Positions 1 through 61,417 of a stretch of 61,417 nt of DNA are shown piece after piece. The notes under the pieces were generated by a model. It was given only the letters and a program-made list of their open reading frames with translations. It was not told the DNA's origin and did not search any database. Every line of letters begins with the position of its first letter. Position 1 is the stretch's first letter. The stretch is from Gemmatimonadota bacterium (GTDB lineage Bacteria; Gemmatimonadota; Gemmatimonadetes; Longimicrobiales; Gaopeijiaceae): assembly GCA_003248075.1 (NCBI GenBank), contig QJYK01000099.1:1-61417 (forward strand). Reading direction: 5' to 3'. The position numbers were made by a program, and so were the translations under genes.

Positions 1-99
1 GGAGGGGTCATGCAGTTCACCCTCGGGGAAGGCGGCGCCGAGCTCGACATCGAGGTCTTCGACGGAGAGATCCGACTTCGGGAGGCGCGCGCTCGATGA
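1..99 (+). CDS. C-terminal tail of a protein, possibly DUF4097-like (partial)
   Basis: The first 32 codons are an open frame entering from the left edge and stopping at TGA 97-99. The visible tail ends in alternating hydrophobic and acidic residues and a final IRLRE stretch, similar to the end of DUF4097-type beta-repeat proteins such as the next gene downstream, which ends GGVRLIRN. If the resemblance is real, two related genes lie in tandem. Only the tail is visible, so the family call is weak. Confidence 0.4.
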   Translation, partial: GGVMQFTLGEGGAELDIEVFDGEIRLREARAR

Positions 100-154
100 C
101 GCGACGCCCTGACCATGACGCCCCGGTGGACGGGGATTCGAGGAGGAACGGACG

Positions 155-1195
155 ATGAGACGGTTTTCGACGACGGTCACGGTTCTGGCGCTCGCGGCCG
201 GAGCGGCAGCCGCGGGCGCGCAGGAGACACACCGCCTGTCGGGGCGAGACGTCGCGGTGTACAACCTGGCCGGGAGGGCGAGGGTGGTGGCGGGCTCGGG
301 CTCGGACGTGGTGGTGCGGATCACCCGCGGCGGTGCCGACGCCGCGCGGATCGAGATCGAGACGGGCGCGGTGCGCGGTCGTGAAACCCTGCGCGTCATC
401 TATCCGGACGATCAGATCGTCTACCCGGGGATGGGTCGGCGGTCCAACAACAGCACCCGGGTCAGAGCGGACGGCACCTTCGGGGGAGAGGGTCCCCGCG
501 GAGACAGAGTCGACATCCGCGGCTCGGGACGGGGCATGGAAGCGTGGGCCGACCTCGTGATCGAGGTTCCTTCGGGAAGGGATTTCGCGCTACACCTTGC
601 AGTCGGTGAGGTTACGGCGGAGGGCGTGTCCGGAGACCTCACCATCGACACGGGCTCCGGGTCCGTGGACGCCAGAGACGTGCGGGGCTCCCTGTCGGTC
701 GACACGGGCTCGGGCTCAGTGGACGTCAGGGGCGTCGAGGGTCCGTTGGTCGTCGACACCGGATCGGGGTCTGTGACGGCCACCGATGTTTCCGGAGGCG
801 AGATCGACATCGACACGGGGTCGGGGGGCGTGCGTGCGTCGGGGTTGACCGCGGATCGGCTAAGGGTCGATACCGGCTCGGGATCGATCGAGCTCGACGA
901 GGTCTCGGCCCCACGCATCGTGCTGGACACGGGGAGCGGCTCTGTGGAGCTCATGCTCCTTGTCGACGTCGAGGTGTTGGACGTCGACACGGGCTCGGGA
1001 TCGGTGACGATCCATGCTCCAGAGGATCTCGGCGCCGAGGTCGACATCCAGACCGGGAGTGGCGGTATCGACCTCGACTTCCCGGTCCGGGTCCGATCGA
1101 TGCGACGCGATGAGGTCAGCGGCACCCTGGGAGATGGTCGGGGCCGCATCCGGATCGACACCGGTTCCGGTGGCGTCCGCCTGATCAGGAACTGA
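155..1195 (+). CDS. Secreted DUF4097-family beta-strand repeat protein
   Basis: This 346-residue protein begins with a signal peptide (residues 1-22, positive start then an Ala-rich core ending AGAQ), so it is probably exported to the periplasm or surface. The rest is built from short beta-strand repeats: from about residue 160 the core DTGSGS/G recurs nine times (once as QTGSG) about every 20 residues. This is typical of DUF4097/adhesin-like right-handed beta-solenoid proteins. No catalytic motif is visible. A strong Shine-Dalgarno (GAGGAGG) lies about 10 nt before the ATG. Function is unknown; a structural or surface role is inferred. Confidence 0.8.
   Translation: MRRFSTTVTVLALAAGAAAAGAQETHRLSGRDVAVYNLAGRARVVAGSGSDVVVRITRGGADAARIEIETGAVRGRETLRVIYPDDQIVYPGMGRRSNNSTRVRADGTFGGEGPRGDRVDIRGSGRGMEAWADLVIEVPSGRDFALHLAVGEVTAEGVSGDLTIDTGSGSVDARDVRGSLSVDTGSGSVDVRGVEGPLVVDTGSGSVTATDVSGGEIDIDTGSGGVRASGLTADRLRVDTGSGSIELDEVSAPRIVLDTGSGSVELMLLVDVEVLDVDTGSGSVTIHAPEDLGAEVDIQTGSGGIDLDFPVRVRSMRRDEVSGTLGDGRGRIRIDTGSGGVRLIRN
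638..1189 (+). repeat. Nine-fold in-frame repeat coding for the xxxDTGSGSV unit
   Basis: Within the DUF4097 gene a unit of about 60 nt encoding a hydrophobic strand followed by DTGSG[SG][VI] occurs nine times. The copies differ at synonymous positions, for example GACACGGGCTCC against GATACCGGCTCG, so the repeat is ancient and held by protein structure. It is not a recent tandem duplication. Confidence 0.75.
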
Positions 1196-1230
1196 TCCGC
1201 CGGGGCAGGCCGGCGGGCCGGGTCGAGCCC

Positions 1231-1258
1231 GGACGGGGCGCTTTACCGCGCCCCGTCC
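1231..1258 (+). terminator. Hairpin terminator after the DUF4097 gene
   Basis: GGACGGGGCGC (1231-1241) and its perfect complement GCGCCCCGTCC (1248-1258) enclose a 6-nt loop, giving an 11-bp GC-rich stem about 35 nt after the stop codon. Only a weak T-run follows (CTTT near 1268), so it may be Rho-assisted or act mainly as an mRNA 3' end. Confidence 0.55.
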
Positions 1259-1298
1259 GTCCGGCAGCTTTCCGGGTCACCGACTCAGGGAGCGCCCC

Positions 1299-1739
1299 GT
1301 GCATTCAGCTCAGTTCCGGTTCCACCATGACGTCGTCGTCCGCTTCCGGGACATCGATGCCGTGGGCCACGCCCATCACTCCGAGGCATTCGTCTACTTC
1401 GAGGAGGCCCGGGCCGCCTATTGGCGGGAGGTTGTCGGACGACTGAACCTCGAAGACATCGACTACGTCATGGCCGAGGCGGAGGTGCGATGGCATCGTC
1501 GCGTCTTCTGGCCTCAGACGCTCTCGGTGGGAGTGCGGATCTCCCGGCTGGGGAGGAAGCACTTCGAGATGGAGTACGAGGTCCTGGGCACGGATGGAGA
1601 GCGCCTGCAGTCGGGTCGCACGGTCCAGGTCATGTACGACTATTCCGCCGAGGCATCGCTCCCGATTCCGGACGCGGCGCGGGCCGCCATCGAGCGCTTC
1701 GACGGGCCCTTCGGACCCGGGGGTCGACCCGAGATGTAA
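1299..1739 (+). CDS. Acyl-CoA thioesterase, 4HBT hot-dog family (YbgC/FadM-like)
   Basis: This 146-residue protein has the length and N-terminal signature of single-domain 4-hydroxybenzoyl-CoA thioesterase-like enzymes: residues about 14-36 read VRFRDIDAVGHAHHSEAFVY followed by FEEAR, matching the family pattern with catalytic Asp, GH and YFExAR. Such enzymes hydrolyse acyl-CoA thioesters in the cytosol. Substrate cannot be read from sequence; family members act on short or aromatic acyl-CoAs or on fatty acyl-CoAs. The GTG start is supported by AGGGAG about 6 nt upstream. The gene stands alone between two hairpin- or promoter-bearing gaps. Confidence 0.85.
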   Translation: MHSAQFRFHHDVVVRFRDIDAVGHAHHSEAFVYFEEARAAYWREVVGRLNLEDIDYVMAEAEVRWHRRVFWPQTLSVGVRISRLGRKHFEMEYEVLGTDGERLQSGRTVQVMYDYSAEASLPIPDAARAAIERFDGPFGPGGRPEM

Positions 1740-1801
1740 CCATTTGCCGGTTCCGGTGGTATTGAGCAGTCGGGACGAGGCGTGGTGGTCGGGTGGGTCG
1801 G

Positions 1802-1831
1802 TTGACCCAATCCTTGGGGCTTGAATAGATT
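1802..1831 (+). promoter_or_regulatory. Sigma-70-type promoter for the TPR gene
   Basis: TTGACC (1802-1807) and TAGATT (1826-1831) are separated by 18 bp, about 140 bp before the start codon at 1970. The same TTGAC[CG] with an 18-bp spacer is seen before mraZ and trpD. The call is by eye only. Confidence 0.5.
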
Positions 1832-1969
1832 GCGCCCCTTGTGGAGGGGTTTCGCCGTCGGCGGGACCCTGGAGTGTAGTGCGGTTTAGTATTCCACCAG
1901 GCGTTCGGTACCGGTCCGGACGACCGCCCGTCGGCGGACGAAAGGGGGCGACCCCGGGAGGCCAGCATC

Positions 1970-3706
1970 ATGCTGCGAGTCACGAAGTTCGCGTTCACCC
2001 TGCTTGCTGCGGCCTTCCTGGTCGGGACGTCTGCGTCCCTCCGGGCCCAGGAGCTCGGTCGCTTCCGTGTCCTGATTCCGAACTTCGAGGCGCTCGACGG
2101 CGCCAACAAGAAGTTCGGAGAGAAGTCGGCCGAGGAGCTGCGCGATCTCATCAACACCCTCGCGACCCACCAGTCGATCGAGAAGAAGGAGATCGAGCAG
2201 AACCTCAAGCGGTTCAAGATGAAGATGGAGGAGCTGGACTGCATCAAGACGCGCCAGCTCGCCTCTCAGATGAACGCTCAAGTCGCGCTTTGCGCCTCCT
2301 ACACGGAGTCCGCGGACAAGCAGTTCACGGTGAACGCGTCCTTCTGGGACATCGCCTCGAGCGAGGAGTTCAAGGTCGACCAGGCCACGGCCCGCGAGAA
2401 GGAGGAGCAGGTCGCGGCGCAGGCGATGTTCGACCAATTCGATCGCTACGTCCAGCAGATCCGCTTCGCGCAGTTCTGTGGCGAGTACGCCCAGAGCCAG
2501 CAGTGGGACAATGCGCTCCGGAACTGCGATCAGGCACTCGAGCTCAACCCCAACGCCGTCGGCACGCGCTATCAGCGTGCGCGCATCCTCTATGAGGCGG
2601 ACCGGTACCCCGAGGCGTTGACCGAGCTCGAGCAGGTTCTCGAGCGGGACCCCTTCCACGAGGACGCACTCCAGCTGGCCGGCTTCATCTCCGCGAAGGA
2701 AGGGCAGGACGACCAGGCTCGCGAATACTACTCGCAGTACCTCGAGCTCAACCCGGCGAACGCCAGCGTTCGCATGAAGATCGCATACGATCTCGCCCAG
2801 GCGGGTGACCCCGTGGGAGCGATGCAGCTCATCCAGGTCGGTCTCGACGTCGACCCGGAGAACGCGGACCTCTGGGAGCAGTATGGTGGCTTCGCCTTCG
2901 CCGCGGCCCTGGAGATCCAACAGTCGACGCCTGGCGCGGAGAACGGCGGCGGTGTCGCTCCTGAGGCGGTCGATTACTACCGGAAGGCGATCGAGGCGTA
3001 CCAGAAGGTCTACGCCGTGAAGGGTGCCGACACTCCGGTCGGCCACCTGCGCAACATCATCGCCGCGTACATCCAGCTCGACGAGCTCGATGAAGCCATC
3101 TCCATGGCGGAGCGCGCGCTTCAGAGTCACCAAGACGAGGACGCGATCTGGTCCTACTATGCCGACGCGCTCCAGCGGCAGGGCAAGCTCGACGAGGCCA
3201 TCGCGGCCCTCGATCGGGTGAAGGAGATCAACCCCTCGCACCCGAGCGCCAGCCTTCGCCAGGGGAACTGGCTGATCCAGGCGGGCCGTGTCCCGGACGC
3301 GGTACGGATCCTGAGCGGGGTCGCCGCCGCGGATCCGCAGCAAGCCGAGACGGCGGCCCGGCTGATCTTCGCCGATGCCTACGCCAACGGCGTCCAGAAA
3401 GAGCGGTACGACTACGCGTCGACGAACATCGCGGCCGCGAAGCAGTTGCCGAACCTGAGCGCGGCGATGAAGAACCAGCTCAACTTCTGGCAGGGCTACG
3501 CCATCTTCCAGGGTGCGGTCAAGTCGCAGCAGCCTCAGACCTTGGAGACCGCGCGTGCCACGCTGCCCCGGTTCCAGCAGGCGCTGCAGCTCTTCCAGCA
3601 GTCGGGCGACTATCCGCGCACGGTGAACGTGAACATCAATCAGCTGATGACGAACGCGAACACCTACATCGAGATCCAGGAAGCGATCATCAAGCGGGGT
3701 CGCTGA
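1970..3706 (+). CDS. Secreted tetratricopeptide-repeat protein with CsgG/TolB-like N-terminal region
   Basis: This 578-residue protein has a signal peptide (residues 1-26, ending SLRAQ) and is probably periplasmic. Residues about 30-130 (IPNFEALDGANKKFGEKSAE, then a segment ending ALCASYTE) look like the alpha/beta domain of CsgG/FlgO/TolB-N-like proteins that often precede TPRs. Residues about 165-570 contain many TPR-like helix pairs, with motifs such as ALRNCDQALELNPNAVGTRY and LYEADRYPEALTELEQVLERD. TPRs mediate protein-protein contact, so an envelope scaffolding role is inferred. The ATG follows GGGAGG by 8 nt. The gene has its own promoter and terminator. Confidence 0.75.
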   Translation: MLRVTKFAFTLLAAAFLVGTSASLRAQELGRFRVLIPNFEALDGANKKFGEKSAEELRDLINTLATHQSIEKKEIEQNLKRFKMKMEELDCIKTRQLASQMNAQVALCASYTESADKQFTVNASFWDIASSEEFKVDQATAREKEEQVAAQAMFDQFDRYVQQIRFAQFCGEYAQSQQWDNALRNCDQALELNPNAVGTRYQRARILYEADRYPEALTELEQVLERDPFHEDALQLAGFISAKEGQDDQAREYYSQYLELNPANASVRMKIAYDLAQAGDPVGAMQLIQVGLDVDPENADLWEQYGGFAFAAALEIQQSTPGAENGGGVAPEAVDYYRKAIEAYQKVYAVKGADTPVGHLRNIIAAYIQLDELDEAISMAERALQSHQDEDAIWSYYADALQRQGKLDEAIAALDRVKEINPSHPSASLRQGNWLIQAGRVPDAVRILSGVAAADPQQAETAARLIFADAYANGVQKERYDYASTNIAAAKQLPNLSAAMKNQLNFWQGYAIFQGAVKSQQPQTLETARATLPRFQQALQLFQQSGDYPRTVNVNINQLMTNANTYIEIQEAIIKRGR

Positions 3707-3739
3707 TCACGAACAGGTCGACCGCCTGAGGGCGGACCA

Positions 3740-3771
3740 GGGCGCCGTCGGGGATCCTCCCGGCGGCGCCC
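3740..3771 (+). terminator. Rho-independent-type terminator after the TPR gene
   Basis: GGGCGCCG (3740-3747) pairs with CGGCGCCC (3764-3771), followed by a T-rich tail TTCGTGTTT. It lies about 35 nt after the TPR stop codon and isolates that gene from the division cluster. Confidence 0.65.
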
Positions 3772-3905
3772 TTCGTGTTTGGGGGGCGGCTTCTGAGCTG
3801 CCGGCGACCTTCCCCCCCGCTCCGGGGTTTCGTCCCACCTCTCCCCACATCCCCGTCGGACGCGCCCCTCCGTCCGCCGCCAATTCGACACGAATACGAA
3901 TAAAA

Positions 3906-3963
3906 CCCGAAAGTGGTTCGGGCGCGCTTCGGCCGCGTGGGTACTGGCTTTCGGGCGTTTCGG
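3906..3963. promoter_or_regulatory. TTCGG-rich cluster upstream of the dcw promoter
   Basis: The 376-bp gap 3707-4082 holds no gene. Between its terminator and promoter lie a perfect inverted repeat CCCGAA-N5-TTCGGG (3906-3922) and TTCGG at 3917, 3928, 3950 and 3959. The first three are spaced 11 and 22 bp apart. The 11-bp direct repeat resembles the putative LexA boxes at 54946-54989. Function is inferred only. Confidence 0.35.
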
Positions 3964-4003
3964 TTCGCTCCTGGCAGGCGTTGAAAATTGTGAAAAAGGA
4001 CCC

Positions 4004-4033
4004 TTGACGTCTCACACCACCTCAACCTATACT
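4004..4033 (+). promoter_or_regulatory. Main dcw (mraZ) promoter
   Basis: TTGACG (4004-4009) and TATACT (4028-4033) are separated by 18 bp and give the best sigma-70-like match in the window. Transcription would start near 4040 and produce a leader of about 43 nt carrying the MraZ boxes. An A-rich stretch (GAAAATTGTGAAAAAGGA, about 3983-4000) just upstream could act as an UP element. Confidence 0.7.
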
Positions 4034-4046
4034 GGCTCCATTATTC

Positions 4047-4071
4047 CCCACTCCATTCCACTTCATACCAC
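4047..4071. promoter_or_regulatory. Probable MraZ operator: three CCAC boxes at 10-bp spacing
   Basis: CCAC occurs at 4048-4051, 4058-4061 and 4068-4071, exactly 10 bp apart (GTGG on the minus strand), just after the predicted transcription start. Degenerate copies CCAT and TCAT lie midway, at 4053 and 4063. Known MraZ sites are 3-4 short direct repeats of TGGGN or AAAGTG type with 10-bp periodicity in front of mraZ, and this array matches that geometry. Confidence 0.6.
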
Positions 4072-4082
4072 CACGGGCGCCT

Positions 4083-4514
4083 GTGAACGCCTTCCGGGGC
4101 CGCTACGAGCACCAGATGGACGAGAAGGGGCGCGTGAGCCTCCCTTCTGCGTTCCGGCGTGGAGACGGGGCAGACCGCTTCTTCCTCCTGCAATGGGAGG
4201 CCCCGTACCTGACCCTGTTCCCCGAAACGAAGTGGGCCGAGGTGGAGGGCCGCCTCCTCGAGTATCGCAAAGGCGGTCGGGAGGCGATGAACCAGGTGCG
4301 CGTGATCTTCTCCGGGCTCGTCGAGGTCTCGCCTGACAAGCAGGGAAGGATCCTGATCCCGAGCCACTTGCAGTCGGCGGCTGCCCTGAGCGGCTCGGTT
4401 CTCCTCCTGGGGGTAAGCGATCGGGTCGAGCTCTGGGATCCCGCCACGTACGAGCGGTCGGTCTCGGAGCAGGCGGGCGACTTCACGCAGTTCGCTCACA
4501 AGCTTTTCGGATGA
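4083..4514 (+). CDS. mraZ: Division/cell wall cluster transcriptional regulator MraZ
   Basis: This 143-residue protein has two AbrB-like SpoVT/MraZ domains. The first carries the hallmark DEKGRVSLPSAFR near residues 13-25. The second carries the parallel motif DKQGRILIPSHL near residues 83-94. MraZ is a ring-forming DNA-binding repressor of the dcw operon, known to bind repeated boxes before its own gene; such boxes are present here. The length is normal for the family. The start is GTG, and no convincing Shine-Dalgarno precedes it. Its stop overlaps the rsmH start by 4 nt (ATGA). Confidence 0.95.
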   Translation: MNAFRGRYEHQMDEKGRVSLPSAFRRGDGADRFFLLQWEAPYLTLFPETKWAEVEGRLLEYRKGGREAMNQVRVIFSGLVEVSPDKQGRILIPSHLQSAAALSGSVLLLGVSDRVELWDPATYERSVSEQAGDFTQFAHKLFG

Positions 4515-5497
4515 TTGTGGCCCGAGCGTACGACAGCCGCCCCGAGGGCGCTCGTGAGGACGGCGACGGCCGGGCCGGTGCCTACCACCTTCCGGTGATG
4601 GTCGACGAAGTCCTCGACCTGCTCGCTCCGTCCGGCCACGGCCTCTATCTCGACGGAACGGTCGGCGGCGGGGGCCATACGCGGCGCATCCTCGAGGTAT
4701 GTCCCGATTGCCGGGTCATCGCCGTCGACCGTGACGCCGAGGCGCTCGCGGCGGCTGCTGTGGAGCTCGCTGATGTGCGCGACCGCGTGCGTTTCGTCCA
4801 CCGCGGGTTCGACACCGCGGCGCTCGACGGCGAGGTCCGCCAGCGGGGACTGGACGGAGTCCTTCTGGACCTGGGCGTGAGCTCGCACCAGCTGGACGCC
4901 GACGCCCGCGGATTCGCTTTTCGCCATGGTGTCACGCTGGACATGCGCATGGACGCTTCGCAGGACCGGGATGCCATCCGCTTCCTTGCCGAAACCGACG
5001 AGCAGGAGCTCGCGAGGGTGTTCTTCGAGCTCGGCGAGGAGTCCCGCTCCCGGCGACTGGCGCGCGAGATCGTGAAGCGCCGGTCCACCGAGCCCCTGCG
5101 AACCAGCGACGACCTCGTGGCCGCCCTCGCTGTATCCCTGGGGCGGTCGCCATCGGCCCGGGAAAAGGCGCGGATCTTCCAGGCTGTGCGCATCGCGGTC
5201 AATGCCGAGCTCGATGCTCTCGACGCCGCGTTGCCGGCACTGCGTGATCGGCTCCGAGCGGGTGGGGTCCTGGTCGTCATCGCGTATCACTCCCTGGAGG
5301 ACAGGAGGGTGAAGGACGCCTTCCGCGACTGGAGCCGCTCGTGTGTCTGTCCGCCGGAGTTGCCGGTGTGCACGTGCCGTGGACGTCCCCTCGGCCAGAC
5401 GCTGACACGCAAGCCCCTCACACCCACGGAGGGAGAGATCGAGCGCAACCCCCGCGCCCGCAGCGCCCGCCTACGCGCCTGGAGGAAGGCCGCTTGA
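4511..5497 (+). CDS. rsmH: 16S rRNA (cytosine(1402)-N(4))-methyltransferase RsmH
   Basis: RsmH (MraW) uses S-adenosylmethionine to methylate N4 of C1402 in the decoding centre of 16S rRNA. The 328-residue protein has the SAM-binding signature YLDGTVGGGGHTRRIL near residues 47-62, then DLGVSSHQLD (about 121-130) and VIAYHSLEDRRVKDAF in the C-terminal half, all typical of the family. The N-terminus carries a short extra stretch before the usual HxPVM motif (YHLPVMVDEVL). It is coupled to mraZ by ATGA and to ftsL by TTGA. Confidence 0.97.
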   Translation: MIVARAYDSRPEGAREDGDGRAGAYHLPVMVDEVLDLLAPSGHGLYLDGTVGGGGHTRRILEVCPDCRVIAVDRDAEALAAAAVELADVRDRVRFVHRGFDTAALDGEVRQRGLDGVLLDLGVSSHQLDADARGFAFRHGVTLDMRMDASQDRDAIRFLAETDEQELARVFFELGEESRSRRLAREIVKRRSTEPLRTSDDLVAALAVSLGRSPSAREKARIFQAVRIAVNAELDALDAALPALRDRLRAGGVLVVIAYHSLEDRRVKDAFRDWSRSCVCPPELPVCTCRGRPLGQTLTRKPLTPTEGEIERNPRARSARLRAWRKAA

Positions 5498-5781
5498 AGG
5501 GCGTCGCGTCGCTGCTTCGGGTGATGTTCGCCGCGGCTCTCCTCGTGGGCGCACTGGCCCTCGTGACCTGGCGCCAGAGTCGAGCGCTCGAGGTGCTCGA
5601 ACAGCTCGACCGCGTTCGGCGTGAGACGATCGTGGCCGAGGCCGAGCGCGAGGAGCTGGCCCGCACCATCGAGGGTCTCGAAAGCCGGGTCCGTGTCGTG
5701 CCCACCGCCCGGGAGCGGCTCGGCATGCATCTTCCAGCCGCTTCGGAGCAGGTCTTCCTGGCCGCGGAGTCGAAGCAATGA
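5494..5781 (+). CDS. ftsL: Cell division protein FtsL
   Basis: This 95-residue protein has one N-terminal transmembrane helix (about residues 6-24, VMFAAALLVGALALVTW) followed by a leucine- and charge-rich coiled coil (about 28-65), the FtsL layout. FtsL bridges the divisome with FtsB/FtsQ and helps activate FtsWI. The TTG start at 5494 is chosen because it overlaps the rsmH stop, has GGAGGAAGG 4 nt upstream, and sets the membrane helix at the N-terminus. The identity rests on position and topology, since FtsL sequences diverge widely. Confidence 0.85.
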   Translation: MKGVASLLRVMFAAALLVGALALVTWRQSRALEVLEQLDRVRRETIVAEAEREELARTIEGLESRVRVVPTARERLGMHLPAASEQVFLAAESKQ

Positions 5782-7772
5782 GCACGAAGCCCCCCCCCTT
5801 CAGGCCGACCGCCTGGCGGCGTCGCACGATCCTGAGCGGCTGGCTCCTCGCGACGTCGTTGATCGCCCTACGCTCCGCCCAGATCCAGCTCGCCCAGGTG
5901 CGGACGTGGAGCACGCTGGCGGAGGCGCAGCATACGACCGACAAGGAGGTGGCCGCGGCCCGCGGGACCATTTTCGATCGGGACGGAGCCGAGCTGGCGG
6001 TGTCGCGCGAGACCTGGTCGGTCAGTGTGGCGCCGCAGGAGCTCAAGGACGTGGCTTCCGTGCGGTCGCTGCTGAGAGAAGCGCTCGGGTTGTCCGACCG
6101 GAAAGCGCGCCAGCTCGTGTCGAGGGATCGCAGCTGGTCCGTCGTGCCCGGGCGCTATCCTGCGTCCGTCAAGGTGAGGCTGGGCGGGGTTCGGGGCGTC
6201 TACGTGGAGCGGGTGCTGGAACGATACCACCCACACGGAGACATGGCCCGTGGCGTTCTCGGGTCCGTGATCGACGAGTCGGGACAGGGGGGCGTCGAGC
6301 AGATCCTCGACGGACTCCTCCGGGGTCGCGCGGGGCGTGAGGTGGTGGCGCGCGACAATCTCGGCCGTGCGATCCCGGGTGAGACCTTTCTCGTGGAGGC
6401 ACCCCAGGCCGGGGGACAGGTGGTTCTGACCCTCGACCTCGACCTGCAGGAGATCGCGCGCCAGGCGCTCGAGGACGCGATCGACGTGAGCGAGGCGCGC
6501 GGTGGCGACGTGTTGGTCACGGATCCGCGCAGCGGGGAGATCCTCGCGATGGTCTCGATCCGGGACGGCAATGCCACCGGGCTCGGAGCCGTGACGACGC
6601 CCTATGAGCCGGGCTCGACGCTCAAGCCGTTCACCGTCGCGACGCTCCTGGAGAGCGGGCTCGCCTCGCTCGAGGATCGATTCGAGGTCGGCGACGGCAG
6701 CTGGAAGGCGCCGGGGCGCGTGCTGCACGACACCCATCCCCCGGAGGATCCCTTCATTTCGCTGTCGGACGCGCTGCGCGTGTCGTCGAACGTCGGCATC
6801 GCCCGGGCCGCCCAGGCGCTCCCGGCGGGCCTCCAGTACGAGGCTCTACGCGACTTCGGCTTCGGCGTGCCGACAGGCATCGAGCTCCCGGGAGAGGTGT
6901 CGGGGACCCTCCGGCGTCCCGACGCCTGGAGTGGGGCGTCCCCCGCCTCGCTGGCGATCGGATACGAGATCTCGGTGACGCCTCTGCAGATGGCCATGGC
7001 CTACGGCGCTCTCGCCAATGGTGGGGTGCTCATGGAGCCTCGGCTCATCCGTGAGGTCCGTGACGCCGACGGGAAGACGCTGCGGCGTTGGGGCCCCAGG
7101 GCACTGCGGCGGGTGGTGTCGCCCGACGTGGCCAGGGCTGTCGGCGAAGTGCTGGTCGACGTGGTCGAGGACGGGACGGGTACCGCGGCGAGCCTCGGCG
7201 TCTTCCGGGTCGCGGGCAAGAGCGGCACCGCGCGCGCCTACTCGCCGGAGGGTGGTTACACGCGCGGTGACTACTCCTCGTCGTTCGTGGGCTTCTTCCC
7301 CGCGGAGGACCCCCAGCTCGTGGTCTTCGTCAAACTCGAGAACCCGCGGGCGGGCTCCTACTACGGGGGTGCCGTCGCTGCACCGGTCACGCGCGCGACC
7401 ATGGAAGCCGCCCTTGCAGCGCGATCCACACCGCTGAACCGGGCACAGCTTCTCCGGGCCACGCGCCGCCCCTCCGAGACGACACCGTCCATGTCGCCCG
7501 TGCGCTTTGCCTCCGACGGGTGGATGAGCGAGAACGCCGGGGCCGCGGAGACCCTCGTGCTCCCGGCCCGCCCCGAGCCGGGGGTGGCGGTATCTCTGCC
7601 CGACGTGTCGGGCCTCCCGGCCCGAGTGGCGATCCGTCGGCTGCATGCGCTCGGTCTACGGGTCGAGCAGAGGGCGTTGGGCGAGATCATCGGAACCGTG
7701 CCCTCGGCGGGAACGCGCGTCTTCCAGGGCGACACCGTTCGCCTTCGCGTGCTCGGGAGGGGCGATGGCTGA
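5778..7772 (+). CDS. ftsI: Septal peptidoglycan transpeptidase FtsI/PBP3 with C-terminal PASTA domain
   Basis: This 664-residue class B penicillin-binding protein has an N-terminal membrane anchor (about 17-35), a PBP dimerisation domain starting AARGTIFDRDG (about 60-70), and the transpeptidase domain with SxxK at S280-K283, SxN at S336-N338 and KSGT at 481-484. The catalytic serine is S280. Residues about 600-660 form one PASTA domain (VSLPDVSGLPARVAIRRLHA onward). FtsI cross-links septal peptidoglycan as partner of FtsW. The PASTA tail resembles SpoVD/Gram-positive enzymes more than E. coli FtsI. It overlaps ftsL by ATGA and murE by 8 nt. Confidence 0.95.
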   Translation: MSTKPPPFRPTAWRRRTILSGWLLATSLIALRSAQIQLAQVRTWSTLAEAQHTTDKEVAAARGTIFDRDGAELAVSRETWSVSVAPQELKDVASVRSLLREALGLSDRKARQLVSRDRSWSVVPGRYPASVKVRLGGVRGVYVERVLERYHPHGDMARGVLGSVIDESGQGGVEQILDGLLRGRAGREVVARDNLGRAIPGETFLVEAPQAGGQVVLTLDLDLQEIARQALEDAIDVSEARGGDVLVTDPRSGEILAMVSIRDGNATGLGAVTTPYEPGSTLKPFTVATLLESGLASLEDRFEVGDGSWKAPGRVLHDTHPPEDPFISLSDALRVSSNVGIARAAQALPAGLQYEALRDFGFGVPTGIELPGEVSGTLRRPDAWSGASPASLAIGYEISVTPLQMAMAYGALANGGVLMEPRLIREVRDADGKTLRRWGPRALRRVVSPDVARAVGEVLVDVVEDGTGTAASLGVFRVAGKSGTARAYSPEGGYTRGDYSSSFVGFFPAEDPQLVVFVKLENPRAGSYYGGAVAAPVTRATMEAALAARSTPLNRAQLLRATRRPSETTPSMSPVRFASDGWMSENAGAAETLVLPARPEPGVAVSLPDVSGLPARVAIRRLHALGLRVEQRALGEIIGTVPSAGTRVFQGDTVRLRVLGRGDG

Positions 7773-9237
7773 CGTGGTCACGATGCATGCGGTCGCCGAC
7801 TCGCTCCGTTCGGCCGGCCTCCTCCTCGAAGTGATCGGACCCGCCGACGTGCCGGTTCGCGGAGTGTCCCAGGACAGCCGTAGCGCGCGGGAGGGGGACC
7901 TGTTCCTGGCGTGGAAGGGCACGGAGGTGGATGCCCACGATTTCCTGCCGGAGCTGTCCTCCCGCGGTGTCGCGGGTGCGGTCGTGGAACACGCCGTCGC
8001 GTGCGGCATGCCACAGCTGATCGTCTCGGACGGACGTCGTGCCGCAGCGCTGGTCGCCGACTTCGTGATGGGGTCGCCGTCGTCGCGCCTCGTGATGGTG
8101 GGCGTGACGGGAACCAACGGGAAGACCACGACGTCGATGCTGGCCCGTCACGTGTTGGCCACGCGCAGGCGGACCGCGGCAATCGGAACGCTCGGCGTCG
8201 TGGACGAGGATGGCGTTCGGCCGGGCACCGAGGGGCTCACCACCCCCGGTCCCGTGCAGGTGGCCGTGTGGCTGTGGGAGCTCGCCAACGGAGGCGTCGA
8301 AGCCGTGGTGATGGAGGCGTCGTCGCACGCGCTGGAGCAGCGGCGCCTGGACGGCGTGCGCTTCGATGTCGGGGCATTCACGAACCTGACCCGGGACCAC
8401 CTCGACTATCACCGCGATCTGGCGTCCTACTACGGCGCCAAGGCCCGTCTGGTCGAGCTGGTGGCGCCGGAGGGCACCCTGGTCGTGAACCGGGACGACC
8501 CGGCCTGGCTCGACCTGGACGAGAAGGGAAGGACACTCACCACCTTCGCGATCGACGAAGCCGCCGATGTCCGGGCCGAGCGCCTCAGGCTCTCGGATTC
8601 AGGCTCTTCCTTCACCCTCGTCGTGAACGGCCGTGAGGCCCCGGTCCGGCTTCCCCTGCTGGGCTCGTACAACGTGGAGAACGCGCTCGCGGCCGCCGCC
8701 ATCGCGGTCGCCCTGGGTATGGAGGTCGACGAGATCGCCCTGGCCTTGGAGTCGGCGCCCCAGGTCACGGGCCGCCTCGAAGCGGTTCTCACCCGGCCCT
8801 ACACGGTGCTCATCGACTTCGCGCACACTCCGGATGCCCTGGAGGGCGCCCTGTCGGCCATCCGACCGCTCGCCCGCGAGCGCCTGATCGTGGTGTTCGG
8901 CGCGGGAGGCGATCGGGACCGGTCGAAACGCCGCCCCATGGCCGAGGCGGTGGCGCGCTGGGCGGACGTGATCGTCGTCACGTCGGACAATCCCCGCACC
9001 GAGGATCCCGAGCACATCCTGGACGACCTGGCGGCCGGGCTTCAGGGCCGGGAATACGCGCGCTACGTCGACAGGCGGGTGGCGATCAAGCACGCGCTCG
9101 CCGTGGCACGCCCCGGGGACACGGTCCTTCTGGCCGGGAAGGGACACGAGACGTACCAGGTGATCGGACGGGACAAGCGCCCCTTCGATGAGCGGGAGGT
9201 CGTGCGCGACTGCCTCATGGAGCTGGGCGTAGCGTGA
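7765..9237 (+). CDS. murE: UDP-MurNAc-L-Ala-D-Glu:meso-diaminopimelate ligase MurE
   Basis: MurE adds the third residue of the peptidoglycan stem peptide using ATP. The 490-residue protein has the Mur ligase P-loop GVTGTNGKTTT (Lys about 120), then the EASSHALEQRR and NLTRDHLDYH motifs, and a C-terminal domain with DNPRTEDP. The DNPR signature is associated with meso-diaminopimelate specificity, fitting a Gram-negative-type wall. The ATG at 7765 lies just after GGGAGGGG and overlaps the ftsI stop. It joins murF by GTGA. Confidence 0.96.
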   Translation: MADVVTMHAVADSLRSAGLLLEVIGPADVPVRGVSQDSRSAREGDLFLAWKGTEVDAHDFLPELSSRGVAGAVVEHAVACGMPQLIVSDGRRAAALVADFVMGSPSSRLVMVGVTGTNGKTTTSMLARHVLATRRRTAAIGTLGVVDEDGVRPGTEGLTTPGPVQVAVWLWELANGGVEAVVMEASSHALEQRRLDGVRFDVGAFTNLTRDHLDYHRDLASYYGAKARLVELVAPEGTLVVNRDDPAWLDLDEKGRTLTTFAIDEAADVRAERLRLSDSGSSFTLVVNGREAPVRLPLLGSYNVENALAAAAIAVALGMEVDEIALALESAPQVTGRLEAVLTRPYTVLIDFAHTPDALEGALSAIRPLARERLIVVFGAGGDRDRSKRRPMAEAVARWADVIVVTSDNPRTEDPEHILDDLAAGLQGREYARYVDRRVAIKHALAVARPGDTVLLAGKGHETYQVIGRDKRPFDEREVVRDCLMELGVA

Positions 9238-10631
9238 GCCGCTTCCCGTGGACGGACGCGGAGATCCGGGCCGCCCTGGGGCTCCGCGTCGACCTTGCCA
9301 AGGACGGACTGGTATATGCGGGTGTCTCCACGGACTCCCGCGCCGTGCGCGACGGCGATCTCTTCGTCGCCCTCGTCGGCGACCGCTTCGACGGGCACGA
9401 CTTCGTCGCGGAGGCCGTGGCCCGAGGCGCCCGCGGTGCCGTGGTGTCCCGCCCGATCGCCGAGCGTGGCCGCAGCGAGCTGTACCCGGTGCCGGACACG
9501 CTCGTCGCGCTCGGGGCCCTGGCGGCCCGGCGTCGGCGCTACCTGACGGCGCCGGTGATCGGGATCACCGGCTCCGTGGGCAAGACGACCACCAAGGACA
9601 TGGTTCACGGAGCGCTTGCGACTTCACTGCGCGTGCACGCGACGCGGGGCAATCTGAACAATCGGGTGGGTCTGCCGATCACGCTCCTGGACGTCCCCGA
9701 GGATGCGGAGGCGGTGGTGCTCGAGCTGGGTACGAACGAACCGGGCGAGATCGCCACTCTGGCCGCGATCTGCCGCCCGGACATCGGGGTCGTGACCACG
9801 GTCGGTGAAAGCCATCTGGAGAAGCTCGGCTCGCTCGAGGGCGTGCTCCAGGAGAAGCTCGACCTGCTCCGTGGACTGGCCGCGCTCGGCCGGTGCGTGG
9901 TCGGGGACGAGCCACCGGAGCTGGCCCGCGAAGCGCGCCGGATCTGCTCCGAGGTGCGGGTGGCAGGCTGGAGCCAGCGTGCCGACGAGGGTCTGCGGCC
10001 CACGGAAGTCGAGGCCGACCACTGGGGAATGCACCGGTTCGTCTGGCGCGGGCATCGCGTGCAACTCGCCGTTCCGGGACGACACGCGGTCGTCAACGGC
10101 CTCATCGCGCTCGCCGTGGCCGAGCTCGTGGGGGTTCCCCTGCGGAAGGCTGCTGCCGCACTGGCCGACGTTGGCTCAGGCTCCATGCGGGGAGAGGTCC
10201 GGCGGTTCGGCGGCCTCACCGTGGTCGTGGACTGCTACAACGCGAATCCGCCCTCCGTCCGGGCCGCGCTCGAGCTGCTCGAGAGCCAGGCTGCGACGCA
10301 CAGGGTTGCGGTGCTTGGGACCATGCTGGAGCTGGGTACGGACGAGGCGCGACTCCACCGTGAGGTCCTGGAGGAGGGGCTGTCCAGGGACATCGACCTC
10401 ATCGTTGCAACAGGAGCCTTCGCGACCGCCGCCGCGGGCGTTGACGCTCCGGCCCGGAGGCTGATGAGCGCTCCGGACTGGAAGGCCGCCTATCCGATGG
10501 TGAGGGCTCGGTTGAGCGGGGACGAGGTCCTGCTCCTCAAGGCCTCCCGTGGCGTGGCCATGGAAGGAATCCTGCCGCTGCTCGAGTCGGACTTCGGCGA
10601 GCCCAGCCGCATCGAGGGGAGAGGAGCCTGA
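9234..10631 (+). CDS. murF: UDP-MurNAc-tripeptide:D-Ala-D-Ala ligase MurF
   Basis: MurF adds D-Ala-D-Ala to complete the UDP-MurNAc-pentapeptide. The 465-residue protein shows GITGSVGKTTTKDM near residues 105-118, the later ELGTNEPGEIA motif, and DCYNANPPSVRAAL, all typical of MurF rather than other Mur ligases. The GTG start overlaps the murE stop by 4 nt. The stop shares one base with the mraY ATG (TGATG), so the ligases and MraY are translated as a chain. Confidence 0.96.
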   Translation: MSRFPWTDAEIRAALGLRVDLAKDGLVYAGVSTDSRAVRDGDLFVALVGDRFDGHDFVAEAVARGARGAVVSRPIAERGRSELYPVPDTLVALGALAARRRRYLTAPVIGITGSVGKTTTKDMVHGALATSLRVHATRGNLNNRVGLPITLLDVPEDAEAVVLELGTNEPGEIATLAAICRPDIGVVTTVGESHLEKLGSLEGVLQEKLDLLRGLAALGRCVVGDEPPELAREARRICSEVRVAGWSQRADEGLRPTEVEADHWGMHRFVWRGHRVQLAVPGRHAVVNGLIALAVAELVGVPLRKAAAALADVGSGSMRGEVRRFGGLTVVVDCYNANPPSVRAALELLESQAATHRVAVLGTMLELGTDEARLHREVLEEGLSRDIDLIVATGAFATAAAGVDAPARRLMSAPDWKAAYPMVRARLSGDEVLLLKASRGVAMEGILPLLESDFGEPSRIEGRGA

Positions 10632-11737
10632 TGCTCTACCACCTCCTCCCCCAGTTCTCCGACGTCCACATCGTCTTCAACCTCTTCCGGTACCTGACGT
10701 TCCGGGCCGCCGGCGCGGTCGTGACCGCTCTCTTGATCGCGTTCGTGGCCGGTCCCACGGCCATCCGCTGGCTCGTGCGTCTCCGGGTGGGCCAGATCGT
10801 TCGCGACACGGGACCGGACTCCCATCGGGGCAAGGCGGGCACGCCGACCATGGGGGGCGTGATCATCATCCTCGCGGCGACCGTCTCCACGCTGCTGTGG
10901 GCGTCGCTGACGAACTGGTACACGATCATCGCGCTGGTCGCGCTGTTGTGGATGGGCGGGATCGGCTTCCTGGACGATTACCTGAAGGTGGTGCGCGGGC
11001 ATCCCCGTGGTCTCGTCGCTCGCTACAAGATGATCGGCCAGACCGCGTTCGGCATCGCGCTGGCCTCGCTGCTGCTGTCGCGGCCCATCTCTCCGATTCC
11101 CACCCCCGTCACGTCGGTGCCGTTCTTTTCCGATTGGCAGGCGGCCTTCTGGCCTCCGGCCTTCGTGGCGTTCGTCGCGATCGTGGTCGCAGGCACTTCG
11201 AACACCGTGAACCTGACCGACGGACTCGACGGCCTGGCCGCAGGGCTCACGGCCATCGTGGCCATCACCTTCGGCATCCTCGCCTACGTGACGGGTAGGG
11301 GGGACACGTCGCGATATCTCGGTCTCTTCTATCTCCCCGGCGCCGGTGAGCTCACGATCTTCGCCTCGGCGCTCGCCGGTGCAGCCATCGGATTCCTCTG
11401 GTTCAACACCCACCCCGCCGAGGTCTTCATGGGGGACACCGGCTCGCTTGCCCTCGGCGGCGCCGTGGGGGTCATGGCGATCCTCCTCAAGGCGGAGTTC
11501 CTGCTGGTGATCGCCGGGGGCGTCTTCGTCGCGGAAGGGGTCTCCGTGATCGTGCAGACGTCTTGGTTCAAGTACACCGCCCGCCGATACGGGGAAGGCC
11601 GGCGGGTGTTCAGAATGGCCCCCATCCATCACCACTTCGAGAAGCTCGGCTGGCCCGAGACCAAGGTGGTGGTGCGCTTCTGGATCCTCGGAATCCTGTT
11701 CGCGATGCTCGCGTTCAGCACGCTGAAGATCCGGTAG
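10631..11737 (+). CDS. mraY: Phospho-MurNAc-pentapeptide transferase MraY
   Basis: MraY transfers phospho-MurNAc-pentapeptide to undecaprenyl phosphate to make lipid I at the inner membrane. The 368-residue protein is highly hydrophobic with about ten transmembrane helices. It carries GKAGTPTMGG (about 70-79), FLDDYLKV with the family's Asp pair, NLTDGLDGLA, FMGDTGSLALGG and MAPIHHHFEKLGW, the complete MraY signature set. The start shares one base with the murF stop. Confidence 0.97.
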   Translation: MLYHLLPQFSDVHIVFNLFRYLTFRAAGAVVTALLIAFVAGPTAIRWLVRLRVGQIVRDTGPDSHRGKAGTPTMGGVIIILAATVSTLLWASLTNWYTIIALVALLWMGGIGFLDDYLKVVRGHPRGLVARYKMIGQTAFGIALASLLLSRPISPIPTPVTSVPFFSDWQAAFWPPAFVAFVAIVVAGTSNTVNLTDGLDGLAAGLTAIVAITFGILAYVTGRGDTSRYLGLFYLPGAGELTIFASALAGAAIGFLWFNTHPAEVFMGDTGSLALGGAVGVMAILLKAEFLLVIAGGVFVAEGVSVIVQTSWFKYTARRYGEGRRVFRMAPIHHHFEKLGWPETKVVVRFWILGILFAMLAFSTLKIR

Positions 11738-11767
11738 CGCGTACGATGCGTGGAACGGTCGTCGAGG

Positions 11768-13141
11768 ATGCGAACGGAACGGTTGGACGGAAGCTCGGTC
11801 GCCATAATCGGGCTGGGGGTCAGCGGTCACGCCGCGGCCCGCCTGGCCCTCACCCTGGGAGGACAGGTCTATGTCTCGGATTCGCGCGCTGAACCCCCGA
11901 CTGGAGCCGGTGCAGCCGACCTCCGAGCTCTGGGAGCCGAAGTGGAGTGGGGAGGACACGACCTGGCCCGACTGGCGCGAGCCGATCTCGTCGTGGTCAG
12001 TCCCGGAGTCCCCCCGCACGCTTCGGTGCTCCGAGCGCTCGGCGAGCGCGGCGTGCGCTGGATCTCCGAGCCTGAGCTCGCCTTTCGGTTCCTCCCGGGT
12101 CCACTGATCGCGGTAACCGGCACCAATGGGAAGACCACGACGACCCTTCTGGTGGGGCATCTTCTCGACGCGGCCGGCCTGGACGTCGCGGTCGGCGGCA
12201 ACGTGGGTGGCGGCTTGGCTCCGGCGGCATCGGAGCTCGCGCTCCGCGCCACTCCGGCGGACTGGTACGTGCTCGAGATGAGCTCGTTCCAGCTCGCCGG
12301 CGTCGAGCGGTTCCGACCGGACATCGGGGTGGTGACGAACCTGTCACCGGACCACCTGGACCGTTACGCCGGCGTTGCAGACTACTATGCCGACAAGGCG
12401 CGGCTATTCCAGAACGCCGACGCACACAGCCGGTGGGTGCTCCCGTTGGCCGACGACGCCGTCGCGGCCCTGGTCGGGGACGCCCCTGGAGAACGGTACT
12501 GGTTTTCCGACACCACGGCCGAGGGGGCGCACGCCTTCGTCGATGCCGCGGGAACGCTCACGTTGGCTCTCGAGGGCACGGAGGCCCTCCTGGAGGCGGA
12601 CCGGCTTCCGCTCCTCGGGGCGCACAACCGGACGAACGCCCTGGCAGCCGCCCTCACCGCCGGGTTGGCCGGAGCCGGCGTGGATGGCATCGCCAAGGGG
12701 CTCGGCAGCGCCCGACCGCTCCCACACCGGATGGAGCCCGTGGCCGAGCGCGGGGACGTGCTCTGGGTGAACGACTCGAAGGCCACGAACGTGGCAGCCA
12801 CTCTGAGCGCGTTGCGCAGCCTGGACCGACCGGTCGTGCTGCTCGTCGGTGGAAAGGACAAAGGGGAGGACCTCCATCCACTACGCAGAGGCGTCGAAGG
12901 AAGGGTTCGCCAGGTGATCGCGTTCGGTGCGGCGGCCGAGCGGATCGCGGGAGCTCTGGAGGGTGCCGTCCCCATCGACCACGTTCGTGGAGACCTCTCC
13001 CAGGTCGTCGCTGCGGCCCGAGCCGTGGCGCGTCCCGGGGACATCGTGCTTCTGTCCCCGGCCTGCTCGAGCTTCGACATGTTCGAGAGCTACGAGCACC
13101 GCGGGCGGGCTTTCGCGCGGCTCGCTCGCGAGCACGGCTGA
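11768..13141 (+). CDS. murD: UDP-MurNAc-L-alanine:D-glutamate ligase MurD
   Basis: MurD adds D-glutamate to UDP-MurNAc-L-Ala. The 457-residue protein has the N-terminal nucleotide-fold motif VAIIGLGVSGHAAARLA, the P-loop AVTGTNGKTTTT, EMSSFQL and NLSPDHLDRY, and a C-terminal GGKDKG. The ATG at 11768 is preferred because it leaves about 13 residues before GLGVSG, as in known MurD. An in-frame GTG at 11750 would add six residues. The stop shares a base with the ftsW start. Confidence 0.95.
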   Translation: MRTERLDGSSVAIIGLGVSGHAAARLALTLGGQVYVSDSRAEPPTGAGAADLRALGAEVEWGGHDLARLARADLVVVSPGVPPHASVLRALGERGVRWISEPELAFRFLPGPLIAVTGTNGKTTTTLLVGHLLDAAGLDVAVGGNVGGGLAPAASELALRATPADWYVLEMSSFQLAGVERFRPDIGVVTNLSPDHLDRYAGVADYYADKARLFQNADAHSRWVLPLADDAVAALVGDAPGERYWFSDTTAEGAHAFVDAAGTLTLALEGTEALLEADRLPLLGAHNRTNALAAALTAGLAGAGVDGIAKGLGSARPLPHRMEPVAERGDVLWVNDSKATNVAATLSALRSLDRPVVLLVGGKDKGEDLHPLRRGVEGRVRQVIAFGAAAERIAGALEGAVPIDHVRGDLSQVVAAARAVARPGDIVLLSPACSSFDMFESYEHRGRAFARLAREHG

Positions 13142-14313
13142 TGGCCCGTCCGGTCGACGTGGCGCCCGCCGGTCGGGTCCGGCTCCCCGATTCCGGGCTG
13201 GGGCGCGGATGGGAGCCCACGGTGATCCTGGGGCTCACCCTTCTGCTCCTGGCCTTCGGGCTGGTCACGCTCTACAGCGCCTCGTCGGTGCTCGCGGTTC
13301 GGCAGAGCTTGCCCGACACCTTCTACGTGCTTCGACAGGCGGCCGGAGCGGGTTTCGGCCTCCTGGTGCTCGCCGCCTGTGCCCTGCTGCCCCACCGGGT
13401 GTGGTGGGTGCTGGCATGGCCTCTGCTGGTGCTGTCGCTGGTGCTGCTGCTCATCGTCGTCGTTCCCGGTACGGAGGCCATCGCGCCGGAGATCAAGGGC
13501 GCGCGTCGTTGGATCGACCTCGGCGTCACGGTCCAGCCTTCCGAGCTGGCGAAGATCTCGGTGATCGTCTGGACCGCTTCGATGGCGGTGAAGAAGGCCG
13601 GTCTGTTCCGGAGCCTCACGCGGGGGCTCGGACCTTTTCTCGCCGTTTGGGGGGCCGTCCTGCTACTCGTCGCCCTCGAGCCCGACCTTTCGACGGCGTG
13701 CCTGATCGTCATGCTCGGGCTGGTGGTCGTCTTTGCCGCAGGTGCCCGCGTCGGCCACTTCCTCTTCATGGGGATGCTCGCGCTCCCGTTCCTGCGGAGC
13801 CAGCTGGCTGTCGGGTTCCGTGCGGACCGCATGGCGGCGTTCTTCGATCCGGCCGCGGATCCAGCCGGGGCCGGCTTCCAGGTCCGTCAGTCTCTGGTGG
13901 CGCTCGGGTCGGGCGGGTTGACGGGTGTCGGCTTCGGGGAAGGACGGCAGAAGTTCGGGTTCCTTCCGGAGGCACACAACGACTTCATCTTCGCAATGGT
14001 GGGAGAAGAGTGGGGGCTGCTGGGCGTCCTCCTGCTGGTCACGTCGTATGCGGCCGTGGTCCTGGTGGGTTTCCGGATCGCGGCCCGGGCACCGGACGCC
14101 TTCGCAGAGCTGCTCGCCGTCGGGCTCACCAGCCTCATCGCTCTCCAGGCCGTCCTGCACATGGGGGTGGGCCTCGCGCTCGTGCCGGCCACCGGCCTTG
14201 CCCTCCCGCTCATCTCCTATGGGCGCTCGAACCTCATCGTGACGCTCGCCGCGCTCGGAATCCTGATCTCCATCGCGCGTGCCGCTCCGGGCGGGAAGGG
14301 GGCCCGTGCATGA
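13141..14313 (+). CDS. ftsW: Septal peptidoglycan polymerase FtsW (SEDS family)
   Basis: FtsW is the SEDS glycosyltransferase that polymerises septal glycan from lipid II together with FtsI. The 390-residue protein has about ten transmembrane helices, starting after a roughly 25-residue cytoplasmic tail. It has the family motifs KGARRWIDLG, VQPSELAKI, PEAHNDFIFAMVGEEWG and LPLISYGRSNLI. The ATG at 13141 overlaps the murD stop and is clearly preferred over earlier in-frame codons lying inside murD. It overlaps murG by 8 nt. Confidence 0.96.
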   Translation: MARPVDVAPAGRVRLPDSGLGRGWEPTVILGLTLLLLAFGLVTLYSASSVLAVRQSLPDTFYVLRQAAGAGFGLLVLAACALLPHRVWWVLAWPLLVLSLVLLLIVVVPGTEAIAPEIKGARRWIDLGVTVQPSELAKISVIVWTASMAVKKAGLFRSLTRGLGPFLAVWGAVLLLVALEPDLSTACLIVMLGLVVVFAAGARVGHFLFMGMLALPFLRSQLAVGFRADRMAAFFDPAADPAGAGFQVRQSLVALGSGGLTGVGFGEGRQKFGFLPEAHNDFIFAMVGEEWGLLGVLLLVTSYAAVVLVGFRIAARAPDAFAELLAVGLTSLIALQAVLHMGVGLALVPATGLALPLISYGRSNLIVTLAALGILISIARAAPGGKGARA

Positions 14314-15448
14314 TGGCGCTCCAGTCGTGGTCTTCGCGGGAGGAGGGACCGGTGGGCACCTCTACCCGGCGTTGGCGCTCGCGGACGCCCTCGTCTTCCA
14401 GCGTCCCGAGGTGCGTCCCTTCTTCGTCGGCGCGGTCGGCGGGGTGGAGGCGCGCATCCTGCCCCAGCGGGGCGTGGAGCACGCGCTCCTTCCGGTCGAG
14501 GGCTTCGCGCGCGGCAGCGGGGTGCGTGGACTCCGGGCGGTTCCCCGCCTCGGAGTCTCGCTCGTCACGGTCGCCGATCTCTTCCAGCGGCTACGGCCGG
14601 ATGCCGTCGTGGTGACCGGCGGATACGCCGCCGCTCCGGCGGGGATCGTGGCCGGGGTCGCGCGGATCCCGCTCCTGCTCCAAGAGCAGAACGCCATGCC
14701 CGGTATCACGACGCGCCTGCTGTCGAGGTGGGCGGACGTCGTCCACGTCGCGTTCCCGGAAGCGGCGGCCCGCCTGCCCGCACGGGCCCGGAGCCGCGTG
14801 CGGCTCAGTGGGAACCCGGTACGGCCGGCGCTCACGATGACGGCCTCGGACGCGCGACGGGCCCTCGGGCTCCCGCTCGACGGAGCCGTGCTGCTCGCGT
14901 TCGGGGGGAGTCAGGGCTCCGCGGCGTTGAACGGACTCCTCGTCGAGGCGTGCGTCGCCGTGCGTGCAGGGTCGCTCGTTCTTCCGGCCGGGCTGCACGT
15001 GCTCTGGGCCACGGGGCCCAAGCACCATGCGGCCGTGACCGCGCGGCTGGGCGAGGCCGGGACGCCCGAGTGGCTGACGGTGGTTCCCTACCTGGACGAG
15101 ATGCCGGTCGCCCTCGCCGCCGCCGACGTCGCGATCGCCCGATCCGGAGCGATGTCCACGGCCGAGCTGCTGGTCAACGGCGTGCCTGCGATTCTGGTTC
15201 CGCTCCCGACGGCCGCCGCCGACCACCAGACGTACAACGCCCGCGCCCTGGCCGAGGCAGGCGCGGCGGTGGTTCTCGAAGAGGCCGGTCTGACCGCGGC
15301 CGGGCTCTGGCACGAGCTCTCCTCCCTGCTTGCCGACGCGCCGCGCATGCGCCAGATGTCCGAACGCGCGCTCCAGCGGGCGGTTCCGGACTCGGCCTCG
15401 ATCATCGCGCGGGACGTGGTCGACCTCCTGTTCGGGGTCGAAGCGTGA
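14306..15448 (+). CDS. murG: Lipid II synthase (N-acetylglucosaminyl transferase) MurG
   Basis: MurG adds GlcNAc from UDP-GlcNAc to lipid I on the inner face of the cytoplasmic membrane. The 380-residue protein is a GT-B glycosyltransferase with FAGGGTGGHLYPALALA near residues 9-25, a GGSQGS motif in the middle, and PYLDEMPVALAAADVAIARS and PLPTAAADHQTYNA toward the C-terminus. The GTG at 14306 follows GGGAAGGGGG and places the glycine loop close to the N-terminus. It overlaps ftsW by 8 nt and murC by 4 nt. Confidence 0.96.
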   Translation: MHDGAPVVVFAGGGTGGHLYPALALADALVFQRPEVRPFFVGAVGGVEARILPQRGVEHALLPVEGFARGSGVRGLRAVPRLGVSLVTVADLFQRLRPDAVVVTGGYAAAPAGIVAGVARIPLLLQEQNAMPGITTRLLSRWADVVHVAFPEAAARLPARARSRVRLSGNPVRPALTMTASDARRALGLPLDGAVLLAFGGSQGSAALNGLLVEACVAVRAGSLVLPAGLHVLWATGPKHHAAVTARLGEAGTPEWLTVVPYLDEMPVALAAADVAIARSGAMSTAELLVNGVPAILVPLPTAAADHQTYNARALAEAGAAVVLEEAGLTAAGLWHELSSLLADAPRMRQMSERALQRAVPDSASIIARDVVDLLFGVEA

Positions 15449-16857
15449 TCGGCAGCCACGTGGACCTGCGCAAGCTCTCGCGTGAGGGGAGCATCCACTT
15501 CGTGGGTGTGGGCGGTGCGGGGATGTGTGCGCTCGCCGAGCTCGTCCTGAGGGAAGGCGGGCGGGTCTCGGGGTGCGACGCGAAGAGCTCGGTCGCTCTG
15601 GACGACCTGCGCCGCCTCGGGGCCGAGATCCACCTCGGCCACGATCCCGGGCACGTGGACGATGCCTCTGCGGTGGTGGTGACGTCGGCCGTGCCGGCCC
15701 ACCATCCGGAGCTGCTACGTGCCCACGAGCTCGGCATCCCGGTGTTGAAGAGGGCCCAAGCCCTCGGCGCCTGGGTCGAGGGCGGGCGCGTGCTCGCCGT
15801 GGCCGGCACCCACGGCAAGACGACCACGACCGCCATGGCCACCGAGGTCCTCGCCGCCGCCGGCGGCGATCCAACGGGGATCGTCGGTGGCCGCGTGGCC
15901 GCATGGGGCGGGAACCTGCGGCACGGGACGTCGGACCTGTACGTGGTCGAGGCGGACGAGTACGACCGCTCGTTCCACACGCTTCACCCCGACGTCGCCA
16001 TCGTGACCAATGTCGAGGCGGACCACCTCGAGGTGTACGGCGACCTCGAGGGCGTTCGGGCCGGGTTTCGGCGGTTCCTCGAAGGCGTCGCCGATGACGG
16101 GGTGGTTGTGGCGTGTGCCGACGATGCCGGGGCGGCGTCCCTGCTCGCGGGGCTGGCGGTCGAGGTCCACACCTACGGTCTGTCCGCCGGGACACGGGTG
16201 CGCGGGGTGGACGTGCGCACCACCGTCGAGGGAACCTCGTGTCGGGTCTACGAGGACGGACGCGACGCGGGCGTGCTGACGATACACTCGGGAGGTCTGC
16301 ACAACCTCCGCAATGCGCTGGGGGCGGCAGCCGCAGCGCGCCGCCTGGGGGCGGAGTGGAATCCCATACGTGAGGGGCTCGCGCGCTTCCGCGGAGTGGG
16401 CCGCCGCTTCGAGCGCCTCGGCCAGGTCCGCGGCGTCTTCGTCGTGGACGACTACGCCCACCACCCCACCGAGATCCGAGCCACGTTGGAGGCGGCGCGC
16501 GAGACGTTCCCCGGGGCGAGGATCGTGGCCGCCTTCCAGCCCCACCTGTACTCCCGCACGCGCGACTTCCACGAGGAATTCGGGCGGGCGGTCGCGGTGG
16601 CCGACGTGGCATGGATCACGGACGTATTCCCGGCGCGCGAGGACCCCATCCCGGGGATCAGCGGCGCGCTGGTGGCGAGCTCGGCCGAGAGGGCCGGCGG
16701 CGTCCGCGTGCGATATCACGAGCGGATCGACGACCTCGCCCAGGCCCTCGCGCGCGAACTCAGGGAGGGGGATGTCCTCCTCACGCTCGGCGCGGGCTCC
16801 GTCGAACGGGTGGGTGGCGAGGTGCTGCGGATCCTGGGGGAGGCCGTACATGCATAG
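15445..16857 (+). CDS. murC: UDP-N-acetylmuramate:L-alanine ligase MurC
   Basis: MurC starts the stem peptide by joining L-alanine to UDP-MurNAc. The 470-residue protein has HFVGVGGAGMCALAE near residues 18-32, AVAGTHGKTTTTAMA (about 118-132), EADEYDRSF, NVEADHLEVY and DDYAHHPTEIRATL, a full MurC set. The GTG start overlaps the murG stop (GTGA), and the end overlaps ftsQ by 8 nt. No murB or ddl follows, unlike many dcw clusters. Confidence 0.97.
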   Translation: MIGSHVDLRKLSREGSIHFVGVGGAGMCALAELVLREGGRVSGCDAKSSVALDDLRRLGAEIHLGHDPGHVDDASAVVVTSAVPAHHPELLRAHELGIPVLKRAQALGAWVEGGRVLAVAGTHGKTTTTAMATEVLAAAGGDPTGIVGGRVAAWGGNLRHGTSDLYVVEADEYDRSFHTLHPDVAIVTNVEADHLEVYGDLEGVRAGFRRFLEGVADDGVVVACADDAGAASLLAGLAVEVHTYGLSAGTRVRGVDVRTTVEGTSCRVYEDGRDAGVLTIHSGGLHNLRNALGAAAAARRLGAEWNPIREGLARFRGVGRRFERLGQVRGVFVVDDYAHHPTEIRATLEAARETFPGARIVAAFQPHLYSRTRDFHEEFGRAVAVADVAWITDVFPAREDPIPGISGALVASSAERAGGVRVRYHERIDDLAQALARELREGDVLLTLGAGSVERVGGEVLRILGEAVHA

Positions 16858-17578
16858 CCAGCTGCGCATCGTGATCGCCACCTTCGTCTTCGCGAGCGCA
16901 TGGTGGACCACGGGTCGGCTCGCGTCCGCCATGGCCGACATGGCGCTGTTCGCGGTACGGGACGTCCAGGTGCGAGGCCTGACCTACGCCACCGCCGAGG
17001 AGCTCATCGCGCTGCTGGAGCTGGCTCCCGAGGCCACCGTGTGGGGAGACACGGAGGAGTGGGCGCGGCGCGCGGAGCGCCACCCGATGGTGACGGACGT
17101 GCGGGTGCGGCGACGGCCTCCCGGCACGCTGGTGCTCGAGGTAGAAGAGCGCAGGCCCGTGGCCCTTGCGGCGACGCCGCTCCTCGAGCCCGTGGACCGT
17201 CTTGGGAGGCGACTCCCCGTGGACCCGGCCGAGACGCGACTCGACCTGCCGCTTCTCGGAGGCCCGCGCCCGTTTCCCGGGGCCCGACTGCTCCCCGCCC
17301 GCGGGCGCGATCTGGCCGCCGAGGTCGGACGTCTGATGGAGGCCGACACTGCCTTTCTGCAGCGCGTCTCCGAAGTGAGCTGGGTGGGCGAAAGGACCGT
17401 GCGGGCGCGGTGGAGCGATCCCGCGGTCGAGTTCGTCTTCGAGGTCGGTACTCCGCCTCAGCGGATCCGTGAGGGCCTGATCGCCCTTGGGGATGCGCTG
17501 GACCGGGACCCGACCCACGCGCCAGAGATCATCGACCTCAGATTCGCGGACCAGGTGGTGGTCCGCGACATCCGCTAG
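16850..17578 (+). CDS. ftsQ: Cell division protein FtsQ (POTRA domain)
   Basis: This 242-residue protein has a short cytoplasmic tail, one transmembrane helix (about 6-24) and a POTRA domain beginning FAVRDVQVRGLTYATAEELI (about 32-51), followed by the FtsQ beta domain with VRRRPPGTLVLEVEERRPVA. FtsQ links the early and late divisome and binds FtsL/FtsB. The ATG at 16850 is chosen for the GGGGGAGG 6 nt upstream and for giving an N-terminal anchor. It lies between murC and ftsA as expected. Confidence 0.9.
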   Translation: MHSQLRIVIATFVFASAWWTTGRLASAMADMALFAVRDVQVRGLTYATAEELIALLELAPEATVWGDTEEWARRAERHPMVTDVRVRRRPPGTLVLEVEERRPVALAATPLLEPVDRLGRRLPVDPAETRLDLPLLGGPRPFPGARLLPARGRDLAAEVGRLMEADTAFLQRVSEVSWVGERTVRARWSDPAVEFVFEVGTPPQRIREGLIALGDALDRDPTHAPEIIDLRFADQVVVRDIR

Positions 17579-17591
17579 CCGCCACGGAGCC

Positions 17592-18821
17592 ATGCGCGCG
17601 AACCTCATCGCCGGCCTCGACATCGGAACCACGAAGACCTGTGCCGTCATCGGCGAGGTCAACGGGGACCCACGTCGTCCCGGGCTCACGATCCTCGGCG
17701 TGGGGCAGTCCAGGACGGGCGGCCTCCGGGGGGATTCGGTCACGAACATCGAGGAGATGACCGAGTCGATCCGCGCGTCGCTCAAGGAAGCGGAGCTGAT
17801 GGCGGGCGCCACCGTGGATCGGGTCTACGCGGGAATCGGCGGCGACCATGTCCGCGCATCGTCGTCGATGGGGGTCGTGGCCGTGTCCGACGAGGAGGTC
17901 GCGGCGGACGACATCGAGCGCGTGCACGTGGTCGCCAGGGCGGTGGCCCTCCCGCCGGATCGGGAGCTGCTGCACGCGCTGCCCCAGGAGTATCGGGTCG
18001 ACCAACAGAGAGGGATCAAGGACCCGGTCGGGATGACTGGCGTGCGCCTCGAGACGGAGGTGTTCCTCGTGACCTGCGGCTCCACCGCCGCGGCGAACAT
18101 ACGCAGGGCGGTCAACCGGGCCGGGTACCGGGTCCAAGAGCTCGTTTTGGAGCCGTTGGCGGGGGCGCGCGCGGTGCTCACGGAAGACGAGAAAGAGGTT
18201 GGAGTCTGCATGGTGGAGATCGGGGCCTCCACCACGGACATCGCCGCGTATTACGAAGGCAAGATCCGCTATGTCGTCGTGCTCCCGGTCGGCGGCATGA
18301 CGCTCACCACGGATCTGGTTCGGGGCCTGTCGATTCCGTACGCGGAGGCCCAGCGCGCCAAGGAGCGCTATGCGGCCGCATATACGCAGCTCGTCGATCC
18401 CAGGGAGACGATCGAGCTGCCCGGACCTTCACCCAACCAGAAGCGCGCGGTCGCGCGCGAGCTCATCGCACACATCGTCGAGCAACGCATGGACGAGCTG
18501 TTCGGGATCGTGCAGCGGGAGCTCCAGGATCAGCAGCTGCTGGACCGTCTGGGTGCCGGCATCGTGATCACCGGAGGATCGGCTGCGCTACCGGGCACCG
18601 TCGAGCTCGCTCAGCAGATCTTCGCCGCGCCGGTGCGATACGGCGTCCCGCGCGAAGGATTGGGCGGCCTCGCCGACTCCGTCGCGCTGCCCAAGTTCTC
18701 GATCGCGGCCGGGTTGGCCCTCTGGGGTGCCGATCGGTTCGCGGAGACGGGCGAAGGCGCCTCGACGCTCGCGTCGGGCGTCCTGACGAAGCTCGGAACG
18801 TGGCTCAAGGAGTTCTTCTAG
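17592..18821 (+). CDS. ftsA: Cell division protein FtsA
   Basis: FtsA is the actin-like protein that tethers FtsZ to the membrane. The 409-residue protein has the ATPase phosphate-1 motif AGLDIGTTKTCAVIGEV near residues 6-22, the VEIGASTTDIAAYYEG phosphate-2 motif, and VITGGSAALPG near the C-terminal third. The last residues (VLTKLGTWLKEFF) form an amphipathic helix of the kind that anchors FtsA to the membrane. The gene begins 13 nt after ftsQ. Confidence 0.97.
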   Translation: MRANLIAGLDIGTTKTCAVIGEVNGDPRRPGLTILGVGQSRTGGLRGDSVTNIEEMTESIRASLKEAELMAGATVDRVYAGIGGDHVRASSSMGVVAVSDEEVAADDIERVHVVARAVALPPDRELLHALPQEYRVDQQRGIKDPVGMTGVRLETEVFLVTCGSTAAANIRRAVNRAGYRVQELVLEPLAGARAVLTEDEKEVGVCMVEIGASTTDIAAYYEGKIRYVVVLPVGGMTLTTDLVRGLSIPYAEAQRAKERYAAAYTQLVDPRETIELPGPSPNQKRAVARELIAHIVEQRMDELFGIVQRELQDQQLLDRLGAGIVITGGSAALPGTVELAQQIFAAPVRYGVPREGLGGLADSVALPKFSIAAGLALWGADRFAETGEGASTLASGVLTKLGTWLKEFF

Positions 18822-18938
18822 GGTGCGGAGCGGCCGAGCGTGGGAGATACGAGATCTGGTAGATAAGGGGGCCATGGGGGCCCACAGGACACGACATACC
18901 GTGTGCGGGATCCACACAATGCTCGGGAGGCAGCAGGC

Positions 18939-20162
18939 ATGATGATCTTCGAATTCGAGGAAACCCCGATCCGCAACGCCCGCATGAAGGTCGTGGGCAT
19001 CGGCGGTGCCGGTGGGAACGCCGTGAACCGCATGGTCGACGAGGACCTCGAGGGCGTCGAATTCATCTCGATGAACACCGACGCTCAGGCGCTCAAGGCC
19101 TCACGGGCACAGGTGACCCTCCAGATCGGCAAGAAGCTGACCCGCGGGCTCGGGGCGGGCGCGCGTCCGGAGATCGGCCGTCAGGCCCTCTCGGAGAGCG
19201 AGGAGGAGGTGCGCAAGGCGCTCAACGGAGCCGACCTCGTGTTCGTCACCGCGGGCATGGGTGGCGGTACGGGTACCGGCGCGGCCCCGATGGTCGCCGA
19301 GATCGCGCGCGATCTCGGCGCTCTCGTGATCGGCGTGGTGACGCGTCCCTTCTCCTTCGAGGGCAAGAAGCGCGAGCGTCAGGCCCATCTCGGCCTCGCC
19401 GAGCTCCGTCGCTGCGTCGACACGGTCATCGTGGTGCCGAACGACCGGCTGCTCGCCGTCGTCCCGAAGGGAACGTCCTTCCGTGACGCGCTCAAGAAGG
19501 CCGACGAGGTACTGCTGAACGCCACCCAGGGGATCAGCGACCTGATCCGCGTGACGGGCGAAGTGAACGTCGATTTCGCGGATGTCCGGACGATCATGGC
19601 GGCGCGGGGACCGGCCCTGATGGGAACGGGCTTCGGTGAGGGCGAAAACCGGGCTCAGGAGGCCGCGCAGGAGGCGATTTCCTCGCCTTTGCTGGACGAG
19701 ATCTCCATCTCCGGGGCCCGCGGGGTGCTGATCAACATCACCGGAGGGCTCGATCTCGCCATTGACGAGGTAACCCAGATCTCCTCCATTATTCAAGAAG
19801 AGGCGGGAGAAGAGGCGGAGATCATCTTCGGAGCCGTCCACGATCCGGAGCTCGAGGGCAGGGTCCGCGTGACGGTCATCGCGACGGGCTTCGACTCGTC
19901 GGACGAGGAGAAGGTGATTCGCCCCGACTTCCGCCGCGCGCGTCCGCAGGCGCACACGAAGGCCGAACCGGTAGCGCCCCCCGCGGTCGCGGAGCCGGTT
20001 CGGGTCGAGGCCCGGGTCGCAGCCGGAGGTGGAAGGGGGCCGACCGGCGGAAGCAGGGTCGAGGCCGTGCTTCCTCTGAACCGGTTTCCGGAGCGTATGG
20101 TGACACGGGAGCAGCTGGCGGATCTGGACATACCGACGTTCATCCGCCGCCAGATGGACTGA
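18939..20162 (+). CDS. ftsZ: Cell division GTPase FtsZ
   Basis: FtsZ is the tubulin-like GTPase that forms the division ring. The 407-residue protein has [16 protein letters not shown] near residues 16-31, the tubulin signature GGGTGTG at about 108-114, [10 protein letters not shown] of the catalytic T7 loop, and a variable Pro/Ala/Arg-rich linker. It ends in the conserved peptide [11 protein letters not shown] that binds FtsA and other partners. The ATG at 18939 follows GGGAGG by 8 nt; an in-frame GTG at 18903 lacks such support. A 117-nt gap separates it from ftsA, so independent expression is possible. Confidence 0.97.
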
Positions 20163-20239
20163 GCGAGCCGTAGCGTTTGTGGGGTCGCCTCGGGAATCAG
20201 GTCCGAGGATCGTCCAGGGAGTTTCGACGAGAGGTGGAC

Positions 20240-21547
20240 GTGGGTCGAGTGCGGTCTGAACAGTGGCAGGCTTGGGCGGTGGCTTGGTTGGCCACGGCTA
20301 TGTCGGCCTGTGGGGCCGGACCGGCGCCGGATGCGGGGACCCTCGACCCGATCTTCGCACGAGCCGCCGAGGAGGTCGAGGTCCTGACGCTGGGGCCCAA
20401 TCAGACCCTGGGCGAGCTCCTCCGGGGGAGCGTAGAGTCCAACGAGCAGTATTCGCTGCTCCTCGCGTTCCGCGAGCAGGCGAGCCCCAGACGCATGAGG
20501 GCTGGCACGGAGATCACCTTGCGCTACCTGCCGACGGACCGATGGCTCCGTGGCGTCGACGTCGCGATCAACTCGGATCAGACCGTCCGGCTGATCCGGG
20601 GAACCGCCGGATGGGCGTCGCAGATGATCGAGACACCGACGTACGTGGATACGGTGTTCGCGTCGGGTGAGATCGAAACGGTGCTCTGGAACTCGGTGGT
20701 GGCGAATCCCGCTCTCAAGGGGATTCCCCCCGCGGATCGGTACCGCCTCATCGATTATCTCGACCGCGTCTTCCAGTGGCAGGTCGACTTCTCCCGTCAG
20801 ATCCGCGTCGGCGACACGTACCGATTCGCGTTCGAGCGAGAGGTCCGGCCAGACGGCTCGATGCGCACCGGCCGCCTCCTCGTGGCAGAGCTGGTGAACT
20901 CCGGAACCGCGTATCACGCGATCTGGTTCGATCCCAACGGGGATGGCGATGGCTCCTACTACGACCTCGACGGCAACTCCGTGCGTCGGGCGTTCCTTCT
21001 GAAGCCTCTGGAGTATCGCCGCATCTCCTCCCGCTACACCAACGGACGGTTCCATCCCATCCTCAAGCGCTGGCGGGCCCATCGGGGCATCGACTACGCC
21101 GCAGACGCCGGCACCCCGGTCATGGCGACCTCGGACGGCGTGGTGATCCATCGCGGGCCCAAGGGCGATTTCGGGAACGCCATCGAGATTCGTCATCCGA
21201 ACGGATTCGTGACCCGGTACGCGCACCTGCAGGGCTTCCGCAGGGGCCTGAGCGTCGGAACACGGGTACATCAGTCCGATGTCATCGGATACGTGGGCAT
21301 GACCGGGCTTGCCAACGCGCCGCATCTGCACTACGAGATGCTGCGGTCCGGGACCCAGATGGACCCCCTTTCGGTGGATCTGCCGGCCGGTGATCCCGTG
21401 CCCTCGCAGGATCGGGTCCGCTGGGACGACGAGTCGGCGGTCAGGGCCGCGCTGCTCGAGCTGATCCCCGGCGCCGGCCCGGCCCGGTCGGCGGTGGCGA
21501 ACGTGGACTCGGACGCGGACGCGGGACCCGACGACACCGGCGGGTGA
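20240..21547 (+). CDS. M23/LytM-type peptidoglycan endopeptidase, lipoprotein (MepM/ShyA-like)
   Basis: From the GTG at 20240 the 435-residue protein begins with a lipoprotein signal ending LATAMSAC (lipobox). Residues about 40-250 resemble the substrate-shielding domains of Csd3/ShyA/MepM enzymes (VFQWQVDFSRQIRVGDTYRF). The C-terminal LytM domain has the zinc ligands H272 (FHPI), D285 (HRGIDY) and H364, with catalytic H362 (HLHYE). Such enzymes cut peptide cross-links to allow wall growth or septum splitting, which fits the place right after ftsZ. An earlier GTG start at 20177 would bury the signal. Confidence 0.88.
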   Translation: MGRVRSEQWQAWAVAWLATAMSACGAGPAPDAGTLDPIFARAAEEVEVLTLGPNQTLGELLRGSVESNEQYSLLLAFREQASPRRMRAGTEITLRYLPTDRWLRGVDVAINSDQTVRLIRGTAGWASQMIETPTYVDTVFASGEIETVLWNSVVANPALKGIPPADRYRLIDYLDRVFQWQVDFSRQIRVGDTYRFAFEREVRPDGSMRTGRLLVAELVNSGTAYHAIWFDPNGDGDGSYYDLDGNSVRRAFLLKPLEYRRISSRYTNGRFHPILKRWRAHRGIDYAADAGTPVMATSDGVVIHRGPKGDFGNAIEIRHPNGFVTRYAHLQGFRRGLSVGTRVHQSDVIGYVGMTGLANAPHLHYEMLRSGTQMDPLSVDLPAGDPVPSQDRVRWDDESAVRAALLELIPGAGPARSAVANVDSDADAGPDDTGG

Positions 21548-23463
21548 TCCGCGTCGCCCTCTTCCTGCTGATCGCCGGCGGACTCGCGGCCACCACCTTC
21601 TGGCTGTACCTGCACAGAGAGCTGCCCGTGCGCCGGAATCGGGCGCTCGCGGGGCTGCGCGCCGGCGTGTTCGCTCTTGTGGTGCTCCTGCTTTTCGACC
21701 CCGCAGCGCCTTGGGCCCGCGGGGCCGGCGATGGGCGACGCTGGGCCCTCCTGGACGTCTCCCTCAGCATGACCGCCCACGACGGTGCCGCACGGGACGC
21801 CGCGCGCCGGCGCGCCGACGAGCTCGAGCGCGAGGGATGGGAGGTCGTCCGCTTCGGGGCCGGGCTGGAGGCGGAATCGGGCGACTCCGCGGACGCGCTG
21901 GAAACCAAGCTGGGTCCGGCGCTCTCACGAGCGGTCGAGTCCGGGACCGGCCGGATCCGGGTCCTCTCGGATTTGCGCTTCGACGACCCGGTCGCGGTGC
22001 GATCGGCTCTGGCGGTCGCGACCGCGCCCGTCGACTTCGAGGTGTTCGGTGGGGGCGCCGTCAACGCCGGGATCGCTACGTTCTCGGTGGAGGACCAGGT
22101 CGTGCCGGGCGATCCCACGACCGCGGAGGTGGAATATTTCGCTGCGGATGCCGGAGACTCGGTCGTGATCGAGGTGCGCGAGGAGGGGGACCCGGTGTCG
22201 AGCGTGACGGTGCCCTCTCCGGGTCCGGGCCTCCGGGGGCGGGTCGAGATGGACCTGCCGCCGCCCTCTGAGACCGGGCGCAGGCGATACACCGCCGTCG
22301 TGCGGGTCCCGGGCGATGAGTTCCCGTCGGACGACGAGGCCGTGGCCTACATGAGCTCCGGACACGACGCCGGCGGTCTGGTGGTCGTAACCCTGAGGCC
22401 GGATTGGGAGCCCCGCGCGCTGCTCACGGTCCTGGAACGGGCGACCGGGTTGCAGGGATCGGGGTACCTCCGGCTCGGTCCGGACCGGTTCCTTCCGATG
22501 GGCCCCGCCCTGCGCCGGGGACAGCCCGTCGACTCGGCCACCGTCGGCGCGGCCGTGTCGGACGCCGTCCTGGTCGTCGTGCACGGGCTGGACGAACGCG
22601 CGGACCTCTGGAGCCGCTCCCTCTCGGCACGCGCGTCACGCTCCATCGTTTGGCCCACCGACGGACCTGGCGCCGAGGCGGTGGGCGTCCCAGCAGGGCG
22701 ACCACAGCCGGGAGAGTGGTACGCCACCCCCGAGCCTCCAGGGTCGCCACTGGCCGGTGAGCTTTCCGGTGCCGATCTCCACGATCTTCCCCCGTTGGGG
22801 AACCTTCTCACGTTGCGCCCAGGCACCCAGGGTCAGGTGCCCCTGCTGGTGCAGCTCGGGGGAACCGGCCCCGCGCAGCCCGCTCTGCTGCTCCGCCCGA
22901 CGGCAGGACGCAGGACCGCGATCGTGCTCGCGACCGGCTTCTGGCGCTGGTACGCCCGTGAAGGCAGCCCGCGCGACACCTATCGTCGCCTCTGGTCGGG
23001 CGTCTCGGGATGGCTTCTCGAGGACGATGCCGCGGTGACGGTGGCCGAGCCGAGGCCCGAGCGATGGGTGTTCCCGCCAGGGGAGACCGTGCGCTGGCGC
23101 ATTCCCGGCGCCGAAGGCGATTCCGCCCACGTCACGATCACGGACGGCGTCGAGACCGTGTTCGACGGAGCGCTGCCGTCCGGCGTGGCGTCCGCGGGCA
23201 TCCTCGGGCCCGGGAGCTACCACTACAGTGCGCAGGCCTCTGACGGAACCTCGTCCGAGGGTAGATTCGACGTCGAGACGAGGACGCTCGAGATGCTGCC
23301 GTCGCCCTTCGACCCGGGGTCGGCTCAGGGGCGGGGGTCCACGACGGCCGCTCCGCGGCGCCCCGTGCGGCTGCCCATGAGCAACACGCCGTGGCCGTTC
23401 CTGATGGCGCTCGCGCTCCTGTGCCTGGAGTGGGTATGGCGGCGCCGGGTCGGGCTCCGCTGA
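21544..23463 (+). CDS. Membrane-anchored vWA-like protein of unknown function
   Basis: This 639-residue protein has two N-terminal membrane helices (about 3-22 and 38-51), then a von Willebrand A-like domain whose metal-site motif DVSLS lies at residues 71-75. A long extracytoplasmic region rich in beta strands follows, and a last membrane helix (about 612-630, WPFLMALALLCLEWVW) is followed by a basic tail. The layout resembles BatA-like or glutamine-amidotransferase-like membrane vWA proteins found next to envelope genes in Bacteroidota and relatives. The GTG start overlaps the preceding endopeptidase stop (GTGA), suggesting joint function. Confidence 0.65.
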   Translation: MIRVALFLLIAGGLAATTFWLYLHRELPVRRNRALAGLRAGVFALVVLLLFDPAAPWARGAGDGRRWALLDVSLSMTAHDGAARDAARRRADELEREGWEVVRFGAGLEAESGDSADALETKLGPALSRAVESGTGRIRVLSDLRFDDPVAVRSALAVATAPVDFEVFGGGAVNAGIATFSVEDQVVPGDPTTAEVEYFAADAGDSVVIEVREEGDPVSSVTVPSPGPGLRGRVEMDLPPPSETGRRRYTAVVRVPGDEFPSDDEAVAYMSSGHDAGGLVVVTLRPDWEPRALLTVLERATGLQGSGYLRLGPDRFLPMGPALRRGQPVDSATVGAAVSDAVLVVVHGLDERADLWSRSLSARASRSIVWPTDGPGAEAVGVPAGRPQPGEWYATPEPPGSPLAGELSGADLHDLPPLGNLLTLRPGTQGQVPLLVQLGGTGPAQPALLLRPTAGRRTAIVLATGFWRWYAREGSPRDTYRRLWSGVSGWLLEDDAAVTVAEPRPERWVFPPGETVRWRIPGAEGDSAHVTITDGVETVFDGALPSGVASAGILGPGSYHYSAQASDGTSSEGRFDVETRTLEMLPSPFDPGSAQGRGSTTAAPRRPVRLPMSNTPWPFLMALALLCLEWVWRRRVGLR

Positions 23464-23497
23464 ACCAGACGATCCTTCGAGAACCCCGCGCGGAGCT

Positions 23498-24427
23498 ATG
23501 GCGCGCCTCTTCAAGAAAGCACCCGAGCGGAAGAAGGGCCTGTGGCGTCGGGTCGTCGATCTGGCCCTCACCGATGTCCGTGTCCTCTCGGGGGGCATGG
23601 ACGAGGAATCGCTCGAATCTCTGGAGGAACGCCTGCTTGCGGCGGACTTCGGGGTCGCGGCGACCATGCGGCTCGTGGATCGAGTCGAGGAGGCCGCTCG
23701 CAGGGGCAGGGTGAGGGGTACGGACGGGCTCGCGAGTGCGCTCCGGGAGGAGATCCGCACGATTCTGGCCCCCGGAGCCGAGGACGAGCTGCGCGCGGCG
23801 GAGCGACCCCCGACGGTGTACCTCATCGTGGGCGTGAACGGAGTCGGCAAGACCACGACGATCGCCAAGATCGCGCACCGCCTGCGCAACGAGGGGCGGA
23901 GCGTGATGGTCGCCGCGGCGGACACGTTCCGGGCGGGCGCCGCGGAGCAGCTGGGGATCTGGGCCACACGCGTGGGGGCCGAGCTCGTCCGTGGACAGAG
24001 CGGTGGGGATCCTGCAGCGGTGGCGTTTGACGCCATCGAGGCGGCCGAGTCTCGCGGTATCGACGTCCTGTTGATCGACACCGCCGGGAGGCTCCACACG
24101 AACCGCGGGCTCATGGAGGAGCTGCGCAAGGTAGACCGTGTGGTGCGTCGCCGGCTCGAGGGAGCACCGCACGAAACGCTGCTCGTCCTGGATGCGACGG
24201 TGGGGCAGAACGCTCTCCGCCAGCTGGAGGCGTTCCGGGAAGCAGTTCAGCCCACCGGGATCGTCCTGGCCAAGATGGACTCGAGCGCGCGCGGAGGCAT
24301 CGTGGTGGCGCTTCAGGAGGAGCAAGGAGTACCCGTGAAGCTCGTAGGCGTGGGCGAGGGGCTGGACGACCTGGAGGCCTTCGATCCGGAGGCGTTCGTG
24401 GAGGGCATCTTCGCCGGCGCCGTGTGA
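23498..24427 (+). CDS. ftsY: Signal recognition particle receptor FtsY
   Basis: FtsY is the SRP receptor GTPase that delivers ribosome-nascent chains to the Sec translocon. The 309-residue protein has a short basic N-terminus instead of the acidic A domain of E. coli, then a helical N domain. The G domain carries GVNGVGKTTTIAK (about 110-122), ADTFRAGAAEQL, LLIDTAGRL and AKMDSSARGG (the last is usually TKxDGxAKGG). It is coupled to recG by GTGA. Confidence 0.95.
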   Translation: MARLFKKAPERKKGLWRRVVDLALTDVRVLSGGMDEESLESLEERLLAADFGVAATMRLVDRVEEAARRGRVRGTDGLASALREEIRTILAPGAEDELRAAERPPTVYLIVGVNGVGKTTTIAKIAHRLRNEGRSVMVAAADTFRAGAAEQLGIWATRVGAELVRGQSGGDPAAVAFDAIEAAESRGIDVLLIDTAGRLHTNRGLMEELRKVDRVVRRRLEGAPHETLLVLDATVGQNALRQLEAFREAVQPTGIVLAKMDSSARGGIVVALQEEQGVPVKLVGVGEGLDDLEAFDPEAFVEGIFAGAV

Positions 24428-26508
24428 GCTTCTCCCATCTCGACCGTCCCGTCCAATTCCTGAAGGGAGTCGGCCCGAAGCGGGCCGAGTCGTTCGTGGG
24501 GCTGGGCATCGCCACGGCCCGTGACCTCCTGTACCATGTGCCGCGCCGGTACGACGACGCATCCACGATTCACCCGGTCGCCAGCCTCGAGGTCGGCATG
24601 GACGCGACCGTGGTCGGCAGGGTGCGCTCCAAGGGCGTGATCCCGACGCGGAGCGGGCTGCGCGTCTTCCAGGCCGTGCTCCAGGACGAGACCGGAATGA
24701 TCACCGTGGCGTGGCCCGGGCAGCCGTGGCTGGACCGCAAGCTGCGTCAGGGCGACGAGCTCCTCGTCACCGGACCGGTCAAGTTCTTCCACGGGCGACA
24801 GCTCCAGCCCCGGGAATCGACCGTTCTCGCGCGCGCGGGCGCCGAGGGCCGAGAGCGGGGAAGGATCTTCGCCACCTACCCGGCCTCCGAGGAGGTTCCG
24901 CAGTGGGTCCTCCGGGGCGTGTTCGAGCGCAATCTGGAGGCGCTCCTGTCGTGGGCCGACGAGGACGAATACCTCGATGCGGAGGCGGCAAGTGCGCGCG
25001 GGCTCCTGTCGCTCTCCGAGGCGCTGCGCTGCTTGCATCGTCCCGAGCGGCTGGAGGATGCAGAGCGTGGACGCCAGCGGCTGGCCTGGGACGAGCTCTT
25101 CTTCCTCCAGATCCTCCAGGCTCTCGTCCGACACCGGGCGACGCTCGCGTCGCCGGGACGGCGCCACCTGCGTACCAACGCACTCATTCGACCCCTCCAC
25201 GATGCGCTCCCCTTCGAGCTCACCGAGGCCCAGACGAGGGTGCTGAGGGAGATCTACGCGGACATGACCGCGGACCGCCGCATGAACCGCCTCGTCCAGG
25301 GCGACGTCGGCTCGGGCAAGACGGTGGTGGCCCTCTTCGCCATGCTGCTCGCCGTGGAGGGGGACAGGCAGGCCGTGCTGATGGCCCCGACGGAGCTCCT
25401 CGCCGAGCAGCATGCGCGACGGATCGGGGAGATGATCCGGCCCCTGGGCCTCGACGTGGCGCTGCTGACGGGAAGCGTCGGGACCGCGGAGAGACGTCGC
25501 ATTCTGGACGGGCTGCGAACGGGTGGGATTCCCCTGGCGGTCGGCACCCATGCCCTCATCCAGGACACGGTCGCCTTTCAGGACCTCGGCCTCGTGGTGG
25601 TCGACGAGCAACACCGCTTCGGCGTGCGACAGCGGATGGCCCTCGCGGACAGCCCGGAGCACCACCCGGACGTGCTCATCATGTCGGCGACGCCGATCCC
25701 ACGCTCCCTGGCGCTCACGCTCTACGGTGACCTGGATCTGAGCCTGCTCGACGAGCTCCCCCCGGGCCGGAGCCCCGTGAAGACCTACCTGCGGCTTCCC
25801 GACAAGCGCGAATCGGTCCATCGCTTCGTGGAGACGGAGCTCGAGCGCGGAAGGCAGGCCTACATCGTGTACCCGCTGGTGTCCGAGTCCGAGAAGGTGG
25901 ATCTGCTGGCCGCCACCGAGGAGTTCGAGCGTCTCCGGAATGAGGTGTTCCCCCACCGGCGGATCGGGCTGCTTCACGGGCAGCTCTCCGGCGAGGAGAA
26001 GGAGCGGGTGATGCGTTCGTTCCTCGCAGGGGACATCGAGCTGCTGGTGGCCACCACCGTGATCGAGGTGGGGATCGACGTGCCCAACGCGACGGTCATG
26101 GTCATCGAGCACGCCGAGCGTTTCGGCCTCTCCCAGCTCCATCAGCTCAGGGGACGGGTGGGCCGAGGCGCGGGTCAGAGTCACTGCATCCTGGTGGCCG
26201 ATCCGGCGGATGGGTCGTTTCAGCGACTGAAGCTGTTCCGTGACACCTCCGACGGCTTCGAGGTGGCCCGGCTCGACCTGGAGATCCGTGGGCAGGGAGA
26301 CCTGTTCGGGGCACAGCAGCACGGTAGGGACCCGACGCTCCGGTTCGCCGACCTCCTCCGTGACGAGGCGCTCCTGGTCCGGGCCCAGGCCGACGCGCGC
26401 CGCGTCGTCGAGTCGGACCCCGGGCTCGCGGCTCCACAGCACACCCGCATCCGCGGCCATTTGCTGTCCCGGTACCGCGACCGCCTGGAGATGTTCGGCG
26501 TCGGGTGA
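24424..26508 (+). CDS. recG: ATP-dependent DNA helicase RecG
   Basis: RecG remodels stalled forks and Holliday junctions. The 694-residue protein has the wedge/OB domain at the N-terminus (LKGVGPKRAESF near 14-25), then helicase motifs: Walker A QGDVGSGKTVV (about 294-304), MAPTELLAEQHA, the Walker B box DEQHRFGV, SATPIPRSLALT and a C-terminal ATTVIEVGIDVPNA and HQLRGRVGRG. Length is normal. The GTG start overlaps the ftsY stop. Confidence 0.97.
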   Translation: MSFSHLDRPVQFLKGVGPKRAESFVGLGIATARDLLYHVPRRYDDASTIHPVASLEVGMDATVVGRVRSKGVIPTRSGLRVFQAVLQDETGMITVAWPGQPWLDRKLRQGDELLVTGPVKFFHGRQLQPRESTVLARAGAEGRERGRIFATYPASEEVPQWVLRGVFERNLEALLSWADEDEYLDAEAASARGLLSLSEALRCLHRPERLEDAERGRQRLAWDELFFLQILQALVRHRATLASPGRRHLRTNALIRPLHDALPFELTEAQTRVLREIYADMTADRRMNRLVQGDVGSGKTVVALFAMLLAVEGDRQAVLMAPTELLAEQHARRIGEMIRPLGLDVALLTGSVGTAERRRILDGLRTGGIPLAVGTHALIQDTVAFQDLGLVVVDEQHRFGVRQRMALADSPEHHPDVLIMSATPIPRSLALTLYGDLDLSLLDELPPGRSPVKTYLRLPDKRESVHRFVETELERGRQAYIVYPLVSESEKVDLLAATEEFERLRNEVFPHRRIGLLHGQLSGEEKERVMRSFLAGDIELLVATTVIEVGIDVPNATVMVIEHAERFGLSQLHQLRGRVGRGAGQSHCILVADPADGSFQRLKLFRDTSDGFEVARLDLEIRGQGDLFGAQQHGRDPTLRFADLLRDEALLVRAQADARRVVESDPGLAAPQHTRIRGHLLSRYRDRLEMFGVG

Positions 26509-26560
26509 TTAACTTCCGCGCTTCGACATTCCATGAGCCACAGGCGGGTCGGACGGCGGC

Positions 26561-27847
26561 ATGATTGAGATCAGGGAGCTGGGACGGTACGTCGGGGAGG
26601 CGGTGGACCTCGGAGGTTGGGTCGAGACGAAGCGCGGCCACGGAAAGGTGGCTTTCGTCGTCCTGCGCGACGGCACCGGCAGCGTCCAGTGCGTGCTGGT
26701 GAAGAAGCAGGTCGACCCAGCCACCTGGGACGCGTTCGAGTCCCTGACGCAGGAGTCCGTCGTCCTCGTCACCGGGGAGGTGCGTGCCGACGAGCGCGCG
26801 CCGGGTGGATTCGAGATCGGCGTATCCTCGCTGAAGGTGGCCGGGCTGGCCGCCGAGTATCCGATCCAACCCAAGGAGCATGGCGTCGACTTCCTCCTCG
26901 ACCACCGGCACCTCTGGCTGCGCTCGTCGCTCCAGCGGGCCGGGCTCATGGTCCGAGCGGAGGTCGAGCAGGCCGTACACGACTTCTTCTACGGCCGCGG
27001 ATTCGTCCGCATCGACACTCCGATCCTCACGGGCGCGATCGGCGAGCACGCCGGCACGCTGTTCGAGACGGACTATTTCGGAGAGCGTGCCTTTCTGGCG
27101 CAGACGGGCCAGCTCTATGTCGAGGCCGCGTGTCCGGCGTTCCGGAAGGTGTACTGCTTCGGACCGACCTTCCGCGCCGAGAAGTCGAAGACCCGCCGCC
27201 ACTTGACCGAGTTCTGGATGGTGGAGCCCGAGGTGGCCTTCGCCGACTCCGACGACAACATGCGCCTCCAGGAGGACTTCGTGTCCTACCTGGTGGAGCG
27301 TGCACTCGAGAACTGCCGTGAAGAGCTGGCGCTACTCGAGCGGGACACGAGCCGGCTGGAGCACGTCAGGCCGCCCTTTCCGCGGATCAGCTACACCGAC
27401 GCGATCGGGCGGTTGAAGGCGGTCGGTAGCGAGATCGAGTGGGGATCGGACCTGGGGGCCGCCGACGAGCAGATCCTCACCGAGTCCTACGACCTGCCCC
27501 TCTTCGTGTACAACTACCCGAAGCAGGCCAAGGCCTTCTACATGAAGGAGAACCCGGACGACCCGCGCACGGTGCTTTGCGACGATCTGCTGGCCCCGGA
27601 GGGATACGGCGAGATCATCGGGGGGAGTCAACGCGAGGACGACCTGGATCGCCTCAGGGAGCGCATCCGGGAGGAGGAGCTCCCCGAGGCGGCCTACTCG
27701 TGGTACCTCGACCTCCGCCGCTACGGGACGTTCCCCCACTCCGGCTTCGGCCTCGGCGTGGAGCGCACCGTCGCCTGGATCACCGGCCGTCGCCACATCC
27801 GGGAGTTGATCCCGTTCCCGAGGCTCATGAACCGGCTCTTCCCCTGA
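26561..27847 (+). CDS. asnS: Asparagine--tRNA ligase
   Basis: This class II aminoacyl-tRNA synthetase charges tRNA-Asn. The 428-residue protein has an N-terminal OB-fold anticodon-binding domain (about 1-100), motif 2 around FRAEKSKTRRHLTEFWMVEP, and motif 3 GFGLGVERTVAWITG near the C-terminus. The ending IRELIPFPR and the compact length favour AsnRS over AspRS, which usually carries a large insertion domain. Direct charging implies this organism need not rely on GatCAB for Asn-tRNA. Confidence 0.92.
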   Translation: MIEIRELGRYVGEAVDLGGWVETKRGHGKVAFVVLRDGTGSVQCVLVKKQVDPATWDAFESLTQESVVLVTGEVRADERAPGGFEIGVSSLKVAGLAAEYPIQPKEHGVDFLLDHRHLWLRSSLQRAGLMVRAEVEQAVHDFFYGRGFVRIDTPILTGAIGEHAGTLFETDYFGERAFLAQTGQLYVEAACPAFRKVYCFGPTFRAEKSKTRRHLTEFWMVEPEVAFADSDDNMRLQEDFVSYLVERALENCREELALLERDTSRLEHVRPPFPRISYTDAIGRLKAVGSEIEWGSDLGAADEQILTESYDLPLFVYNYPKQAKAFYMKENPDDPRTVLCDDLLAPEGYGEIIGGSQREDDLDRLRERIREEELPEAAYSWYLDLRRYGTFPHSGFGLGVERTVAWITGRRHIRELIPFPRLMNRLFP

Positions 27848-27888
27848 CCTCCGCACGGGAGGCGCGGCCTCGACGGGCGGTCCTGGAC

Positions 27889-28935
27889 ATGGCGGACCGG
27901 CGTCCCGTCTGGGCGATGCCGGACTGGGTACCGACCCGCATCCGCGAGGCGCTCCCGGACGGCTGGGAGCTACAGGTCGTGGATGAGGAGACCGACGGCT
28001 CGGGGGATGGAGCCGCGAGGGTCTCGGAAGGGCTCCTCGACAAAGTCCGTGGCGCGGAGGCGTACTTCGGCTACGGCGTTCCCGCGGAGCTGCTGCGGGC
28101 GGGCTCGAGCCTCGGATGGGTCCACTCCGGGGCCGCGGGCGTCGGGAGCTCGCTCTCATCCGCGATGCTCGCGAGTCCGGTCTTGTTCACGAACTCTGCG
28201 GGAATCCACGCGATCCCCATGTCGGAGACGGTGCTCGCCATCATCCTGTTCTTCGGGCGAGGCCTCGATCTGGCCGTGGCGTCCCAGCACCGCAAGGCCT
28301 GGGACAAGGAACCTTTCTACGGCGCGGATTCGCCGCTGCGCGAGCTGTCGGAGACGACGATCGGGGTCGTGGGCTTCGGAGGCATCGGCCGGGAGGTGGC
28401 GCGGAGGGTACTGGCGCTTGGGGGCCACGTACTGGCCCTGAAGCGCACACGGCCACGCCCGACGGATGCCCGTCTCGAGCCCGTCGTCGGGGGGCAGGCG
28501 TCGGGGGAGCGCCTCGAGGTCCTCCACGGTGACGCGGGGCGCCGCAGGCTCCTGTGGGAGAGCGACGTGATTGTGCTCGCCGCTCCCGAGACCGCGAGCA
28601 CCCGAGGGATCCTGGACGCGCCGGCGCTGGCGTCCATGCGCGACGGTGCGGTGGTGGTGAACGTGGCGCGGGGTCGCCTCCTGGACGAGGGGGCTCTGGT
28701 CGCGGAGCTCCGCTCCGGGCGGCTGAGGGGGGCCGGCCTCGACGTCTTCGCCCGCGAGCCGCTCCCGCCGGAGGATCCCCTCTGGAGCCTGCCCAACGTG
28801 CTCATCACGCCCCACGTGTCCGCGGTGACCCGGGGCTTTTGGCGACGCGAGTCCGACCTGATCTGCGAAAACATCCGTCGCTACGTCCGCGGGGAGCCGC
28901 TCCTCAATCTCGTGGACAAGCACGCCGGCTATTGA
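27889..28935 (+). CDS. D-isomer-specific 2-hydroxyacid dehydrogenase
   Basis: This 348-residue NAD(P)-dependent dehydrogenase has the Rossmann motif GVVGFGGIGREVARR in the middle and the catalytic set of the family: Arg in NVARGRLLDEGAL, Glu in FAREPLPPEDPLW, and His in ITPHVSAVT. Family members reduce 2-ketoacids or oxidise D-2-hydroxyacids; the substrate here cannot be told. The ATG at 27889 fits family length. It follows asnS by 41 nt and ends tail to tail with mazG, overlapping by 7 nt. Confidence 0.88.
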   Translation: MADRRPVWAMPDWVPTRIREALPDGWELQVVDEETDGSGDGAARVSEGLLDKVRGAEAYFGYGVPAELLRAGSSLGWVHSGAAGVGSSLSSAMLASPVLFTNSAGIHAIPMSETVLAIILFFGRGLDLAVASQHRKAWDKEPFYGADSPLRELSETTIGVVGFGGIGREVARRVLALGGHVLALKRTRPRPTDARLEPVVGGQASGERLEVLHGDAGRRRLLWESDVIVLAAPETASTRGILDAPALASMRDGAVVVNVARGRLLDEGALVAELRSGRLRGAGLDVFAREPLPPEDPLWSLPNVLITPHVSAVTRGFWRRESDLICENIRRYVRGEPLLNLVDKHAGY

Positions 28936-29732
28936 GGGCGCCTGCTCCGCTGCTTGATTTCATCCCACAGCGCGTCCAGCCGCTCCAGGCCGGCCTCCGA
29001 CAGCTCGAGACCGCGCTCGCGTGCCAGCGCCTCGAGCTGCTCGAAGCGACCACGGAACTTCCGGTTGGCCGCGTCCAGAGCGGTCGCCGCGTGCGCACCC
29101 GTGAGCCGCGCCACGTTGACGACGGCAAAGAGGAGGTCGCCCAGCTCCTCGGCCACCGCGTCCGCATCGCCCCCGGCCAGCGCGCCGCGCAGCTCAGAGA
29201 GCTCCTCGACCACCTTGTCGAGGGCGCCGTGATGGTCCTCCCAGTCGAAGCCGACCCCCGCAGCCCGTTCCTGCATCCGGTGCGCCTTCATCAGGGGGTC
29301 GAGGCCCCGGGCCAGCCCGGCCAACACGCCGCCGCCTTCGCCGCGCTCGACGGCCTTGAGCTCTTCCCACGCCACACGCTCGCCGCTCCCGAACAGGTGT
29401 GGATGACGGCGCACCATCTTCTCCTCGAGGACCCGGTAAACGCCGGCGGCGTCGAAGTCTCCGGTCTCCTCGGCGAGCACGACCTGGAAGGCGAGGTTGA
29501 GCAGGAGATCGCCGAGCTCGGCGCGAAGCTCGGGGGGGGACCCCTCCCGGATGGCGTCGGCCACCTCGTTGGCCTCCTCGAGGAGGTGCGGGACCAGGGA
29601 AGCGGGGGTCTGCTCCCGGTCCCAGGGGCAGTGGCGCCGCAGGTAGCGCACCAACGCCAGGGCCCGATCCAGCTCGCCGGGGCCGTGAAAGCGGGGGTAG
29701 GCGCCCTGGGGATCGGTGGGGGGGTCGCTCAT
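28929..29732 (-). CDS. mazG: Nucleoside triphosphate pyrophosphohydrolase MazG
   Basis: MazG hydrolyses NTPs and dNTPs to NMPs and pyrophosphate, a housekeeping and stress function. The 267-residue protein carries two MazG helical domains, each with the acidic metal site: HLLEEANEVADAI with ELGDLLLNLAFQ, and KVVEELSELRGAL with EELGDLLFAVVN. CPWDREQT near the N-terminus is also typical. The start at 29732 fits known N-termini; an ATG at 29804 would add 24 unlikely residues. It is the only minus-strand gene in the first 40 kb. Confidence 0.93.
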   Translation of the reverse strand: MSDPPTDPQGAYPRFHGPGELDRALALVRYLRRHCPWDREQTPASLVPHLLEEANEVADAIREGSPPELRAELGDLLLNLAFQVVLAEETGDFDAAGVYRVLEEKMVRRHPHLFGSGERVAWEELKAVERGEGGGVLAGLARGLDPLMKAHRMQERAAGVGFDWEDHHGALDKVVEELSELRGALAGGDADAVAEELGDLLFAVVNVARLTGAHAATALDAANRKFRGRFEQLEALARERGLELSEAGLERLDALWDEIKQRSRRPQ

Positions 29733-29816
29733 CGGAATCGGCTTCGGCCCGTCGGAAGTGGGGAATCGGGGATTCGGGTTTGCCGTCGGGCCTGTTCTTG
29801 GCATCTTTCACGGCTC

Positions 29817-30926
29817 ATGTCAACGGACCGCAGGACCCGGGCGTGGATGGAGATCCGGGCCGATGCCCTCAGGGCCAACCTCGATCGGATCCGCCGGGGC
29901 GCGGGCCCGGATGCCGTGGTGATCCCCATGGTCAAGGCGGATGGCTACGGCCTGGGGGTGGAGGAGGTCGTGGCCGCGCTGTCCTCCGAGGGCGTCCATG
30001 GCTTCGGCGTCGCCACGGTCGAGGAGGGAAAGCGACTGTGCGGGCTCGGGGTCGCCGTGCCGGTCCTGGTGTTGAGCCCCCTCCCGCCTGGCACCGAGGA
30101 CGACGCGGTCGCGGCCGGGCTGGAGGTCTCGGTATCGAACCTCGAGACGTTGGCCCGTCTCACCGCGGCCGCGCGCCGGTCGGGACGAAGCGCCCGATGC
30201 CACGTGGAGATCGACACCGGCATGGGCAGGGCCGGCTTCGACGCCCAGACCGTCGGATCCTGGGCTCCGGCTCTCCGGGCGGCCTTGGATCCACTGGAAT
30301 GGGTAGGGTGCTTCACGCATCTCCATTCGGCGGACAGCGATCCGGCCTCGGTGGACGCGCAGTGGAGCCTGTTTCGGGCGGCCCTCGACGCCCTCAGCCC
30401 GCCGTCGGAGGTGCGCGTCCACGTGTTGAACAGCGCGGGCGTCTTCTGTCGTCCGGCCTATGCGTCGAGCGCCGTGCGACCCGGCATCTATCTCTACGGT
30501 GGTGCCGCGGGCGACGGCGGACGGCCGCCCGAGCCGGTCGTCGCCCTGCGCGCGCGGGTCGTCCACCTCCGCGACGCGGTGCCGGGCACCCCGCTCGGGT
30601 ACGGATCCACGTACCGCAGCGTGGGCCGCGAGCGCTGGGCCACGGCCTCCATCGGCTACGGAGACGGGCTTCCCCGCGCGCTCGGAAACCGCGGCTCGGC
30701 GCTGCTGCGGGGCCGCCGGGTTCCCATCGTGGGACGGATCTCGATGGACGTGACGGTGGTAGACATCTCGCACGTCCCCGATGCCCAGCTCGGGGACGTC
30801 GTGACGTTCGTGGGCAGGGACGGGGAGGACGAGATCCGCGTCGACGAGGTTGCCGCGCTGGCCGACACGATCAGCTACGAGATCCTCACCGGCCTGACCG
30901 CGCGCGTGGCGCGGATCTGGGTCTAG
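29817..30926 (+). CDS. alr: Alanine racemase
   Basis: Alr is a PLP enzyme that makes D-alanine for the cell wall, feeding the MurF substrate D-Ala-D-Ala. The 369-residue protein has the PLP lysine in PMVKADGYGLG near residues 38-48, the catalytic tyrosine in LGYGSTYRS, GYGDGLPRAL and the family signature VGRISMDVTVVDIS. The ATG at 29817 gives the usual length. It diverges from mazG across an 84-bp gap in which no clear promoter was seen. Confidence 0.96.
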   Translation: MSTDRRTRAWMEIRADALRANLDRIRRGAGPDAVVIPMVKADGYGLGVEEVVAALSSEGVHGFGVATVEEGKRLCGLGVAVPVLVLSPLPPGTEDDAVAAGLEVSVSNLETLARLTAAARRSGRSARCHVEIDTGMGRAGFDAQTVGSWAPALRAALDPLEWVGCFTHLHSADSDPASVDAQWSLFRAALDALSPPSEVRVHVLNSAGVFCRPAYASSAVRPGIYLYGGAAGDGGRPPEPVVALRARVVHLRDAVPGTPLGYGSTYRSVGRERWATASIGYGDGLPRALGNRGSALLRGRRVPIVGRISMDVTVVDISHVPDAQLGDVVTFVGRDGEDEIRVDEVAALADTISYEILTGLTARVARIWV

Positions 30927-30980
30927 CAGACTCGCCGAGGAAAGGGAGTACGCTCCCCATCACCATGGTGCATCACTACC

Positions 30981-31379
30981 ATGTCGCTTGACGTCGACCA
31001 GCTGCTTGCACGGGCCCGGGCGGTTCGCGAGCACGCCTATGCGCCGCACTCCGGGTTCCGGGTGGGCGCGGCGCTTCTCGCCGACGACGGATCGGTGCAC
31101 GTGGGATGCAACGTCGAGAACGCGTCGTACGGTCTGACCCTGTGTGCGGAGATCGGCGCGGTGTCCGCGGCGGTCGCATCGGGGCAGACCGGACTCCGGG
31201 CCCTCGCGATCTCGGTCGAGGGGGACCAGCCCGTGGCGCCGTGCGGCGCGTGCCGGCAGGTTCTGGGTGAGTTCGCGCCCGACCTTCGGGTGATCTCCGA
31301 GGCGGGGGGGCGGCGGCAGGAGTGGAGCCTGGCGGAGCTCCTTCCAGCGCCCTTCCGGGAGGTTCCTGGCAAGAAATGA
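30981..31379 (+). CDS. cdd: Cytidine deaminase
   Basis: Cdd deaminates cytidine and deoxycytidine in pyrimidine salvage. The 132-residue protein is the small tetrameric type, with YAPHSGFRVGAAL (about 20-32), the zinc site CAE in GLTLCAEIGAV and PCGACRQVLGEF. All catalytic and zinc-binding residues are present. No clear Shine-Dalgarno precedes the ATG. The stop overlaps the next start by ATGA. Confidence 0.95.
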   Translation: MSLDVDQLLARARAVREHAYAPHSGFRVGAALLADDGSVHVGCNVENASYGLTLCAEIGAVSAAVASGQTGLRALAISVEGDQPVAPCGACRQVLGEFAPDLRVISEAGGRRQEWSLAELLPAPFREVPGKK

Positions 31380-32743
31380 CGAACGAAAACGGCACGAGGC
31401 CGGGAGGCCGGGTCGAGGACATAGTGGATTCCGCGAATCGATGCTCGAAGGCGGCCCTCGCCGCGACGCTCTGGCTGGTCCTCGGGGCGTGCGGCGAAGA
31501 GGTGCCGACCGCGGTGGACGACGCCCTGATCCCGGACGATCCCGTGACGGTCGAGGTCCGGCTCTCCTGGGAGGAGTTCGCTTCGAATCTCCAGGTGCTC
31601 GGCGGGTACGGGTCGCCGCAGGAGCTGGGCACGGGTGTCGCCGCCCATGAGTACGGTGGCTCGCTCGAGGCCCGGACCCTGGTGGGCTTCGCTCCCTACC
31701 CGGTGGCGGCGAGCGTCCCGGACTCCACCGGCACCACGCGGGTGGATTCGACGCTCACCCGGATCGGAGGTCGGGTCGTGGCGCGCCTCGACACGGTGTC
31801 TCCGGTGCTCGTGGACGGGGTCGCCGAGCTCGCGCTGGGGGCGACGACCCAGGAGTGGCACGCACGCACGGCGAACTGGGACTTCTCCGTCGATACCGTC
31901 CTGGATCAACGGCCGTGGCCCGAGCCGGGGGGCGGCCCGGTCATCGCGCTCGCCACCGCAGTCTGGGACCCGACCCAGGGCGACTCCGTGGTCTTCGAGC
32001 TGGACTCCGCACAGGTGGAGCTGTGGGCGGACACCGCTGACGTGACCCGGGGGGCCCGTCTCGACGCCCTGACGGCCGGAGCCCGCGTCAAGGTCCTGGA
32101 TGCGAACCTCCGAATCGACGTCCGGCCCTCGGTTCACCCGGACACCGTGATTCAGGTGACCGCGGGGCGGAACCGGCTGACGTTCCTGTACACGCCGAAG
32201 CCCGAGCCGCCGCCGGACGGGATCCGCATCGGGGGCGCGCCCGCGTGGCGCTCCGTCCTGGACGTGTCTGTCCCGTCACAGCTCGAGGGTCCGGCGGAGC
32301 TTTGCGCGGCGGTCACGTGTCCTGTCCGCCTCACCTCACGGCAGCTCAACCAGGCCTCGCTGATCCTCACGACCCGACGCTCGGACCCGGCGTTCCAGCC
32401 CACCGACTCGGTCGGCGTGGACCTCCGTCCGGTTCTCGATCGCGACGCGCTCCCCAAGGCGCCGCTGGGGTCGTCGCTGGTAGGCGCGCTCGGGAAGCGC
32501 GTGCCCGCGTCGGCCTTCGGGGACGGTGAAGGCACCCAGGTTGAGGTCCCGCTGACCGCGTTCCTGAAAGCGATCCTGGAGTCGGAGGAGGGAGCCGACA
32601 TCTCGGCGCCGCGGACCCTCGCGATCCTGTCCCCGTTCGAGCCGATCTCGATCTCGTTCGGTTCGTTCTTCGGCCCGGGCACCGCCGGTGCCCCGGTGCT
32701 CAAGCTCATCGTGACCGCGGGACGCTCGATACAACTGCCATGA
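31376..32743 (+). CDS. Lipoprotein of unknown function, partner of downstream barrel protein
   Basis: This 455-residue protein has a lipoprotein signal with lipobox LGAC around residue 40, preceded by an unusually long polar start; the GTG at 31424 would give a neater signal. The mature part is beta-rich without a recognised catalytic motif. It holds two close cysteines (LCAAVTC) and a tail typical of surface or outer-membrane lipoproteins. It is coupled by ATGA to both cdd and the following outer-membrane protein, so those two envelope proteins are probably made together. I do not recognise a family. Confidence 0.6.
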   Translation: MTNENGTRPGGRVEDIVDSANRCSKAALAATLWLVLGACGEEVPTAVDDALIPDDPVTVEVRLSWEEFASNLQVLGGYGSPQELGTGVAAHEYGGSLEARTLVGFAPYPVAASVPDSTGTTRVDSTLTRIGGRVVARLDTVSPVLVDGVAELALGATTQEWHARTANWDFSVDTVLDQRPWPEPGGGPVIALATAVWDPTQGDSVVFELDSAQVELWADTADVTRGARLDALTAGARVKVLDANLRIDVRPSVHPDTVIQVTAGRNRLTFLYTPKPEPPPDGIRIGGAPAWRSVLDVSVPSQLEGPAELCAAVTCPVRLTSRQLNQASLILTTRRSDPAFQPTDSVGVDLRPVLDRDALPKAPLGSSLVGALGKRVPASAFGDGEGTQVEVPLTAFLKAILESEEGADISAPRTLAILSPFEPISISFGSFFGPGTAGAPVLKLIVTAGRSIQLP

Positions 32744-33924
32744 ACAAGCGCATCGCGGTTCTCGCGGCCTTCGCCACTCTGTGGCCCTCGTCCATCCTGG
32801 GGCAGTCGCTCTTGAACGCGGCGGGTCTCGGCCTCCCCTCGCTTTCGGTCGACGCCCGGGCGCGCGCGCTCGGCGGCGTCGGCATCGGGCTGAGAGGTGG
32901 GACCCTGAGCGCATCCGATCCCGCGGCGGCCGCCTACTTCGGGTTGCCGGCTGTCGTGATGACGGCGCAGCCGAGCTGGGTTACGGCGGACCGATCGGAC
33001 GGTGTCTCCTCCACCTCGTTCAAGGGGACGCGTTTTCCGCAGCTGGGCATCGCCTACCCGGCCTTCGGTGTCGGGATCGTGACGGTGAGCGCCGAGTCGT
33101 TCATGGACCAACGCTTCGAAGCCCAGAAGCCCCTCACCATCGACCTCGGCGAAGGACCGGTCCCCGCGACCGACAGCTTCGTGTCCGAGGGCGGCGTGTC
33201 CAGGATACGCCTGGGCTTCGCCCGCGTCGTGGGCGAGGGTGTGGCGGTCGGCTTCTCGGTGGGCCGCTACACCGGCTCGGTCACGCGCAGGCTTACGCGC
33301 GCGTTGGACGAGGACAGCACCGCCACGTCGCCGACGTCTTTCGATCCGTACACGTCCGGTGGCTTGTGGGGGTACTCGGGAACGACCTTGACCGCCGGCG
33401 CGAGCCTCTCTGTCGGGAGCTTCGCGCAGGTCGGGGGCAGCATGACCTGGTCGAGCGCGTTGTCCGCCAAGGCCTCGGAAGATACCGATGGGGAGGATCG
33501 CAGCTTCGACGTGCCCTTCGAGCTCCACCTGGGGGCGTCCGCAGTGCTGGCTCCGGGCCTGTCGCTCAACGCGGGGGTGTCGCGGGCGGACTGGTCCGGT
33601 GTCGAGGCGGATCTGGAGGCTCCCGGCTCTGCCGGCAGCTCACTCTCCTTCGGGGTCGGCATGGAGCTTTCGCGGGCCCGCCTGTTCGGGCGCTCCGCCC
33701 CTCTCCGGTTCGGATACCGCCACACGGACCTACCGTTCGCCATGCTCGGTGACCAGCCGACCGAGAGCGTGTGGACCGGCGGGCTCGGGCTGGCGCTCGC
33801 GGAGGTCGGCGAGCTCATCCGCGCGGGCGTCGATCTGGCTCTCGAGAAGGGCAACCGGACGGACGGGGTCCTGGACGAGCGTTTCTGGAGGGCCGCGCTC
33901 ACCCTGCGCCTCGCCGGATTCTGA
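32740..33924 (+). CDS. Predicted outer-membrane beta-barrel protein
   Basis: This 394-residue protein has a signal peptide (about 1-22, ending SILGQ). The rest is alternating hydrophobic strands and Gly/Ser-rich turns, with DARARALGGVGIGLRGG near the start, similar to PorV/FadL-like barrels in Bacteroidota, Ignavibacteria and Gemmatimonadota. It ends in FWRAALTLRLAGF, whose terminal Phe is typical of barrels inserted by BamA. Its start overlaps the lipoprotein stop by ATGA. The specific role is unknown; a transport or secretion-linked role is only inferred. Confidence 0.7.
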   Translation: MNKRIAVLAAFATLWPSSILGQSLLNAAGLGLPSLSVDARARALGGVGIGLRGGTLSASDPAAAAYFGLPAVVMTAQPSWVTADRSDGVSSTSFKGTRFPQLGIAYPAFGVGIVTVSAESFMDQRFEAQKPLTIDLGEGPVPATDSFVSEGGVSRIRLGFARVVGEGVAVGFSVGRYTGSVTRRLTRALDEDSTATSPTSFDPYTSGGLWGYSGTTLTAGASLSVGSFAQVGGSMTWSSALSAKASEDTDGEDRSFDVPFELHLGASAVLAPGLSLNAGVSRADWSGVEADLEAPGSAGSSLSFGVGMELSRARLFGRSAPLRFGYRHTDLPFAMLGDQPTESVWTGGLGLALAEVGELIRAGVDLALEKGNRTDGVLDERFWRAALTLRLAGF

Positions 33925-33937
33925 GGAAGTCGATCCG

Positions 33938-35257
33938 TTGCCCGGCTCCGCCGCTCTGAGGGTCCATTTCCGCACGTTCGGGTGCAAGGCCAACCAGTAC
34001 GATACCGAGCGGATGCGGCAGGAGGTGGAGGCCCGGGGTGGGGTCGCCGTCGCTTCCTGGAACGAAGCGGACGTTTGCGTGGTCAACACCTGCACCGTGA
34101 CCAACCAGGCGGACGCGGACGCACGGCGCTGGGCGCGACGCGTCTCACGGGAAAACCCGACTGCGCGCGTGGTGGTCGCCGGCTGCTCTGCGGCGCTGCG
34201 GGCCGATGAGTACGCCGCAATGCCGGAGGTCGCGGTGGTCGTGCCGGGGCACGATCCCGCCGCCGTGGCGGGAGCCGTCACCCCGCGGCTGGTGAGCCTC
34301 GAGCTGCGCGCTCCCCTGGACCGCATCGACAGCGAGCCCATCGGTGGGGAGCTGCTACGCACGAGGGCGGGGTTCTCCCGCGGCTGGCTCAAGATCCAGG
34401 ACGGGTGCGACCGCAAGTGCTCGTTCTGCGCCACCCGTCTCGCGCGAGGTCCGTCGAGATCGCGATCTCCGGCGGACATCCTCGCGGAGGCGAGGCTGCT
34501 CGCCTCGGTCCATGCCGAGTTGGTCGTGACGGGAATCCACATCGGCCACTACGGGCGGGACCTGGAGAGCCCCACGAGCCTCGCCCGGCTGGTCGGCCGC
34601 CTGCTGGATCGGCTCCCGGACGTCCGCATCCGCCTCGGCAGCGTCGAGGCGACCGAGGTGGACGAAGATCTCGTCGACCTGATCGTGACATCGGGCGGGC
34701 GGCTGGCGCCCCATCTGCATATGCCGATGCAAAGCGGCGCCGACCCCGTGCTGCGCAGGATGCGCCGGTGGCACACGCGCGAGCAGTACCGGACGTCCGC
34801 GCTGGCGATCGCAGGGCGCGTCGGGGCGATGGGGCTCGGAGCGGACGTCATTACCGGGTTCCCCGGTGAGGCGCCGGAGGACCACGACCGCACGCGAAGC
34901 CTCGTCGAGGAGCTCCCGTTCACCTATCTGCACGTGTTCCCCTACTCGCCGCGGGAGGGAACCCCCGCCGCCGACCTGCCCACAGCCGTTCCTCGAGGGG
35001 TGGCCGCGGAGCGCGCCAGGGATCTGCGACTCCTCGCCGAGGCGAAGGGGCGTGCCTATCGCGCCAGCCGTGTGGGCGGTGGTGCCCGGGTGGTGGTCGA
35101 GGGGTCGGGGGGGACCGCGCTGACGGAGGACTACCTCCGTGTCGCCGTGCCGCGGCCGCCCGATCGGCCGGCGCGCCTTTTCGACGGTACCCTGGGGGGC
35201 GACGGCGACCATCTGTATATTGCGTGGCCCCAAGACCCTTCCTCCATTTCCTCATGA
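33938..35257 (+). CDS. mtaB: tRNA t6A37 methylthiotransferase MtaB
   Basis: MtaB adds a methylthio group to t6A37 in tRNA using two 4Fe-4S clusters. The 439-residue protein has the N-terminal UPF0004 domain (TFGCKANQYDTERM, VVNTCTVTNQAD), the radical-SAM cluster motif GCDRKCSFC, and a C-terminal TRAM-like end. GCKANQYD and NTCTVT distinguish MtaB from MiaB. The TTG start at 33938 is supported by GAGGAAG 8 nt upstream and places the first Cys domain at the N-terminus. Confidence 0.93.
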   Translation: MPGSAALRVHFRTFGCKANQYDTERMRQEVEARGGVAVASWNEADVCVVNTCTVTNQADADARRWARRVSRENPTARVVVAGCSAALRADEYAAMPEVAVVVPGHDPAAVAGAVTPRLVSLELRAPLDRIDSEPIGGELLRTRAGFSRGWLKIQDGCDRKCSFCATRLARGPSRSRSPADILAEARLLASVHAELVVTGIHIGHYGRDLESPTSLARLVGRLLDRLPDVRIRLGSVEATEVDEDLVDLIVTSGGRLAPHLHMPMQSGADPVLRRMRRWHTREQYRTSALAIAGRVGAMGLGADVITGFPGEAPEDHDRTRSLVEELPFTYLHVFPYSPREGTPAADLPTAVPRGVAAERARDLRLLAEAKGRAYRASRVGGGARVVVEGSGGTALTEDYLRVAVPRPPDRPARLFDGTLGGDGDHLYIAWPQDPSSISS

Positions 35258-36642
35258 GCACGAGCGGCGCGGTCCGGCGAGCGTACGTGGAGACGTACGG
35301 CTGCCAGATGAACATCTCCGACGGCGAGCTCATGGAGGGGATCCTGTCGGCGCAGGGTTTCCAGATCGTCTCCTCCGCCGAGGAGGCGGATGTGGTCCTG
35401 GTCAACACCTGTGCGATCCGAGAGCACGCCGAGCAGCGGGTGCTCGGCCGCGTCGCCCAGCTCGGGGCTCTCAAGCGCGACCGCCCCGACATGGTCATCG
35501 GCGTCACCGGGTGCATGGCCCAGCGCCTCGGGGAGGACCTCCTGGACCGCGCGGGCCACGTCGACCTGGTCGTGGGACCCGACGGCTATCGCGGCCTTCC
35601 CGAGGCCCTGGAGCGGCTGCGGGCGGGCGAGGGGCCGCCCCCCAGGAACGCCGCTCGGGGGCGCCGCCGCCAGCTCGCCGTGCTCGATCTGGATATCGTC
35701 GAGAACTACCAGGGGCTCGAGCAGCGTCGCAAGCAGGGTGCCTCGGCATGGGTTCCCATTCAGCGCGGCTGTGACCACCGCTGCACGTTCTGCATCGTTC
35801 CCTACGTCCGCGGTCCCGAAAAGAACAGGGACGCGGCGGAGGTCCTGGCGGAGATCCGGTCGTTGGCGGACGCGGGGGTGAGCGACGTCACGCTCCTCGG
35901 GCAGACCGTCAACTCGTATCGCTGGGAGGATTGGGACTTCGCCTCCTTGCTGCGCGCGGTGGCGCGGGTGGACGGGATTCGAAGGGTCTGGTTCACGTCG
36001 CCACACCCGAACGACGTGACTCGGGAGCTCATCGACGTGATGGCCGAGGAGCCGACGGTCTGCGAGACGCTGCACCTGCCCGTGCAGGCCGGATCAGACC
36101 GAACGCTCAAGCGCATGTCGAGGCGTTACACCGTGTCGAGTTACCTGGAACGGGTCCGGATGGTGCGCGACACCGTTCCGGATATGGCGCTCACCACCGA
36201 CGTGATCGTGGGCTTTCCCGGGGAGAGCGAGGCGGAGTTCGAGGCGACGCTCGGACTCATGAAGGAGGTCCGCTTCGACGATGCATTCACCTACAAGTAC
36301 TCCATGCGCGAGGGCACACCGGCCAGCCGACTCCCGTCGGGAGACTTCGTCGATCCCGGGGACGCGCAGGAACGTCTGGAGCGCCTGATCACCGTGACGC
36401 GCGGCATCCAGGCCGAGATCAACGCCCGGGAAGTGGGTCGCGTGGTCGAGGTGCTGGTCGAGAAAGAGGCCCGCGGCGACGGGCAGATGCTGGGTCGGAC
36501 GCGCAGAAACAAGGTCGTGGCCTTCCCGGCGGACAACGACCTGATCGGCTCCTACCAGAGCGTCCGATTGGACCGAACCACCGGCGCGACGTTCGTCGGC
36601 TCTCAGGTCCACGATCGCGTCCCGACCGGGGTCCGTGGGTAG
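35254..36642 (+). CDS. miaB: tRNA-2-methylthio-N6-dimethylallyladenosine synthase MiaB
   Basis: MiaB makes ms2i6A37 in tRNA. The 462-residue protein has ETYGCQMNISDGELM (about 11-25), VNTCAIREHAEQRV, the radical-SAM motif GCDHRCTFCIVPYVRG, and a C-terminal TRAM domain with GRTRRNKVV. The ATG at 35254 overlaps the mtaB stop (ATGA), so two related methylthiotransferases are co-translated. It overlaps the next gene by 8 nt. Confidence 0.96.
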   Translation: MSTSGAVRRAYVETYGCQMNISDGELMEGILSAQGFQIVSSAEEADVVLVNTCAIREHAEQRVLGRVAQLGALKRDRPDMVIGVTGCMAQRLGEDLLDRAGHVDLVVGPDGYRGLPEALERLRAGEGPPPRNAARGRRRQLAVLDLDIVENYQGLEQRRKQGASAWVPIQRGCDHRCTFCIVPYVRGPEKNRDAAEVLAEIRSLADAGVSDVTLLGQTVNSYRWEDWDFASLLRAVARVDGIRRVWFTSPHPNDVTRELIDVMAEEPTVCETLHLPVQAGSDRTLKRMSRRYTVSSYLERVRMVRDTVPDMALTTDVIVGFPGESEAEFEATLGLMKEVRFDDAFTYKYSMREGTPASRLPSGDFVDPGDAQERLERLITVTRGIQAEINAREVGRVVEVLVEKEARGDGQMLGRTRRNKVVAFPADNDLIGSYQSVRLDRTTGATFVGSQVHDRVPTGVRG

Positions 36643-36949
36643 GGCGGCCGGCGCGCTCGGAGTGGCGGCCGTTCTGGCCCTCTCCCTCGGCTTCGCCGTC
36701 CTGAACGGTGGCCAGAGGGTCACCCTGCGTCTCGGCTTCGTGACGCTGTATGGCGTTCCGCTCACCGTGGTCGCCTTCGGCGGGCTCATGGCGGGCATGG
36801 TGATCATGCTGGGCGCGAGCGTCCACTCGGATCTCAAGGTGCGTCGCATCCTCCGTGCGCGCCTCGCCGAAGAAGGGGAGAACGACCGGGACCGCTACAT
36901 CGACATGAACCAGCGCGACCTCTTCGAGGAGAAAGAGCCACCCGCTTGA
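36635..36949 (+). CDS. LapA-like (DUF1049) small membrane protein
   Basis: This 104-residue protein has two membrane helices (about 5-23 and 40-60) joined by a short loop, followed by a charged cytoplasmic tail, the layout of LapA/DUF1049 proteins involved in lipopolysaccharide assembly in proteobacteria. The sequence between the helices (GGQRVTLRLGFVTLYGVPL) also fits. Function in this lineage is unproven. The GTG start overlaps the miaB stop by 8 nt. Confidence 0.65.
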   Translation: MGRAAGALGVAAVLALSLGFAVLNGGQRVTLRLGFVTLYGVPLTVVAFGGLMAGMVIMLGASVHSDLKVRRILRARLAEEGENDRDRYIDMNQRDLFEEKEPPA

Positions 36950-36986
36950 AGTCGGACGCCGGCCGGCAGGAGGTCCACGCGCCCTG

Positions 36987-39221
36987 ATGCGCGCGACCCC
37001 GCCGGTGACACGGCTGGCGCTGTCTTTCGCGATCGGCGCCGCCTTCGGCCACCTGCCGGGACCGCCCCTGCCGGCCTTCGCCGCCTCTCTCGTCCTCCTG
37101 GCGCTCATCGACACATGGCTCCGCCCGGGCGCCCGCCGGGTTCCGGTGGTGATCGCCCTCGTTGCGGGCCTCCTCGCGGTGGTCGCCCGTGGTGACAGAT
37201 GCCCCAACCCCGTCCACGGGGCGGAGGTGATCGTGACGGGGCATTTCCTGGCGCCTACGCGCGGGCGTGGGGGAGCGTTCGCGGTGACCGGTAACCCCCG
37301 GTGCCCCGCGCGAACGCTCACCGTCCTTACCGGGGACCAACGGGCCGCAGGAGTCGGGCTGGTCGTCCGGGGAACGTGGCGCGAGGGGGCACGTGGCGGC
37401 GTGGTGATCGCGTCCACGCTCGAACCGTCCGCGGCCGGGGTTTCCCGAACCGCGGCCCTGGTCCGCTGGCGGGGGAGGCTCCTCGAGCGACTCGACGTCC
37501 TGTACGGGCCTCGTGCGCCGATGGTCTCCGCCCTCGTTCTGGCGAGGAAGGAGGGACTGGACCCCGATCTGCGCGAGGCTTTCGCCCGGAGTGGCACCGC
37601 CCACCTGTTGGCCATCTCGGGCTTCCACGTCGGAGTCGTGGCGGGGGTCCTCGTGGCCCTCCTACGGTCCGTCGGGGTGCCCAGGCGCCCCGCCGCGTTG
37701 GCTGCCGCGGCCGCGACCTGGTGCTACGTCGGGCTCATCGGGTTCCCGGACGCGGCATGCCGGGCTGCCCTGATCCTCAGCGCCGTCGCCATCTCGCGGG
37801 GGCGGGGCAGACCCTCGGCGCGCTGGGCCCCCCTGGCTACGGCGCTTCTGATCCTCGCGGCCTGGGATCCTTCGAGAATCGTCTCCCCGGGCTTCCAGCT
37901 CTCCTTCGCCGGTGCGGCGGGCCTGGTCGGCGGAGCGCGCCCTCTAGGCACGGCTCTCGCGCGGGCCACCCGTGGACGGCTTCCGAGGGGCCTGGTCGAT
38001 GCCACCGCGGCCGGGATCGCGGCGACGCTCGCCACGCTACCGATCGTGGCCTGGCACTTCGAGCGTGTGTCACTGGTGGGGATCCCGGCCACCCTGGTCG
38101 CCTCGCCGCTCGTGGCGCTCCTGCTTCCAGCGGCCATGTTCTCGATCCTCGCCGATGTCTTCTATCCCGCGGCTGGGACGTTCCTGGCCGGCGGTGTGGA
38201 CCTCGGGCTCGCTCTGCTGGAGCTCACGACGCGCCGCATGGCCGCGCCCGACTGGGCGAGCCTCTGGCTGGCGCGAACCTGGGTTCCCGTCGCCGTGGTC
38301 CCCGGATGCCTTGGATGGCTCCTGGCGCGGAGGCTGCGCACGGCAGGCCGGAGTCGCTGGGCGGCGTCCGCCATGATGGCGGTGGCCGGGGTGCTCGCCT
38401 GGCCGGTGGCCGCGACCCTCCAGGGTCGCGGTACCGTGGAGGTCGTCGCCATTGACGTCGGTCAGGGGGACGGGATCGCCGTGCGCAGTCCGGCCGGACG
38501 GTGGGTCCTCGTGGACGCTGGCCCCCCCGCGGACGGAGCTGGGGACACCCCACCGGTGATCGCGGAGCTGCGGAGACGTGGCGTTCGGCGCCTCGAGGGG
38601 CTCGTCCTGACCCATCCGGACCTGGACCATTTCGGAGGCGCCCGGGCGGTGCTCGAGCGCTTCGCCGTGGGCTGGGTCCTGGATCCGGGCCGGGGGGCGG
38701 GCAAGGAGGGCTTCATCGAGGTCCTGGAGGCGGCGATCGACCAGGGGGTTCCCTGGCGGGTGGCACGCTCGGGCCAGCGGACGGAGCTCGACGGGATGTC
38801 AATCGAGGTCCTCCATCCGGGTCCGGAGGCTCCCGGGGATCCCGAGGACGCCAACGCCACATCCGTGGTGCTCCTCGTCCGCTACGGGGCGTTCGAGGCG
38901 CTCCTCACCGGGGACGCGCCGGTCGAGGTCGAGCGGCTTCTCCTGCCCGACCTCCCGAAGCGTCTCGAGGTGCTGAAGGTCGGGCACCACGGCAGCACGA
39001 CGTCCACCGACTCGGCGCTCCTGGCGGCGACACACCCGGCCGTCGGGCTCGTGTCGGCCGGACGCGGCAACCGGTACGGTCATCCCGCTCCTTCCATTCT
39101 CCGGCGCCTCGTGGCGGGTGGCGTGGAGGTGCATCGGACCGACCGGGAGGGCACTTTGCGCGTGCTTGGGCGGCGTGATGGGACGTTCCGGGTGCAGGGC
39201 GCGCGCGTCGCCAACCGTTGA
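36987..39221 (+). CDS. comEC: DNA uptake channel/competence protein ComEC/Rec2
   Basis: ComEC forms the inner-membrane channel for transforming DNA. The 744-residue protein has an N-terminal membrane region, the competence domain with HLLAISGFHVGVVAG and IGFPDAACRAAL, and a C-terminal metallo-beta-lactamase domain with VVAIDVGQGDGIAV, LTHPDLDHFGGA and LKVGHHGSTTSTD. All metal-binding motifs are intact, so it may carry nuclease activity. Its presence suggests potential for natural transformation. It is separated from the LapA-like gene by 37 nt. Confidence 0.94.
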   Translation: MRATPPVTRLALSFAIGAAFGHLPGPPLPAFAASLVLLALIDTWLRPGARRVPVVIALVAGLLAVVARGDRCPNPVHGAEVIVTGHFLAPTRGRGGAFAVTGNPRCPARTLTVLTGDQRAAGVGLVVRGTWREGARGGVVIASTLEPSAAGVSRTAALVRWRGRLLERLDVLYGPRAPMVSALVLARKEGLDPDLREAFARSGTAHLLAISGFHVGVVAGVLVALLRSVGVPRRPAALAAAAATWCYVGLIGFPDAACRAALILSAVAISRGRGRPSARWAPLATALLILAAWDPSRIVSPGFQLSFAGAAGLVGGARPLGTALARATRGRLPRGLVDATAAGIAATLATLPIVAWHFERVSLVGIPATLVASPLVALLLPAAMFSILADVFYPAAGTFLAGGVDLGLALLELTTRRMAAPDWASLWLARTWVPVAVVPGCLGWLLARRLRTAGRSRWAASAMMAVAGVLAWPVAATLQGRGTVEVVAIDVGQGDGIAVRSPAGRWVLVDAGPPADGAGDTPPVIAELRRRGVRRLEGLVLTHPDLDHFGGARAVLERFAVGWVLDPGRGAGKEGFIEVLEAAIDQGVPWRVARSGQRTELDGMSIEVLHPGPEAPGDPEDANATSVVLLVRYGAFEALLTGDAPVEVERLLLPDLPKRLEVLKVGHHGSTTSTDSALLAATHPAVGLVSAGRGNRYGHPAPSILRRLVAGGVEVHRTDREGTLRVLGRRDGTFRVQGARVANR

Positions 39222-39247
39222 CCCTCCACTCGCCGTGGATCTAACCT
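39218..39247 (+). promoter_or_regulatory. Possible fbp promoter
   Basis: TTGACC (39218-39223, overlapping the comEC stop) and a weak TAACCT (39242-39247) are 18 bp apart, about 40 bp before the fbp ATG. The -35 and spacing match other promoters in the window, but the -10 is poor. Confidence 0.35.
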
Positions 39248-39287
39248 CGTTTGTAGAGGCTATTCGCTCCTTCGGATCCGGTCCCCG

Positions 39288-40286
39288 ATGCCCGAGAACA
39301 CCACCAGCGTCATCACACTCGCCCGCTTCCTTCTTGGGGAGGAGCGGCGCCACTCTCACGCGACCGGGGCGTTCACCAACATCCTGCACGACATCGCCCT
39401 TGCCGCGAAGATGATCTCCCGGGAGGTGAACATGGCGGGCCTGGTCGACATCCTCGGACAGGCCGGGTCACACAACGTCCACGGGGAGCTCGTGCAGAAG
39501 CTCGACGTGTTCGCCAACGACGTGCTGTATCGGGCGCTGGACCATACCGGACACATCGCGGTTCTGGCGTCCGAGGAGAGCGAGGATCCTATCCCGATCC
39601 CGGATAAGTTCCCGGTGGGTGACTACGTCGTGCTCTACGACCCTCTGGACGGCTCGTCGAACATCGACGTGAACGTGTCCATCGGAACCATCTTCTCGAT
39701 TCATCGGAAGATCACCCATGGCGAGCGCGGAACGCTGGAGGACTGCCTGCAGCCGGGGTCGAGGCAGCTCGCGGCCGGATACGTGCTCTACGGGTCGTCC
39801 ACGATGCTCGTGTACACCACGGGGACGGGCGTCCATGGCTTCACCCTGGATCCCTCCATCGGCGAGTTTCTGCTCAGCCACCCTCACATGACGATTCCGG
39901 ACCCTCCCACGAAGGTCTACTCCATCAATGAGGCCTATTACAATCGGTGGTCGCCGGCCCAGCAGCGCCTCGTTCAATACCTCAAGGGGGAGGGGGGCTT
40001 CGGCTCCAGGTACATCGGCTCGCTGGTGGCCGATATCCACCGGACGCTGCTCCGCGGGGGCCTGTTCATGTACCCGGGCGACCGCCTCAATCCATTGGGC
40101 AAGCTGCGACTGCTCTACGAAGGGGCGCCGATGGCGATGATCGTCGAGCAGGCGGGGGGCAAGGCGAGCGACGGCGTGCGCCCGCTGCTCGAGGTCCAGC
40201 CGACGTCGCTCCACCAACGCATCCCCATGTTCCTGGGGTCGGCGCCGTTCGTGGAGCTGGCCGAGCGATTCCTGGCCGAGAGCTGA
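39288..40286 (+). CDS. fbp: Class I fructose-1,6-bisphosphatase
   Basis: Fbp removes the 1-phosphate from fructose 1,6-bisphosphate in gluconeogenesis. The 332-residue protein has the metal and substrate motifs of class I enzymes: [30 protein letters not shown] (near residues 118-137), [13 protein letters not shown], and the C-terminal [20 protein letters not shown]. Length and motifs are complete. It is the last gene of the plus-strand block and faces add across a 32-bp gap. Confidence 0.97.
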
Positions 40287-40318
40287 CGGGGACCACCCGG
40301 GGGAGGACCCGCCGGGCG

Positions 40319-41359
40319 CTACCGCGTTGTTCCGGGTGCCGTCGTCGCCTGGTCGAACTCGGCGAGCATCGTGGCGCGCTCCTCACCTGCCACGAAGGCG
40401 TGGGCGAAGCCCGCCCGTGCTACGTCCCGCAGCTCATCGAGGGTGAAGCCGAGATGGTCGCGGAGGGCGACGTACTCGTCGGTCAGGGACACGCCCGACA
40501 TCATGCGATTGTCGGTGCACAGGGCGACCGGCACGCCCTCGTCCACGTAGCGCCGCACAGGGTGGGACTCATAGGACGGTGCGACACGCGTCTGCACGTT
40601 CGATGTGACGCACACCTCCAGCGGGATGCCCCGCTCGCGCACCAGGGAGAGGAGGTCCGGATCCTCGAGGAGGCGGGTTCCATGACCTATGCGATCGGCG
40701 CGCGCCAGCTCGACAGCCTGACGGATCGAGTCGGGTCCGTATCCCTCGCCGGCGTGCACCGTGATCGGGACGCCCGCCCGCCGGGCGATCTCGAACGCTT
40801 CCAGATGCTCGTCCACCGGGTAGCCGGACTCCGCCCCCGCCAGGTCGAACGCAGCGACCCCGCGGTCCCGGTTCGCGGCGGCGAGCTCGGCCATCTCGAC
40901 GGAGATCCTCGGGTCGGTCGTGCGCAGAGCGCACACGATGGCCCGGGCACGCACGCCGAACTTCGCGGAGGCGCGTCCCATGCCCCGAAGCATCGCGTCG
41001 AGCACCTCCTGGATGTCCATGCCGCCGCGTGTGCTGAGCGCCGGGCAGAATCGAATCTCGACGTAGCGGACGCTCTCCGAGGCATGGTCCTCGACGAGCT
41101 CGTACGAGATGCGCTCGAGCGCCGCCGAGTCCTGCATGACGGACAGCGTCAGCTCGAAGCGTTCGAGGTAATCCTCCAACCCCTTGGCGTCGGCGACCAC
41201 CATGTGTCGGGCCAGGGCCTCCGGCTCCGCCGCAGGCAACGGCACGCGCCGCTCGGATGCCAGCTCCAGGAGGGTGCCCGCGCGCAGGCTGCCGTCCAGG
41301 TGTACGTGAAGCTCCGCCTTGGGGAGCGCCCGAAGGAAGGTGTCTGAGGGCGTCAGCAC
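40319..41359 (-). CDS. add: Adenosine deaminase
   Basis: Add converts adenosine or deoxyadenosine to inosine in purine salvage. The 346-residue zinc enzyme has KAELHVHLDGS (about 14-24), VHAGEGYGPDS, IGHGTRLLEDPDLL and CTDNRMMSGVSLTDEY; the last matches the TDNR form seen in actinobacterial-type deaminases. The GTG at 41359 puts the HxH motif at the usual distance and overlaps the purF stop by 7 nt. It is the last gene of the minus-strand purine block. Confidence 0.93.
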   Translation of the reverse strand: MLTPSDTFLRALPKAELHVHLDGSLRAGTLLELASERRVPLPAAEPEALARHMVVADAKGLEDYLERFELTLSVMQDSAALERISYELVEDHASESVRYVEIRFCPALSTRGGMDIQEVLDAMLRGMGRASAKFGVRARAIVCALRTTDPRISVEMAELAAANRDRGVAAFDLAGAESGYPVDEHLEAFEIARRAGVPITVHAGEGYGPDSIRQAVELARADRIGHGTRLLEDPDLLSLVRERGIPLEVCVTSNVQTRVAPSYESHPVRRYVDEGVPVALCTDNRMMSGVSLTDEYVALRDHLGFTLDELRDVARAGFAHAFVAGEERATMLAEFDQATTAPGTTR

Positions 41360-42831
41360 GTCCCCGGGCCTTCGGGCGAGGAAAGGCCCTGCTCGACATC
41401 GACCAGGGGCGCGGGATATTCGCCACTGAAGCAGGCGGTGCAATAGGGGGCGCCGTCCGCGACCGCGTCGATCATACCGTCGAGGGACAGATATCCCAAT
41501 GAGTCCACACCGATCTTCTTTTCGATCTCGGGTACTTCGAGCCGCGACCCGATCAGCTCGCCGCGCGTCGGCATGTCGATGCCATAGAAGCACGGGAAGC
41601 GGACGGGCGGACTGGCGATGCGGAAATGGACCTGCGTCGCGCCCGCGGCTCGCAGCATGCGCACCAAGCTCCGGCTGGTCGTGCCGCGCACGAGGGAATC
41701 GTCCACGATCACGACGCGCTTGCCGTCGAGCACCTCGCGCACCGGATTGTACTTCATCCTCGCCCCGAAATCCCGGTCGCGCTGGGAAGGCTGGATGAAG
41801 GTCCGGCCCACGTAGTGGTTCCGGAGCAGCCCGAGCTCGAAGGGGATGCCACTCTCCTCGGCGTACCCCAACGCCGCGGAGTTGGCCGAGTCGGGCACCG
41901 CGATCACCGCGTCCGCCTGCACCGGGTGCTCGCGGGCGAGATGGCGGCCAAACGCCCGACGGGCGCGGTCCACGCTCTTTCCCCAGATCCGCGAGTCCGG
42001 TCTCGCGAAGTACACCAGCTCGAAGATGCAGGGAGCCGGTCGACCCGGAGTGGGCAGAGGCGGAAGCTGCTCCACCTCGCTGCCTCGAATCCGGATCAGC
42101 TCCCCGGGCTTGAGGTCGCGGACGTAGCGGGCACCGAGGATGTCGAGCGCGCACGTCTCGCTGGCCACCACGGTGCCCCCGTCGAGAGCGCCGAGAACCA
42201 GCGGTCGGAAGCCCCGCGGGTCCCGGACCGCGTAGATCGTATCGTCCACCGAAACCACGATCGAGTACGCGCCCTCGAGATGCGTGAGCGCATGGTGGAT
42301 CTGGTCGTCCACCGTCTCCCGGCGGGACTTTGCCACCAGGTGCACGAGGATCTCGGAGTCCGAGGACGTGCGGAAGATGGCGCCGTCCCGCACCAGGCGG
42401 GTCCTGAGGTCGATCTGGTTCGTCAGATTCCCGTTGTGGGCCAGCGCCATGTCGCCGGAGGCATAGCGCGCGGTCAGGGGCTGGACGTTCTCGAGGCTGC
42501 TGCCACCCGCGGTCGAGTACCGCACGTGTCCGACGGCCGTGCTCCCCGGGAGTCGGCCCAGCGTCGCCGCGTCGAAGACGTCCGAGACCAGGCCGGCTCC
42601 CTTGTGGACCCGGGAGTACGTGCCGTCGTACGACACGATCCCGGCCGCCTCCTGGCCTCGGTGTTGGAGGGCGTAGAGGGCCAGGAAGACCAGCTCCGAC
42701 GCGTTCGCCAGGCCGCTCACGCCCACCACGCCGCACTCTTCCCGTGGGCGATCATCGAGCTGATGGGTGGCGACGTCGTTGATCGCCGGCCTGGTCGGAA
42801 TGACCGGCAGGGGAAGGGGGGCGTGGGGCAT
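41353..42831 (-). CDS. purF: Amidophosphoribosyltransferase PurF
   Basis: PurF makes phosphoribosylamine from PRPP and glutamine, the first step of purine synthesis. The 492-residue protein has an N-terminal 32-residue propeptide before the catalytic Cys33 (EECGVVGV), then ALYALQHRGQEAAGI and VVIVDDSLVRGTTSR, the PRPP loop. Cysteines in SETCALDIL, FPCFYGIDMPTR and YCTACFSGEYP match the Fe-S cluster ligands of the B. subtilis type, so oxygen-sensitive maturation is likely. It follows purL by 5 nt. Confidence 0.96.
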   Translation of the reverse strand: MPHAPLPLPVIPTRPAINDVATHQLDDRPREECGVVGVSGLANASELVFLALYALQHRGQEAAGIVSYDGTYSRVHKGAGLVSDVFDAATLGRLPGSTAVGHVRYSTAGGSSLENVQPLTARYASGDMALAHNGNLTNQIDLRTRLVRDGAIFRTSSDSEILVHLVAKSRRETVDDQIHHALTHLEGAYSIVVSVDDTIYAVRDPRGFRPLVLGALDGGTVVASETCALDILGARYVRDLKPGELIRIRGSEVEQLPPLPTPGRPAPCIFELVYFARPDSRIWGKSVDRARRAFGRHLAREHPVQADAVIAVPDSANSAALGYAEESGIPFELGLLRNHYVGRTFIQPSQRDRDFGARMKYNPVREVLDGKRVVIVDDSLVRGTTSRSLVRMLRAAGATQVHFRIASPPVRFPCFYGIDMPTRGELIGSRLEVPEIEKKIGVDSLGYLSLDGMIDAVADGAPYCTACFSGEYPAPLVDVEQGLSSPEGPGTC

Positions 42832-42836
42832 CGCGC

Positions 42837-45152
42837 TCAGGCTCCGGCCGTCGCCGGTGCATCCATGATCGAGGGAATCGCTTGGAAGTACGCTTCCGCG
42901 GCGCGTGCGGCGGGAACCGACACGAAGCCGCGGGTCAGCCGGAGGTTCAGGTCACCGCCCGGTCTCCCGACCGTGCCGATGACGCGGGCGGGAACCTCGT
43001 GGATCTCGGCGATACGCAGGACCGCGCCCGCGTGATCCGGGTCGCACGAGACGACGATGCGCCCCTGGGTCTCGGCGAACAGCACCCCAACGGGCGGCAG
43101 GTCGTCGTCGAGTGCGACCTCGATGCCCCAAGGCGACTCTCCGTCGCCGAGAGCGGCCTCCGCGAGCGTCGCGGCCAAGCCGCCGTCCGAGCAGTCGTGG
43201 GCCGACCGTAGCAGACCCTCGTGGATCATGCCGAGGACCGCCTGCTGGAGGGACCGCTCGGCCATGAGATCCACCGAAGGAGGACGGCCGGCGACGAGCC
43301 CCGCCGTCACGTACAGATACTCCGAGCCCCCCATCTCGGCGTCGTTCGCGCCCAACAGGACGATCGCATCGCCCTCGTTGCGGAACGCATGGGAGGTGAT
43401 GTGGTCGATGTCCTCCACGACGCCCACCATCCCGATCACGGGCGTGGGATAGATGGCCCGTCCGTCGGTCTCGTTGTAGAACGAGACATTCCCGCCCGTA
43501 ACGGGCGTCTCGAACGCCTGGCACGCCTCGGCCATGCCCAGCACCGCCTCACGGAACTGATAGTAGATATGCGGCTTCAGCGGGTTCCCGAAATTCAGGT
43601 TGTTGGTGATCGCGGTGGGGAGGGCTCCTGCACACACGAGATTGCGGGCCGCTTCCGCGACGGCGATGTGGGCGCCACGACGCGGCTCCAAGTACACGAA
43701 TCGGCCGTTGCAGTCGGTGGTCGCCGCCACCGCTCTCCGGGTTCCGCGGATCCGCACGACTCCCGCGTCACCACCCGGACGGACCGCGGTGGACGAGCGG
43801 ACGGTCGTGTCGTACTGGCCGTAGATCCACCTCTTGGATGCGATGTTGGGGGAGCCCAGCAGGCGCAGGAAGCGATCGCCGAGGTCACCCTCGGGCGAGA
43901 GGTGTTCCGCGAGGTCCTTCTCCCGGAGTGAGCGGACGTGTTCGCTCTCCACGCCCTCACGCTCGTACGTGGGGCACCCCTGTGTGAGAGGCAGCGCCGG
44001 GATGTCCGCCACCACGACCCCGTGCTCGAGGACCCGGAAGCGGCCGTCTTCCGTCACGTGCCCGATGACCGCGGCCTCGAGCTCCCATTTCTCCAGGATC
44101 CGACGGACCTCGTCCTCCTTCCCCTTTTCTGCGACGACGAGCATCCGCTCCTGCGACTCCGAGAGGAGGATCTCGTACGGCGTCATCCCCGGCTCGCGGA
44201 CGGGTACGCGAGCGGTGTCGATCTCGACGCCGCTCCCCCCTCTTCCAGCCATCTCGGAGGCCGACGACGTGATCCCGGCGGCGCCCATGTCCTGAATGCC
44301 CGTGATCGCCCCGCTCGCGATCAACTCGAGGCTGGCCTCGAGGAGCAGCTTCTCGGTGAAGGGGTCACCGACCTGGACCTGAGGTCGACTGGCCTCGTCC
44401 GAGTCTTCGCTCAGCTCCTCGCTGGCGAAGGTGGCGCCGTGGATTCCGTCTCTCCCGGTCCGCGCGCCGACGGCCATCAATGGGCTTCCCGCGCCGGAGG
44501 CCGACGCGGTGATCAGCTCCTCGCGCTTCATCAGCCCGAGGCACATCGCGTTCACGATGGGATTGCCCTCGTACCCGCGGTCGAAGGCCACCTCCCCACC
44601 GATGTTCGGAATCCCTACGCAATTCCCGTAGTCCCCGACGCCCGAGACGACGCCGGCGAACAGGTAGCGGACACGGCCGGAGTCGAGGTCCCCGAAGCGG
44701 AGGGAGTCGAGCACCGCGATGGGTCTGGCACCCATCGTGAAGATGTCGCGCAGGATGCCGCCCACCCCGGTGGCTGCTCCCTGATACGGCTCGACGGCCG
44801 ACGGATGGTTGTGCGACTCGATCTTGAACGCGAGGGCGTACCCGTCACCGATGTCGATCACCCCTGCGTTCTCGCCGGGGCCCTGGATGACCCAGGGAGC
44901 CTCGGTGGGCAGCAGGCGTAACAGCCGACGGGAGTTCTTGTATCCGCAGTGCTCGGACCACATGGCGCTGAAGACGCCGAGCTCCGTGAAGGTCGGCGCG
45001 CGTCCCATGATCCGGCGGATCCGCTCGTACTCCTCCCCGGACAGTCCGTGGTCCGCAACGAGCTCGGCCGTGACCTCGGGGTCGCCGTCCCTCGGCGGGA
45101 CGGGGGGGACCGCGATGGCTCCGGCGTGGAGGGTGCCTTCGGTCGTGCTCAC
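42837..45152 (-). CDS. purL: Phosphoribosylformylglycinamidine synthase subunit PurL
   Basis: PurL is the ATP-dependent synthetase subunit of FGAM synthase; the small form used here needs PurQ and PurS, which are both present. The 771-residue protein has [14 protein letters not shown] (about 65-78), [20 protein letters not shown], and two duplicated PurM-like halves with [15 protein letters not shown] in the second. Length is typical of the small type. A 52-bp gap separates it from purQ. Confidence 0.97.
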
Positions 45153-45204
45153 TGGCTTCGTCGCTCTCGGCTGGGCGGTTGGTCGTGGCGAGGGTCTGGC
45201 ACGG

Positions 45205-45903
45205 TCAGGCCGCAGCGGGGGCCAGGCTCCTCAACATCGACGTGAAGAGGCCAAGGCCATCGGTGGAGCCCAGGATCGCCTCGGTGGCGCGCTCGGGGTG
45301 GGGCATCATGCCCAGCACGTTGCCCCGGTCGTTCACGATCCCGGCGATGTTGTGCCAGGATCCGTTCGGGTTGGCGGCTTCGGTCACTTCTCCGTCCGCG
45401 CTCACGTAACGGAAGGCCACCCGCCCGTCCCCTTCGAGTTGCTCGAGCGTGGCCTCGCCCGCCTCGTAGTTCCCCTCTCCGTGCGCGATGGGGATGCGGA
45501 GGACCCGCCCGTGATCGTAATCGGACGTGAACAGGGTATCGGCGCGCTCGACGCGGATGTGGACGTCCTTGCTCTCGAAGCGCAGCGACGCATTGCGGAC
45601 CAGCGCGCCCGGCAGAAGGCCCGCCTCGCACAGGATCTGGAAGCCGTTGCAGATACCGAGGACCGGGCCGCCGCGATGCGCGAAGGCGACGACGTCGTCC
45701 ATGATCGGGCTCATGCGCGCGATCGCGCCGGCGCGCAGATAATCCCCGTACGAGAACCCACCGGGCAGCATCACCGCGTCGTAGCCCGCCAGCTGCCGGT
45801 CCCGGTGCCAGACGAAGGTCGGCTCGCCGCCGACGAGCTGCACCGCCTTGTACAGGTCGTAGTCGCAGTTGGAGCCGGGAAAGGTCACCACCGCCACCCG
45901 CAT
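45205..45903 (-). CDS. purQ: FGAM synthase glutaminase subunit PurQ
   Basis: PurQ is the class I glutamine amidotransferase that supplies ammonia to PurL. The 232-residue protein has [16 protein letters not shown] at the start, the nucleophile Cys in [17 protein letters not shown] near residue 88, and the His/Glu pair in [11 protein letters not shown] near residues 210-220. The ATG shares one base with the purS stop (TGATG), coupling the two subunits. Confidence 0.96.
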
Positions 45904-46172
45904 CACCCGACCACCTCCGCCTCGCCCACGACCGAGACCTCGTAGTCCTCCGTCACGGGATTGGCGAGGAGCTTGCGGCACATGGCCTCCACAGCCTCCA
46001 CGGCGGCCTCCGGCGACGGTGCATCCAGGTCGAGGTACATGACCTTGCCAACCCGGACGTCCTCGACGCCGGTCCATCCCAGGGATACGAGGGCATGGTG
46101 GATGGCCTTCCCCTCGGGGTTGAGGAGCCCGGGTCTGGGCTTCACGCGGATCTCGATACGGTGGCTGCTCAA
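45903..46172 (-). CDS. purS: FGAM synthase subunit PurS
   Basis: PurS is the small bridging subunit that joins PurQ to PurL. The 89-residue protein has the family pattern [20 protein letters not shown] and [13 protein letters not shown], and ends in a short beta strand. Length is normal. The start overlaps the pssA stop by 4 nt, linking purine and phospholipid genes in one transcript. Confidence 0.95.
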
Positions 46173-47065
46173 GAATTCTCCTCCGGGATGTCGTCGAAGT
46201 CGGACCCCTCCGTGCCGGTGGGCGCCCTGGGTCCCAGGTCCCTGTAGTCCACGATGCGGACCTCGGCCTCACTCGCTCCGTCCTCGTCTTCGTCCTCGTC
46301 GAGCAGTGGATCTCCGCTGGGGATTCGGTCGAGCAGCCCGAGCAGAACGGACTTCATCAGGCCCCACACGATGTACAGGATCAGGGCGGTGAAGAAGTAG
46401 TAGCGCGGAACCGTGACCGCCGCGAAGACCGACCCCAGCACGAACGCCGTATTGAGGAGCCCGCGCGAAGTCCTCAGTCCGATTCGGGGCACCTTGCCGT
46501 AGGGGATGTGGCTCACGAGGAGCACGCTCACCAGAACCATCCCCATGGCCACCAGTTGATGCCAGGGAAGCTCGGCGAGGTAGGCGCGGAAAAGAGGCGT
46601 CTGACTGAACGGGTAGTACGATGCCAGCAACATGCCCGCTGCCGGCGAAGGAAGGCCGTGGAAGTAGCGCTTGGCTTCGCCGCCCTGCTCGACGTTGAAG
46701 CGAGCGAGTCGGACCACGACGGCGGTGACGTACACGTACGAAAGCGTCCAGCTCCACTGCGTGTCCTGGAAGAAGAGCCGGTACATGATCATGCCGGGTG
46801 CGACTCCGAAGGAGATCGCGTCGACCAGCGAATCGAGCTCCGCACCGAAGCGCGATCCGGTCCGCGTGAAGCGCGCGATCCTCCCGTCGAGCATGTCCAG
46901 CGTGCCCGCGAAGATGATGAACCAGCCGGCCCATACCAGGTCCCCCCGCGACGCCGCGACCATGGCATAGACCCCGAAGAACAGGTTCCCCAGGGTGAAC
47001 GCGGATGGAAGGATGATGACGCCTCGCTGCAGCGTCTCCCTGCGGGGTGGGCGAGGCGCCTTCAC
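46169..47065 (-). CDS. pssA: CDP-diacylglycerol--serine O-phosphatidyltransferase
   Basis: This inner-membrane enzyme makes phosphatidylserine. The 298-residue protein has several membrane helices and the CDP-alcohol phosphotransferase motif with correct spacing, [20 protein letters not shown] followed by SLVDAISFG (about 57-85). After the last helix comes an acidic cytoplasmic tail ([11 protein letters not shown]) of about 50 residues that is unusual. The GTG start overlaps the psd stop by 4 nt. Confidence 0.93.
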
Positions 47066-47727
47066 GATTCGACCTCCGACGGCAGTCGGGCCAACACGGT
47101 GTGGCCGACCACGGCGCGGTCCCCGACAGAGCACCTGAGCGGCCAATGGAGCGGGATGAACAGGTCGACCCTGGAGCCGAAGCGGATCAAGCCGATGCGT
47201 TCGCCGAGCCCGACGTTTCGCCCCACGTTCGGATAGGTCACGATGCGGCGCGCGATCAGTCCGGCGATCTGACGAACCAGCACGGGGCCCCAGGGGGTCT
47301 TGAGACCGAGGGACGCCTGCTCGTTGTCCTGGGATGCCTTCTCCAGCCAGGCGACGGCATAGGTCCCCGGAGTGTAGGTACGGTGCGCCACCACGCCGGC
47401 GACCGGGGAACGCTGCACGTGGACGTCGAAGATGCTCAGGAAGATCGAGATCCGTCGGGCGCGACCGCCCATGAAGGTCGGCTCGTCCACCTCGGAGATG
47501 TCGATGACCTTCCCCTGGCCCGGCGCCAGCACCACATCGGGGTCGGCGGGCTGGGGTCGGTCCGGGTCGCGGAAGAACCAGACCACGAAAAGGGCGAGGA
47601 CGGTGAGCAAGGGGGCCAGCAGCTGGAGGACGATACCTCCCAGCCCGAAGCTCCAAAGGAGCCAGGCCGCGCCGGCCAAGAGAGCGCTGGTGGCGACGAA
47701 CGGGATGCCCTCTCTCGCGAACCTCAC
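47062..47727 (-). CDS. psd: Phosphatidylserine decarboxylase, short form
   Basis: Psd converts phosphatidylserine to phosphatidylethanolamine and uses a pyruvoyl group made by self-cleavage. The 221-residue protein is the short archaeal/Bacteroidota type, with two N-terminal membrane helices (about 10-52), FFRDPDR, FLSIFDVHVQRSPVAG and the cleavage motif RFGSRVDLFIP near residues 182-192. It is coupled to pssA, its substrate-making partner. Confidence 0.93.
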   Translation of the reverse strand: MRFAREGIPFVATSALLAGAAWLLWSFGLGGIVLQLLAPLLTVLALFVVWFFRDPDRPQPADPDVVLAPGQGKVIDISEVDEPTFMGGRARRISIFLSIFDVHVQRSPVAGVVAHRTYTPGTYAVAWLEKASQDNEQASLGLKTPWGPVLVRQIAGLIARRIVTYPNVGRNVGLGERIGLIRFGSRVDLFIPLHWPLRCSVGDRAVVGHTVLARLPSEVES

Positions 47728-48674
47728 GACTCACCTCCGAACCGGGGGAGCTCGTACTCCGTCAGCGTCGTGCCGGTGAGTCGCGCGAACACGTCCTGGT
47801 AGCGGCGTGAGGCCGCTTCCACGACATCGTCGTCGAGGGGCGGAGGAGGCGGTGACTTGTCCCAGTCCTCGAGCGCATCCAGCCAGTCTCGGATGGGCTG
47901 CTTGTCCAGCGAGGGCTGCCCCCGCCCTACGCGGTAGTGCTCCTTCGGCCAGAAACGGGACGAGTCCGGAGTCAACACCTCGTCGATCAACAGGAGCTCT
48001 CCGTCCCGGTCGAAGCCGAACTCGAACTTCGTGTCGGCGAGGATGATCCCACGTGCATCCGCCACGTCCCTGCCGAACCCGTACATGTCGAGGGAGCGGG
48101 CCCGGAGACGTGCCGCCAACTCCCGCCCAAGCAGGGCCTCGGTCTGCCGGAAGGTGATGTTCTGGTCGTGGCCCGTGCTGGCCTTGGTGGCCGGCGAGAA
48201 GATCGGCGGATCGATTCGCTGCGATTCCCTGAGGCCGGCAGGGAGGGGTTCCCCCGCCAGCGTTCCCGAGTCCCGATACTCCTTCCACGCGGACCCCGCG
48301 ATGTAGCCGCGAACGACGCACTCCACCAGGACCGGCCGGGTCCTGCGCACGAGCATCGCACGCCTGGCCCACTGCTCCCGCGTCGTCCCGAGCTCGGGAC
48401 GGCGCTCGACGATCACGTCGGGGTCAACAGCGAGCAGGTGATGGCCGATCCGGCCCTCGAGCTGTGAGAGCCACCAGGCGGTGATCAGCGTGAGGACCTC
48501 GCCCTTTCGCGGGATGGGTCGCTCCATCACCACGTCGAAGGCGCTCACACGATCGCTCGCGACCATGAGCAGCGTGTCCTCGTCCAGCGCGTAGACATCG
48601 CGCACCTTCCCCCGGTGGAGGAGCGGTAGCGGGAGCCGGGATTCGAGCACGGGCGCGGACTCAGACGCGAACAT
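47724..48674 (-). CDS. purC: Phosphoribosylaminoimidazole-succinocarboxamide synthase PurC
   Basis: PurC makes SAICAR by joining aspartate to CAIR. The 316-residue protein has LHRGKVRDVYALDEDTLLMV near the start, SDRVSAFDVVM, VVRGYIAGSAWKEY, SPATKASTGHDQNI and ADTKFEFGFDRDG, the full family signature. The ATG at 48674 is chosen because it overlaps the purB stop by 14 nt and fits family length; an ATG 33 nt earlier is possible. Confidence 0.95.
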   Translation of the reverse strand: MFASESAPVLESRLPLPLLHRGKVRDVYALDEDTLLMVASDRVSAFDVVMERPIPRKGEVLTLITAWWLSQLEGRIGHHLLAVDPDVIVERRPELGTTREQWARRAMLVRRTRPVLVECVVRGYIAGSAWKEYRDSGTLAGEPLPAGLRESQRIDPPIFSPATKASTGHDQNITFRQTEALLGRELAARLRARSLDMYGFGRDVADARGIILADTKFEFGFDRDGELLLIDEVLTPDSSRFWPKEHYRVGRGQPSLDKQPIRDWLDALEDWDKSPPPPPLDDDVVEAASRRYQDVFARLTGTTLTEYELPRFGGES

Positions 48675-50106
48675 CGGGCTCCCCCACCGCGCCGAGGTCA
48701 TCCGCAACGCGAGCGAGCACGGGCGCCACCCACGCGTCGAGAAAGGCGCGCACCTGCTCGGGGGCCCGCCCCACGAAGCGCCGCGGGTCCGCGAGCTCGT
48801 CCAGCTCCTGCTGCGACAGGCCGAATGCCGAGTCCTCGGAGATCCGCTCCATCAGGTCCGCGTCGGCACCCTCCTCCTTCATGCGGCGCGCCGCAGCCAG
48901 GGAGTGACGGCGGATGCGTTCGTGCAGATCCTGACGGTCGCCTCCGCGCGCCGTCGCGTGCATCAGAATGGTCTCGGTGGCCATGAAGGGGAGGTGGTGG
49001 GCCAGGTTTCGTCGCACGACCTCCGGGTTGATGATCAGGCCCTTGGCGACGTTCTCCACCAGGACGAGCGCACCGTCGAGCGACAGGAACGCGTCCGGGA
49101 TCGACAGCCGGCGGTTGGCCGAATCGTCGAGGGTCCGCTCGAGCCACTGCGTCGCGGCCGTAAACGCGGGATCGATGGAGAGCGTGATGACGTGGCGCGT
49201 GAGCGCGCAGATGCGCTCCGCCCGCATCGGGTTGCGCTTGTAGGGCATCGCAGACGAGCCGATCTGCTCTTCCTCGAACGGCTCCTCGACCTCGCGCAGG
49301 TGGGCCAGGATGCGTAGGTCGTGACCCAGCTTGGATGCCGAGATCGCGACCCCGGCCAGCGTGGCCTGGACCTGGTAGTCCACCTTCCGCGAATACGTCT
49401 GTCCGCTCACGGGGTACCGCTCGTCGAAGCCCATGCGGGTGGCCACCGCCGCGTCCAGGGCGTCCACCTTGTCGTGGTCGCCGCCGAACAGGTCGAGGAA
49501 GGAGGCCTGCGTGCCGGTCGTGCCCCGGACACCGCGAAAGCGGAGGGTCCGAAGCCTGAACTCCAGCTCCTCGAGGTCCAGGAGAAAGTCCTGGATCCAA
49601 AGCGTGGCGCGCTTTCCGACCGTGGTGGGCTGCGCGGGCTGCAAGTGTGTGAAGCCGAGGGTGGGCACCTGGGCGTGCTCTCGTGCGAAGCCCGCCAGTG
49701 CGGCGACCGAGCGCAGGATACGGGCCCGAATCAGGCGCAGGGCCTCTCGGTGGAGGATCAGATCCGTGTTGTCGCCGATGAACGCCGACGTGGCCCCGAG
49801 ATGGATGATCGCGCGGGCCTCGGGCGCGTCGTCCCCGAAGAGGTGGACGTGCGCCATGACGTCATGACGGAACCGACGCTCATACGCCGCGGCCTTCGCC
49901 AGGTCCACCGAGTCCAAGGTCGATCGCATCTGGACGATGGCCTCGTCGGACACCGGCAGACCGAGCTCCCTCTCCGACTCGGCCAAAGCCAGCCAGAGGC
50001 GCCGCCAGGTGCCGAATCGGCGCGCCGGCGAGAAGATCTCCTGCATCTCCGGCGATGCGTAGCGCTCGGAGAGGGGGTGGGCGTATCGGACCTCTCCCTG
50101 GCGCAT
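48661..50106 (-). CDS. purB: Adenylosuccinate lyase PurB
   Basis: PurB cleaves SAICAR to AICAR and adenylosuccinate to AMP. The 481-residue member of the fumarase/aspartase superfamily has IHLGATSAFIGDNTDL, PTLGFTHLQPAQPTTVGKR and the signature loop GSSAMPYKRNPMRAE. It begins 2 nt after the htrA stop. Length is within the usual range. Confidence 0.95.
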   Translation of the reverse strand: MRQGEVRYAHPLSERYASPEMQEIFSPARRFGTWRRLWLALAESERELGLPVSDEAIVQMRSTLDSVDLAKAAAYERRFRHDVMAHVHLFGDDAPEARAIIHLGATSAFIGDNTDLILHREALRLIRARILRSVAALAGFAREHAQVPTLGFTHLQPAQPTTVGKRATLWIQDFLLDLEELEFRLRTLRFRGVRGTTGTQASFLDLFGGDHDKVDALDAAVATRMGFDERYPVSGQTYSRKVDYQVQATLAGVAISASKLGHDLRILAHLREVEEPFEEEQIGSSAMPYKRNPMRAERICALTRHVITLSIDPAFTAATQWLERTLDDSANRRLSIPDAFLSLDGALVLVENVAKGLIINPEVVRRNLAHHLPFMATETILMHATARGGDRQDLHERIRRHSLAAARRMKEEGADADLMERISEDSAFGLSQQELDELADPRRFVGRAPEQVRAFLDAWVAPVLARVADDLGAVGEPDVRV

Positions 50107-50108
50107 GG

Positions 50109-51599
50109 TCAGCGCCGCCAGTAGAGATCGCGGGCCACGTAGCCCCCGCTTCGCTCGAGGTACAGACGGACCCGCCCCTCCCCACGCAGGCTCTCGAAGA
50201 TGCGGGCCGCATCTTCCGCGCTGGTCACCCGAACGCGGTTGACCCCGACGAGCACGTCCCCCGCCCGCAGACCGAGCTGGGCGACGAGACGGTCGGAGAT
50301 GGAGGCGATGAGCGCACCCTCCTCGCTCACGATCCCGCGCTCCGCACGGACCTGTGGGGTGACCGTGATCAACTGGATCTCACGCAGAATGGTCACGCGC
50401 TCGGCCGTGACCGAGGGAAGCGCCGCGGCTTGTACGCGCACGGGCCGGTTCCTCCCGTCGACCGTGAGATCGAGGGGGTCGCCGGCGCGAAGGTCGAGGA
50501 GCATCGCCTCGTAGTCCAGGGGAGCGGTCATGGCCTTGCCGTTGGCCGCGAGGAGTCGGTCGCCGGCCCGGATCGCGGCTCGGTCCCCGGGCGAGTCGGG
50601 AGCGACCCGGGCCACGCGCACGCCGCGAGTCCTGCCCCAATCGTCCGCCTCGACGGGCTCCACATCCAGGCCCAGCCACGCCCGTCGTATCTCCCCGTGG
50701 ACCAGAAGGTCGTCGGCGATGCGCAGCGCGCGGTCGATGGGGATCGCGAAGCCGAGCCCCTCGCTGCCGCCGCTGCGCGTGAAGATGGAGGCGTTGATCC
50801 CGATGACCTGACCCAGGGCGTTCACGAGCGGACCACCGGAGTTGCCCGGGTTGATCGAAGCGTCGGTCTGGATCATGCCCAGGTAGAACCCGTCTTCCTC
50901 GGAGGACGGGACGATGTTGCGGCCCACCGCGGAGATCACGCCGGCGGTCACCGTCGGCTCCGCGTCGGAGAAGTAGTTGGCGAACGGGTTGCCGATGGCG
51001 AGCGCCCACTCCCCGATGAGAAGCCCCTCGCTCGAGCCGACCGGGGCCACCGGGAGTCCTTCGCTGGGGACCCGCAGCACGGCGATGTCGGCGACCGGGT
51101 CGGTCCCGATGAGCTCGGCGTCGAAGTCACGCCCGTCCGGAAGGGTGACCTTGATGCGGTTTGCATTCCTGACCACGTGGTCGTTGGTCAGCACGACGCC
51201 ATCATCGCGGACGATCACTCCCGATCCGAACCCGGCCGTGCGCCGCTCCGCGCCGGGGGGCACGAAGAAGCTCTCGTAGACCGAGCGGGCGCGGACCGCT
51301 TCGGTTCGGATCACGCTGACGTTCACCACCGCCGGGGCGACGCGGCTCGCGGCGCGGACGATCGCGGTCCGGCGCGACTCGTCGAGCTCGGCCGACCGCG
51401 CTTGCGCGTGCTGCTCCTCCGAGGGTGCCTCGGCCAATTCCGCGAGCGGCGTTACGGCCTCCGACCCCGGGGCCGCCTCGGCCGCGTCTGCGACGCCGCC
51501 GGAGTCGCCGGCACACGCCCCGAGGGCGAGCACGCCCAGTCCGATGAGCGCAGGGAGGCTCATCGTGGCCCGGCGCGGCGCCCGAATCGGTTTGCTCAT
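50109..51599 (-). CDS. Periplasmic HtrA/DegP-type serine protease, lipoprotein
   Basis: This 496-residue protein starts with a lipoprotein signal (lipobox LGAC near residue 29) and a disordered acidic linker. The trypsin-like domain has the full triad: His in LTNDHVV, Asp in ADIAVLRV and Ser in NPGNSGGPLV. Two PDZ domains follow (about 310-400 and 405-490). DegP-type proteases degrade or refold misfolded envelope proteins. Lipid anchoring is less common than free periplasmic forms. It is placed between tal and purB in one operon. Confidence 0.92.
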   Translation of the reverse strand: MSKPIRAPRRATMSLPALIGLGVLALGACAGDSGGVADAAEAAPGSEAVTPLAELAEAPSEEQHAQARSAELDESRRTAIVRAASRVAPAVVNVSVIRTEAVRARSVYESFFVPPGAERRTAGFGSGVIVRDDGVVLTNDHVVRNANRIKVTLPDGRDFDAELIGTDPVADIAVLRVPSEGLPVAPVGSSEGLLIGEWALAIGNPFANYFSDAEPTVTAGVISAVGRNIVPSSEEDGFYLGMIQTDASINPGNSGGPLVNALGQVIGINASIFTRSGGSEGLGFAIPIDRALRIADDLLVHGEIRRAWLGLDVEPVEADDWGRTRGVRVARVAPDSPGDRAAIRAGDRLLAANGKAMTAPLDYEAMLLDLRAGDPLDLTVDGRNRPVRVQAAALPSVTAERVTILREIQLITVTPQVRAERGIVSEEGALIASISDRLVAQLGLRAGDVLVGVNRVRVTSAEDAARIFESLRGEGRVRLYLERSGGYVARDLYWRR

Positions 51600-51610
51600 G
51601 CTTGGTCCCG

Positions 51611-52267
51611 TCAAATCTCCGCGCCCAGCCTGTTCCAGTCCGCCAGGAAGGCCTCGAGGCCGCGGTCCGTCAGTGGGTGGTTGGTGAGCTGCCAGAGAAC
51701 CTTGGGAGGCATGGTCGCGCAGTCCGCCCCGATCAGCATGCACTCCACCACGTGCATGGGGTGGCGGAGGGAGGCTGCGAGGATCTCGGTGTCGTATCCG
51801 TAGTTGTCATACACCTGCCGGATCTGGTGGACGAGCTGCATCCCCTCTCCGGAGATGTCGTCGATTCTGCCCACGAAGGGCGAGATGAACGTGGCACCCG
51901 CCTTCGCCGCGAGCAGCGCCTGCGAGGGCGAGAAGCAGAGCGTGACGTTGGTCCGGATCCCCTCCGATCGGAGCGCGCGACACGCTTTCAAGCCGTCTTC
52001 CGTGAGGGGCACCTTGACCACGATGTTGTCATGAAGGGCCGCGAGCTTGCGGCCCTCGACCAACATCGTCTCCTTGTCGGTCGCGACGACTTCGGCGCTG
52101 ATCGGCCCGTCGACGAGCTCACAGATCTCCCTGTAGATCTCCTTCGGATCTCGGTCACCCGCCACCTGGGAGATCAACGACGGGTTCGTGGTGATCCCGT
52201 CGATGAGGTTGGCGTCCGCGGCGCGACGGATCTCCGCCAGGTCCGCGGTATCGAGGAAGATCTTCAT
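51611..52267 (-). CDS. tal: Transaldolase / fructose-6-phosphate aldolase family
   Basis: This 218-residue protein is a small single-domain transaldolase (TalC/Fsa type). It has [16 protein letters not shown] at the start, [10 protein letters not shown], the Schiff-base lysine in [15 protein letters not shown] near residue 85, and [10 protein letters not shown]. It transfers dihydroxyacetone units in the pentose phosphate pathway or acts as an aldolase; sequence alone does not decide. It overlaps truA by 4 nt. Confidence 0.93.
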
Positions 52268-53079
52268 GCGGTGCAGGCGCTCCGTTCGGAGAGGGACGTC
52301 GCGTCGTCGACGAGGTAGAGGTCGTCAGGATACTCCACACGACGGAGGAAGAGCCCCTGAGCCGGCGCGGGCGGCGATGTTTCCAATGTGCTCTCGCGCT
52401 CCAGCAACGACCCGAGGTCGGACGAGGGTCGACGCCCCCTCGCGATGTCGACCATCGTGCCCACCAGATACCGCACCATGTGATGGAGGTAACGATCGGC
52501 GGTGATCTCGAACCGCACCCCGAGGTCCCATTCCGACCAGGCGGCGGCCGCCACGGCACAGCGAGATCCGCGCTCGGGCTGACCCGCCTTCGCGAAGCGG
52601 GCGAACGAGTGTCGGCCGACCAGCGCGCGTGCCGACGTGTCCAGGAGGGGACGCGCGAGCACCTCCCCCACGGGCCAGCACCACCGGCGATGGAACGGCG
52701 AGTGTGCCTCGCGGTGGGTGCCAACCCGATACTCGTAGAGGCGCGCGGTGGCGTCGTAGCGCGGGTGGAACTCGGCCCGCACCGGACGTATGCCCTCGAC
52801 CCACACGTCCTCCGGGAGGATCGCGTTCAGGGCGCGCTCCAAGCGGGGCGCGGTCCAGGCCGGCGGCATGTCGACGGAGGCGACCTGTCCCAAGGCGTGC
52901 ACGCCCGCGTCGGTGCGGCCGGAGCCGATCACCGGGGTGGCTCGGTCCGCCAGGCGCGACAGGGCCAGCTCGAGCTCTCCCTGGACGGTTCTCAGGTCCG
53001 GCTGCAGCTGCCAGCCATGAAAGCCCGATCCGTCGTATTGGACGGTGAGCTGAAAACGGATCGACTTCCCTGTCTCCAC
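52264..53079 (-). CDS. truA: tRNA pseudouridine synthase A TruA
   Basis: TruA makes pseudouridine at positions 38-40 of tRNA. The 271-residue protein has [17 protein letters not shown] near residues 10-26, the catalytic Asp in [15 protein letters not shown] (about 52-66) and [11 protein letters not shown]. It is the first gene of the twelve-gene minus-strand operon. The GTG start at 53079 has no clear Shine-Dalgarno. Confidence 0.96.
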
Positions 53080-53085
53080 GGGCGA

Positions 53086-53113
53086 AAGGTAGGCGGGGGG
53101 GAGGGGAAGTCAA
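53086..53113 (-). promoter_or_regulatory. Possible truA operon promoter (leaderless)
   Basis: On the minus strand TTGACT (53113-53108) and TACCTT (53091-53086) are 16 bp apart. The -10 ends 6 nt before the truA GTG, which would make the mRNA nearly leaderless and explain the lack of a Shine-Dalgarno. The match is weak. Confidence 0.3.
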
Positions 53114-53134
53114 GCGATGTGTCAGGGCGTGGGT

Positions 53135-53164
53135 TTGACCAAAAAACCGCATGGGCATTAGGAT
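53135..53164 (+). promoter_or_regulatory. trpD promoter
   Basis: TTGACC (53135-53140) and TAGGAT (53159-53164) are separated by 18 bp, with transcription expected near 53171 and a leader of about 30 nt that contains the Shine-Dalgarno GGAGG (53190-53194). The leader is too short for a Trp attenuator and none was seen. Confidence 0.55.
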
Positions 53165-53199
53165 TTCCGCCCCTGCAGCACCTCACCGCGGAGGCCAGC

Positions 53200-54252
53200 G
53201 TGTCGAGTCCTGACGACCACCCGCAGGAGCAGGCGATCGACCTCGCCCGCGCGATCGAGAAGCTGGCGGATCGGGTCGACCTGACGGCCGTCGAGGCGGA
53301 GGGTGTCTTCGATCGATTCATGGACGGGACGGCGCCGGAAGCGCAGATGGCGGCCGTTCTGATGGGCCTTCGATCCAAGGGTGTCCGACCTGCCGAGATC
53401 GCGGGCGGAGTGCGCGCCCTTCAGAAGGCCATGGTCCGCGTGACCGCTCACGAGCCCGAGCTGCTGGTGGACACCGCCGGCACCGGAGGAGGGCGCGTGA
53501 CCACGTTCAACATCTCGACGGCCGCCGCTCTGGTGGCGGCGGGCGCGGGCGTGCGCGTCGCGAAGCACGGGAACCGCTCATTCACGTCTCGAAGCGGGAG
53601 CGCCGATGTCCTCGAGGCACTGGGCGTGCGCATCGACCTCACGCCCCAGCGGATGGGCGAGGTGCTCGAGGAGGTCGGGATCGTCTTCATGTTCGCTCCG
53701 CTCCTGCATCCGGCCATGCGTCACGTCGGACCGGTGAGGCGGGCACTGGGGATCACGACCGTCATGAACGTGCTGGGGCCCCTCACCAATCCGGCCGGCG
53801 CGCGTCGGCAATTGGTGGGCGTCGCCGACCCGGCGCTTCTCCACCTGGTCGTCGAGGCGCTGGCCGAGCTCGGGCACCTCCGGGCGCTGGTGGCGCATGG
53901 CGATCCCGGGATGGACGAGGTCAGTGCCGTCGGCCCGACCCGGCTGGCCGAGCTGTCGGAGGGGAAGGTGCGCCACCTCGAGATACGACCGGAGGAGATG
54001 GGCGTGGATCCGGTGCGCGTGGAGGACCTTCGCGGTGGCGAGCCGTCGGAGAACGCAGACGTCATCCTCCGCGTCCTGGACGGCGAGCGCTCGGCCCGAC
54101 GCACGTCGACGGTCCTGAATGCCGCAGCCGCGATCTGGGTGGGTGGCGCCGCCGAGTCGCTCCAGGCGGGCGTCGAGTCGGCGCGGGACTCCATCGACTC
54201 GGGTCGGGCCCGGGGCGCACTCGAACGACTGCGCAACGCGACCAACGCCTGA
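53200..54252 (+). CDS. trpD: Anthranilate phosphoribosyltransferase TrpD
   Basis: TrpD joins anthranilate to PRPP in tryptophan synthesis. The 350-residue protein has DTAGTGGGRVTTFNISTAAA near residues 89-108 (PRPP loop), VAKHGNRSFTSRSGSADVLE, and NVLGPLTNPAGARRQLVGV. The GTG start is supported by GGAGG 5 nt upstream. trpE and trpG are not upstream of it. It ends convergent with lexA. Confidence 0.96.
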   Translation: MSSPDDHPQEQAIDLARAIEKLADRVDLTAVEAEGVFDRFMDGTAPEAQMAAVLMGLRSKGVRPAEIAGGVRALQKAMVRVTAHEPELLVDTAGTGGGRVTTFNISTAAALVAAGAGVRVAKHGNRSFTSRSGSADVLEALGVRIDLTPQRMGEVLEEVGIVFMFAPLLHPAMRHVGPVRRALGITTVMNVLGPLTNPAGARRQLVGVADPALLHLVVEALAELGHLRALVAHGDPGMDEVSAVGPTRLAELSEGKVRHLEIRPEEMGVDPVRVEDLRGGEPSENADVILRVLDGERSARRTSTVLNAAAAIWVGGAAESLQAGVESARDSIDSGRARGALERLRNATNA

Positions 54253-54310
54253 ACCTGTCCCGCGGGCCTCGCCGCTGCCGTACCCCCCTGCGCGTGTCAG
54301 ACCTTGCGGG

Positions 54311-54919
54311 TCAGTACTTGCGGATCACACCGACGACCACGCCCTGGATCTGGACGTCGTGGCCGTCGACGACAATGGGCTGCATGGTCGGATTGGCCGG
54401 CTGCAGTCGGATCCGGCCGCCGGGCTCACGATAAAGCTTCTTCACGGTGGCCGCGTCTCCGCCCACGAGCGCCACCACCATCTCCCCGTCCTCCGCGGTG
54501 GGCTGGGCCTGCACGACGATGTAGTCCCCGTCGCGGATCTGCTCCTCGATCATCGAGTTCCCCTCGACGCGGAGCACGTAGTTCTCTTTCTGGCGGTGGA
54601 CCATGTCGGGGGGAACCGACACTGTTTCCGTGTCCGGGATCGCTTCGATGGGAACGCCCGCCGCTACCGCGCCCAGCAGGGGAAGGTCCATGGTGGGCGC
54701 ACCCAAGCCCTTGTGTATCAACTCGATGGAGCGGCTCTCGTTGTAGGACTTCCGAATGTAGCCCTTGCGCTCCAGATTGCTCAGGTGCTCGTGGACGGTC
54801 GCCAGCGACGAGTACCCGAACGCCTCGGCGATCTCCTCGAAGCTCGGCGCGTAGCCACGCTCGGCGATGAACCCCTCGATGTGATCGAGGATCTCCTTTT
54901 GACGCTTTGTCAGGGGCAT
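54311..54919 (-). CDS. lexA: SOS response repressor LexA
   Basis: LexA represses DNA-damage genes and inactivates itself when RecA filaments form. The 202-residue protein has an N-terminal winged-helix DNA-binding domain (LTKRQKEILDHIEGFI; SFEEIAEAFGYSS recognition region), the cleavage site Ala87-Gly88 in AVAAGVPIEA, and the catalytic pair Ser122 (VEGNSM) and Lys160 (ATVKK). It diverges from trpC over a 60-bp gap carrying two likely operators. It interrupts the trp gene run. Confidence 0.96.
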   Translation of the reverse strand: MPLTKRQKEILDHIEGFIAERGYAPSFEEIAEAFGYSSLATVHEHLSNLERKGYIRKSYNESRSIELIHKGLGAPTMDLPLLGAVAAGVPIEAIPDTETVSVPPDMVHRQKENYVLRVEGNSMIEEQIRDGDYIVVQAQPTAEDGEMVVALVGGDAATVKKLYREPGGRIRLQPANPTMQPIVVDGHDVQIQGVVVGVIRKY

Positions 54920-54945
54920 GCGCGACGCCGTCCGCTGGGAAGAAG

Positions 54946-54989
54946 CCCGAATAGCCACCGAAAGAAGGATACCCGAACGTTGCCCGAAA
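54946..54989. promoter_or_regulatory. Two direct-repeat boxes, probable LexA operators
   Basis: On the plus strand CCCGAA-N6-CCGAAA occurs at 54946-54963 and again at 54972-54989, 26 bp apart. All 12 half-site bases are identical and all 6 spacer bases differ. In the lexA direction this reads TTTCGG-N6-TTCGGG, an 11-bp-period direct repeat with the geometry of the alphaproteobacterial GTTC-N7-GTTC LexA box. The second box also covers the trpC start codon. Confidence 0.6.
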
Positions 54990-54994
54990 CGCAA
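54966..54994 (-). promoter_or_regulatory. lexA promoter overlapping an operator
   Basis: On the minus strand TTGCGT (54994-54989) and TATCCT (54971-54966) are 17 bp apart. The spacer is filled exactly by the second TTTCGG-N6-TTCGGG box (first base missing from the spacer), and the other box covers the expected start of transcription. Bound repressor would block both promoter positions. Confidence 0.45.
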
Positions 54995-55807
54995 GGCTCG
55001 CATGCGCTGCCGGGCATCCTGGCCACCATCGTCGCGCGCAAGCGGGAGGAGCTGTCGGAGCTCCGCCGGAACGCACCCGCCATCGAACGCGCGGCGGCCC
55101 GGGCCGCCCCTCCCCGGGACCTGAGGGGAGCGCTCCGTCGGGAGGGTGAGGTCGCACTCGTCGCCGAATGCAAGCGGCGATCGCCAGGGGCCGGGGAGAT
55201 CCGCCCGGGGCTCGACCCGGGGGACCTCACGCGGCGATACGAGGGCGCCGGTGCGGCGGCCCTGAGCGTCCTCACGGACGGGCCCTTCTTCGGAGGCTCG
55301 GCGGACGACCTGGTCCGGGCGCGGTCCTCCGTGGGGATCCCGGTCCTGCGGAAGGACTTCACGCTCGACCCGATCCAGGTCGTCGAGGCCCGCGCCATGG
55401 GTGCCGACGCCGTCCTGCTGATCGCGCGGATTCTGGACGACGGAATGCTGACGCGCCTCGTCAGGGAGGCGCGCGATCGGGGCGTCACCGCCCTCGTAGA
55501 GGCGCACGACGGGGTGGAGGTAGACCGGGCGCTGGCGGCCGGGGCCCTCGTGGTGGGGATCAACAATCGCGATCTCGCGACCTTCGGCTCGGACCTGGAG
55601 ACCACGTTCGCGCTTCTGGAACGCGTTCCGCCCGAGGTGGTGGTGGTCTCGGAAAGCGGCATCCGCGAGCGGGAAGACGTGCGGCGCCTCGGAGCAGCCG
55701 GGGTGGACGCGGTCCTGGTGGGGGAGGCGCTGCTGCGCAGCGACGACCCTGCGGCCGCGGCGGCCTCGCTGACCGGTGTGCCCAGGAGCCCACGCTCCCA
55801 TGGGTGA
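54980..55807 (+). CDS. trpC: Indole-3-glycerol phosphate synthase TrpC
   Basis: TrpC closes the indole ring in tryptophan synthesis. The 275-residue TIM barrel has LVAECKRRSPGAGEIRP near residues 58-74, PVLRKDFTLDPIQVVEAR, GINNRDLATF and VVSESGIREREDV. The TTG start at 54980 is supported by AGAAGGA about 10 nt upstream; no later in-frame ATG or GTG precedes the conserved core. The start lies inside a putative LexA box. Confidence 0.93.
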   Translation: MPETQGSHALPGILATIVARKREELSELRRNAPAIERAAARAAPPRDLRGALRREGEVALVAECKRRSPGAGEIRPGLDPGDLTRRYEGAGAAALSVLTDGPFFGGSADDLVRARSSVGIPVLRKDFTLDPIQVVEARAMGADAVLLIARILDDGMLTRLVREARDRGVTALVEAHDGVEVDRALAAGALVVGINNRDLATFGSDLETTFALLERVPPEVVVVSESGIREREDVRRLGAAGVDAVLVGEALLRSDDPAAAAASLTGVPRSPRSHG

Positions 55808-56483
55808 GGCCCCCCGCGTCAAGATTTGCGGGATCCGAAGGAGGGAGGACGCGCTCGCGGCGGACCGTTTGGGCGCAGACTATCTCGGCGTGGTCCTTTC
55901 CCCGGGCTTCGGGCGGAGCGTCGAGCCGGTGTCGGCACCGAGCCTGGTCGAGGGTGTGGACGCGACTCTCGTCGCGGTGCTTGTGGACGAGGCACCCGAG
56001 CGCGCGGCCGAGCTGGCGACCGCGTTGGGGGCGGGCGTGATCCAGCTCCACGGGACCGAGTCCCCCGAGGAGGTCGCGAAGCTGGCGGGGCTCGGACCCT
56101 GGGAGCTCTGGAAGGCCGTGCGCGTCTCCCGCGTCGCCGATGTGGAGGGCACCAGCCGACGCTACGCCGGGCTGGTCACGGCACTCCTGGTCGAGGGACA
56201 CCGGGCGGGCGTGGTGGGAGGAGGGGGCGTGGCGGTGGATGCCGCCCTGGCCGAAGCCGTGCGCGCCGCCCTCGCGCCGGGGCTCGAGCTGGTCCTCGCG
56301 GGCGGGCTCACGCCGGAAAACGTGCGTGGTGCCGTGGCACGGTTCGGACCCGACGTGGTAGACGTAAGTTCGGGAGTGGAGAAGGTGAGGGGGCGGAAGG
56401 ACCCCGAGCTCCTCCGGCGCTTCATCGAACGGTCACGGCACCCCTTCGAGGAGCCTTCGAGCCCGCGCCGGTGGAGGGAGTGA
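55800..56483 (+). CDS. trpF: Phosphoribosylanthranilate isomerase TrpF
   Basis: TrpF converts phosphoribosylanthranilate to CdRP, the TrpC substrate. The 227-residue TIM barrel has [13 protein letters not shown] near residues 7-19 (catalytic Cys), [35 protein letters not shown] and [16 protein letters not shown] with catalytic Asp. The ATG at 55800 overlaps the trpC stop by 8 nt; a GTG at 55776 is an alternative. It is coupled to trpB. Confidence 0.94.
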
Positions 56484-57688
56484 AGGAGTTGAAAGAGACC
56501 CTGGTCGACAAAGGCCGGTTCGGGCCGTACGGGGGCCGTTACGTGCCCGAGACCCTCGTCCGCGCCCTCGAGGAGCTCGAGGCCGCCTACGAGACCTCGA
56601 TCGCCGACGCGTCGTTCCGGGTGCGGCTGGAGGCGCTGCTCTCGGAGTTCGTCGGCCGACCCACGCCCCTGTACCGGGCTCGGCGGCTGGAGGAAGCGTC
56701 GGGTCACCCGGAGATCTACCTGAAGCGTGAGGACCTGAACCACACCGGGGCCCACAAGATCAACAACACTCTGGGACAGGCCCTGCTCGCGCAGCGGATG
56801 GGAAAGCGGCGCATCATCGCCGAGACCGGCGCGGGTCAGCATGGCGTGGCGACCGCCACCGCGTGCGCCCTCCTCGACATGGAGTGTGTCGTGTACATGG
56901 GCGAGGAGGACGTGGCGCGGCAGGCCCTCAACGTGTACCGGATGCAGCTCCTCGGAGCCGAGGTTCGACCGGTAGGCTCCGGGACCCGTACCCTGAAGGA
57001 CGCGACCAACGAAGCGATCCGCGACTGGGTCACGACCGTCGAGGGAACGCATTACATCATAGGCTCCGTCGTCGGCCCGGATCCGTTCCCGCGGATCGTC
57101 CGCGACTTTCAGGCTGTGATCGGGCGTGAGGCGAAGGAACAGATCCTGCAGCGAGCCGGGACGTTACCCGGTGTGGTGATCGCATGCGTCGGAGGCGGCT
57201 CCAACGCGATGGGCATCTTCCACGAGTTCATCCCTGACGAGGCCGTCGACCTCGTTGGCGTCGAGGCCGCCGGGGAGGGGCTGGGCACCGGTCGTCATTC
57301 CGCCTCGCTGGCGGCTGGCCTTCCCGGTGTTCTTCACGGCTCACTCAGCTATCTTCTTCAGGACGACGGCGGCCAAGTCGCGCCCGCCCACTCGGTCTCG
57401 GCGGGGCTCGACTACCCTGGGGTCGGACCCGAGCACTCCTTCCTCATGGACTCCGGCCGCGCCACCTACGCAGCGGTGACGGATGCGGAGGCATTGGATG
57501 CATTCCACCGGCTCTCGAGGCTGGAGGGCATCATCCCGGCGCTCGAATCCGCCCATGCGGTCGCGTGGGTCCTCCGCGAGGGCGCGGGACGGGCGGGAGC
57601 CGGCCCTCTGCTCGTCTGCCTCTCGGGGCGGGGGGACAAGGACGTGGCCCACGTGGCCCGGATCGAAGGCCGTGAGCTCGTTCTTTAG
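56480..57688 (+). CDS. trpB: Tryptophan synthase beta chain TrpB
   Basis: TrpB joins indole and serine with PLP. The 402-residue protein has [16 protein letters not shown] near residues 11-26, the PLP lysine in [32 protein letters not shown], and [13 protein letters not shown]. The GTG at 56480 overlaps the trpF stop (GTGA). A TTG at 56489 has better-spaced GGAGGGAG and is a fair alternative. Its usual partner trpA lies 3.2 kb downstream after two unrelated genes. Confidence 0.95.
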
Positions 57689-57697
57689 GGATTCGAC

Positions 57698-59449
57698 GTG
57701 AACGAGCTCGATCCCCAACCGGGGGGCTCGGTCCCCGAGGCGTCGGACTGGAGCGATTCGGCGGTTCTTCCGGTGACCTCGGTTCGCGAGCTGTTCGTCG
57801 TGCTCGGCAAGGCCTTTCGCGCCTACCAGCTCTACGACGAGAACAATCCGGTCCGCCATCGGTTCATGGAGAGCCTGCGCCAGTCCTTCCAGGGGCTGTG
57901 GAACGAGACGGATCGCCTCACGCTGGTCGTGGAGGAGGACCGGATCCGGCTCGGCGACGAGGACGTGTACCAGTCGGACAGCCGCTCGGAGTCCCTGGCG
58001 TTCCTGTTCTACAAAGACGGTGTGCGTGAGATCACCTTCCTGCCCGGCATCGAGTCCGGCGAGCTGGAGAAGTTCCTGGGAGTGCTCCAGAGCGCGCGCA
58101 AGCTCGTCCCGGAGGGCGATGATCTCCTGACGGTCCTCTGGGACCGCGACCTGCAATTCTTCGCCTACAAGTACGTGGACTTCCTCGCCGAAGGCGTGGA
58201 CCTCCCGGTCCCCGGCGACGGGGCCACGCGGGAAGCGCTCCAGGGAGTCCTCCACGGAGAGCTGCCCGAGGGAGCCGAAGAGGAGGGAGCCGAGACCCGG
58301 GCCGAGGGCGATGGGGGTGATCCGGCCGCGAGATCGGTCCGTCAGGACGATTTCAATCCGACCCTCTACGCGCTGGACGCCCGGGAGATGGATCTTCTGC
58401 GGCGCGAGCTCCACAAGGAGGTCTATCGCGACCTCCGTGGGGACGTGCTGTCGGCGCTCTTCGACCGGCTGGAAGAGGCCGACAAGCCCGGGAGGCAGAG
58501 CGAGATCCTGCAGATTCTGGGCACGCTCCTGCCGACCTTCCTCAGCCGCGGGGGCCTCACGGCGGCCACCCGCGTCCTCGAGGAGCTCCGCGGCCTCGAG
58601 GCGCGACCCGACATCTTCGACGACGAGCGGAGGGCGCTGTCACGCTCGCTCCTGGACGCGGTCAGCTCGCCCCAAGCCATCGACGAGCTCATCCAGTCGC
58701 TCTACGACGGCTCGATCCGTGCCTCACCGCAGCAGCTGTCCGCCTTCCTTCGGTTTCTTCGCTCGGCGGCCATCTCTCCGCTCCTGCGCGCGGCGGAGAC
58801 GGTGGACCACAAGGAGCTTCAGGCCGTGCTCCGTGCCGCGGTGCATGGGATCGCGCAGCGGAACCGAGCGGCGGTCGTGCGCCTGCTCGAGGAGCCCGAT
58901 CCGATCATCGCGGCCGGCGCCGCCCGTCTGGCAGGCGCGATCCAGATCACTGAGGCGGGCCCGGCCCTGGCGGGGCTGCTGGCCCACCCCGATCCCGCCG
59001 TGCGGCTCGCGGCGGTGGAGGCGGCCCAGAGCCTGAAGGCGTCCACCGCTGCGGGTGCGCTCACACACACGCTGGACGACCCGGAACGGGATGTCCGTGT
59101 CGCCGCGGCAAAGGCCCTCGGGACCCTGAAGTACGCTCCGGCTGCCAGACAGCTCCAGGACATCCTCGGGGCCAAGGAGATCCGCGAGGCCGACATCTCC
59201 GAGAAGCTCGCCTTCTTCGAGGCGTTCGCGCGCATCGGCGGCGAGGGGTCGGTGCAGTTCCTCGACAGGATGCTGCATTCCAGGGGGTTCTTCGGCAAGA
59301 AGGAGCCGTCCGAGATGCGGGCTGCCGCCGCCCTCGCCTTGGGCAGGACGCGTCTCCCGGCAGCCCGCGCCTCGCTCCAGAAGGCGAGTCGAGACGAAGA
59401 CCCCGTGGTGCGCACGGCCGCGAACCGTGCGCTGCGGAGCGAGGAGTGA
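57698..59449 (+). CDS. HEAT-repeat protein with N-terminal domain shared with next gene
   Basis: This 583-residue cytosolic protein lacks a signal or membrane helix. Residues about 27-140 form a globular domain with LYDENNPV (45-52) that resembles the N-terminus of the downstream HD-GYP protein. A charged helical middle follows. Residues about 360-580 are HEAT-type helical repeats (for example HPDPAVRLAAVEAAQSLKA and DPERDVRVAAAKALGTLK). HEAT arrays bind proteins or nucleic acids. It starts 9 nt after trpB and 4 nt precede the next gene. No known function; a regulatory adaptor is inferred. Confidence 0.7.
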   Translation: MNELDPQPGGSVPEASDWSDSAVLPVTSVRELFVVLGKAFRAYQLYDENNPVRHRFMESLRQSFQGLWNETDRLTLVVEEDRIRLGDEDVYQSDSRSESLAFLFYKDGVREITFLPGIESGELEKFLGVLQSARKLVPEGDDLLTVLWDRDLQFFAYKYVDFLAEGVDLPVPGDGATREALQGVLHGELPEGAEEEGAETRAEGDGGDPAARSVRQDDFNPTLYALDAREMDLLRRELHKEVYRDLRGDVLSALFDRLEEADKPGRQSEILQILGTLLPTFLSRGGLTAATRVLEELRGLEARPDIFDDERRALSRSLLDAVSSPQAIDELIQSLYDGSIRASPQQLSAFLRFLRSAAISPLLRAAETVDHKELQAVLRAAVHGIAQRNRAAVVRLLEEPDPIIAAGAARLAGAIQITEAGPALAGLLAHPDPAVRLAAVEAAQSLKASTAAGALTHTLDDPERDVRVAAAKALGTLKYAPAARQLQDILGAKEIREADISEKLAFFEAFARIGGEGSVQFLDRMLHSRGFFGKKEPSEMRAAAALALGRTRLPAARASLQKASRDEDPVVRTAANRALRSEE

Positions 59450-59453
59450 TCCC

Positions 59454-60881
59454 GTGACGGACGGCTCGAAGGGGCTCAACTATCAGGAGGAGGGTCGGAG
59501 GGTCCTGACGGCTTTCTACGGCGCCCTGAATTCGCTGCGCCTCTACCCTCTCGAAAACGATGCCGTACAGCAGGCGCTCGACGAGCTGCATGCGCTGGTC
59601 ACGCGGATTCTCACGATCGAAGGCGATGTCGAGATCCGCATCGTGGGGGACTTCTTCTTTCTGAACGAGACCCGTCTCCGGCTCGATCTCTCGAACTTCG
59701 CGACGTTCGGCTCGTTCTCCCGGGCCCTTCAGGACCACGGAATCGGCGCCGTGGAGATTCGCGCGGGCGTGCAGCGCTCAGAGTGGGCACCGTTCGTGTC
59801 CATCCTCCTCCGCAAGCCGCATGCGGAGGACCCGTTCGAGGCGTTCATGGACCGGCTTGCGGCGGCGCCGGTCCAGCACATCGAGCTACGCCCCGAGAAG
59901 GACGTTCAGGAGCCGGAGAAGGACGAGGAGGCGCTGCTCGCGGCCAAGCGCACGTACGCGCAGTCGGTACAGGTGGCGAAGGAGGTGCTGGGGGACGTTC
60001 GGCTGGGCAAGGCCGTGAACGTACGAAAGGTCAAGCGGTCGGTGCAGGGGATCGTCGACCAGGTGCTGTCCAACGAATCGTCGATGATCACCATGACGAC
60101 GTTGCGGGACTTCGACGAATACACGTTCACCCACTGCGTGAACGTCTGCATCTTCAGCGTCGTGATGGGACAGCGCCTGGGGCTCGACAAGCACCAGCTG
60201 TACGAGCTGGGGCTGGGAGCGCTCTTCCACGACATCGGCAAGCAGCTGGTCTCCCGCGACATCATCAACAAGCCTGGAGGCCTGACCGACGACGAGTGGG
60301 TGGAGCTCAAGGAGCACACCACGGAAGGCTTGCTCCAGCTGTTCCGTCTACACGGATTCGTGGACGTGCCGTACCGGCAGATGCTCATGGCCTACGAGCA
60401 CCACATGAAGATCGACCTGACCGGCTACCCGCAGAACACCCGGCCGCGCGAGCTCTCCCTCTTCTCCCGCGTCGTGGCGGTCGCGGACGCGTTCGACGCG
60501 GCGACCTCGGTGCGCAGCTACCAATACAACCCCTGGCCGCCCGACGCGGTGCTGCGTGAGATGCGTGACAACCCCAAACGCGGCTTCGACCCGCTCCTCG
60601 TGAAGGCGCTGATCACGGCGACCGGTGTCTACCCGATCGGGACTCTGGTCATCCTCGACTCCCACGAGATGGCGGTGGTGTCGGACGTGAACAAGGACCC
60701 CAACCTCCTCCACCGTCCCAGGGTCAAGATCATCTCCGATCCCCTGGGTGTCCCCCTGGTCGAGCCCATTACCCTGGACCTGGCGCGCGACGATCCGGCC
60801 ACGGGCAGGCCGGCCCGCACGATCATCAAGACGACGGACCCGCAGAAGTACGGGATCCAGGTGAGCGACTATCTGACGTGA
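59454..60881 (+). CDS. HD-GYP domain phosphohydrolase-like protein
   Basis: This 475-residue protein has the same type of N-terminal domain as the preceding HEAT protein (LYPLENDAV at 30-38), a charged linker (about 140-180), and an HD-GYP domain (about 215-400). H227, the HD pair H259-D260 with K263 (HDIGK), H316-H317 and GYP at 324-326 are present. The usual HHExxDGxGYP reads HHMKIDLTGYP, so Glu and one Gly are replaced. Active members hydrolyse cyclic di-GMP or related dinucleotides. The GTG follows GAGGAG by 7 nt and the stop overlaps trpA. Confidence 0.78.
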   Translation: MTDGSKGLNYQEEGRRVLTAFYGALNSLRLYPLENDAVQQALDELHALVTRILTIEGDVEIRIVGDFFFLNETRLRLDLSNFATFGSFSRALQDHGIGAVEIRAGVQRSEWAPFVSILLRKPHAEDPFEAFMDRLAAAPVQHIELRPEKDVQEPEKDEEALLAAKRTYAQSVQVAKEVLGDVRLGKAVNVRKVKRSVQGIVDQVLSNESSMITMTTLRDFDEYTFTHCVNVCIFSVVMGQRLGLDKHQLYELGLGALFHDIGKQLVSRDIINKPGGLTDDEWVELKEHTTEGLLQLFRLHGFVDVPYRQMLMAYEHHMKIDLTGYPQNTRPRELSLFSRVVAVADAFDAATSVRSYQYNPWPPDAVLREMRDNPKRGFDPLLVKALITATGVYPIGTLVILDSHEMAVVSDVNKDPNLLHRPRVKIISDPLGVPLVEPITLDLARDDPATGRPARTIIKTTDPQKYGIQVSDYLT

Positions 60882-61417
60882 CGGCCTCCACCATCTCCGA
60901 GGCCTTCGCGCTCCGGGCCGATCGCGGTCAGGCGGCTCTGGTGCCGTATGTCACCGCCGGGCACCCCGACTCCCGGACGACAGTCGATCTGCTGTCGGCG
61001 CTCGCTCGAGCCGGTGCGGACGTGCTCGAGCTCGGGGTTCCGTTTTCCGACCCTCTGGCGGACGGGCCGACCATCCAACGCTCCTCCTTCAGGTCTCTCG
61101 CGTCCGGCACGACCGTGCATTCGGTGCTCGAGGATCTGGCGGCGTTCCGAAGCCAGGCGGGCACGCCGGTCGTGTTGTTCACGTATCTGAACCCCGTCCT
61201 GCGTTATGGGGTCGACCGATTCCTGTCCGATGCGCGGGTGGCCGGGGCGCAAGGCCTCTTGATCACCGACCTACCCACCGGTGCAGACCCGACCCTCGAG
61301 GAGCGGATCCGGGCGTCCGGCCTCGAGCTCGTCCGTCTGCTGGCCCCGACGACCCCGCCCGCCCGCGTGCCGTTGGTGGCGACTTCGGGATCAGGCTTTC
61401 TCTACTACATCTCGCGG
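60878..61417 (+). CDS. trpA: Tryptophan synthase alpha chain TrpA (partial)
   Basis: TrpA cleaves indole-3-glycerol phosphate to indole for TrpB. The first 180 codons are visible and run off the window end. The family motifs VPYVTAGHPDS (about 22-32), VLELGVPFSDPLADGPTIQ with the catalytic Glu near 50 and Asp near 61, and TYLNPVLRYG are present. The last residues SGSGFLYYISR are also typical. The GTG start overlaps the HD-GYP stop by 4 nt (GTGA). Confidence 0.95.
   Translation, partial: MTASTISEAFALRADRGQAALVPYVTAGHPDSRTTVDLLSALARAGADVLELGVPFSDPLADGPTIQRSSFRSLASGTTVHSVLEDLAAFRSQAGTPVVLFTYLNPVLRYGVDRFLSDARVAGAQGLLITDLPTGADPTLEERIRASGLELVRLLAPTTPPARVPLVATSGSGFLYYISR

Follow-up and report, generated by a model that had tools for sequence, protein, structure and literature searches.

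The window, that is the whole stretch of 61,417 nt analysed here, is one whole contig (G000:C217) that ends inside trpA. Its plus strand carries trpC, trpF, trpB, a HEAT-repeat protein gene, an HD-GYP-type gene (hereafter HD) and trpA in this order, with lexA upstream and divergent. The first-pass annotation had placed the HEAT gene 9 nt after trpB and let the HD gene overlap trpA by 4 nt, and both the coordinates and the spacing are correct. The features of the locus are:

54311..54919, minus strand: lexA, divergent; the pair remains beside it where the trp genes are gone
54947..54988, plus strand: four direct repeats of CCGAA, located between lexA and trpC; likely the LexA operator
55776..56483, plus strand: trpF, upstream in the same gene run
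56480..57688, plus strand: trpB, upstream neighbour; start approximate, stop codon at 57686-57688
57698..59449, plus strand: HEAT-repeat protein gene (GTG start, TGA stop, 583 aa), 9 nt past the trpB stop
57761..58183, plus strand: N-domain of the HEAT protein (approximately residues 22-162), from hhalign to the HD N-domain and AlphaFold2 (AF2)
58340..59446, plus strand: all-helical HEAT array (approximately residues 215-583), from Pfam HEAT_2, AF2 and Foldseek to alphaRep HEAT structures
59454..60881, plus strand: variant HD-GYP protein gene (GTG start, TGA stop, 475 aa), with a 4-nt overlap with the trpA GTG (60878)
59475..59903, plus strand: N-domain of the HD protein (approximately residues 8-150), from hhalign; AF2 topology identical to that of the HEAT N-domain
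60114..60623, plus strand: HD-GYP-type domain (approximately residues 221-390), signature HHMxxDxTGYP
60624..60878, plus strand: C-terminal beta-rich domain of the HD protein (approximately residues 391-475), AF2 strands 398-461
60878..61417, plus strand: trpA, cut by the contig end

The first of the two inserted genes encodes a HEAT-repeat protein. HEAT_2 scored 76.6 bits, above the Pfam cut-off, and the AF2 model has the alpha-solenoid fold of HEAT-repeat proteins (helices 228-579), with a low-confidence linker (approximately residues 165-210) separating the N-domain from the array. Bacterial HEAT-repeat proteins and the alphaRep designs have the same repeat fold as residues 215-583; unlike them, the protein described here carries the N-domain and, in the orthologous branch, always adjoins an HD gene. 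Its orthologues are approximately 25-65% identical across the phylum.

It had been proposed by eye that the N-termini of both proteins share a domain. Two-sequence BLASTP of the two N-termini gave no signal (best E = 0.9), so profiles were needed for this claim. With hhalign profiles built from 28 HEAT and 33 HD orthologues, residues 27-134 of HEAT aligned with residues 12-122 of HD over 108 colinear columns (E = 4.6e-7, probability 92.6), and three control pairings gave E-values of 0.32, 0.63 and 0.82; repetition with larger alignments gave 1.7e-6. The alignment pairs LYDENNPV with LYPLENDAV, DGV with HGI and GIESGELEKFLGVL with GVQRSEWAPFVSIL (HEAT and HD protein, respectively), the motif pairs being as first listed. 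A divergent HD paralogue (G031, L230) bridges the two, with E-values of 2.8e-8 to the HD-N and 8.3e-8 to the HEAT-N profile; further paralogues cross-match between these profiles. Separate AlphaFold2 models (mean pLDDT 88.8 for HEAT and 88.4 for HD, the HEAT N-domain being mostly >90) have the same ten-element order, H-H-E-E-E-H-E-H-H-E, over residues 26-159 of HEAT (H26-45, H51-68, E74-78, E82-85, E88-92, H100-105, E109-114, H118-135, H143-150, E155-159) and 10-147 of HD (H10-30, H36-56, E58-64, E67-70, E73-75, H79-94, E97-103, H108-119, H127-137, E143-147). Profiles, bridging paralogue and topology agree in placing both N-termini in one domain family, and the comparison of folds that had been called for bears out the proposal. 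Pfam had no match on the HEAT N-terminus, and searches for a name in NCBIfam and the PDB (by sequence and by fold) matched essentially the HEAT and HD parts. A weak partial match of DUF3391 (PF11871) to residues 91-192 of the HD protein (27.0 bits in the protein scan, where the cut-off is 27.8, and 29.5 bits in the genome scan) covers profile positions 42-135 only, that is the C-terminal two thirds, and much of it lies over linker helices.

The second gene encodes a protein with the HD-GYP fold arrangement, as indicated by Pfam (HD_5 52.6 bits with a cut-off of 27.2; HD 43.9 bits) and by Foldseek matches to 4MCW, 4R8Z and 9RBZ. The closest solved structures are PmGH, Bd1817, PA4781, DvhD and V-cGAP3. 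Fourteen residues are invariant in 60 orthologues (D221, H227, H259, D260, K263, H288, H316, H317, G324, Y325, P326, D345, D348 and R354). Residues were mapped on PmGH by alignment, with roles taken from the PmGH study (PMC4159591): D183, H189, H221, D222, K225 and H250 of PmGH correspond to D221, H227, H259, D260, K263 and H288, and H276, H277, GYP, D305, D308 and R314 to H316, H317, G324-Y325-P326, D345, D348 and R354. The seven shared metal ligands, the catalytic D183/K225 pair, GYP, D308 and R314 (PmGH numbering) are all kept. The fold and metal site are therefore common to this protein and the HD-GYP phosphodiesterases PmGH (4MCW), PA4781 (4R8Z) and DvhD (9RBZ), from which it differs in its N-terminal domain and in having a co-inherited HEAT partner gene. 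Judged from these residues, it is a probable second-messenger-degrading enzyme. Bd1817 (3TM8), an unconventional Bdellovibrio HD-GYP protein of the deviant GYP type, matches the HD model at a Foldseek E-value of ~1e-7, and its sequence similarity is confined to the HD core and the preceding helices.

Of 298 genomes sampled across the phylum, 201 have an HD orthologue (E ≤ 1e-60). In a contig scan of relatives, the best 80 of 443 were Gemmatimonadota contigs or resembled them. The complete trpB-HEAT-HD-trpA order was present in 54 of 80 named loci, neither trp neighbour in seven, and the remainder were cut by a contig end on at least one side. Among the named loci readable on both sides, none had trp on one side only. 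Six more families of the class (f4, f5, f7, f8, f9 and f10) were sampled, and their loci contain the same pair, with an N-domain match on both genes in all except f10, where the HEAT gene is cut by the contig end. The gene order is thus phylum-wide and not unique to this genome. A record titled Gammaproteobacteria (L131) is a typical Gemmatimonadota trp-HEAT-HD locus, and its bin is probably mislabelled.

Association with the trp genes can nevertheless be broken, and in several ways. Where a locus has no trp neighbours, the pair lies mostly between lexA and the usual flanking genes of the trp run, the trp genes having disappeared from around it. Genome G196 lacks both trpA and trpB, and trpA is missing from G084 (1.8 Mb, completeness score 100%), G141 and G220; the HD gene is retained in all four. 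The loci of the latter three read as lexA-HEAT-HD, as does L157, which is probably from the same chromosome as G196, so the pair does not occur only with tryptophan synthase. Where it was read in these genomes, the active site is kept, except for K263R in G084; the G141 protein has P at the position of Y223 in others. In four further genomes (G011, G020, G051, G203) trpBA is located elsewhere and is divergent (TrpB identity 51-65% vs. 71-78% in others), while the pair is still at the old site. The divergent TrpBs of G203, G020 and G051 (L221, L222, L223) form one clade with 99% support, apart from the native TrpBs, which suggests that trpBA was replaced by transfer and the pair left behind. 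Conversely, trpB and trpA are adjacent without the pair in 11 genomes (G006, G009, G012, G015, G023, G025, G026, G029, G033, G038, G042). A scar of 48 residues of the HD C-terminus lies between trpB and trpA in G006 (L235), and the HEAT N-domain and the HD C-terminus remain in G014 (L233), so that loss of the pair was secondary in at least those lineages; perhaps the HD C-terminus persists beside trpA there because trpA translation is coupled to the remnant. An HD C-terminal remnant was also seen in G034 (L234). Because genomes that lost tryptophan synthase kept the pair, the trp link is separable, and the two genes appear to form a signalling pair of their own, outside tryptophan synthesis.

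The two genes behave as a unit. In 59 relatives, both were present in 44 genomes and neither was intact in 15. On the TrpB tree, presence of the pair changed about nine times, at least six of these changes being forced by well-supported branches, and both genes changed together each time. HEAT and HD distances correlated at 0.87 with TrpB held fixed (either with TrpB, 0.19 and 0.22), a soft test that can be inflated since TrpB is much more conserved. The mixed N-domain profile A5 gave exactly four matches in the window's own genome, namely this pair and a pair at C241. Across 24 genomes, 80 of 91 A5 matches fell in 40 co-oriented pairs; as the profile members are themselves in A5, it is best at finding their kind. 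Thirty-eight of the 40 are two genes with N-domains 1.2-1.9 kb apart, and the other two are tandem N-domains within one protein in the order GGDEF-AAA_16-N-N-HEAT (L269:3956-8560, plus strand, 1535 aa; L270:1828-6168, minus strand, 1447 aa). From their domains, these proteins are predicted to be a diguanylate cyclase fused to the same N-domain/HEAT module. Several of the 11 unpaired matches are near contig ends and three are solitary HEAT proteins. The latter, all from family f3, have no HD gene nearby (L271:2698-4224, L272:3353-4960, L273:3697-5415). The pair at C241 (also L232:5132-8640) is a second, divergent HEAT and HD pair with N-domains, next to FtsX and aminotransferase genes; its signature is HHI..DG.GYP and the same type was found in many relatives.

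GGDEF proteins number 0-6 in genomes lacking the pair (0-2 in 11 of 15) and 3-23 in genomes with it. The raw p-value for this association is 4e-8; independent phylogenetic contrasts gave three agreeing and none opposing (p = 0.25), which is not significant, and the association is therefore used as support only. The co-distribution is suggestive of a second-messenger context. An earlier suggestion had tied the module to tryptophan or nucleotide signalling: the signalling half is supported by the HD-GYP-type metal site, the GGDEF fusions and this co-distribution, whereas the tryptophan half is not.

We lean towards the view that the HEAT and HD proteins are the two subunits of a single unit for cyclic-dinucleotide signalling, joined by their N-domains. 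Its basis is the homologous and similarly folded N-domain, joint inheritance, recurring pairing and the kept HD-GYP residues. The HEAT and HD N-domains would bind each other in a hetero-dimer or a mixed higher oligomer, physical pairing being suggested by the genomics, and through this contact the HEAT array would act as an arm that regulates or targets the phosphodiesterase, with the activity or the place of the enzyme set by a ligand or client of that arm. The substrate would be a cyclic dinucleotide, c-di-GMP or cGAMP, and the surrounding trp genes would be an old neighbourhood that shares a transcript with the pair but not its function. In its more general form, this would be a hitherto undescribed family of two-subunit cyclic-dinucleotide phosphodiesterases, widespread in a single phylum and composed of a HEAT sensor or targeting subunit and an HH[MIL] HD-GYP subunit with a duplicated pairing domain that recurs in tandem in the GGDEF-AAA cyclases, a reading to which we give about an even chance.

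Gene pairing could also mean a shared process without contact of the proteins. The N-domain would then be common by descent and each protein would dock on a common third partner, such as a nucleotide ligand or the motor of a secretion system or pilus. The existence of solitary N-domain HEAT proteins speaks for this explanation, and three paralogous pairs (L227, L228, L230) lie near T2SSE-type ATPase or prepilin-like genes, a possible common client, which under the two-subunit reading may be the client of the HEAT arm. The remaining paralogous pairs examined, however, have different neighbours, are not near T2SSE or prepilin-like genes and have no common neighbour that would name a process, while joint loss every time and tandem N-domains in one chain are explained more simply by direct pairing. 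We thus consider a third partner unlikely and lean towards direct pairing of the two subunits.

The nature of the reaction deserves separate treatment, since the HD protein reads HHMxxDxTGYP and not the full HHExxDGxGYP signature. Relative to PmGH, E185 is replaced by Y, HHE by HHM and K317 by Q. HD-GYP proteins without E185 form the group described as lacking the eighth metal ligand (PMC4159591), and the HD protein falls in that group. In each of 14 additional sequences the third signature residue was M, I or L, HH[MIL] replacing HHE in the trp-linked and second-pair branches alike, and DG has become DL in the trp-linked branch. With HHM in place of HHE, the protein is termed an HD-GYP variant and not a canonical member, and its substrate or rate could differ. 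The best PDB match by sequence, the 3'3'-cGAMP phosphodiesterase V-cGAP3 (VCA0931, 5Z7C; E = 6e-31), likewise has Y in place of E185, but unlike the HD protein it has HHE and DG, and its PDB entry names no HEAT partner. Hydrolysis of some different kind of substrate, or binding with no turnover at all, would fit the family-wide HHM/HHI/HHL, the DL and the loss of the guanine contact K317. On the other hand, the HD protein retains the seven metal ligands, D183/K225, GYP and D308 as well as R314, which binds guanine, and alanine mutants of GYP, R314 or K317 do not much lower PmGH activity (PMC4159591), and we find such an alternative distinctly unlikely compared with a cyclic-dinucleotide phosphodiesterase.

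Membership of the pair in the LexA (DNA-damage) regulon, through the divergent lexA promoter, is very unlikely. Where the local trp genes are missing, the pair and lexA are immediate divergent neighbours, and the lexA promoter retains its CCGAA array; however, the array is also present in G006, G009, G038 and G042, all without the pair, and hence belongs to lexA, while the spot beside lexA is simply explained by deletion of trpCFB and second copies of the pair are not known near lexA. A role of the pair in sensing or controlling the metabolism of tryptophan or indole is the least probable reading and was rejected in spite of the phylum-wide order and its tight spacing, as the pair is retained by four genomes that have no trpA (with the HD site kept where read), four with trpBA elsewhere keep it at the old site, many retain trpBA and drop it, and further pairs lie away from trp.

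The literature search found no paper joining Gemmatimonadetes with HD-GYP, and nothing relevant on HEAT repeat, HD domain and c-di-GMP together or on genes inserted between trpB and trpA. The component families are known, while the pair, the shared N-domain and the HHM variant are apparently without description, in agreement with the initial suggestion of an undescribed module. The usual picture of an HD-GYP protein is one chain with an attached sensor; in the present case the arm, be it sensor or adaptor, seems to be a HEAT protein from its own co-inherited gene, joined through a duplicated domain. The locus also advises caution, as operon neighbours can mislead on function: the trp link spans the phylum and can still be clearly separated. 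Through the pair, second-messenger signalling becomes accessible to experiment in a phylum on which the literature search found no HD-GYP work.

Finally, the CCGAA repeats have an 11-bp period within each pair and overlap the likely trpC start. Of 19 relatives, 16 have the four-repeat pattern, nearly always as a single copy per genome, and a reversed control gave 0 matches. The array resembles the direct-repeat LexA boxes of alphaproteobacteria and is probably the LexA operator of Gemmatimonadota.
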